In this document: positions 1 to 29,103 of the stretch, piece by piece
Layout of the letters: every line of letters begins with the position of its first letter
How positions within the stretch are numbered: position 1 is the stretch's first letter
Source of the DNA: a virus
IMG/VR virus record: IMGVR_UViG_3300025870_000050
Coordinates: 1-29,103 of that record
Direction: 5' to 3' (one strand)
Length of the DNA: 29,103 nt
Made by a program: the position numbers and the translations under genes
Notes under the pieces: model-generated
The model's input: only the letters and a program-made list of their open reading frames with translations
Database searches by the model: none
Told to the model about the DNA's origin: nothing

Positions 1-2
1 AT

Positions 3-626
3 GGAAGCGACAACTGGGAGATATACGGTGATGTTTCAGAAGTAAAAGAGCGCAACCTCTACAAAGAACCCATCAAATACAAGCGGTGCAGGGATTGCTC
101 CAAGATGAGCATGAAAGATTACCTTAGCGGCTACGAATACAACTTTGGCATAATTGACAAAGAAAAGAAACACCTTTACGAGTTGATGTATCCTTCAAAG
201 GTAATTGAAAGCAGAGAGTATTTTCTTAATAAAAGGAAAAGGAAGATTGCAACCAAGACACAAGAAGCCAAATGTTCACCAGTAAGCTTACCAGTAAGTT
301 CACCAGTAAGCTCACGGGTTGAGTTTTGCGAATACAGACAAGGCAGCGAGGGAAATGTTTATTTAATGCTGAACAACCACACAGGGCGGGTCAAAATAGG
401 AATGACCAAGAACAAACCAGAGTATAGAGAGTCAACACTTCAAAGCGAGGATCCAGATGTTGAGCTTACATACTACAAGAAAGCGCAAAACATGAGGAAA
501 ACAGAAATGGAGCTACACGAAACATTCAAAGAGAAGCGATATAGGGGCGAGTGGTTTGATTTGACACAGGACGATATCGAACAAGCCAAGGAAATGATTA
601 ACGACGCGGCAGAAAAAGAAATATAA
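3..626 (+). CDS. GIY-YIG superfamily nuclease, T5orf172/MUG113-type (5' partial)
   Basis: The reading frame is open to the left edge, so the true start is probably outside the window; an ATG at 105 is the first internal methionine. Upstream residues include a CRDC cysteine pair. The C-terminal ~90 residues carry the T5orf172/MUG113 pattern: VYLMLN, then GRVKIGMTK (the degenerate YIG strand), then the conserved E, LHETF and EWFDL segments. Known members are GIY-YIG-fold proteins found in phages and mobile elements, usually predicted DNA endonucleases. A linker before the domain contains a short PVS repeat encoded by a 12-bp DNA repeat. It lies 59 nt before the DnaA-like gene's chosen start, in the replication region. 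Family is clear; the biological target is unknown. Confidence 0.8.
   Translation, partial: GSDNWEIYGDVSEVKERNLYKEPIKYKRCRDCSKMSMKDYLSGYEYNFGIIDKEKKHLYELMYPSKVIESREYFLNKRKRKIATKTQEAKCSPVSLPVSSPVSSRVEFCEYRQGSEGNVYLMLNNHTGRVKIGMTKNKPEYRESTLQSEDPDVELTYYKKAQNMRKTEMELHETFKEKRYRGEWFDLTQDDIEQAKEMINDAAEKEI
277..312 (+). repeat. 12-bp direct repeat, three copies
   Basis: Three contiguous 12-bp units (CACCAGTAAGCT, TACCAGTAAGTT, CACCAGTAAGCT) lie inside the GIY-YIG gene and encode a Pro-Val-Ser linker between the N-terminal part and the nuclease domain. Probably a slippage-expanded flexible linker. Confidence 0.8.
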
Positions 627-635
627 AACAAATTA

Positions 636-663
636 TTGACATGCACTCTACATCTGATAGTTT
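636..663 (+). promoter_or_regulatory. possible weak sigma70-like promoter
   Basis: A consensus -35 TTGACA at 636-641 is followed after 16 nt by TAGTTT (658-663), a poor -10 match. It would put the transcription start just upstream of the ATG at 686 and downstream of the alternative ATG at 641. The -35 is good and the -10 is weak, so this is tentative. Confidence 0.35.
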
Positions 664-685
664 GCACGTCCACCAAGGAAAGATT

Positions 686-1009
686 ATGATATTACCACTG
701 AAAAACAAGCTCCAAACCGCCGAGGCAGTCACAGACGCCGTGTGTGATACTTGGGGCGTAACACTTGACGAGATCAAGGGATCATCAAGAGAGCAGCCGC
801 TTGCATTTGCACGCCAGGTTGCAATGACGCTCTGTCGAGAGGTCGCAGAGATGTCTTTTCCAGAGATCGGGCGACACTTTAACCGATCACACGCAACCGC
901 TATACATAGCGTCAAGAGCGTGACCAAACACAGCCACACTAACCACAAAGTAAGCGATCTGCTAAAGAGCGTGATCCAGCAAATCTCCACAAAACAACAA
1001 CAACAATAA
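686..1009 (+). CDS. orphan DnaA C-terminal (domain IV) DNA-binding protein
   Basis: This 107-residue protein is almost only a DnaA domain IV (Bac_DnaA_C family). Residues ~12-80 carry the conserved FARQVAMTL helix, MSFPEIGRHF and SHATAIHSVK, which correspond to the DnaA signature that contacts the DnaA box. The usual RDHST is RSHAT here. There is no AAA+ domain, so it cannot act as a full initiator; it may bind DnaA boxes in phage or host DNA, or interfere with host DnaA. I chose ATG 686 because AAGGAAAG precedes it at good spacing, one of the few clear Shine-Dalgarno sequences here, and the ATG at 641 overlaps a -35-like TTGACA. The C-terminus ends in KQQQQ; the CAA repeat encoding it also forms the A/C-rich leader of the next gene. 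Confidence 0.85.
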   Translation: MILPLKNKLQTAEAVTDAVCDTWGVTLDEIKGSSREQPLAFARQVAMTLCREVAEMSFPEIGRHFNRSHATAIHSVKSVTKHSHTNHKVSDLLKSVIQQISTKQQQQ

Positions 1010-1013
1010 CAAC

Positions 1014-1343
1014 ATGAGCAAATTACTAGCAATTAAAATCGACGTAACTAAGATCGACAAGGAACGACTATTTCAAGGCGCCAAAGGTCAATACCTGGAC
1101 GCTGTCGTGTTCGTGAACGATGAAGAAGGTCAATACGGCGACAACGGTATGATCACTCAGAGCGTCTCTAAGGACGAGCGAGAGGCGGGGATTAAGGGCA
1201 AAATCCTTGGCAACGTCAAGATCCTCGGCACGTTTGAGGACAAGGGACAAGCACCAGCAGGCAACAATCACCAGCAGGCAGGGCATCCAATGCCACAAGG
1301 CGCAACTACAAGCGCGGCAGATGGCGATGACATCCCTTTTTAA
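1014..1343 (+). CDS. putative single-stranded DNA-binding protein
   Basis: This 109-residue protein begins 4 nt after the DnaA-like gene. It has a compact N-terminal ~75 residues with beta-rich character (LLAIKIDVTKI, YLDAVVFV, ILGNVKIL), then a Gln/Gly/Pro/Ala-rich linker (EDKGQAPAGNN onward), then an acidic tip ending DDIPF. That layout, an OB-like core plus a disordered linker and acidic DDIPF tail, is the hallmark of bacterial-type SSB, whose tail recruits partner proteins. The core is shorter than E. coli SSB and I cannot assign a family from motifs alone, so function rests mainly on the tail and on the DnaA-like neighbour. Alternative: another replication accessory with an SSB-like tail. 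Confidence 0.72.
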   Translation: MSKLLAIKIDVTKIDKERLFQGAKGQYLDAVVFVNDEEGQYGDNGMITQSVSKDEREAGIKGKILGNVKILGTFEDKGQAPAGNNHQQAGHPMPQGATTSAADGDDIPF

Positions 1344-1357
1344 CAATCCCCCACAAC

Positions 1358-1384
1358 GCCGGTCGTCCTTAGCGGGCGGCTGGC
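1358..1384 (+). other. intergenic hairpin
   Basis: Arms GCCGGTCGTCC (1358-1368) and GGGCGGCTGGC (1374-1384) form 11 consecutive RNA pairs (8 Watson-Crick, 3 G-U) around a TTAGC loop. No T-tract follows, so it is not a classical terminator. It sits between the SSB-like gene and the next small gene and may stabilise or process the mRNA. Confidence 0.55.
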
Positions 1385-1398
1385 AACTACTTTACACC

Positions 1399-1587
1399 AT
1401 GAAAATAACAATAGAAGAAACATTGCTCCACCATGCAAAGCCAAGACCAGCTAAGGCTGTGTCAATCGAGATAAGAACAGATGAACCACATCCACGAGTG
1501 ATCCTGGAGGAGCTTTTATTACCTGCGCTTTCAGCATTGGGGCACAACGAGGCTACACTCGCCAAGTACACATTTGACGAAGAGTAA
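1399..1587 (+). CDS. small hypothetical phage protein
   Basis: This 62-residue acidic protein (MKITIEETLL to TFDEE) has no motif I recognise. The start is the first ATG after the hairpin at 1358-1384, with a TTTACACC leader and no Shine-Dalgarno. The reading frame extends further upstream through the preceding gene, but that part is out-of-frame shadow. Two predicted segments, a beta-like start and a helix around LEELLLPALSALG, suggest a small folded domain. It lies in the replication cluster and is probably co-transcribed with its neighbours. Confidence 0.55.
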   Translation: MKITIEETLLHHAKPRPAKAVSIEIRTDEPHPRVILEELLLPALSALGHNEATLAKYTFDEE

Positions 1588-1601
1588 CAAAATTGAATAT
1601 T

Positions 1602-1832
1602 ATGGAACTACACAACACGCCAGAGAATAACGCCTCAAAATTGAAAAAGACCGCCATAAACAACACCATCCCGTCTATCATCGGGGGCGTTGGGGGCTTC
1701 CTTGTTTCTGCTTGGGGGGTGAAAACAAACGACGAATACACTCTTGCCGCAGGCGCGATGCTCGTTGGTGGGTGCGCGGGCTGGCTTTCTGCCATTTGGG
1801 GGTGCGTGCTTGTGGAGCTTGATGATCATTAA
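1602..1832 (+). CDS. small membrane protein, two predicted TM segments
   Basis: The 76-residue product has a polar N-terminus and two hydrophobic stretches: residues ~22-40 (IPSIIGGVGGFLVSAWGV) and ~48-72 (AAGAMLVGGCAGWLSAIWGC). They are glycine-rich and separated by a short charged loop KTNDEY, giving a helical-hairpin topology. I chose ATG 1602; a TTG nine nt upstream is less likely. No family recognised. Small two-TM phage proteins outside the lysis cassette are often superinfection-exclusion or membrane-accessory factors, but nothing here proves that. Confidence 0.6.
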   Translation: MELHNTPENNASKLKKTAINNTIPSIIGGVGGFLVSAWGVKTNDEYTLAAGAMLVGGCAGWLSAIWGCVLVELDDH

Positions 1833-1866
1833 ATAAATAAACAATCAACAAATAAACTACATGAAA

Positions 1867-1895
1867 CTTGGCGGCATAAATACCGCCACACCAAG
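1867..1895 (+). other. hairpin in leader of the DUF2384-like gene
   Basis: GGCGG (1870-1874) pairs with CCGCC (1883-1887) around an eight-nt loop; flanking CTT and AAG can extend it with an internal bulge. It ends about 9 nt before the ATG at 1904 and lies within a possible 28-codon leader ORF (1861-1947), so it could affect translation of the downstream gene. Confidence 0.4.
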
Positions 1896-1903
1896 AAAGA
1901 ATT

Positions 1904-2089
1904 ATGACCAGGAAGCAGATAACAAAGAAAGCGAAAGAGACGTTTAAGGATGAAGGGATAGCCAAGCTATGGATGTCCACACCGATACGCGCACTAAACA
2001 ATGCAACACCAAACCAATTCATAGCTGCTGGTGATGGTGCAAAGGTAGTGGAAGTGCTAGATAAGATCAGGCTTGGATGTTTCAGATAA
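1904..2089 (+). CDS. DUF2384 (Xre/MbcA/ParS toxin-binding domain)-like protein
   Basis: In this 61-residue protein the C-terminal half (LWMSTPIRALNNATPNQF, then GDGAKVVEVLDKIRLGCF) follows the MbcA/ParS/Xre toxin-binding pattern: W-x-x-x-P, a P-x-x-hydrophobic step, G-x-x-x-V-x-x-x-L-x-x-I-x-x-G-x-F at the end. In cellular systems this domain is the antitoxin that clamps RES-type toxins. Here no RES toxin is adjacent, so a solitary phage copy could neutralise a host toxin or serve as a regulator. The N-terminal ~20 residues are lysine-rich and lack a clear HTH. The start has AAGAAAG a few nt upstream, a possible weak Shine-Dalgarno. Confidence 0.65.
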   Translation: MTRKQITKKAKETFKDEGIAKLWMSTPIRALNNATPNQFIAAGDGAKVVEVLDKIRLGCFR

Positions 2090-2129
2090 TCCAGTATAAC
2101 ACAAAGAGTAGCCGCACCTAGAAAACCAA

Positions 2130-2366
2130 ATGCTTATGAAAGACAAGACGAAATCAATACTAGCCGCGCTTAGGTGTTGGCTATCTCGACTGGTTAGCGT
2201 CCAAGTGTTTAATAACTACTATTGGGATATATTACCGACACTATCAACTGGCATCGAGCCGAAATCGTGGAGATCTAGCGCAAATACTAAGTGGGTGCAA
2301 ATCGGATGGATTCGGTGGAGTGTTCAGCTCTCTACTCCGAACGTAAAGAACAACCGCAGCAAATAA
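2130..2366 (+). CDS. small Trp-rich hypothetical protein
   Basis: This 78-residue protein has a basic N-terminus, a Leu-rich helix (ILAALRCWLSRLV) and a Trp/Tyr-rich C-terminal part (NNYYWDILPTLS, KWVQIGWIRWSV, STPNVKNN). The alternating aromatic/polar pattern there looks like a small beta-sheet domain. I do not recognise a named family. An ATG two codons in (2136) is an equally good start; the leader AGAAAACCAA is A-rich with no Shine-Dalgarno. Shadow coding cannot be excluded, but without this gene ~300 nt would be empty in a tightly packed genome. Confidence 0.5.
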   Translation: MLMKDKTKSILAALRCWLSRLVSVQVFNNYYWDILPTLSTGIEPKSWRSSANTKWVQIGWIRWSVQLSTPNVKNNRSK

Positions 2367-2387
2367 CACAATCAACAACAAAACAAC

Positions 2388-3092
2388 ATGAAACGCAATC
2401 GAGTATTAGTAATTGGAGACACACATGCTCCAGCGATGCACAGGGACTATATCCCCTTCCTCAAGAGCATTCAAAAGAAATATAACTGTAACAAGGTTGT
2501 CCATATCGGTGATCTTGTAGATTGGGCATCCATTAGCTACCACCCTAAAGCTCCGTCATTGATGGACTCTGAAAAGGAGTTTCGGAAGGCACAGAAGCAG
2601 GTACAGCGGCTACACAAGGCATTCCCCAAGGCTACATGGTGCATTGGCAACCATGATTCACTGACAGAGCGCAAGGCGGCTGATCTAGGCTTGCCATTGT
2701 CAGTTCTGAAGGGCTACAAGGAACTCTGGGGTCTGGACGGCTGGGATGTTGTCCCGCGCTATGAGTCGGCTACTATCGACGGCGTTATCTATCAACATGG
2801 CGACAGGGGCAAAGGCGGTCAACTGTGTGCTGCATACCTCAACGCACAAGAAGAGCATGCGTCAGTCGTCCAAGGTCATCTACACGCGCAATTCGGCGTA
2901 TTATACCATGCAAACAAGGCAAACAGAGTGTTCGGAATGCAGGTAGGATGCGGAGTTGATTACAAACTTGAAGCTATGGCATACGGAAAGAAATACAACC
3001 GAAAGCCCATCCTTGGGTGTGGTGTAGTTCTTAACGGTGTGACAGCTATATGCGAGCCGATGAAGATTGGAACAGTCACTAAGGGCAAATAG
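2388..3092 (+). CDS. calcineurin-like metallophosphoesterase
   Basis: The 234-residue protein contains the full metallophosphoesterase signature in order: GDTHAP (D11, H13), GDLVDW (D42), GNHD (88-90 N-H-D), H137 in QHGD and QGHLHA (H164, H166). These ligands hold the dinuclear metal centre that hydrolyses phosphomono- or diesters. Phage members of this group are often near replication genes and may act on DNA ends, nucleotides or ligated RNA, but the substrate cannot be read from sequence. The leader CAACAACAAAACAAC has no Shine-Dalgarno. It is the last gene before the promoter at 3100. Confidence 0.92.
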   Translation: MKRNRVLVIGDTHAPAMHRDYIPFLKSIQKKYNCNKVVHIGDLVDWASISYHPKAPSLMDSEKEFRKAQKQVQRLHKAFPKATWCIGNHDSLTERKAADLGLPLSVLKGYKELWGLDGWDVVPRYESATIDGVIYQHGDRGKGGQLCAAYLNAQEEHASVVQGHLHAQFGVLYHANKANRVFGMQVGCGVDYKLEAMAYGKKYNRKPILGCGVVLNGVTAICEPMKIGTVTKGK

Positions 3093-3099
3093 AATTAGC

Positions 3100-3127
3100 T
3101 TGACATTTAACCTAAAATATCAATAAT
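3100..3127 (+). promoter_or_regulatory. sigma70-like promoter of the HTH gene
   Basis: Perfect -35 TTGACA (3100-3105), 16-nt spacer, -10 AATAAT (3122-3127, five of six to TATAAT). The predicted start point is about 3134, immediately before the ATG at 3137, so the mRNA would be leaderless or nearly so. Confidence 0.65.
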
Positions 3128-3136
3128 ATCAATACA

Positions 3137-3457
3137 ATGAATACAACAGAACCAAGCGTCGATTTCGTTTATCCAGACGAGGAAGACACAGGACCAGACA
3201 ACGAATACCGTGAAGCTAGCAGACACTTCCTTAGGCTGCTCAACCTGCAATGCGACTTTGTGCTGTCGTCATCATCTCAGACGGTGGCAACGTGGGCTGT
3301 GGCTTATGCTGTAGGTCTCGCTGTCTGTGAGGGAGTGAGCATATCAGACAGGGCGGCAAAGCTTGGCATATCAGCGCAAGCACTATCGAAACAGATAGAG
3401 GAGTTCAGACTCTCAGCAGGTCTACCTAAATCACCCTATTGCTATAAACAGAAATGA
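3137..3457 (+). CDS. helix-turn-helix DNA-binding protein
   Basis: The 106-residue protein has an acidic N-terminus (VYPDEEDTGPD), a helical middle with Ala/Val-rich segments and a C-terminal helix-turn-helix: VSISDRAAKLGISAQALSK, where AAKLGIS-x2-LSK matches the turn and recognition helix of the sigma-region-4/resolvase/terminase-small-subunit type. It lies under its own promoter and is stop-start coupled to the next gene just before the packaging genes. It could be a late-gene regulator or a sequence-specific packaging/replication factor. The predicted start point almost on the ATG suggests leaderless translation. Confidence 0.65.
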   Translation: MNTTEPSVDFVYPDEEDTGPDNEYREASRHFLRLLNLQCDFVLSSSSQTVATWAVAYAVGLAVCEGVSISDRAAKLGISAQALSKQIEEFRLSAGLPKSPYCYKQK

Positions 3458-4044
3458 GCGCAAAGAACGACATCACCGGCGACAGGATCAGTGCAAGGCA
3501 TTTGTCACAGAAGGCGCGAGATCAATACGATAGGATATTCACCAGCAAGAAGCCAGGAGACAATGCCTTAACTATACACGGGCAAATGGTGGAAGCCATC
3601 ACAGATGCACACACAGAGGCTAATAGGTCGACGCACGAAGCCAAAGGCTCAATGGTTGATGCTATTAACAAGAGGCTAAAGGCTGCCGCGTTGATCGAGA
3701 AGGCGTCAAGATTGCACAAGCAAGACCTGCGAGGCTACCTGTCTGGCGTGATGACAGGAGATGAGGTCAAGAACTACCTAAGCCTGCACGATGCCGCACA
3801 GAAGCGCCCCACGTTGTCAGACAAGCAACAACTGCAATGGTGCGAGCTATTGGGTGAGCAGGAGCCAAGACCAGCAAGGAGCAAACCACAGCCAACATTC
3901 ATATCTGGCGTGTCTAGGTTTCTGCGAAGGATCAACAAGGAAGTATGCAAGCGACCGCTCAACGAGTGGACTAAGCAGGAACGCGAGCAGATGCAGGACG
4001 TGTTAAAGCCGATCATCGACCTGCACAAAGAGCTTGATCTGTAG
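3454..4044 (+). CDS. hypothetical protein coupled to the HTH gene
   Basis: This 196-residue, highly charged protein is predicted mostly helical, with several Lys/Arg-rich stretches and no membrane segment or signal peptide. I find no catalytic motif. ATGA overlap with the upstream gene implies translational coupling, so the two products may act together, for instance as a regulator and partner. Its stop is followed by a 146-nt A/T-rich gap and then the small terminase, which suggests it ends a regulatory operon. C-terminal segment TKQEREQMQDVLKPIIDLHKEL is a probable amphipathic helix. Confidence 0.7.
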   Translation: MSAKNDITGDRISARHLSQKARDQYDRIFTSKKPGDNALTIHGQMVEAITDAHTEANRSTHEAKGSMVDAINKRLKAAALIEKASRLHKQDLRGYLSGVMTGDEVKNYLSLHDAAQKRPTLSDKQQLQWCELLGEQEPRPARSKPQPTFISGVSRFLRRINKEVCKRPLNEWTKQEREQMQDVLKPIIDLHKELDL

Positions 4045-4190
4045 CATTATTTTAAAAAAACATGCCCCCCATAAGAATTCTTTTTAAAAAAAAGCGTTAA
4101 ACGAGGTCATCATGCATCCTTTGTTAAAAAACGTCATTTTTTTCAAATCCAACTCAAACACGCAAAACCATTTCAACCGACAATCAACCA
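4045..4190. other. A/T-tract-rich gap before terminase (possible cos/pac or late control region)
   Basis: This 146-nt non-coding stretch contains A7 (4054-4060), C6 (4065-4070), the palindrome AAGAATTCTT (4073-4082), T5-A8 (4081-4093), A6 and T7 tracts (about 4126-4143). It is much richer in A/T than the flanking genes. In lambda-like phages the packaging site lies directly upstream of the small terminase gene and contains bent DNA. I see no convincing sigma70 promoter or terminator in it. Confidence 0.45.
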
Positions 4191-4733
4191 ATGAGCAAAC
4201 CAAGCCAGAGACAACTAGCGGCAGAGTATCAGCTGTCGCCATACGTGGTGTGTAAGCTCAACGAACAAGGCATTGACATCTACGACAAAAACGCTGTGGC
4301 TAAGGAGATCATGTCGAGGCGAACACAACCGAAAGCATGGGTTAAAGGTCCACCGTGGGAGGATGAGCCAGAGAAAGAAAAACCAAAGCAAACCGGAGAG
4401 CGTGACTTGTTCAAGGAGTTGGACCAGATGGCACAGGATGACTACAACGGATCCAGAACGCTCAAAACCCAAATCGACGCAAAGCACAAGCTCAGACAGA
4501 TTGCTATCCTCGAATCTGAATACGTCCACAGGGAGGACGTGATAAACGACATGGAGCGCATAGCGAGAGCTAACCAAGCGGCGCACAAGAAATGCTCTGC
4601 GGATTTACCTGCAATGCTGGAGGGGCTTTCTGCTCCAGAGATGAAGGCAAAGATAAAAGAATACATGATCAAAATCGACACCCAGTTGAGCGACGAGATG
4701 GACAAACTATACAACACACAGGAATGGGATTAG
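4191..4733 (+). CDS. terminase small subunit (gpNu1-like)
   Basis: The 180-residue protein starts with a putative winged-HTH segment (QRQLAAEYQLSPYVVCKL, then DIYDKNAV), which would bind the packaging site. A charged Pro/Lys/Glu linker follows, then a helical C-terminal region (HREDVINDMERIA, DLPAMLEGLSAPEMKAKIKE) that fits the dimerisation and large-subunit contact region of phage DNA-packaging proteins. The tail overlaps the large terminase start by 10 nt, as expected for coupled terminase subunits. Identity rests on position, architecture and length near lambda Nu1 (181 residues). Confidence 0.8.
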   Translation: MSKPSQRQLAAEYQLSPYVVCKLNEQGIDIYDKNAVAKEIMSRRTQPKAWVKGPPWEDEPEKEKPKQTGERDLFKELDQMAQDDYNGSRTLKTQIDAKHKLRQIAILESEYVHREDVINDMERIARANQAAHKKCSADLPAMLEGLSAPEMKAKIKEYMIKIDTQLSDEMDKLYNTQEWD

Positions 4734-6469
4734 CGCTTACACAATTCGCCAAAGCGATGAAACCACCGAGCGACCTTTCGGCGGTCGACTGGGCTTGTAA
4801 GTATGTGAAGCTGCCGCAGTCCGCAAGGTCTCCACAGTTCGACATCGACTCAACGCCGTGGCTAAGGTTTCCAATGATGCAGATAGCGGACGATGAGAAC
4901 CGAGAAGTTGTCGTTATTGCCCCAGTTGGATCAGGTAAAACAACAATGCTCGAAGGCTTGCTCCCTTGGATTATATCAGAAGAACCAGGACCAACTCTGG
5001 TAACGTTCCAAACAGACAACGACGCGAGAGACTGGGTCGACACAAGATTCCATCCATCGCTAAAACTCAACGAAAAAGTAAAGCCACTCATACCAACAGG
5101 AAAGCACCGAGGCAATTTCAGAAAGAATGAGATTCTATTCCCGCATATGCCGCTGTTTATGGGTGGCGCTAACATTAGTAACCTGCAATCCAAGTCTATC
5201 AGGTGGGTATACGGTGATGAGGTTTGGATATGGAAGGACGGTATGCTGGAGGAGGCACGACGCAGAACACACGACCGATGGAACAGTAGGGTAGTCTTAG
5301 TTTCTCAAGGCGGAAGCGAAGGAGATCAGCTAGACGTAGCATTCAAGGATGGGAACATTCATGATTTCTGTTTTGAGTGCCCTAAATGCAAGACCGTCCA
5401 ACCGTGGGAGTGGAAGCAAGTGAAATATAAACACCACAAAACGAAAGCGGGGGATTGGGATTGGAACAAAATCGGGAAGTCTGTGCATTACGAATGTGCA
5501 AACAAGAAATGCAAAAAGAAATTTAAGGACAAGCCAGACGTGCGCAGGGGCTTATCCAAGTCGGGGCGATACGTGAGCAGAAACAACAACCACAAACCTG
5601 GCAGAGTATCCATGACCTACCCAGCAATGGCTGTTTGGTGGATCGAGTGGAAGAAGCTTGTCGGTGAGTGGATATCAGCACAAGACGCACGCAAGAAGCT
5701 AAACATGTCGCCATTCAGACAGTTTATCCAGAAGCGACTCGCACAGAGTTGGGAGGAACCGCAAGAGGTTATCACACTGAAAGGATCGACGGAAATATAC
5801 AGACTAAATAAGTATCACGACGGCGCAAAATGGGAAAAGGAGATCGTTAGGTTCATGACTGTTGACGTGCAGCAAGATTGCTTCTTCGTGGTGATTCGGG
5901 CATGGAGTGGAGAGGGGGAGAGCTGTCTAATGTATGAAGGCAGAACAAACGAGTGGGAGGGACTAAGGATACTTCAAGAAAAAATGAAAGTTGAAAACAG
6001 GTTCGTGTTTGTTGACCGTGGATATAGACCGGAGACAGTCGCGCTAGAGTGTAGCAGAGCGGCAACAAAAGACGACCCAGCGACGTGGAACTGCTTGCTC
6101 GGCGAGGAGTCAAACGGCTACGCAATCAAGGTTAATAATAAGCAGGTGACAAGACCATTTTCGACAATCAAAAGAGCGCGAACGACTAAGGGCTTGAGGT
6201 GGAGATATGTGAAGTTTTCAAACCTACTTGCCAAGGATACGCTGGCGGCGCTTATGCGTGGAGAGGGTGCAGGATGGCACATAGGGAGCGACTATTCGGC
6301 TGAGTATAAAAAGCAAATTCAGAACGAGAAGAAGGTGGAGATATCGCCTGGAAGGTGGCGCTACGTTGTGAAAAAGAAATGGGTCGGTAACCACCTATGG
6401 GACTGCGAGACGATGCAGATTGTCGCCGCGTCAATTTACGGCGTATTTAACACAGAGGAGGAGGTTTGA
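4724..6469 (+). CDS. terminase large subunit (lambda gpA family)
   Basis: The 581-residue ATPase-nuclease powers DNA packaging into the prohead. The N-terminal motor has Walker A APVGSGKT (residues ~66-73) and Walker B WVYGDE (161-166). A zinc-ribbon-like insert has cysteines at ~216, 219, 222, 258 and 263. The C-terminal nuclease has an acidic strand TVDVQ (~D381) and a second acidic site expected near VDRGY and the C-terminal DCET. The start ATGGGATTAG overlaps the small subunit's stop; an upstream in-frame ATG at 4592 lies deep in the small-subunit gene and is rejected. Length is slightly below lambda gpA (641). Confidence 0.95.
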   Translation: MGLALTQFAKAMKPPSDLSAVDWACKYVKLPQSARSPQFDIDSTPWLRFPMMQIADDENREVVVIAPVGSGKTTMLEGLLPWIISEEPGPTLVTFQTDNDARDWVDTRFHPSLKLNEKVKPLIPTGKHRGNFRKNEILFPHMPLFMGGANISNLQSKSIRWVYGDEVWIWKDGMLEEARRRTHDRWNSRVVLVSQGGSEGDQLDVAFKDGNIHDFCFECPKCKTVQPWEWKQVKYKHHKTKAGDWDWNKIGKSVHYECANKKCKKKFKDKPDVRRGLSKSGRYVSRNNNHKPGRVSMTYPAMAVWWIEWKKLVGEWISAQDARKKLNMSPFRQFIQKRLAQSWEEPQEVITLKGSTEIYRLNKYHDGAKWEKEIVRFMTVDVQQDCFFVVIRAWSGEGESCLMYEGRTNEWEGLRILQEKMKVENRFVFVDRGYRPETVALECSRAATKDDPATWNCLLGEESNGYAIKVNNKQVTRPFSTIKRARTTKGLRWRYVKFSNLLAKDTLAALMRGEGAGWHIGSDYSAEYKKQIQNEKKVEISPGRWRYVVKKKWVGNHLWDCETMQIVAASIYGVFNTEEEV

Positions 6470-6476
6470 TGATTTC

Positions 6477-6486
6477 GGTTGAATTC
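6477..6486 (+). repeat. GGTTGAATT(C) intergenic element, copy 1
   Basis: GGTTGAATTC just after the large terminase stop and about 15 nt before the next ATG. Related copies occur at 12420 and 17452, each in the gap between structural genes. Confidence 0.4.
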
Positions 6487-6500
6487 AAAACAGATTAGTA

Positions 6501-6776
6501 ATGGCTATTGCATCGGGATTTATTGGCACACTTAGGCGCTACGGCTCAAGGAGTAGCTCCAACAAAAAGAAGCTTGAGAAGTGGCTCGACGCAGCCATCG
6601 AGGAGATTGCGGACAATAACGGCGGTCATCTGGTTGGTGCGTCTGCTAACGGTGCTTCATTTTCGCAAATAGCCACAATGACCAATGCTGAGTGGGCTTC
6701 TGCACTAGACAAGGCTCTACACATGATTGAATGCGGAGTTAAAACCACCTCTAAAAGCTGGGGACAAATCTTATGA
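6501..6776 (+). CDS. small head protein in the gpW position
   Basis: The 91-residue protein sits between the large terminase and the portal, exactly where lambda-like phages encode the head-completion protein gpW. It has a helical N-terminal segment (KKLEKWLDAAIEEIADNN), a small Gly/Ser/Ala-rich turn and a second helix (NAEWASALDKALHMIE), broadly consistent with the gpW two-helix plus hairpin fold. It is longer than lambda gpW (68), so the call is based on synteny. The stop overlaps the portal start (ATGA). Its leader carries one of three GGTTGAATT elements in the window. Confidence 0.6.
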   Translation: MAIASGFIGTLRRYGSRSSSNKKKLEKWLDAAIEEIADNNGGHLVGASANGASFSQIATMTNAEWASALDKALHMIECGVKTTSKSWGQIL

Positions 6777-8503
6777 TATTAGACTCAAACGGAAACCCAA
6801 CAACGGCTGGACCGCGCAAACTTGTTGCAGCCACTGATAGGAACGACAGGGGCAATCCTTGGATCCCTGATTTCTCACGCGATCTTGACGACCTGTTCTC
6901 GCAGAATGATTGGCGGTCTACTGTGTCACAATCTCGCTTGATATTCTCAAACTTTGGCGTACCACGTGGCGCGATATTCCAGAAAGCTGACGGCGTAGTC
7001 GGCAGGGCTTGGGAACCAGAATTTAAAGGAAAAGATACAGATTTCGGAAACCAAGCGAAAGAGTTCTTAAAATCATGGTTCAGCGTTTGCGATGTTAAAG
7101 GCAACCTTTACGATTTCAAAACCAACCTATGGCTTGACTCGGCGGCAGTGGATAGGGACGGAGACGTATTTGTATTGCTGACACAAACCAAGACGGGCTA
7201 CCCACAGATTCAACACATCCCAGCTCATAGGGTCGGAACTCGGAACGGAGTCGACAGAGTAGAGCGCGGAACATATCGCGGCTTAAAAATAAGAAACGGC
7301 GTAGTTGAAAACAAGGCTGGAGCGCCCGCCGCATATTGTTTGCTAGGCGCTGACGAATCAGAAGATCAATACATTGACGCGCGTGACATCGTGCATATTG
7401 CAGACCCATCGTGGCACGGTCAATCAAGGGGCATCCCCAGCTTGACTCACGCAATAACTGAGCTACGCAAATCTAAAACTTCTGAGGAGTTTGAACTAAT
7501 GGCACAGATGATGCTGTCAGCGCACGCACTTGTTGAATACAACGAGACAGGAGGCGTAGACCTAGACGACCCGACAACACTGCTCACGGGGCGGGCTGGA
7601 GATGATGACAGGCTCGCCGTCAATACCTACTCCGGCGGCATGGTCAGACACTTTAAGAGCAACAGCGGAAGCAAGATTGAGAGCATATCGCACAATAGAC
7701 CTGGTGACATGTGGGATTCTTTCCAAGACCGCATCATTAGACAGGCGCTTGCGGGCATACCGTGGCCCTCAGAGCTTGTCTGGAAGTCTGACGGGGCAAA
7801 CGGAACGACTATCAGAAACATCCAAGCCAGAGCCAGAGCCAGCGTGGAGGCAAGGCAGGACGTATTGCGGAAGCCTGCAAAGCGTATTATTAGCTGGGCT
7901 ATTGCTAAGGCTGTTAAGATGGGAATGCTACCGGCATCAGACGACTGGTATAAGTGGGATTTCACAATGCCGCCCAAGGTTTCAATCGACCCGAGGAATG
8001 ATTCTAAGACACAAATAGACGAATACAAGATCGGAGCATTAAACATGACAGGCTTGTTGCAGGAGAAAGGCAAGACACATGCGGAACATATCCGCGAGCG
8101 ATGCGAGGAGATCGCAGAGCGCAAGGCTATAAAGGCAGAAGTGGAAGCCAGAACGAATACAAAGATTGACGATAGAGAATTACAAATGCTCACACCCAAT
8201 GAGATGGGCGAGCAGACAAATGGAAGTGTTGACGATGGAAGCGGCGAGGGGGAAACAGACGACTCTATTAAGTTTGAAACCCTAAAAGCTAAATTCGACG
8301 CTTACGGCGTAGCTGTCCGAGCGGGAGCCATTACACCATCCATAGACGACGAGGTCACATTCAGAGACCAAGGAGGCTTGCCATCCATGTCTGACGCGGT
8401 CAAGGGTGCTTGGGATGACGACAAAGGATTCAGGCGACCCATCACAATAGTATCCGGAAGCACAGCGCCGCCCACGGCGGCTGTAACAGATCAAGAAGAA
8501 TAA
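6773..8503 (+). CDS. portal protein (lambda gpB family)
   Basis: The 576-residue protein forms the dodecameric DNA gate at one capsid vertex. Recognisable lambda-type portal features are the N-terminal RSTVSQSRLIFSNFG region, the GDVFVLL strand, HIPAHRVGT, the DIVHI...GQSRGIPSLTHAI segment, and the C-terminal IIRQALAGIPWPSELVW...NGTTIR and ARARASVEARQDVL helices typical of the stem/wing. The acidic low-complexity tail (SGEGETDDS onward) may be removed or interact with the protease. It starts with an ATGA overlap and ends 14 nt before the protease gene. Confidence 0.93.
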   Translation: MILDSNGNPTTAGPRKLVAATDRNDRGNPWIPDFSRDLDDLFSQNDWRSTVSQSRLIFSNFGVPRGAIFQKADGVVGRAWEPEFKGKDTDFGNQAKEFLKSWFSVCDVKGNLYDFKTNLWLDSAAVDRDGDVFVLLTQTKTGYPQIQHIPAHRVGTRNGVDRVERGTYRGLKIRNGVVENKAGAPAAYCLLGADESEDQYIDARDIVHIADPSWHGQSRGIPSLTHAITELRKSKTSEEFELMAQMMLSAHALVEYNETGGVDLDDPTTLLTGRAGDDDRLAVNTYSGGMVRHFKSNSGSKIESISHNRPGDMWDSFQDRIIRQALAGIPWPSELVWKSDGANGTTIRNIQARARASVEARQDVLRKPAKRIISWAIAKAVKMGMLPASDDWYKWDFTMPPKVSIDPRNDSKTQIDEYKIGALNMTGLLQEKGKTHAEHIRERCEEIAERKAIKAEVEARTNTKIDDRELQMLTPNEMGEQTNGSVDDGSGEGETDDSIKFETLKAKFDAYGVAVRAGAITPSIDDEVTFRDQGGLPSMSDAVKGAWDDDKGFRRPITIVSGSTAPPTAAVTDQEE

Positions 8504-8517
8504 ACAACAAACAACAG

Positions 8518-9630
8518 ATGAATAAATATCTAAACATAGAAAACAGGGCGGCAACCGTCAAGCTCAACGAGGTTGTCCACAAGGACTCAGCGGACGATTT
8601 AATCGACGAGCTGGAGCGCTTGTATGGTAGCGCGGCAGTCGTTGAAAACATGAAAATCGGCGATGTGGTCTGCTCTGCCGCGAATGCTCTGGAGTCAGTA
8701 AACGTCGAGATCAACTCCCCTGGTGGATCGGTCATGGAAGGTCAGCGTATTTACAACGCACTTCGTGGCATCTCATCTCGCGGAGTAGAGGTCACGACAA
8801 CCGTATCAGGACTGGCGGCATCTATGGGAAGCGTCATCTTGATGGCTGGAGATAGCCGTAAAATGACACAAGGCAGTCGAGTAATGATTCACGAAGCAAG
8901 CACACTCGCACACGGAGACGCGGCGCAGTTACGCATGCAGTCAGATTTACTTGAGGGCATTAGTGCAGAAATTGCCAACCTTTACGCAGAGAGAGCAGGC
9001 AAGGATGCGGAAGACATGCGAGCCATGATGAAGAAAGAAACATGGATGGACGCAGAGCAAGCCAAGGAGATTGGATTCATTGATACAATCATAAAGGATG
9101 GCTTCGATCAACAAGACGACGAATCGCAGAACCAGTTGAATTCAGAGCAATCTACAATTACAAACAATACAGACATGGCTATTTTCTCAAAAGATAACGA
9201 CATCAAGGATAGACTCGCATCAGCAGAAGCTGAAAATGTTGAGCTGGTAGAGTTGGCTAACTCACGCGAAGCAGAAGCTAAGGGACTGGCTCAAGACCTC
9301 TCAGAAGCCAGTATCAAGATTGAAGAAATCACTGCAAAACTGGACGAGCTTGAAACACAACTCAAGGTAGCAGGCGAGCAGAACGAGGAAATCTCAAACC
9401 ACCTTAAAGAGACCGAGGAAAACCAAAGCGAATTTGACGCCAAGGTAGCCGCAGCAGCATCCGCTAAAATGGCAGAACTCGGAGTGTCTGAGCCAGTCGA
9501 GGCTGTCGAGGAGGAGGCAACAATGGACGCAGGACAGCTACTTGCTGAATACCGCGAACTACAAAAATCTAACCCGTCGAAAGCTTCCGCTTTTTGGCAG
9601 GAGAACAAGACCGCGCTTCTTGCGGGCTAA
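8518..9630 (+). CDS. ClpP-like head maturation protease fused to scaffold (lambda gpC-like)
   Basis: Residues ~1-195 are a ClpP/S49-type serine protease: NSPGGSVMEG oxyanion region (~66-75), nucleophile S102 in SGLAASMGS, catalytic H125 in MIHEAS, and the ETWMDAEQAKEIGFID closing segment. Residues 220-370 are a long coiled coil (repeated Glu/Lys/Leu heptads) followed by a short C-terminal domain, typical of a capsid scaffold. In lambda, gpC contains the Nu3 scaffold at its C-terminus in the same way. The leader AACAACAAACAACAG lacks Shine-Dalgarno. The protein (370 residues) should cut itself and the scaffold during prohead maturation. Confidence 0.93.
   Translation: MNKYLNIENRAATVKLNEVVHKDSADDLIDELERLYGSAAVVENMKIGDVVCSAANALESVNVEINSPGGSVMEGQRIYNALRGISSRGVEVTTTVSGLAASMGSVILMAGDSRKMTQGSRVMIHEASTLAHGDAAQLRMQSDLLEGISAEIANLYAERAGKDAEDMRAMMKKETWMDAEQAKEIGFIDTIIKDGFDQQDDESQNQLNSEQSTITNNTDMAIFSKDNDIKDRLASAEAENVELVELANSREAEAKGLAQDLSEASIKIEEITAKLDELETQLKVAGEQNEEISNHLKETEENQSEFDAKVAAAASAKMAELGVSEPVEAVEEEATMDAGQLLAEYRELQKSNPSKASAFWQENKTALLAG
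9175..9630 (+). CDS. nested scaffold protein from in-frame internal start (Nu3-like)
   Basis: An internal in-frame ATG at codon 220 of the protease gene is preceded by ACAATTACAAACAATACAGAC, an A/C-rich stretch closely resembling the leaders of independent genes here (compare the leader of the capsid gene and of 20437). Initiation there would give a 151-residue protein consisting of the coiled-coil scaffold (SAEAENVELVEL to LKETEENQSE) and C-terminal domain without the protease. This mirrors lambda C/Nu3. The coding frame is certain; independent translation is inference. Confidence 0.6.
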   Translation: MAIFSKDNDIKDRLASAEAENVELVELANSREAEAKGLAQDLSEASIKIEEITAKLDELETQLKVAGEQNEEISNHLKETEENQSEFDAKVAAAASAKMAELGVSEPVEAVEEEATMDAGQLLAEYRELQKSNPSKASAFWQENKTALLAG

Positions 9631-9666
9631 TTACAACAAACAACAACAAAACCAAATTAAAATAAA

Positions 9667-10560
9667 ATGGCTAACTCAATTACAGGAATCAACGACGACA
9701 TCATCTCGCGTTCGGTCCTAGAAGGATACACAACCGCAATCGCTCCACTGTCTGCGCTTACCGCCGACTTTTCATCTGACGCCGTAGGGCGCGGCGAGAA
9801 GGTCAGCATCATGCGCGACAACACAGCAATCGACGCAGCACTTGACAAGACAAGCCACGGCGCTTACACCGTTCAAGATGCAGACTCAGACGCAGTAGAG
9901 GTCACAATGGGGCAACCTAAGTATGTCTCTTGGGGACTTGACGACAGCGAAATCGCTAATAGCTCAGTATTGAGCATGGAGAAGTTTGGTCGCCGTAAAG
10001 GTAACCTGCTTGCAAAAACCATCCTTCAAGACATCTGGAGCGAAGTAACCAACGCCAACTTTGGCGCGGCTTCCTTTACTGGTGCTGCTGGAACATTTGA
10101 CGAGGACGACGTTGCAGACGTTGCCGAGGACTGTGATAGCGCTGACTGGGCACAAGACGACCGTTACTTGGTTCTCTCCCCTTCATACGTTGCCGCACTT
10201 CGCAAGAGTGGTGCAATCAAGGACACCAGTGGATACGGCTACAACGCCATCCAGAACGGTGACATTCCAATGCTTCACGGCTTCAAGGTCATCATGTCTA
10301 ACGCAATCCCTGCCAACGGCGAAAACCTCGTAGGATTTGCTACCGACGGCAACGGCATCGCTTCCGCTTTCCGTTATCTTGCTCCACAAGAGGGTCACAA
10401 GTATAACCGTGCTGAAGCCCTAGTCGGCGAAGGCGGCATTACTCTTGGTCTTCGCGACTGGTATTCTGAGGACAGCGGCGTGCGTAAGTGCGTTATCGAG
10501 TCCGTTTACGGATACGAGACAGGCATCAGCACAGGCATCAAGCGCCTTGTGTCTGCTTAA
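9667..10560 (+). CDS. major capsid protein
   Basis: The 297-residue protein is in the position of lambda gpE, immediately after the protease/scaffold. It has an N-terminal helix (MANSITGINDDIISRSVLE), an early EKVSIMRD strand, a conserved central GRRKGNLLAKTILQDIW helix like the HK97-fold spine region, and the C-terminal YLVLSPSYVAALRKSG and HGFKVIMSNAIP strands seen in many HK97-fold coats. Acidic, no cysteine cluster (one Cys at ~140 and one near the end). Codons are more uniform (GGC, AAC, CTT) than neighbours, as expected for a very highly expressed gene. Leader A-rich, no Shine-Dalgarno. Confidence 0.88.
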   Translation: MANSITGINDDIISRSVLEGYTTAIAPLSALTADFSSDAVGRGEKVSIMRDNTAIDAALDKTSHGAYTVQDADSDAVEVTMGQPKYVSWGLDDSEIANSSVLSMEKFGRRKGNLLAKTILQDIWSEVTNANFGAASFTGAAGTFDEDDVADVAEDCDSADWAQDDRYLVLSPSYVAALRKSGAIKDTSGYGYNAIQNGDIPMLHGFKVIMSNAIPANGENLVGFATDGNGIASAFRYLAPQEGHKYNRAEALVGEGGITLGLRDWYSEDSGVRKCVIESVYGYETGISTGIKRLVSA

Positions 10561-10578
10561 TTTTAACAACTCGAAACA

Positions 10579-10809
10579 ATGGCAAACTACGCATTACTAC
10601 TCGGCACTAAAGCAGGGAAGCGGGAGCTGATCGAAGACGGTCAGCCTGTGGATATCCGCAGAAAGTTTAAAACCATGACAGCCGAGGACGGCTTCGAGGT
10701 TGTAGAGGTTGTTGACAAGCACCAAGGCAGAATCCGACACAAGCGATTCGCCAAGGTTGCAAAACCAGCACCTAAGAAATCAGTTAAAAAAGCAACAAAA
10801 TCCAAGTAA
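10579..10809 (+). CDS. small basic-tailed protein downstream of capsid
   Basis: The 76-residue product has a ~58-residue N-terminal part (YALLLGTKAGKRELIEDGQ, then FKTMTAEDGFEVVEVV) and a C-terminal Lys/Ala/Pro tail (KPAPKKSVKKATKSK) resembling histone-H1-type tails. It occupies the place of lambda FI between the capsid and the connector gene and ends just before a strong terminator. A role in head completion or DNA contact inside the capsid is possible; no family is recognised. The 18-nt leader TTTTAACAACTCGAAACA lacks Shine-Dalgarno. Confidence 0.65.
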   Translation: MANYALLLGTKAGKRELIEDGQPVDIRRKFKTMTAEDGFEVVEVVDKHQGRIRHKRFAKVAKPAPKKSVKKATKSK

Positions 10810-10844
10810 ATATAATTAAAATTGCGTTGCAATTAACAAAACTT

Positions 10845-10877
10845 AGCCTCTCCCTTTCGCGGGGAGGGGCTTTTTTT
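10845..10877 (+). terminator. Rho-independent terminator after head genes
   Basis: Stem AGCCTCTCCC (10845-10854) pairs with GGGAGGGGCT (10862-10871) with one G-U pair, loop of seven nt, then a TTTTTTT tract (10871-10877). It separates the abundant head proteins from the tail genes and is the clearest terminator in the window. Partial readthrough is expected because no obvious promoter follows. Confidence 0.92.
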
Positions 10878-10882
10878 ACATC

Positions 10883-11191
10883 ATGAATATACAGCAAAAA
10901 GTAAAATCAGTATTATCACGCCAGATGGGAGCGCTCGGCGCTGAGAAAATAGAGGTAGACGGTCAAACTGTTTACGCAATACCTGCGGAAGTAGACACCG
11001 ACAGAGATATGATGGGGGGAAGCCGTGAAAACAGAGACATTGATTACCAATTTCCTACAGATGAGAACCTCAAACTAAGGAAAGGCGCGGCTGTAAATGC
11101 CTGCGGCAAGAAATGGAAGGTTGAGAATTTCAGACAAGGTAGAGCGATGACCACTATATCGTTAATAGAGCCAAACAGGATACAAGAGTAA
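10883..11191 (+). CDS. putative head-tail connector (gpFII-like)
   Basis: The 102-residue protein has N-terminal helix (IQQKVKSVLSRQMGALGAEK) followed by beta-rich segments (DGQTVYAIPAEVD, KKWKVENFRQG, AMTTISLIEP), the layout of lambda gpFII-type attachment proteins. Length (lambda FII 117) and position, first gene after the head block and just before the gpZ-like gene, agree. It starts 6 nt after the terminator T-tract, so it is translated from readthrough RNA or from an undetected start site. TAATG overlap with the next gene. Confidence 0.7.
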   Translation: MNIQQKVKSVLSRQMGALGAEKIEVDGQTVYAIPAEVDTDRDMMGGSRENRDIDYQFPTDENLKLRKGAAVNACGKKWKVENFRQGRAMTTISLIEPNRIQE

Positions 11192-11952
11192 TGATAGATG
11201 CTAAGATGTCCAAGCGCGACGAGGCGCGATTTAGGAAGGCGATACAGAAGCTAGTGGCGCTGTCTGGCGAGCCTGTCGAGGACATACTGAGGGCACAGGG
11301 GCGGCTGTTTGCAGTGGATGCAGCGAAGTTCACAGCTCCATTCGGAGACAAGAAGGCAGACGGTGACAACACAAAGCGGAAGGTAGAAAAGACCATATTC
11401 AGCACATACAAGAAAGCGGAGGATTTAAAGGTTGCAATACGCGTAAAGTCTGGACCGGAAGTGGCGGCGAGGTTTGCGAAATATATCCGCCGAGGGGACT
11501 TATCAAAAGCCAAGCAACTGTCATCTGCAATACTTGGCGGCACACATGAACTCGGAACATTTGACGGCGGCAGGATGCACAAGAGGAGACTATCAGGCAA
11601 ATCATGGAGCAAGCTATACATTACAAAAGGATTCCCTGCGGTTAATCAATACGCCCGCGCTACAATGCGCCGCGTTGGTGAGGGCAAGAGCGGATGGGCT
11701 AAAGCTGCGGCTCAACTGGGTGGAACTAGAGGCATTCCAGCATGGGCTAAAAAGAAGACGCACAGGACGAAAGGTCTAGGCATCGTCGAAGGTAAAAACA
11801 GCAAGGCATCAGTCACGGTTACCAACAGATCAAAATACGTATTTAAAACAACATCCACAAAATACCTTTGGAGGCTAAGGCTCGGCAAGGTCGAAAAGCT
11901 CGTAGAAAGAATGATCAAAAACAGGGCAAGAAAAAGAATTAAAAGAACATGA
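11191..11952 (+). CDS. minor tail / neck protein (gpZ-like)
   Basis: The 253-residue, very basic protein follows the connector and precedes the tail terminator, as lambda gpZ does. It has DEARFRKAIQKLVALSG and DILRAQGRLFAVDAAKFTAPFGD, a pattern typical of gpZ/HK97 gp10-type proteins in which the N-terminal helix precedes 'AA-x-x-T-P', and a C-terminus rich in Arg/Lys (MIKNRARKRIKRT) that could contact DNA. Starts with TAATG overlap and ends with ATGA overlap, so translation is coupled on both sides. An ATG at 11206 is a possible alternative start. Confidence 0.72.
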   Translation: MIDAKMSKRDEARFRKAIQKLVALSGEPVEDILRAQGRLFAVDAAKFTAPFGDKKADGDNTKRKVEKTIFSTYKKAEDLKVAIRVKSGPEVAARFAKYIRRGDLSKAKQLSSAILGGTHELGTFDGGRMHKRRLSGKSWSKLYITKGFPAVNQYARATMRRVGEGKSGWAKAAAQLGGTRGIPAWAKKKTHRTKGLGIVEGKNSKASVTVTNRSKYVFKTTSTKYLWRLRLGKVEKLVERMIKNRARKRIKRT

Positions 11953-12425
11953 AACCAAAAAAGATACAGAAACCAGCAGGCTACAAGCTAGAATCAGCAA
12001 TTAAAAACTACCTCGTAAGAACGGGGTCGTTTAAGGGGTGCGGAGTTATAGAGCAAAGCAGCGCGAACGAGGCGCCAGAAACACTTCCGTGTATGGTTGT
12101 TGGGTGCGATAGTATATCAAGGACGAGCGAAACAGAGGCTAGCATGATGTCAAGAGATGCCGAGATATCTGTGACGATATACGCAGACTCAGAGGAGACA
12201 AACAAGGCGACGCTTGATGATTTAGCAATCGAGCTTGAATACAGGCTTGATTACCTAGACGGAATGAAGTCCGAAATTAACAAACCCAAATCAAAGCGAG
12301 ACACAAGAAAGGTCAAAGGACTACACCTGCACTACATCGGAGACACTAAGGTCGACCTGGAGACAGAAGGGACTGATTGGCGGTTCACGGCATCATGCAC
12401 AGCGCTAATCCAGATAGTTGGTTGA
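11949..12425 (+). CDS. tail terminator protein (gpU-like)
   Basis: The 158-residue protein is in lambda gpU position. It contains N-terminal helix LESAIKNYLVRTGSF, strands LPCMVVGCDS and AEISVTIYAD, and ISVTIYADS...ATLDDLAIELEYRLD, then a late strand FTASCTALIQIVG, matching the alpha/beta layout of tail-terminator proteins that cap tube growth. The family assignment is by synteny and predicted fold. ATGA overlap with the gpZ-like gene. The stop codon lies inside a GGTTGAATT element. Confidence 0.65.
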   Translation: MKPKKIQKPAGYKLESAIKNYLVRTGSFKGCGVIEQSSANEAPETLPCMVVGCDSISRTSETEASMMSRDAEISVTIYADSEETNKATLDDLAIELEYRLDYLDGMKSEINKPKSKRDTRKVKGLHLHYIGDTKVDLETEGTDWRFTASCTALIQIVG

Positions 12426-12430
12426 ATTGG
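12420..12430 (+). repeat. GGTTGAATT intergenic element, copy 2
   Basis: GGTTGAATTGG; its TGA is the stop codon of the gpU-like gene. It is followed by CGCAATACTGAATCA, similar to the sequence after copy 3 (CGCCACAATCAAG). Confidence 0.4.
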
Positions 12431-12457
12431 TCGCAATACTGAATCAAATTTTAAATC

Positions 12458-12808
12458 ATGGCAGCAATTACAAAAGGGACAAACGTCCACGTTTACGGAA
12501 TCAACAGCGGAACATTTACAGCGGCTGTTGTAACCTCAATTAACTTCGGCGACGAGTTTAATAACACAGCAGAGATAAAGAACGAGAGCGGGAATGTGAT
12601 CGAGGAGCGCATGGACGACATCCACACCACAGGAAGTCTGACGCTTAACTTCCAAGACACCGGGCATACGCCTGAGGCTATGGGCGCACAGTTTGACTAT
12701 GATTCCGTCACTTATTACTTGACCGGTCGCACACTCACACTGAGCCACGACGGATACGCTGAGTATAGTTACAACTTCAAAACCAGCGAATACATCACAC
12801 TCGTCTAA
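12458..12808 (+). CDS. putative major tail tube protein
   Basis: The 116-residue protein is almost all predicted beta-strand with repeated Thr/Asn (NVHVYGINSGTFTAAVV, TTGSLTLNFQDTG, SVTYYLTGRTLTLSHDG), a pattern expected for a tail tube beta-barrel. It is in the lambda gpV position but half its length, so it would be a minimal tube protein. Leader AATTTTAAATC has no Shine-Dalgarno. Alternatively a small structural beta-protein; the abundant-gene-like codon choice (ACC, AAC, GAC) supports high expression. Confidence 0.6.
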   Translation: MAAITKGTNVHVYGINSGTFTAAVVTSINFGDEFNNTAEIKNESGNVIEERMDDIHTTGSLTLNFQDTGHTPEAMGAQFDYDSVTYYLTGRTLTLSHDGYAEYSYNFKTSEYITLV

Positions 12809-12812
12809 TCTG

Positions 12813-13463
12813 ATGGATGACCGATTCTTTAACGGGGTGATCGGTTGCGAGGTTAAGATTTGCGGGTATAAACTCACTAATCTGACACCTTGGCATGTGG
12901 TTATTTTAACCGCGATTGAAAGCCCTGTTATTAAGGAGGTCGGTCACGTCCTGCCTCATGACCTTCTTGTATTCTGCAAGGTTGTTTCGTGCGAATATCC
13001 AAACACGCCAGACCTAAAGCCTAGGCTTCGGGATGTGTTTAGGTATATCTTAACAAACAGGAAGAAAGCCTTTAAAAAGAACACACAGAGGCTTAAGGCG
13101 TGGATGGATGTTCAGACATGCTCACCTGTTCTCTGGGACGTTATCCAAGCGGAGGGTGCAAGCACGCGCGAGATAAAAAGTCCTGCGATGTTGGCGCTAG
13201 TCATGAACCTGATCAGCAAGGCTGGAACAACGCTAAAAGAGACTTGGAATATGAGGCTCTCAGAGGCTCGATGGTGTGATTTGACACTTTCAGAAATAAA
13301 TGGCAACCCTGTAAGGTTTGCATACGAAAACGAAGAACAGCCAGCGGCAACACTTCCAGACCTAAGCGAAAAAGAAATTATTGCAGAGGCTAAGAAGACG
13401 CTATCACAAAGTAGCTTCCAGGTATGGCTGAAAGCCAGAAAACAAAACAATATTAAAAACTGA
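12813..13463 (+). CDS. protein in the tail assembly chaperone position
   Basis: The 216-residue protein lies between the tube and tape measure genes, where siphophages encode tail assembly chaperones. It has an N-terminal alpha/beta half and helical, basic middle (FRYILTNRKKAFKKN) with a second helix group up to QVWLKARKQNN. No overlapping frame that would extend it by ribosomal frameshifting is open long enough, so it is a single-product gene. No motif recognised; the call is by position. TGATG overlap couples it to the tape measure gene. Confidence 0.5.
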   Translation: MDDRFFNGVIGCEVKICGYKLTNLTPWHVVILTAIESPVIKEVGHVLPHDLLVFCKVVSCEYPNTPDLKPRLRDVFRYILTNRKKAFKKNTQRLKAWMDVQTCSPVLWDVIQAEGASTREIKSPAMLALVMNLISKAGTTLKETWNMRLSEARWCDLTLSEINGNPVRFAYENEEQPAATLPDLSEKEIIAEAKKTLSQSSFQVWLKARKQNNIKN

Positions 13464-15073
13464 TGGCTTTAACTTTCCAATTTAATGCAGACGGCAGCGG
13501 ATACAAGCGCGGGCTTGAGAACATGCGACAAGATACCAAGCGGTTTGCAGGTGGTGTTAAAAGCATGTTGTCTAGCTCGTTCGCCATGGCTGGCGGGATT
13601 GCAGCAATATCAGCGGCTACTAAGTCAATAGTAAATCACGCTAAAGAAATCCAGAATCTTTCAAGGCTCTCAAACACAAGCACAGACGTTTTTCAGAGGC
13701 ACGCGCACGCAGCCAAGTCGGTAGGGGTTCAGCATGAAAAGCTTGCTGACATATACAAGGACTCGTCAGACAAGATAGGCGATTTCCTTCAAACTGGCGG
13801 AGGTCCAATGGCGGACTATTTCGAGAAAATAGCACCGCTCATAGGGCAGACGGCAGACGAATTCCGCGGGCTGTCTGGACCTGACGCCCTGCAACTATAC
13901 TTTAACGGTCTGGAGAAGGCAAACCTAGGTCAGAGCGAGATGACTTTCTACATGGAGGCTATCGCGTCAGATGCAACGCTTCTTATACCATTACTGGAAA
14001 ACGCGGGGCAAGGCTTTAGAGATTTAGGCGATGATGCCAACGTCCTAGGTGAGGGAGCTATAAAAAAATTAGTGGAAATGGAGCGCAAGCTTGAAGGATA
14101 CCAAAACAAAGTATCCACCTTCTGGGGAGGTGTTGCCGCGGCTGCGGCTACGGCTGTTGAGCTTATATCGGCGCAGGTTACAAATATGGGTTTGGAGGTG
14201 GCGAACACTTTCAGAGGTGTCGGAAATATCGTAGGCGATGCGCTGACGGGAGACTTTAAGGGCGCAGCCAGACATGCGAAAGAACTCAAGAAGGACATAG
14301 AAGGCATACCAGACAGGCTTCGCGAAACCCACCAAGATATCGTATTCGGGGACGAGGGGAAAAGTGAAAGAGGCGGTGAATACAAGCCGAAGCTGGATCC
14401 AAACAAGTTGACGCCCGAACAAGACAAAAGGCTTGAAATCGAAAAACAAATAGCGGACGAGATCGAGCGCCAAGCAGAAGCCACCAGAACACTACAAGAA
14501 AAAACAGCGAAAGCGAAGGAGGAGTGGGAGAAGTTACAAGAAAAAGTTTACGAGAGCGACCCTGCGACAGTAGCCAAGGAAAGGAAAAAAAACCCAAGAA
14601 AGGGCGACGAGCATTTAACAGCGGGCATATGGGCTTCCATAGCGGAAAAAAACGAAATGGCTCACAAGGAGGCTATACTGGAATCAGAAAAAGCATATAC
14701 TAAGTTCTCAGCTCTTAAAAGACAGCTAAACGAACAGGAAAGAACGGAAAAAGAAGCGGCTCAAAAGAAACTTGAAGACGATCTGCAAAAGTCTAAAGAC
14801 TACCAAGAAAAGGTTAATGCGGAGGCGGACGAGGACGCAAGGAAACGCAGGGAAAAACAAGAGGGGAAAGAAAAGGACAAACTAAGAATCAAGACTCTGC
14901 GAGAAAATTCAATATCTACGTCATCCCTTGCCGCGTCTGGTCTAGGGGGCAACGTCTCAGCGTTCACGGCTGACCCAGCATTGAGCGAGGCTAAGAAACA
15001 AAGCCAACTACTACAGGACATCAAAACAAGCTTGCAGCCTGCGGGCGGGGTTCAATCAACACCAGAATTATAG
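13463..15073 (+). CDS. tape measure protein
   Basis: The 536-residue protein sets tail length. N-terminal residues ~1-60 (RGLENMRQDTKRFAGG, AMAGGIAAISAATKSI) show the alternate helical and Gly/Ala-rich hydrophobic pattern typical of tape measures. A central hydrophobic stretch (WGGVAAAAATAVELI, ~220-235) and adjacent GVGNIVGDAL could be the membrane-inserting region. The C-terminal ~230 residues are highly charged continuous helix (EKQIADEIERQAEATRTLQ, KKLEDDLQKSKDYQEKVN). No lytic domain seen. Length predicts a relatively short tail, about 80 nm at 1.5 angstrom per residue. Confidence 0.85.
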   Translation: MALTFQFNADGSGYKRGLENMRQDTKRFAGGVKSMLSSSFAMAGGIAAISAATKSIVNHAKEIQNLSRLSNTSTDVFQRHAHAAKSVGVQHEKLADIYKDSSDKIGDFLQTGGGPMADYFEKIAPLIGQTADEFRGLSGPDALQLYFNGLEKANLGQSEMTFYMEAIASDATLLIPLLENAGQGFRDLGDDANVLGEGAIKKLVEMERKLEGYQNKVSTFWGGVAAAAATAVELISAQVTNMGLEVANTFRGVGNIVGDALTGDFKGAARHAKELKKDIEGIPDRLRETHQDIVFGDEGKSERGGEYKPKLDPNKLTPEQDKRLEIEKQIADEIERQAEATRTLQEKTAKAKEEWEKLQEKVYESDPATVAKERKKNPRKGDEHLTAGIWASIAEKNEMAHKEAILESEKAYTKFSALKRQLNEQERTEKEAAQKKLEDDLQKSKDYQEKVNAEADEDARKRREKQEGKEKDKLRIKTLRENSISTSSLAASGLGGNVSAFTADPALSEAKKQSQLLQDIKTSLQPAGGVQSTPEL

Positions 15074-15077
15074 AACA

Positions 15078-15767
15078 ATGTCACTAATTACAAAAGGAGG
15101 GTTTGAGTCTGTGGGCGATTACGCTATACAGCCAGACAGGAGTATTACAGAAAAGAACGACGGCACACTTGAGGGAATCGTAGTGATGCGATGCGATAAA
15201 TCCAAGCAGTATGATTTGCCGGAAATCGGCGCAACACATCCAGACGATGATAGGCTCGAAATGTATCAATCAAGCAAGGTTTACCAGAGCAACGGCATAG
15301 TCGAAATGACGGGTTCATTCTTCGGGCTAATTACAAACGAGACAGAACCAGAGATATCATACAGCGGAGGTCAGAACAACGACCCAATAGACACGCACCC
15401 AGACTTTGAGGACTTCGCAGGAACGCCCGCAGCACCTCTAAACGGGGCGAAGTTTGACGCTGAAAGTCAAGAGTTTATTGGCTTCTTTTCCCCACCAGCC
15501 GAGGATCAACCTAATTTTAGAGGGGTTCAATACTACCTCACACCATCATCACTCATAACGCTGTCATACTGGACGGACAAAGTGCCAACTCTAAAAAATA
15601 GAATGTCAGTGCATGACAGAGTTGATGGCTTCAAGAAGCCCGACGACATGAAAGACTTCTTGCTAGTTGATACTCCATACAGGCAGGTAGGGAGCTTCTA
15701 CCAAGTGACCGAGCAGTATGTCGGATCTGGTCCAAACGGAATCAACCGAGTAATCTATCCAGACTGA
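15078..15767 (+). CDS. distal tail protein, unassigned
   Basis: The 229-residue protein follows the tape measure gene by four nt. It is beta-rich with many short strands (GTLEGIVVMRCD, NGIVEMTGSFFGLI, GVQYYLTPSSLITLSYW) and no membrane segment or enzyme motif. By position it would be a tail tip or hub component, but it does not resemble lambda gpM, L or J. The next gene starts five nt after it. No family recognised. Confidence 0.7.
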   Translation: MSLITKGGFESVGDYAIQPDRSITEKNDGTLEGIVVMRCDKSKQYDLPEIGATHPDDDRLEMYQSSKVYQSNGIVEMTGSFFGLITNETEPEISYSGGQNNDPIDTHPDFEDFAGTPAAPLNGAKFDAESQEFIGFFSPPAEDQPNFRGVQYYLTPSSLITLSYWTDKVPTLKNRMSVHDRVDGFKKPDDMKDFLLVDTPYRQVGSFYQVTEQYVGSGPNGINRVIYPD

Positions 15768-15771
15768 TAAC

Positions 15772-16362
15772 ATGGCGAGCAAATCCAACAACGGCAACCT
15801 GCCGCTGGGACGGTCAAAAATAGACGCGTCCAGAGGTGTGGAGTCTGCGCTTTCCAAGCTGTCCCACCAAGTCGGGGCAAGGACGCCACGCCAGAGCATG
15901 ACGGCGGGAAGCAAGCAACTCCACAATGGAGTGTTTCTGGAAGCTCCGAGGGTAAGGGCTAGGTCGTCCAGTGCGTGCATACTAGGCGAGTACACTGTTG
16001 ATCCAGACGATGAAACTAAGGTGATCATAAGTTCGGGCTGGCTACACGCTCCAAACAAATCCGTATTGCTAGAGCCATCTCCGATGACGCCGACAGCTGG
16101 GCACAAAGTTTGGATTGAGTGCCCGTGGACGGCAACACTCAACGACGACAACGTGCTTGAGGCTGGGGGCGAGCTAGGAACTCACACAATATCGACCGGC
16201 GCAACAATGCCCGACAACGTAGTTCCACACGTTGACAGCTTGACAGGGACTCTGTATGTGCCAATAGGAGCATGGAACGATGATCTAGCATGGATTAGAG
16301 AGGGATGCGGGTCGTTTACAATCGGATTTTGCCCAAGAGTTTTTTCAATAGAAAGGGGGTAA
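15772..16362 (+). CDS. distal tail protein, unassigned
   Basis: The 196-residue protein has a basic, probably disordered N-terminal ~45 residues (SNNGNLPLGRSKIDASRG) and a beta-rich remainder (VIISSGWLHAP, VWIECPWTATLN, GTLYVPIGAWN, GSFTIGFCPRVFSI). No enzyme motif. It ends with the codons for ERG, whose AGGGGG also forms a strong Shine-Dalgarno for the ATG at 16364. Probably part of the tail tip with the genes on either side. Confidence 0.68.
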   Translation: MASKSNNGNLPLGRSKIDASRGVESALSKLSHQVGARTPRQSMTAGSKQLHNGVFLEAPRVRARSSSACILGEYTVDPDDETKVIISSGWLHAPNKSVLLEPSPMTPTAGHKVWIECPWTATLNDDNVLEAGGELGTHTISTGATMPDNVVPHVDSLTGTLYVPIGAWNDDLAWIREGCGSFTIGFCPRVFSIERG

Positions 16363-16363
16363 T

Positions 16364-16381
16364 ATGGGCGAATATACATGA
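16364..16381 (+). other. five-codon start with in-frame TGA joined to the next tail gene
   Basis: ATG 16364 follows AAAGGGGGT at ideal spacing and reads M-G-E-Y-T, then TGA (16379-16381), then in the same frame GCCYPSCPVPS and the rest of the gene at 16415. Only this TGA separates the best start from the coding body. It also overlaps an ATG in another frame (ATGA), which opens only 51 codons. Confidence 0.6.
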
Positions 16382-16405
16382 GGCTGTTGCTACCCATCGT
16401 GCCCT

Positions 16406-16421
16406 GTTCCAAGTTTGGAAC
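16406..16421 (+). other. perfect 16-nt palindrome downstream of the in-frame TGA
   Basis: GTTCCAAGTTTGGAAC is a perfect inverted repeat (six pairs around AGTT), 24 nt after the TGA. A weaker outer helix (GGCT at 16382 with AGCC at about 16428) can enclose it. It could be a recoding hairpin or incidental. Confidence 0.5.
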
Positions 16422-17449
16422 ACAGAGAGCCGCATGGTTTCGATGCGTGGACAAAAGCCACGACCAACCCGGACGGCTCGCTAGGCGCTATCGTGGATGG
16501 AGACTATCCAGAAATTTATCAGATCTTCACTAAGTGGAAGACCCAGCTTGATTTCAATAGTGTTTACCACAACACCACAGCAAACCTCGGCGACGATGAT
16601 CAATATCTAGCCGTAGCTAAAAGCCAAAGCGGTAACATATGGGCTGAGCGTCACTACGAGGATGAATACAACGAGAACACAATTACCTACACCGGCGGCG
16701 GGTCATTAGTCAGAAGAACTGAACTTAATTTTTTCTGGTATGGAACCACGCCGGGGTTTGAATACTTGAGAGAGCTTACAATAGAGACGTTTACATATGA
16801 CTCAGATTTGGACTTCACGAAGGTCAGGGAGTGGACGAAGTATGATTATACAGGAGCGGTCATTGATTCATCGACAACGACAACCACCCAGGATATCATG
16901 TCGATCGGTCTGGGGTGGTCACACCCAGTTGACAAGACGGTCACGCGCAGTAACACTGAATACAAGAGCGCATACACCACAGCCACACCAAGCAGTTCCA
17001 ACATTACAGCAGGCGGGACTTTCAGCTATACAGACACCAAGTCAGAACCTGCCGCGAACCAATGGCGGGCAGTTATACCGCACGACTTTGACCCTCCCCC
17101 GCTACCTTCTGGAGCGCCAGACCCACCGCTTGAGTCACAAGATCAGAGGTGGCACGGAACTTGGCACAACGTCGAGGTGTGCGAGGTTATGACGCCAGAA
17201 GATCACGACCCGCTCGACCCAGCGTCACCACAAAAGCAGGAGACAGCATCAAACGAGGAATGGACAGGTCCTGGATTATTGATAAATTATGACGGTTTCG
17301 ACCTACTGACAGACGAGCAGAAAGAAACAAGGCGAGAATCATGGAAGTCTGACTGGGTTGATGTTGGATGGGCGCAGGAGGAGGGCGCTGTTGACGTATT
17401 ATTAAAGCGGTCGCAATGCTATCACGGGGCACCGTGGGTTTATCATTAA
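16415..17449 (+). CDS. large tail protein, beta-rich; true start probably upstream of an in-frame TGA
   Basis: From the first usable start after the TGA (TTG 16415) the product is 344 residues; if the TGA were read through from ATG 16364 it would be 361. There is no ATG in frame for well over 100 codons, so a conventional start is missing. The upstream in-frame segment is cysteine-rich (G-C-C-Y-P-S-C-P). The body is Thr/Ser/Asp-rich with strands such as NTITYTGGGSLVRRT and GTFSYTDTKSEP and repeated W residues, resembling an extracellular tail-tip or fibre protein. No enzyme motif. Followed by the GGTTGAATTC element and the next tail gene. Confidence 0.75.
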   Translation: MEHREPHGFDAWTKATTNPDGSLGAIVDGDYPEIYQIFTKWKTQLDFNSVYHNTTANLGDDDQYLAVAKSQSGNIWAERHYEDEYNENTITYTGGGSLVRRTELNFFWYGTTPGFEYLRELTIETFTYDSDLDFTKVREWTKYDYTGAVIDSSTTTTTQDIMSIGLGWSHPVDKTVTRSNTEYKSAYTTATPSSSNITAGGTFSYTDTKSEPAANQWRAVIPHDFDPPPLPSGAPDPPLESQDQRWHGTWHNVEVCEVMTPEDHDPLDPASPQKQETASNEEWTGPGLLINYDGFDLLTDEQKETRRESWKSDWVDVGWAQEEGAVDVLLKRSQCYHGAPWVYH

Positions 17450-17451
17450 CT

Positions 17452-17461
17452 GGTTGAATTC
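17452..17461 (+). repeat. GGTTGAATTC intergenic element, copy 3
   Basis: GGTTGAATTC between the tail gene ending at 17449 and the ATG at 17476, matching copy 1 over ten nt and copy 2 over nine. Confidence 0.4.
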
Positions 17462-17475
17462 GCCACAATCAAGAG

Positions 17476-18531
17476 ATGGGCAATTTCAATGATTTAATCG
17501 TAGACGTGGGGAACAATCGGCTTGTAAGTAGCTTTTTATCGACAAGATCAGAAGGGTCACCACCTGTCATTCTAGGTGATACTCAACCGGTATCTATCCG
17601 ATTAGTCGAGCAAAACAACAACAACGCAGACCAACCTTGGAAGAATCTAGATCTTACAGGGCAGACAATCAGAGTCGGCGTGGGTAGTCCTGGCGCAGAG
17701 CCAATCGGCGGCACGTTCACACTTACAATCAACAGCGAAACCACTGACGCTATTCCTTACGGTGCATCTGCTGAGGATTTAAAAACAGCTCTTGACGCGC
17801 TGATTATGCCAACAGACCCCACTATTTCAACAGGTGAGTTTGAAGTTGAAGAGATCGGAGGTGGATATACCATTACCTATCCATACGAGGGGAACGACGC
17901 GGCAATGGTTGTCAACACATCGCTTCTAACTCCATCATCAACATCAAATGTTATTATATTGAACGACGGCGTAACCAGCGTTTCGGCAGAGGTTCAGTCG
18001 GTCACCTTTGAACAGGAAGCGGCTGCATACATTGAACTCACCGCCGACCTTGACGCTCCGGCGGCAACCATAACGGAGGTTAGAACAGGCGTCACGGATA
18101 CCACATCAGAGATCCAGCGAGTAACGATCAGCGGCGACCCATACGCGGGCACATACACGCTTACAGTGGCATCGGAGGAGTCCAGCAACCTAGAGGTAGA
18201 CAGTTCAAGCGATAGCATTAAGACAGCTCTTGAGAGCCTTACGTCAATAGGTGCGGATAACGTGACGGTAACCGGTTCTGGTCTTGATTACACGGTAGAA
18301 TTTGACAAGTCACTGGGCGACGTGGGAGCGATCACAGCAGACTTAACTAATCTCACATCACCAACAGGCAAAAAAGGAGAAATCGACTTCAACACCGACG
18401 ATCTGCTTTATTTCCTTGACGGTCAGAAAAGTAAAGACGCTACTCTTGAGGTTGTCCGCTATACCACGACAGGTGCGAAGTCTGACACAGTTTTACAAGC
18501 AAACATCACCTGCAAACAGGATATAATTTAA
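17476..18531 (+). CDS. tail fibre/baseplate protein with duplicated beta domain
   Basis: The 351-residue protein has an N-terminal part (PVILGDTQPVSIRLVEQ, then LDLTGQTIRVGVG) reminiscent of BppU-type baseplate upper proteins. It contains two copies of a ~65-residue domain: residues ~78-145 (GGTFTLTIN, ASAEDLKTALDAL, GGGYTITYPYEGN) and ~224-290 (AGTYTLTVA, SSDSIKTALESL, GLDYTVEFDKSLG). This strand-helix-strand domain recurs in large extracellular proteins. Highly acidic, no catalytic motif. The next gene starts 2 nt after its stop. Likely links the tail tip to the receptor-binding proteins. Confidence 0.75.
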   Translation: MGNFNDLIVDVGNNRLVSSFLSTRSEGSPPVILGDTQPVSIRLVEQNNNNADQPWKNLDLTGQTIRVGVGSPGAEPIGGTFTLTINSETTDAIPYGASAEDLKTALDALIMPTDPTISTGEFEVEEIGGGYTITYPYEGNDAAMVVNTSLLTPSSTSNVIILNDGVTSVSAEVQSVTFEQEAAAYIELTADLDAPAATITEVRTGVTDTTSEIQRVTISGDPYAGTYTLTVASEESSNLEVDSSSDSIKTALESLTSIGADNVTVTGSGLDYTVEFDKSLGDVGAITADLTNLTSPTGKKGEIDFNTDDLLYFLDGQKSKDATLEVVRYTTTGAKSDTVLQANITCKQDII

Positions 18532-18533
18532 AT

Positions 18534-20408
18534 ATGAGTTTATCGACCAGAACAGCGAGGTTGGCGGCTGACGTATCAGCACAACTACCAACATCATTTA
18601 CGCTTGAGTCATGGCGCGGGAATGCTTTTGATTTAGAGTTGGGTGTATTTGACGGCGCCACAGTCCAAGACCTAGCGGACGTTTCGAGCATTACTTGCAT
18701 AGTTAGAAACCAGTCACAATCTGGTATTGCCATGACCAAGACTGTAGCGAGCGCGGGCATAGACAACACACTCGACAGCGCAAGCTGGCAGGATGAGAGC
18801 AAGCAACACCTGACGTTTGGCTTCACCAACTCAGAAACCAACGTGGCTATGGGTTCAGACCTTGTCGAGTACTGGATGGTCATAACAGCCATCATGAATG
18901 ACGGCGCTGAAAGGACTCTGGCGGCTGGGTGCTTTAACCTTTACAACGACCGGAACAACACAGCAGGTAACCCGCCGTCAAACCCTGGAACATCTATTAC
19001 ACTTGAGCAGGCAGACGCAAGATACTTGCAGACTGGAGACGGGGGCGCACAGCTGACCACATCAGAAACGGCTCCTGTATCACCAGACGCGGGCGACCTA
19101 TGGCTGGACAGCACACAAGCCAAGCTTTACACCTATTACAACGACGGAGACTCTAGCCAATGGGTCAGTGTCAGCGGGGGCATGTCGATTCAGTCCAACC
19201 TTTACGACAAGTTGATAATCGTCAATCAAAACAATGTTGCAACAACGCTCGGCGGTGTCATCGACTCTACAAAAGTATATTTCATTGACGGGATTATTGA
19301 TCTTGGAACAACACAAATCACAGTTCCTCCCACGGGAATGACCATTAAGGGGCATAGCTTCGACATCTCCGGTCTCACATCTAGCGAGGATAACTACACC
19401 ATGTTTGTTTCCGAGTCTATCGCTATAGGGAGCGGCAATCTACTGGGTGCTGACTACTTCATTCAGGTAGACGGTGCAGGCTCTAAGGTCTATGAGTTGT
19501 ATGACGCTACTGGATTCAACGCCTTTGAGTTTGCGCGGATCAATTACAATGATTGTAGCAACCTAGGAGACATATACGAGTATCGCCAAGGACTAGAGGA
19601 GGGAACGGGGCGCTTTGGTGGGTCTCCAAGCCTAACCTTGCATGGGCTATGGCGCGGAGGGTATAGAATCACAACGTCAATCGTGCGAAGCTTGGCGGGA
19701 ACTATGACCGAGCCACTGTTTAAGGGGGGCACGGCGTTCCAGATGGACAGCCGATTCTTGACTGATATAAACTGTGACCTACCGACTCTAGCGCCGTTCT
19801 GTGACTTCTCCACATCGTCATTTCCGAACCCGTCAACCATCCAGTTTAAGGGCGGCATATTTAGCAGAGACGGTGCATTCAACGCCAACGATTCAAACAT
19901 CACGCCCAATCTGAGTCCGTCAGACCTCCCTTGTGATTGGGATAATAATATAGGAATCGGCAATACCTTTGTGGGCGGTATCCTTGACTGCACAGCTGAG
20001 TCAACCACGAACATCGTCACTGCTGGGGATGCTGTAGATCTAGCTGGAACATTCACGGCATCAGATCTGCAACACTTTGATTCGCCTGCTAATGGTCGAC
20101 TTAGACATACAGGCATCAACCCGAAAGAGTTCGTGATTAATTTTGATCTAGTTATTGATGGCACGCAGAACGCAGAGGTTGAAATATTCCTAATCAAGAT
20201 CGACTCGCTCGCGGCGGTTACTGTTGAGTTTGCACAAACAAGAGTCATCAACAACCTGCAAGGCGGTCGTGATGTTGCATACTTCACGGGACAGAATACT
20301 GTAAGACTCAACCAGAACGACTTGGTTTTCTGGCAGGTCGCCAACGTCAACGGAACAGGTGACGTTACGCTTGAGCAATCATCATCATGGGCTGTTCGGG
20401 AGAGATAA
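18534..20408 (+). CDS. receptor-binding tail fibre with jelly-roll-like C-terminus
   Basis: In this 624-residue protein the first ~145 residues (FTLESWRGNAFDLELGVF, EYWMVITAIMNDGAERTL) again look BppU-like. A linker LEQADARYLQTGDGG, typical of trimeric fibre proteins, precedes a small SPDAGDLWLDST module. The middle is beta-rich with Gly/Asn turns and may form a short beta-helix. The last ~110 residues (RLRHTGINPKEFVINFDL, NDLVFWQVANVNGTGDV) resemble C1q/TNF-type jelly-roll tips. Probably binds the host surface. No hydrolase motif. Confidence 0.75.
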   Translation: MSLSTRTARLAADVSAQLPTSFTLESWRGNAFDLELGVFDGATVQDLADVSSITCIVRNQSQSGIAMTKTVASAGIDNTLDSASWQDESKQHLTFGFTNSETNVAMGSDLVEYWMVITAIMNDGAERTLAAGCFNLYNDRNNTAGNPPSNPGTSITLEQADARYLQTGDGGAQLTTSETAPVSPDAGDLWLDSTQAKLYTYYNDGDSSQWVSVSGGMSIQSNLYDKLIIVNQNNVATTLGGVIDSTKVYFIDGIIDLGTTQITVPPTGMTIKGHSFDISGLTSSEDNYTMFVSESIAIGSGNLLGADYFIQVDGAGSKVYELYDATGFNAFEFARINYNDCSNLGDIYEYRQGLEEGTGRFGGSPSLTLHGLWRGGYRITTSIVRSLAGTMTEPLFKGGTAFQMDSRFLTDINCDLPTLAPFCDFSTSSFPNPSTIQFKGGIFSRDGAFNANDSNITPNLSPSDLPCDWDNNIGIGNTFVGGILDCTAESTTNIVTAGDAVDLAGTFTASDLQHFDSPANGRLRHTGINPKEFVINFDLVIDGTQNAEVEIFLIKIDSLAAVTVEFAQTRVINNLQGGRDVAYFTGQNTVRLNQNDLVFWQVANVNGTGDVTLEQSSSWAVRER

Positions 20409-20436
20409 CCAAACAACAATTTAAAACATATAAATC

Positions 20437-22299
20437 ATGGCAATCAATTTTCCAGCATCACCAAGCACAAACGACACGCACACCGAGAACGCTATCACGT
20501 GGATCTTTAACGGCACGTCGTGGAACGCTCAAGGCGACCAAGTAACAGCGGCTAGCATCGGACTTGGCAACGTAGACAACACAGCAGACGCAGACAAGCC
20601 AATTTCAACAGCAACACAAGCCGCGCTTGATGCAAAGGCTGACGCTACATATAACGTCAAAAACTACGGAGCGACAGGTGACGGTGTGACAGATGACAGA
20701 GGGGCAATAGATGCTGCCATAGTGGCAGCGAATGGAAACGGAGGCGGCACGGTGTATCTTCCTGATGGTGAATACAGAGTAAGCAAAAACACAGCATCAC
20801 CCAAACAAGCCATTAGCCTTCTTGATAATGTGGCAATAGTGGGTCAATCCAGAGAGGGTGTAGTCATAAAATTATTGGACTCAGTAGCGGGTGACACACC
20901 CGTCATGGCTGCCGATACTGGAGGAACCGCCGAGAATATCAGCATTTGTGACATTACCATTGATGGTAATAAATCACGCCTGGTCACACAACCAACGGCA
21001 TCTGAGGACGAAGGTATCAACATCAAGAACGGTGAAAACATCCTAATCCATAATGTTCGGGTCAAAGATTGTGCAATGGATCCGATCGACTTTGACGGTG
21101 GAGCCAAAGTGATGTGTTCAAACCTGTTCATTGACAACAACGGGGGTTCGTTTCATGCAGCTGGTGCAGGGACGGTTTACCTAACACTGACTAACTCACA
21201 ATTCTATAATAACGGGGGTAATAGAATAAATAGCGGCAACCCTACAGTGGCTAACTCAGCGGGCAATATTGACCTATATTTGACCAATTACGCGACAATA
21301 ACAAACTGTATTTCAGTTGGCGGTCCGCGCCCGCTGTCTGTAAATGGGGCTGTAAGAACACATGTTGCAAATTCAATTTTCATAGGTTCAACGGGATACC
21401 CCGCCGTCGATTTGCGGGGTAGCGGTCAAACACCATCGGGGGAAGCTAATTTCACAAACTGTCGCATTATAGGTGCATCAAGTTCGGCTTCTCAAGGTGT
21501 TGAAATAAATGATGAGTTTGCCGAGTCTGTTTTCACAGGTTGTATGTTCAAAGGTTATACGGGAATAGATGTTGTTGACGGTGGCGATTTAATTGTCAGC
21601 GGTTCCATCTTTGGGGGTAACAATCACGGCGTTTATTTACGCGAGAACAACAACAAGCGGGTGCTGATTGAGCATAGCATTTTCAGAGATAGCCATTTCG
21701 GGAATGCTATCCGGGTTGAATGTGACGCAAAGGGGGTTGCTGCATCGAACGTGTTCGAGAAGTCGAGCTCGTCCTATGTTGGTATTTTCCTCAACACAGG
21801 TTCCACAACATGGAACATTGAAAATAACAAATGTGACACAACCTTAAAAGTTGTCAGGGCTTGGGCGGGGTCACACACATTAAGAAACAATGACTTTGGT
21901 AGTGGGACTGTTGAAGTTAGGGGCGATGACCATTTATTTGAAAATAACAAACTCAAGAATTTGTTTATTGACTTCACAGGCTCAACAGACTCACGGTTCA
22001 CAGGTAACAGTATTGTAGGGGTGTTCACTGGTTCCGCATATCCCTATGAACAAATTTGGATAAACAATTACGGTTCTGGGGCACACGCGGAAAGCGGCTC
22101 CGCTGTTTTGGTAGCTGGAACGGTCACAGTGAACAGCGCAATCATTCCATCGGGCGCTAAAATATCTTTAACCAGACAGTCAGCAAGCGGAACTGTTGGT
22201 CATCTTTCAATAGGAACGATTGCGGCAGGCGCATCGTTTGAAATTAACTCCAGTGAACCAGCCGACACATCAACCGTCTTCTGGAGGATCGAATATTAA
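20437..22299 (+). CDS. tailspike with pectate-lyase-like beta-helix
   Basis: The 620-residue protein opens with a particle-attachment segment and the fibre linker IGLGNVDNTADADKPIS (41-57). At ~72-88, YNVKNYGATGDGVTDD followed by AIDAAIVAANGNGGGTVYLP is the start signature of the pectate-lyase-3 (Pfam PF12708) right-handed beta-helix. Repeated N-N-x and G-N turns (NSQFYNNGGNRI, IENNKCDTTLK, FENNKLKNLF) continue the coils to ~540; a short beta C-terminal domain ends ...VFWRIEY. Such spikes bind or cut surface polysaccharide; catalytic residues are not evident to me. Leader A-rich, no Shine-Dalgarno. Confidence 0.88.
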   Translation: MAINFPASPSTNDTHTENAITWIFNGTSWNAQGDQVTAASIGLGNVDNTADADKPISTATQAALDAKADATYNVKNYGATGDGVTDDRGAIDAAIVAANGNGGGTVYLPDGEYRVSKNTASPKQAISLLDNVAIVGQSREGVVIKLLDSVAGDTPVMAADTGGTAENISICDITIDGNKSRLVTQPTASEDEGINIKNGENILIHNVRVKDCAMDPIDFDGGAKVMCSNLFIDNNGGSFHAAGAGTVYLTLTNSQFYNNGGNRINSGNPTVANSAGNIDLYLTNYATITNCISVGGPRPLSVNGAVRTHVANSIFIGSTGYPAVDLRGSGQTPSGEANFTNCRIIGASSSASQGVEINDEFAESVFTGCMFKGYTGIDVVDGGDLIVSGSIFGGNNHGVYLRENNNKRVLIEHSIFRDSHFGNAIRVECDAKGVAASNVFEKSSSSYVGIFLNTGSTTWNIENNKCDTTLKVVRAWAGSHTLRNNDFGSGTVEVRGDDHLFENNKLKNLFIDFTGSTDSRFTGNSIVGVFTGSAYPYEQIWINNYGSGAHAESGSAVLVAGTVTVNSAIIPSGAKISLTRQSASGTVGHLSIGTIAAGASFEINSSEPADTSTVFWRIEY

Positions 22300-22311
22300 A
22301 CAACAAAAACA

Positions 22312-22521
22312 ATGAACAAAACAAACATACTACGTGCCTTAGTTGGCACTGTTGCCATCGTGTCAACAATTAGCGCAACCATTAATCTTGACGCATTACC
22401 CGAAAGCTGGCAGACTATCGCGGGCACAGTCCTGGTGGCTCTACTTGGTCTTAAGGAGGTCGTCGTCGTCATCGGTGACGTATTAGACGACGGCAAGCGG
22501 AATAACTCATTCAAACCATAA
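22312..22521 (+). CDS. putative holin
   Basis: The 69-residue protein has two hydrophobic segments: ~8-24 (RALVGTVAIVSTISATI) and ~36-55 (IAGTVLVALLGLKEVVVVIG), a short loop between, and a charged C-terminus (DDGKRNNSFKP). This is the two-TM class II holin layout. It is the first gene of a compact cassette with a small lipoprotein and the amidase endolysin. The family cannot be named from sequence. Leader AACAACAAAAACA. Confidence 0.7.
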   Translation: MNKTNILRALVGTVAIVSTISATINLDALPESWQTIAGTVLVALLGLKEVVVVIGDVLDDGKRNNSFKP

Positions 22522-22527
22522 CACACC

Positions 22528-22671
22528 ATGAAACTAATCATTATAGCTACAGCTTCGTTACTCCTCGCATCATGCGGGACGGCTTGGAATATTCGCATTT
22601 CTGACGATGGTATCACAGCCACACCAGACGGCGGGCACATCTTCCTTCCGCTCATCGAGGCTCAAAAATAA
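22528..22671 (+). CDS. small lipoprotein (possible Rz1/spanin-type)
   Basis: This 47-residue ORF begins six nt after the holin gene. MKLIIIATASLLLASCG is a complete lipoprotein signal: basic n-region, hydrophobic h-region, lipobox L-L-A-S-C with the modified Cys at 16. The mature 32 residues (GTAWNIRISDDGITATPD to IEAQK) are short. A small lipoprotein between holin and endolysin implies a Gram-negative host and could be an outer-membrane spanin, but it lacks the proline-rich Rz1 character, so that role is inference. Confidence 0.75.
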   Translation: MKLIIIATASLLLASCGTAWNIRISDDGITATPDGGHIFLPLIEAQK

Positions 22672-22678
22672 AAATCTT

Positions 22679-22750
22679 GCTGGCGGCGTGCGGAGTCGGT
22701 AACGATTCGCGGGGCGTGGTGGTCCTTCATAGCGCCGCCAGCTTTTAACT
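22679..22750 (+). ncRNA. structured RNA element or atypical terminator before the endolysin
   Basis: Outer helix GCTGGCGGCG (22679-22688) pairs perfectly with CGCCGCCAGC (22733-22742). Inside it GCGGAGTCG (22690-22698) pairs with CGATTCGC (22703-22710) with one bulge and one G-U, capped by a GUAA (GNRA) tetraloop. A ~22-nt G-rich single strand joins the two. TTTT and a T-rich run follow (22743-22754). No ORF here. Confidence 0.6.
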
Positions 22751-22760
22751 CTTTAGTGTA

Positions 22761-23357
22761 ATGGGATTCGAAATAGTCGGGCGCGTGTTTGACGCAGAGG
22801 CGTTCAGGGAATACATAGAGACGGTTAATCTAAATTGGATTAGCTCCGTTACGGTGCATCATACAGCATCGCCAAACCTAGCGCAGAGACCTAAGGGCTG
22901 GACGATCCAGCACATGCGGAACATTGCAGATTACTATAAAAACGGTCTTGAGTGGCAGAGCGGTCCGCACCTGTTCACAGACGAGGATCAGATTTTCGGC
23001 ATGTCTTCACTCTGGAAGCCTGGAGTTCATGCAAAATCATTTAACCATAACTCGATAGGCATTGAGACACTAGGAGACTACGACAACGAAGACCCAAAAA
23101 GCGGGCGGGGCTTGGAGTGTTGGCACACTACAGCACAAGCAACGGCAATCATACTTGAGAAGCGAGGTCTTGAACCATCGAGAGCATCGGTAAAGTTTCA
23201 CAGAAACGACCCGCAGACAAACAAGACATGCCCCGGCAAGCTGGTAGAGAAAGACTGGTTTCTCGGTCTTGTGTCTAATTATACAAACAGCAAAGAGGCA
23301 CGAGATTTGACTCTAGAGCAAAGGGTCGAAAGGCTGGAAAAATTGAACGGTATTTAA
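22761..23357 (+). CDS. endolysin, N-acetylmuramoyl-L-alanine amidase (amidase_2 fold)
   Basis: The 198-residue enzyme cuts the MurNAc-L-Ala bond of peptidoglycan. Zinc ligands and core motifs of the T7-lysozyme/PGRP fold are present: VTVHHTAS (H33/H34), the central NHNSIGIETLGDY, SVKFHRND (H147) and TCPGK (C157). A short charged helix at the end (~183-198, LEQRVERLEKLNG) may oligomerise or bind the neighbouring XhlA-like protein. It has no signal peptide, so release needs the holin. It lies directly after the structured element at 22679-22742. Confidence 0.93.
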   Translation: MGFEIVGRVFDAEAFREYIETVNLNWISSVTVHHTASPNLAQRPKGWTIQHMRNIADYYKNGLEWQSGPHLFTDEDQIFGMSSLWKPGVHAKSFNHNSIGIETLGDYDNEDPKSGRGLECWHTTAQATAIILEKRGLEPSRASVKFHRNDPQTNKTCPGKLVEKDWFLGLVSNYTNSKEARDLTLEQRVERLEKLNGI

Positions 23358-23370
23358 AGGGGTGAGTAAA

Positions 23371-23646
23371 ATGACGACAGATATGGAAAAGAAAATCGAG
23401 AGAACACACGACGCGCTATTCGGCGCTATTGGCGAGCCTGATAGGTCGCTGATGGTGCAGATACTCCAGACGGTTAAAGAGGTCAAAGCCATACGAATGT
23501 CACATGACAAGATCGTCCCGCAAGTGACCGAGAACACGCGCACAAATCAAAATATAATTCGTCTCATGTGGCTGGTTGTTGGGCTTATGCTAACCGCTTT
23601 GTCTAGTGTTGTTTTACACGGCGCTTTCGAGTTCCTCGACCACTAA
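23371..23646 (+). CDS. XhlA-like coiled-coil/TM lysis-associated protein
   Basis: The 91-residue protein has an N-terminal helical, charged region (MEKKIERTHDALF; VKEVKAIRMSHDKIVPQ with heptad character) and one TM segment near the end (IRLMWLVVGLMLTALSSVVLHG), the layout of hemolysin XhlA-type lysis accessories. The start ATG 23371 has AAAGGGGTGA at good spacing; GTG 23362 is an alternative. Follows the amidase by 13 nt and ends the late operon. Confidence 0.7.
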   Translation: MTTDMEKKIERTHDALFGAIGEPDRSLMVQILQTVKEVKAIRMSHDKIVPQVTENTRTNQNIIRLMWLVVGLMLTALSSVVLHGAFEFLDH

Positions 23647-23689
23647 CAGGCGACTGATTGGCGCTGATTATTGGCTGATCGACTCCAAG

Positions 23690-23711
23690 GCGGGCTAAAT
23701 TAACCGCCCGC
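23690..23711 (+). terminator. possible late-operon terminator hairpin
   Basis: GCGGGC (23690-23695) pairs with GCCCGC (23706-23711) around a TAAATTAACC loop, 44 nt after the last late gene. There is no T-tract directly after it, so it would be an imperfect or Rho-assisted terminator. Confidence 0.4.
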
Positions 23712-23734
23712 AACCCCTTATTTTACAAGGGTTT
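23712..23734 (+). other. hairpin of promoter cassette 1
   Basis: CCCTT (23715-23719) pairs with AAGGG (23727-23731) around ATTTTAC; flanking AA and TT extend it past a bulged C. A similar hairpin lies at 28657-28683, upstream of the second promoter cassette. The 23647-23841 gap otherwise holds only the adjacent stem, three CTGAT motifs and the promoter. Confidence 0.55.
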
Positions 23735-23766
23735 GAAAAAAAAGTGAAAAAAAGTGTCAGAAAGTG

Positions 23767-23796
23767 TTGACGCTTTTGAGCATTTGTGTGCATTAT
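23767..23796 (+). promoter_or_regulatory. early promoter 1
   Basis: -35 TTGACG (23767-23772), 18-nt spacer, -10 CATTAT (23791-23796). TTTGTGTGCATTAT (23783-23796) is identical to that in the promoter at 28716-28745, and the following TTCA-n-CG-n-GAGG leader is also shared. Drives the early gene cluster starting at 23842. Confidence 0.75.
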
Positions 23797-23841
23797 CTTT
23801 TCAGCGCGAGGGAATAAGCCCAAGCCGAAACGATAAAACCA

Positions 23842-24111
23842 ATGAAAACAGAAACCGACAAGATTAAAATCTATGAGTCAGTTGAAGACTGCAACGACAA
23901 CTGCAAAGATACTTTATATCGCTACCAATGCGAAAATTCACGCGTCAAAAACTACAAATCAAAAGGATCTTGTGTAGGTATCTGCAAGCGCCTGATTAAT
24001 AGTGATAACGGCGATTGGACCGACACTAGTTTCGATTGTTTCCATATCATTAACGACAGCCAAGGCATATGGGGCGAATGTCGCCCAGGATGGAAAATCT
24101 ATTTCTCTTGA
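23842..24111 (+). CDS. small cysteine-rich early protein
   Basis: First gene after promoter 1. The 89-residue product has seven cysteines (EDCNDNCKD, QCEN, GSCVGICKR, FDCFH, GECRPG), which may bind metal or form an interlinked small fold, and aromatic residues at the C-terminus (PGWKIYFS). No signal peptide or TM. First genes of phage early operons often encode host-takeover proteins; that is context only. No family recognised. Confidence 0.65.
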   Translation: MKTETDKIKIYESVEDCNDNCKDTLYRYQCENSRVKNYKSKGSCVGICKRLINSDNGDWTDTSFDCFHIINDSQGIWGECRPGWKIYFS

Positions 24112-24159
24112 TAATATACCACCCCACCAACCACCAACCAAAAACCACCACCACCAACA

Positions 24160-24375
24160 ATGAAAAAAACAATCACCATCACAGCCAGCCACCAAGCAGG
24201 GCACAACGTCATTAGCCTTGACGGATTCGAAGATATCACATACATTTCTGACCTAGCGCCAGACCTTGAATGTTTTGACGTAATCCGTAACATCCTTGAC
24301 TGCTACGGCATCAATTTAGAAGTTCAAGCGCAGACAGGCAATGACTACCATTGCGCGACGCCAGAAAACGATTAA
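24160..24375 (+). CDS. small hypothetical early protein
   Basis: The 71-residue acidic protein starts with an alternating pattern (KKTITITASHQAGHNVISL), then helix-like DLECFDVIRNILDCYGI and strand NLEVQAQTG. The 48-nt leader before it is almost pure A/C (CCACCAACCACCAACC and similar), an extreme case of the unstructured leaders seen here. No motif recognised. Confidence 0.6.
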   Translation: MKKTITITASHQAGHNVISLDGFEDITYISDLAPDLECFDVIRNILDCYGINLEVQAQTGNDYHCATPEND

Positions 24376-24395
24376 TCACCATCACCAAAAACAAC

Positions 24396-24827
24396 ATGAA
24401 CAACCACGAGCAAGAAGCAATGAGCGCGGCATTCGACGCACTAGAAAGAGCATCAGACCGAAGCTGGGCAAACTATGACGAAATCGAACACGACGACCAT
24501 ATCGAATGGTATGAGATGGCTGCACACATCCACAAAGACCGATTGGTATTGTGGGAGTTGGGTTTTAATGAGCGACTAGGCGAAGTATCCTCTGAGGTAT
24601 TCAAAACCGCTAGAGAATACAACGAGACCGACACAGGGCGTCTAAAGTCTACCAAGTGGACATGCTGGAAACGCCACGACTCTTTAGAGGAGGCTATCGA
24701 AACAGCAATCGAGGCAGGACAAGGCATTCACCCACGCATCGAGGACGTGCGGCTCATTGTAGCCAACATGACGCGCGACTGGGTTCAGTCATACAAGGGC
24801 ATCAGCTGGGAAGGATGCGCGAAGTGA
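24396..24827 (+). CDS. hypothetical early protein
   Basis: The 143-residue protein is helical and acidic, Trp-rich (SWANYDEIEHDDHIEWYE, LVLWELGF, TKWTCWKRHDSLEEAIETAIEAG, SWEGCAK). It has no TM or enzyme motif I recognise; the clustered D/E/H near residues 30-38 could bind metal but that is only a composition note. The ATG at 24396 is preceded by CACCATCACCAAAAACAAC. Overlaps the start of the small TM gene that follows. Confidence 0.6.
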   Translation: MNNHEQEAMSAAFDALERASDRSWANYDEIEHDDHIEWYEMAAHIHKDRLVLWELGFNERLGEVSSEVFKTAREYNETDTGRLKSTKWTCWKRHDSLEEAIETAIEAGQGIHPRIEDVRLIVANMTRDWVQSYKGISWEGCAK

Positions 24828-24964
24828 GAGAGATCAGAAGACGCTACAGAGTCAACAAGCTAATAGACTCTCGAACCACCGACAAATCGCGAACCCTTGT
24901 AATATCATGTCTTGCGTTTTTCGTCTTGACTAATATCATAACAATCTATATAGCAACCAAGTAA
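24815..24964 (+). CDS. small single-TM early membrane protein 1
   Basis: This 49-residue protein has a very basic N-terminus (REVREIRRRYRVNK) followed by a TM helix at ~27-46 (LVISCLAFFVLTNIITIYIA). Starts inside the preceding gene; a GTG at 24824 overlapping that gene's TGA (GTGA) is an equally plausible start with GGAAGG at nine nt. First of three consecutive small membrane proteins. Positive-inside rule suggests a cytoplasmic N-terminus. Confidence 0.6.
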   Translation: MREVREIRRRYRVNKLIDSRTTDKSRTLVISCLAFFVLTNIITIYIATK

Positions 24965-24986
24965 CAAACCACCAACCACCACAACT

Positions 24987-25211
24987 ATGGAAATCATAAC
25001 AATACTACTAGGATTCCTCGGAATCATCATGGGGATCATGTATCTGATCCTGTCCTTCCTCTTGCCATTCTACGTCCGCAGGACAATGAAGGCTACCGAG
25101 GCACTACAAGCCAAGTCTGCGCGCATTGACGCGCTAGAGCAAATTCAGAGAGCGCAACTCGCGGCGCTGAATGAGCTAATCAAGATTCAATGGGAAATTA
25201 AAAACCAATAA
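24987..25211 (+). CDS. small single-TM early membrane protein 2 with coiled coil
   Basis: This 74-residue protein has an N-terminal hydrophobic segment, residues ~3-30 (IITILLGFLGIIMGIMYLIL), then basic RRTMK and a helical tail with heptad-like spacing (ATEALQAKSARIDALEQIQRAQLAALNELI). This is an N-anchored membrane protein with a cytoplasmic oligomerising helix. The leader is ACCACCAACCACCACAACT. No family recognised. Confidence 0.6.
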   Translation: MEIITILLGFLGIIMGIMYLILSFLLPFYVRRTMKATEALQAKSARIDALEQIQRAQLAALNELIKIQWEIKNQ

Positions 25212-25231
25212 ACCACCAAACAATCAAGACT

Positions 25232-25393
25232 ATGACAATCATATACCTATACTGTGCCCTTGTTCTCTACATCTGCTCAGTCTTCCTCACCATATACGTA
25301 TGGAGCAAAGTTTGCGACATTATGGAGACTCGCAGATACGCCAAGATGAATAAAATTGCTGCCGATAAAATCAAATCATCACTATTAAAATGA
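25232..25393 (+). CDS. small single-TM early membrane protein 3
   Basis: This 53-residue ORF has an N-terminal TM segment with many aromatics (TIIYLYCALVLYICSVFLTIY, first ~25 residues) then a basic tail (ETRRYAKMNKIAADKIKSS). Ends with ATGA overlap to the next gene. It matches its two neighbours in size and topology though not in sequence, suggesting a functional set at the membrane. Confidence 0.6.
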   Translation: MTIIYLYCALVLYICSVFLTIYVWSKVCDIMETRRYAKMNKIAADKIKSSLLK

Positions 25394-25596
25394 GCGAGGA
25401 AACAACACACAAGAACATCACCGCAGGTGGACCAATTAACCCGCCAATAACATTTCCATCACCAACCAACGGAGCAACCCGCATTAAATACACGCGTCAC
25501 GTCGACATCATACCTGCGTTTGTCGGGGAGTATATCAAATCATCAACACCAGACGCGGCAGGAGTTACTGTCTGGAACTGGTCAAGCCTCAAATAA
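25390..25596 (+). CDS. small hypothetical protein
   Basis: The 68-residue protein is Pro/Thr-rich at the start (ITAGGPINPPITFPSPTNG), probably extended, then RIKYTRHVDIIPAFVGEYIKS and a Trp-containing end (VTVWNWSSLK). Translationally coupled (ATGA) to membrane protein 3. No motif recognised. Confidence 0.55.
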   Translation: MSEETTHKNITAGGPINPPITFPSPTNGATRIKYTRHVDIIPAFVGEYIKSSTPDAAGVTVWNWSSLK

Positions 25597-25605
25597 ATCA
25601 AAACC

Positions 25606-26016
25606 ATGAATACAAAACCAATACCGAAAGGCGTTCCCGTTGAAGGGGACATGACAAAAGCGCTCGACGCAAGATTCGTAAACAGCATCGTTCTACAGGG
25701 CGCGCTAGACAAGACAGGCAAGGAGACGCTAGACGTGACCATTGACCGCGTTGAGTTTCACGAGCTTCTTAAATACGAAAACGGAAGCAAGGACGCCAAT
25801 GCGTACCTGCTCTACTTCAAAGGCAGTGACAAGCCCTTGAAGCTTGCTAAGGCAAACATTAAGCGACTGATCGCCCAACACGGGACGATTGGCGAGGGCT
25901 GGCACGGTAAGCCTGTGAGCCTATGCCTAGAGCAAGACCGCAGACCAGACCTAGGAGGAAGACTAGGACCATGCGTAAGGGTAAAATACACACCAACCCA
26001 ATACAAAAGAGCATGA
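25606..26016 (+). CDS. hypothetical protein of the recombination module
   Basis: The 136-residue protein has a pattern common in phage genes beside recombination nucleases: strand DVTIDRVEFHELL, YLLYFKGSDKPLKLAKANIKRLIAQHG, then GWHGKPVSLCLEQD and ending PCVRVKYTP. This looks like the small protein that often accompanies RecT/Exo-type genes. Function unknown. Its stop overlaps the first repeat-protein start (ATGA), placing it at the head of a four-gene coupled set. Confidence 0.6.
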   Translation: MNTKPIPKGVPVEGDMTKALDARFVNSIVLQGALDKTGKETLDVTIDRVEFHELLKYENGSKDANAYLLYFKGSDKPLKLAKANIKRLIAQHGTIGEGWHGKPVSLCLEQDRRPDLGGRLGPCVRVKYTPTQYKRA

Positions 26017-26246
26017 AAAAACCAACACCAGAAGAAATATCAGAGGTTGCGTCGTTTGGATATGACGAAGACGGAAAGCTAGTCTTAACAAAGTTAAAAA
26101 CCGACCTGATTGGCGACCACATCGGAAACCACTGGGGCGACCACATCGGCGAACACTGGGGCGACCACATCGGCGACCACGTCGGCAACAACTACGGAAA
26201 CCACGTCGGCGAACACTGGGGCAAAACTTACAACCCAACAAAATGA
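26013..26246 (+). CDS. G-x-H-x tetrapeptide-repeat protein, short paralogue
   Basis: This 77-residue protein has a 33-residue N-terminal segment (MKKPTPEEISEVASF, YDEDGKLVLTKL) then nine consecutive four-residue units G-[D/N/E]-H-[I/V/W/Y] (residues 34-69; one unit has Asn for His) and an end GKTYNPTK. It is paralogous to the next gene over the N-terminal segment and the end. Gly and His recur strictly every fourth residue, so if it forms a beta strand, Gly/His would lie on one face and D/N plus aliphatic/aromatic residues on the other. Coupled (ATGA) at both ends. No known family comes to mind; not a pentapeptide-repeat or RTX protein. Confidence 0.85.
   Translation: MKKPTPEEISEVASFGYDEDGKLVLTKLKTDLIGDHIGNHWGDHIGEHWGDHIGDHVGNNYGNHVGEHWGKTYNPTK
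26112..26219 (+). repeat. 12-bp tandem repeat array, 9 units
   Basis: Nine 12-bp units with consensus GGCGACCACATC encode G-x-H-x. Codons are nearly invariant (GGC, CAC) with differences confined to second and fourth codons, pointing to recent expansion. Confidence 0.9.
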
Positions 26247-26659
26247 AAAAACCAACACTAGACGAAATATTAGAGATCGCATCATTTGAATACGACGAAG
26301 ACGGAAATCTAGTCTTAACAAGACTAAACACCCACTTGATAGGCGACCACATCGGCGACCACGAAGGCAGCCACCGCGGCGACCACGTCGGCAACCACGT
26401 CGGCAACCACGTCGGCAACCACGAAGGCAACCACCACGGCGCCCACCACGGCGCCCACCACGGCAACCGCCACGGCTCACACTACGGCGACCACATCGGG
26501 AACCACTACGGCGACCACGAAGGCAACCACGTCGGCGACCACGTCGGCATCCACTATGGCAACCACGAAGGCACCCACATCGGCAAACACGAAGGCGACC
26601 ACGTCGGCAACAACTACGGAAACCACGTCGGCAAAACTTACAACCCAAAAACAAAATGA
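26243..26659 (+). CDS. G-x-H-x tetrapeptide-repeat protein, long paralogue
   Basis: This 138-residue protein has an N-terminal segment like its neighbour's (MKKPTLDEILEIASF, YDEDGNLVLTRL, LIGDHIG) and 24 uninterrupted G-x-H-x units (residues 34-129), His at the third place in 22 of 24, then GKTYNPKTK. Position 2 is mostly D/N; position 4 varies (V, I, E, Y, H, R). Both paralogues contain GNNY-GNHV near the end, marking a conserved terminal cap. The His content is very high (more than 25 residues), so metal binding is plausible. ATGA overlaps couple it to the short paralogue and to the exonuclease. Function unknown. Confidence 0.85.
   Translation: MKKPTLDEILEIASFEYDEDGNLVLTRLNTHLIGDHIGDHEGSHRGDHVGNHVGNHVGNHEGNHHGAHHGAHHGNRHGSHYGDHIGNHYGDHEGNHVGDHVGIHYGNHEGTHIGKHEGDHVGNNYGNHVGKTYNPKTK
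26342..26629 (+). repeat. 12-bp tandem repeat array, 24 units
   Basis: Twenty-four 12-bp units of the form GGC-NAC-CAC-NNN. Three adjacent identical units (GGCAACCACGTC, 26390 onward with the first differing by one base) and an identical GGCGCCCACCAC pair show local duplication. Likely variable in copy number. Confidence 0.9.
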
Positions 26660-27537
26660 AAAACCAAATTAACCCAAGCGACTACCACTCACTCCTCACG
26701 CTAGACCGTAGCAACATCTTCAGCAAGGACAGCTGGCTATCCAAGTCGGCGGTCTGGGAACTGTTCCAATCCAGTCTTTACCGCTGGAGATACCACCCGA
26801 AACAATACAGCACCGGAGCCATGCGCTGGGGATCGCTTGTGGATTGTCTGGTAACCAGCCCAGAGGACTTTAACAGCCAGTTCACGATGTCAGAGTTCGA
26901 CAGCTACCGAACCAAGGAGGCTAGAGAATGGAAAGCACAGGAAGAAGAACGCGGCGTGTCTATCATCAAAACTGAAGACCTGGCAAACGCGAGGAAAGCT
27001 GCTGAGATATTAACCAGCAAGTTCAAGCCGTCAGCAGATATCATCGAGCGTAGCGCGTCGCAGGTCGTCATGCTTAACCGCGTGATGACTCCACACTCTG
27101 ACAAGCCTGTCGGACTAAAGGCGCTTGCTGACTTCGTGCCAGAGGGGACTGACTACCTAGCAGACCTAAAAACTACAGCGGACTTCACTGCTACAGGGTT
27201 TGCCAAGACAATCGGCAAGTTTGGTTATCATGCACAAGCCGCGCATTATCTACAGATGCACAACCTGCAAAACCCAGACGACCAGAGAGACCGCTTTCTA
27301 ATCATCTGGCAGCAATCATCCGCACCGTATGAGGTGGCGGTAACGGAGGTTCCAAAGGTCGATATCATGGACGGTCAAATGATATTCGATCACCTTCTAG
27401 GGCGTATCATCAAGGCGGCAGAATCCGACTACTGGGCGCCGTTATTCCCTAAGCCTGCTCTATTAGGTCGTGCGTCGTTCTCTGTCTATGACGAGGAGGC
27501 AGAAATGGAAGGTCATACAGGCTCGCCGGATGTGTAA
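26656..27537 (+). CDS. PD-(D/E)XK exonuclease, RecE/exodeoxyribonuclease VIII-like
   Basis: The 293-residue protein has the nuclease core in the second half: LKALADFVPEG (D159), then YLADLKTT (D170-L-K172) and GKFGYHAQAAHYLQ, whose Gln (about 194) is the conserved motif of this PD-(D/E)XK branch. The N-terminal MRWGSLVDCLVTSPEDF segment corresponds to the G-x-x-x-H/D-x-L region of phage Exo VIII-type proteins. It would resect double-stranded ends for phage recombination. No RecT-like annealing gene is visible in the window. Coupled upstream to the repeat protein and overlapping downstream by 8 nt. Confidence 0.88.
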   Translation: MKNQINPSDYHSLLTLDRSNIFSKDSWLSKSAVWELFQSSLYRWRYHPKQYSTGAMRWGSLVDCLVTSPEDFNSQFTMSEFDSYRTKEAREWKAQEEERGVSIIKTEDLANARKAAEILTSKFKPSADIIERSASQVVMLNRVMTPHSDKPVGLKALADFVPEGTDYLADLKTTADFTATGFAKTIGKFGYHAQAAHYLQMHNLQNPDDQRDRFLIIWQQSSAPYEVAVTEVPKVDIMDGQMIFDHLLGRIIKAAESDYWAPLFPKPALLGRASFSVYDEEAEMEGHTGSPDV

Positions 27538-27787
27538 CCATGAAAGCCTAGCAAACGAGATTACAGAGGCACGCTTATTGTGTGCCCTGTGTCTCGAATG
27601 CAAGACGCGACCAGATATTAACTACGAGCCAGGATGCACAATAATTGAATGTAAATGCGGACAATTCGACGCACTACCGGAATGGCAACCTAAACAGGCA
27701 ATGCGAATCTGGAACGGGTGCGTGATGACCAAGAGCATGAGCAAATCAAATAGAGACAGACAGAAACAACGAATTAACAATACATGA
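27530..27787 (+). CDS. Lar-like zinc-ribbon protein
   Basis: The 85-residue protein contains CALCLEC, then a spacer, then IIECKCGQF and a final KQAMRIWNGC. The pattern C-x2-C ... V/I-x-C-x-C ... A-x-x-x-W-N is that of restriction-alleviation Lar and related phage zinc ribbons (the usual ending being A-x-x-x-W-N-x-R). Lar-type proteins modulate host type I restriction. I start at ATG 27530, which overlaps the exonuclease; the C-terminus is basic. Coupled by ATGA to the next gene. Confidence 0.68.
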   Translation: MCNHESLANEITEARLLCALCLECKTRPDINYEPGCTIIECKCGQFDALPEWQPKQAMRIWNGCVMTKSMSKSNRDRQKQRINNT

Positions 27788-28296
27788 AAAAAATAAAACT
27801 AAAAGAGCTTGACGAATACACCATGTGTCGATGCAGTCTGTTTGCTAAATACTCGACTGAGTCGTCATTAGATGAATACTCAAGAAGGAACCAGAACAAC
27901 GCGGAGAAAATAAAGAACGATATTAAAACGGGAAAAATGGCGGAGTTTATGGTTTACAACTACTTAACCGAAAACGGAAAAATAGCGACAAAGCCCGACC
28001 TTGATATATACGACAAACACCAAAAAAGCTATGACGCTGACATGGTTGTAGGCAATGCGGAGCTACACGTAAAAAGCCATTTAAAAAACGACAGGTTTCC
28101 TGTGTCGTGGGTTTTCCAAAAGCAAGACAAGGTGACGTCTACCGATTCAGAAAACGATTATTTGTGTTTGGTTGTCATGGACGAGTTTGCTGGTTGTAGT
28201 CTTTATTTGAAAAGCGCAAAAAAAGCAACATTCAAAGAACCTAAAAAAGAATGCTTAAAAAAAACCAAGGTCTGTATTTACGAGTCAGACCTGTAA
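27784..28296 (+). CDS. putative PD-(D/E)XK-fold nuclease
   Basis: The 170-residue protein has an N-terminal helix with KMAEFMVYNYLTENG (E54), then YDADMVVGNAELHVKSH, resembling the D-x(~10)-(E)-x-K core of restriction-endonuclease-like folds (D86, K97; the middle acid is His95 or is displaced to Glu93), and SWVFQKQDKV after it. This looks like a small phage nuclease of the restriction-like type, but the atypical E-to-H change may mean it is inactive or a variant. Codons are more A/T-rich (AAA, GAA, TTT) than neighbours, suggesting separate acquisition. ATGA start overlap. Confidence 0.6.
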   Translation: MKKIKLKELDEYTMCRCSLFAKYSTESSLDEYSRRNQNNAEKIKNDIKTGKMAEFMVYNYLTENGKIATKPDLDIYDKHQKSYDADMVVGNAELHVKSHLKNDRFPVSWVFQKQDKVTSTDSENDYLCLVVMDEFAGCSLYLKSAKKATFKEPKKECLKKTKVCIYESDL

Positions 28297-28327
28297 CAGA
28301 AACAACGAATTAACAATAACTAGTAAC

Positions 28328-28630
28328 ATGGCAAGATACGCAAAACGAACAGATGACAATCACAAGTGCTTGGTTGAGGAGCTACGCGAGGCACTACCAG
28401 AGGCAACCATCTTTGACGCATCCGGAGCAGGGCGAGGATTCCCCGATCTGGTCGTCGGCTGGCAGGGGAAGAACTACCTAATCGAGGTTAAGGACCCAGC
28501 CAAGACAGCAAGCCGACGGAAACTAACAGAGGCACAGAGAAAGCTTCATTCAGCCTGGCAAGGTCAGATAAACGTCTGCCATTCTGCCGCCGAAATATGC
28601 GCGACGATACTAAGAATTGAGACAAAGTAG
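28328..28630 (+). CDS. VRR-NUC domain nuclease
   Basis: The 100-residue protein is a complete small VRR-NUC (PD-(D/E)XK) domain: GRGFPDLVVGW (P39, D40), NYLIEVKDP (E53, K55), then SRRKLTEAQRKLHSAWQG, the helix after the active site with the conserved Q. Phage stand-alone VRR-NUC proteins are predicted structure-specific or Holliday-junction-type nucleases. Leader ATTAACAATAACTAGTAAC lacks Shine-Dalgarno. Last gene before the second promoter cassette. Confidence 0.92.
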   Translation: MARYAKRTDDNHKCLVEELREALPEATIFDASGAGRGFPDLVVGWQGKNYLIEVKDPAKTASRRKLTEAQRKLHSAWQGQINVCHSAAEICATILRIETK

Positions 28631-28656
28631 AAAAAACTGCAAAAAAAGTTTAGCCT

Positions 28657-28683
28657 TGAATCCTTTATTTCATAAGGGGTTCA
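28657..28683 (+). other. hairpin of promoter cassette 2
   Basis: TGAATCCTT (28657-28665) pairs with AAGGGGTTCA (28674-28683) with one bulge around TATTTCAT. Similar to the hairpin at 23712-23734 (CCTTATTTTACAAGG vs CCTTTATTTCATAAGG) and similarly placed upstream of a promoter. Between 28631 and 28783 there is no gene; only A-tracts, this hairpin and the promoter. Confidence 0.6.
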
Positions 28684-28715
28684 GGGCTTGCTTGTGTTTT
28701 TATTGAAGAAAGTTA

Positions 28716-28745
28716 TCGACACCTTGTCAGCTTTGTGTGCATTAT
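28716..28745 (+). promoter_or_regulatory. early promoter 2
   Basis: -35 TCGACA (28716-28721), 18-nt spacer, -10 CATTAT (28740-28745), with TTTGTGTGCATTAT identical to promoter 1. TTATCGACA (28713-28721) over the -35 is one base off a DnaA box (TTATNCACA). Drives the gene at 28784. Confidence 0.72.
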
Positions 28746-28783
28746 GCGTTCACCGAGAGGAACAACAACAAACCACCACAACA

Positions 28784-28942
28784 ATGACAACAGAAATAAG
28801 CAAAGACAACATCGCCAAAGAATCTTACTATAACCTTTGCCGCTTGGCGGAGATAACTGGGTACGCAAACCCAATTGCGGCGCTGAGGGTCACGAACGAA
28901 ACATTCCATGTAACCAAGGACGAATGCGGCAACATCATTTAA
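28784..28942 (+). CDS. small hypothetical early protein
   Basis: This 52-residue protein is the first gene after promoter 2. MTTEISKDNIAKESY, then LCRLAEITGYANPIAALRV, ends FHVTKDECGNII. The middle may be one or two helices. ACAACAACAAACCACCACAACA precedes it, with GAGAGGAA further up. No family recognised. Small early proteins like this often target host enzymes, but there is no direct evidence. Confidence 0.6.
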   Translation: MTTEISKDNIAKESYYNLCRLAEITGYANPIAALRVTNETFHVTKDECGNII

Positions 28943-28972
28943 AACGCAACCGCAACCATCCAAACCAACCAA

Positions 28973-28986
28973 GCCCCTTCGGGGGC
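28973..28986 (+). other. UUCG-tetraloop hairpin
   Basis: GCCCC-TTCG-GGGGC, a perfect five-pair stem with the extra-stable UUCG loop. It is followed by A/C-rich leader, not T-tract, so it is not a terminator; it may stabilise or pause the transcript before the last gene. Confidence 0.65.
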
Positions 28987-29008
28987 GCAACAACAACCAA
29001 CCAAAACA

Positions 29009-29103
29009 ATGACCATTACAGGATATAGACTAAGGACAGAAGGCGACAGCGTAGCAATCGAGGAATCCACGCTAGACCAACTCTTAAGCGCAAGGGGATG
29101 CGC
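29009..29103 (+). CDS. hypothetical early protein (3' truncated by window)
   Basis: Thirty-one codons are visible: MTITGYRLRTEGDSVAIEE, then STLDQLLSARGC. The start is preceded by CAACAACAACCAACCAAAACA, the A/C-rich leader of this genome, and by the UUCG hairpin. The reading frame continues past the right edge. Nothing can be said about function. Confidence 0.55.
   Translation, partial: MTITGYRLRTEGDSVAIEESTLDQLLSARGC

Follow-up and report, generated by a model that had tools for sequence, protein, structure and literature searches.

The locus examined here raises the question of whether a TGA at the sixth codon of a viral tail-block gene is read as an amino acid and, if so, as which one. 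The sequence is an IMG/VR virus record of 29,103 bases (the whole stretch analyzed, referred to below as the window) from an uncultured bacterial virus. On its plus strand, five codons beginning at an ATG at position 16364 run into a TGA at 16379 to 16381, and beyond it this frame has no further stop until a TAA at 17447 to 17449. An earlier note had drawn attention to this arrangement and had proposed that the TGA encodes selenocysteine (Sec); its reading from the ATG (M-G-E-Y-T-TGA-G-C-C-Y-P-S-C-P-V-P-S-L-E) and its count of 344 codons between a TTG at 16415 and the TAA are both accurate.

An in-frame TGA shared by two viral lineages

The same TGA recurs in two more assemblies of this virus, one 99.3% identical to the window over its own first 3,089 bases (L001, with a single and synonymous difference within the gene) and the other 99.96% identical (L002). 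It also occurs in a second, diverged lineage represented by L016 (from 3300034411_000505) and L017 (from 3300034380_000026), which share 80 to 87% identity with the window in most alignable DNA. Because five contigs of two lineages carry the same TGA, we reject both a base-call error and a private or recent nonsense mutation as its origin, two alternatives that had been raised at the outset. In a third relative (L018, positions 5434 to 5629), the homolog of the gene upstream has no stop at ERG and continues to the end of the contig as a tandem array of units that encode DIATNTG; the TGA gene was not seen in L018, which ends within this array.

The arrangement is rare in these genomes. A screen for an ATG followed by a TGA within 30 codons and then by an open stretch of 150 codons or more, the first 100 of them free of ATG, returned one site per virus: a single match on the two strands of the window and a single match, the orthologous site, in a related 31-kb contig. 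The same screen of the plus strand of phage P8625 gave no match. The genetic code does not appear to be reassigned, since TGA serves as an ordinary stop elsewhere in the virus, where it ends 9 of 36 candidate genes; this count, together with a search that found no second conserved TGA lying in frame with coding support before and after it, led us to reject a global reassignment of TGA to Trp or Gly. Other conserved stops that lie in frame ahead of an open reading frame (ORF) either preceded a normal ATG by a few codons or lacked coding support.

Coding constraint on both sides of the TGA

In both lineages the N-terminal module has the form MG[E/G]YT-TGA-GCCYPSCPVPSLE. Over codons 1 to 19 (57 bases), the two lineages that constitute the conservation evidence differ by only five substitutions, four of which are synonymous third-position changes (P of about 0.02 under random change; dN of 0.024, dS of 0.458, and dN/dS of about 0.05 by the Nei-Gojobori method). 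Within the interval from the TGA to TTG 16415, all three changes are synonymous (P again about 0.02 under random change). The earlier note had named, among the outcomes that would refute its proposal, homologs lacking any conservation ahead of the TTG; the result was the opposite, with codons 1 to 19 forming the best-conserved part of the gene and a body that is far more diverged. The proteins of the two lineages can hardly be aligned over codons 20 to 234, directly past the hairpin described below, but reach 63% identity over the C-terminal ∼127 residues, where third positions account for 77 of 142 changes; both proteins end in LLKRSQCYHGAPWVYH. From the TGA to the end, the ORFs are intact over 355 codons in the window and 397 codons in L016. 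Conservation of the TGA, together with coding constraint before and after it, indicates that the UGA is most likely read through, and translation through the UGA is the best-supported reading of the gene and, so far as comparative sequence evidence goes, a well-supported one.

The variable middle of the gene has sharp borders: window positions 16421 to 17065 are swapped for hardly alignable sequence in L016 (5650 to 6417), in viruses that are otherwise 80 to 87% identical. Such a sharply bordered variable segment of a tail gene is as expected for a receptor-facing domain.

Table 1. Features at and around the in-frame TGA (window coordinates)
Feature	Position	Strand	Description
Upstream tail-block gene	15772..16362	+	Kept in L016 (94%) and L018 (74%); served to reach relatives
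Shine-Dalgarno match AAAGGGGG	16352..16359	+	4 nt before ATG 16364; doubles as coding end of upstream gene (...ERG-stop)
Tail-block gene read through TGA	16364..17449	+	361 residues, one at UGA; N-terminal 19 codons kept, codons 20-234 highly variable, C-terminal 127 residues kept
Candidate Sec codon, in-frame TGA (codon 6)	16379..16381	+	Motif U-G-C-C (UxC / UxxC); kept in L001, L002, L016, and L017
Codons 7-19, GCCYPSCPVPSLE	16382..16420	+	3 of 3 substitutions relative to second lineage synonymous, third position
Possible longer stem around hairpin	16394..16437 (16394-16398 with 16432-16437)	+	One A-U to G-C compensatory change in second lineage
SECIS-like hairpin TGTTCCA-AGTT-TGGAACA	16405..16422	+	7 bp; loop AGUU, G at loop position 2 then U; loop begins 30 nt past UGA
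TTG, sole early in-frame alternative start	16415..16417	+	First base is last base of loop, rest in 3' arm of hairpin; no Shine-Dalgarno

A strong start upstream of the TGA and a hairpin downstream of it

The Shine-Dalgarno sequence of ATG 16364 (AAAGGGGGTAAT) forms a duplex with the anti-Shine-Dalgarno of -12.0 kcal/mol, the strongest among 34 genes scored and well ahead of the next value, -5.5, so the description of this site in the earlier note as the strongest in the tail block holds. At the orthologous start of the second lineage the Shine-Dalgarno is AAAGGGGC. Nearly all genes of the window virus lack a Shine-Dalgarno and have A/C-rich leaders (AACAACAAC), and the value at 16364 is exceptional. 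It had also been claimed that no other ATG follows for well over 100 codons, and indeed this frame of the window has none until codon 179 (173 codons without an ATG), and the orthologous frame of L016 has none at all.

Downstream of the TGA lies an inverted repeat that was first described as a perfect palindrome 24 nt past the TGA. The distance is correct (GTTCCAAGTTTGGAAC starts 24 nt after the TGA), but the element is a 7-bp inverted repeat with a 4-nt AGTT loop rather than a perfect palindrome. A published bacterial SECIS (bSECIS) model specifies a loop of 3 to 9 nt, an upper stem of 4 to 16 bp, a G in the first two loop positions, a distance of 16 to 37 nt from the UGA, and an MFE of -7.5 or lower (PMC13188914). 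The window hairpin fits this model (7 bp, AGUU loop, 30 nt, and -8.1 kcal/mol with its flanks, the bare 18-nt hairpin at -7.4 being slightly short of the cutoff), as does the hairpin of L016 (AGUU loop, 30 nt, and -8.5 to -11.2), in which the upper stem is the same and the lower stem is different. Among the TGAs of the window, the chance rate of such a fit is 2% under rigid rules and 10% under lenient rules, and we give the fit moderate weight as support for Sec. The whole region of 44 to 101 nt is not unusually stable (z of -0.1 to -1.3). The longer stem with one compensatory pair (Table 1) is suggestive and not significant, with 80 of 500 column shuffles equally good, and we did not retain it.

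Homologs, decoding machinery, and host

The earlier note had asked whether codon 6 is Cys, Trp, or Arg in relatives. It is TGA in both lineages, and no homolog with any of these residues was found in IMG/VR or in the phage and genome collections; for Cys in particular, IMG/VR, phage records, and two scans of genome contigs yielded none, leaving the two lineages of the gene as those known. The DNA patterns for GCCYP[ST]CP, CCYPxCPxP, and WHGTWH recovered from IMG/VR the two known lineages and chance matches in other frames, and the scans of genome contigs, one with the gene and one with the terminase, returned zero matches. A phage match designated H21 (E = 9) was dismissed as chance because it has no start and no Cys module, and a resemblance of the C terminus to P8625 gp20 (a WHG motif) was lost on profile comparison. 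Pfam gave no match to the UGA-read protein and PHROG none to the part past TTG 16415; in these two databases the tail gene has no homology to a known selenoprotein family. An AlphaFold model built from the two sequences had a pLDDT of 27 and was useless.

Neither the window virus nor the second lineage was found to encode tRNA-Sec or SelB, and at gathering thresholds the viral sequences gave no match to Rfam and none in tRNA scans. For the major capsid protein, Verrucomicrobia phage P8625 (29%) was the sole match among phage records; for the portal this phage ranks first, and for the terminase it is one of the top matches. Taken together, the capsid, portal, and terminase matches point, if weakly, to a host that is probably Verrucomicrobiota-like. 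Sec decoders exist in the wider PVC group, the Planctomycetes being an example (PMC4807772).

Two other features of the window deserve mention. The 122-amino-acid protein encoded at 641 to 1009 is a DnaA C-terminal DNA-binding domain (PF08299, E value of 2.6e-23) without the remainder of DnaA. Two adjacent ORFs (25923 to 26246 and 26243 to 26659) encode extended arrays of a four-residue unit, G-[DN]-H-x (GDHIGNHWGDHIGEH... and GNHVGNHEGNHHGAHHG...), and the second of these had no match in a Pfam search.

What is inserted at the UGA

On balance, we favor the reading that the gene starts at ATG 16364 and that the UGA at codon 6 is decoded, most likely as Sec, by host machinery directed by the hairpin. 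Sec is favored by the U-G-C-C-Y-P-S-C-P context and by a GU-loop hairpin that, in each lineage, conforms to the bacterial SECIS model. A UxxC motif with a neighboring Cys is the usual context of Sec, and UxxC selenoprotein families have been tabulated (PMC9312934). The original Sec proposal thus stands in part, namely, translation through the TGA, the Cys-rich context, and the fit to the SECIS model, while a Cys homolog was not found; judged from the sequences compared, Sec is the best, if unproven, reading of this residue.

In the mechanism that we propose, a SelB-GTP-Sec-tRNA complex of the host would bind the hairpin at 16405 to 16422, whose apical loop lies 30 nt downstream, and Sec would be inserted at UGA 16379. 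At one UGA-SECIS site in vivo, the recoding efficiency has been reported as 30 to 40% (PMC4513850). Decoding of this kind would give a 361-residue minor tail protein with an N-terminal selenenyl/thiol cluster, T-U-G-C-C-Y-P-S-C-P, followed by a variable middle that may face outward and then by the conserved C terminus. Through its Sec and Cys residues, this N-terminal cluster may engage in selenylsulfide or metal links at the tail. We infer the identity of the residue as Sec, Sec synthesis by the host, presence of the protein in the virion, and a redox-active or metal-binding role for the cluster.

The main rival to Sec is programmed leaky readthrough, in which a near-cognate tRNA (typically Trp) would read the UGA occasionally, few copies of a minor tail protein would be made, and the identity of the residue would be irrelevant. 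It would account for the kept TGA and for coding constraint on its two sides with no Sec machinery, and conserved in-frame stops with dN/dS of <1 downstream have been reported as widespread in bacteria (PMC7918605); figures that this source quotes from work it cites are 6% readthrough at a TGA mutation in one bacterial reporter and 19 to 54% in a release-factor mutant. Readthrough was, moreover, first discovered in a phage, Q-beta (PMC8310308). We nevertheless regard it as unlikely here, because ribosomes recruited to the strongest binding site in the genome would mostly be lost at codon 6 and because it leaves unexplained both the U-G-C-C...C context and the GU-loop hairpin at SECIS distance in both lineages.

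Less probable still is reinitiation, according to which MGEYT would be a five-codon leader peptide and the true protein would begin at TTG 16415 (344 amino acids) or at a later GTG or TTG. This TTG is kept in both lineages and the ORF that it opens is intact. The interval between the TGA and the TTG, however, has been kept as protein, unlike an untranslated spacer, and the TTG itself has no Shine-Dalgarno (-0.2 kcal/mol) and sits in the hairpin. The other genes of the candidate set start with ATG, or in one case GTG, and never with TTG.

We give little credence to other forms of recoding. Termination and reinitiation at the overlapping ATGA (ATG 16378, MRLLLP.V.CSKFG) would be a common coupling arrangement, with a peptide that resembles a lipoprotein signal; yet this frame ends after ∼50 codons, is not conserved past 14 residues, and shows one synonymous and two nonsynonymous changes where the main frame shows three synonymous ones. 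Neither does a frameshift or bypass that avoids the UGA fit, since the context is ACA UGA with no RF2-like CUUUGA slip site for a +1 shift, the same frame continues past the UGA, and a landing codon for bypass (a matching ACA) is not conserved. Least probable of all is a shared dead gene, with a nonsense codon fixed before the lineages split and decay in both: a single early in-frame stop is a classical sign of a pseudogene, but a neutral gene at this divergence would be expected to have lost its frame, and we found no further stop or frameshift in 361 codons of the window or 403 of the second lineage, along with the C-terminal identity, third-position changes, and low dN/dS over codons 1 to 19 given above.

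As a conserved recoding candidate, then, the gene is solid, and as a phage selenoprotein it is plausible. Our more specific proposal, of a bacteriophage structural selenoprotein that places a Sec-Cys cluster at the N terminus of a tail protein and uses the Sec machinery of the host, is a tentative one.

Significance and comparison with known systems

Known bacterial selenoproteins are mostly redox enzymes, and a tail-block gene that retains Sec would point to redox chemistry in the tail; it would also show that gene callers misplace the starts of such genes. If the reading is true, infection would be tied to selenium and to Sec-decoding hosts, with the virus dependent on the selenium metabolism of its host. 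We found no phage selenoprotein in the literature searched, in which three studies of prokaryotic selenoproteomes make no mention of phages or viruses (PMC13188914, PMC9312934, and PMC12013277), and if confirmed, a phage structural selenoprotein would be of a kind for which this literature gave no report. Novelty would lie in the protein family and in its occurrence in a phage, the mechanism itself being one already known.

The closest parallel in mechanism is with bacterial bSECIS selenoproteins (FdhF of Escherichia coli and the UxxC thiol-disulfide families), which likewise have an in-frame UGA with a hairpin of the coding sequence directly downstream, a G and then a U in the apical loop, a spacing of 16 to 37 nt, and a Cys-rich UxxC context. 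The tail gene differs from these in its position in a phage tail block, in a UGA as early as codon 6, and in having neither homology to a known family nor a Cys homolog that we could find. Among viruses, the glutathione peroxidases of poxviruses (molluscum contagiosum and fowlpox; PMC8310308) are also read through a UGA as Sec by host machinery, but they are captured eukaryotic enzymes with a eukaryotic SECIS, whereas the present gene belongs to a phage structural block and has no cellular relative. A link between phages and Sec decoding has been proposed for Basilisk-like Bacillus phages, for which the excerpted text of one study reports a tRNA-Sec and names no selenoprotein (PMC6145125); here the situation is reversed, with a candidate selenoprotein gene and no tRNA. 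Finally, the readthrough form of the Q-beta coat protein (A1) and other conserved in-frame stops (PMC8310308 and PMC7918605) resemble this locus in that an in-frame UGA is read through in a virion gene. In Q-beta, however, readthrough adds a C-terminal extension to an abundant protein, whereas here termination would leave only five residues, so that any product of this gene needs the UGA to be decoded.
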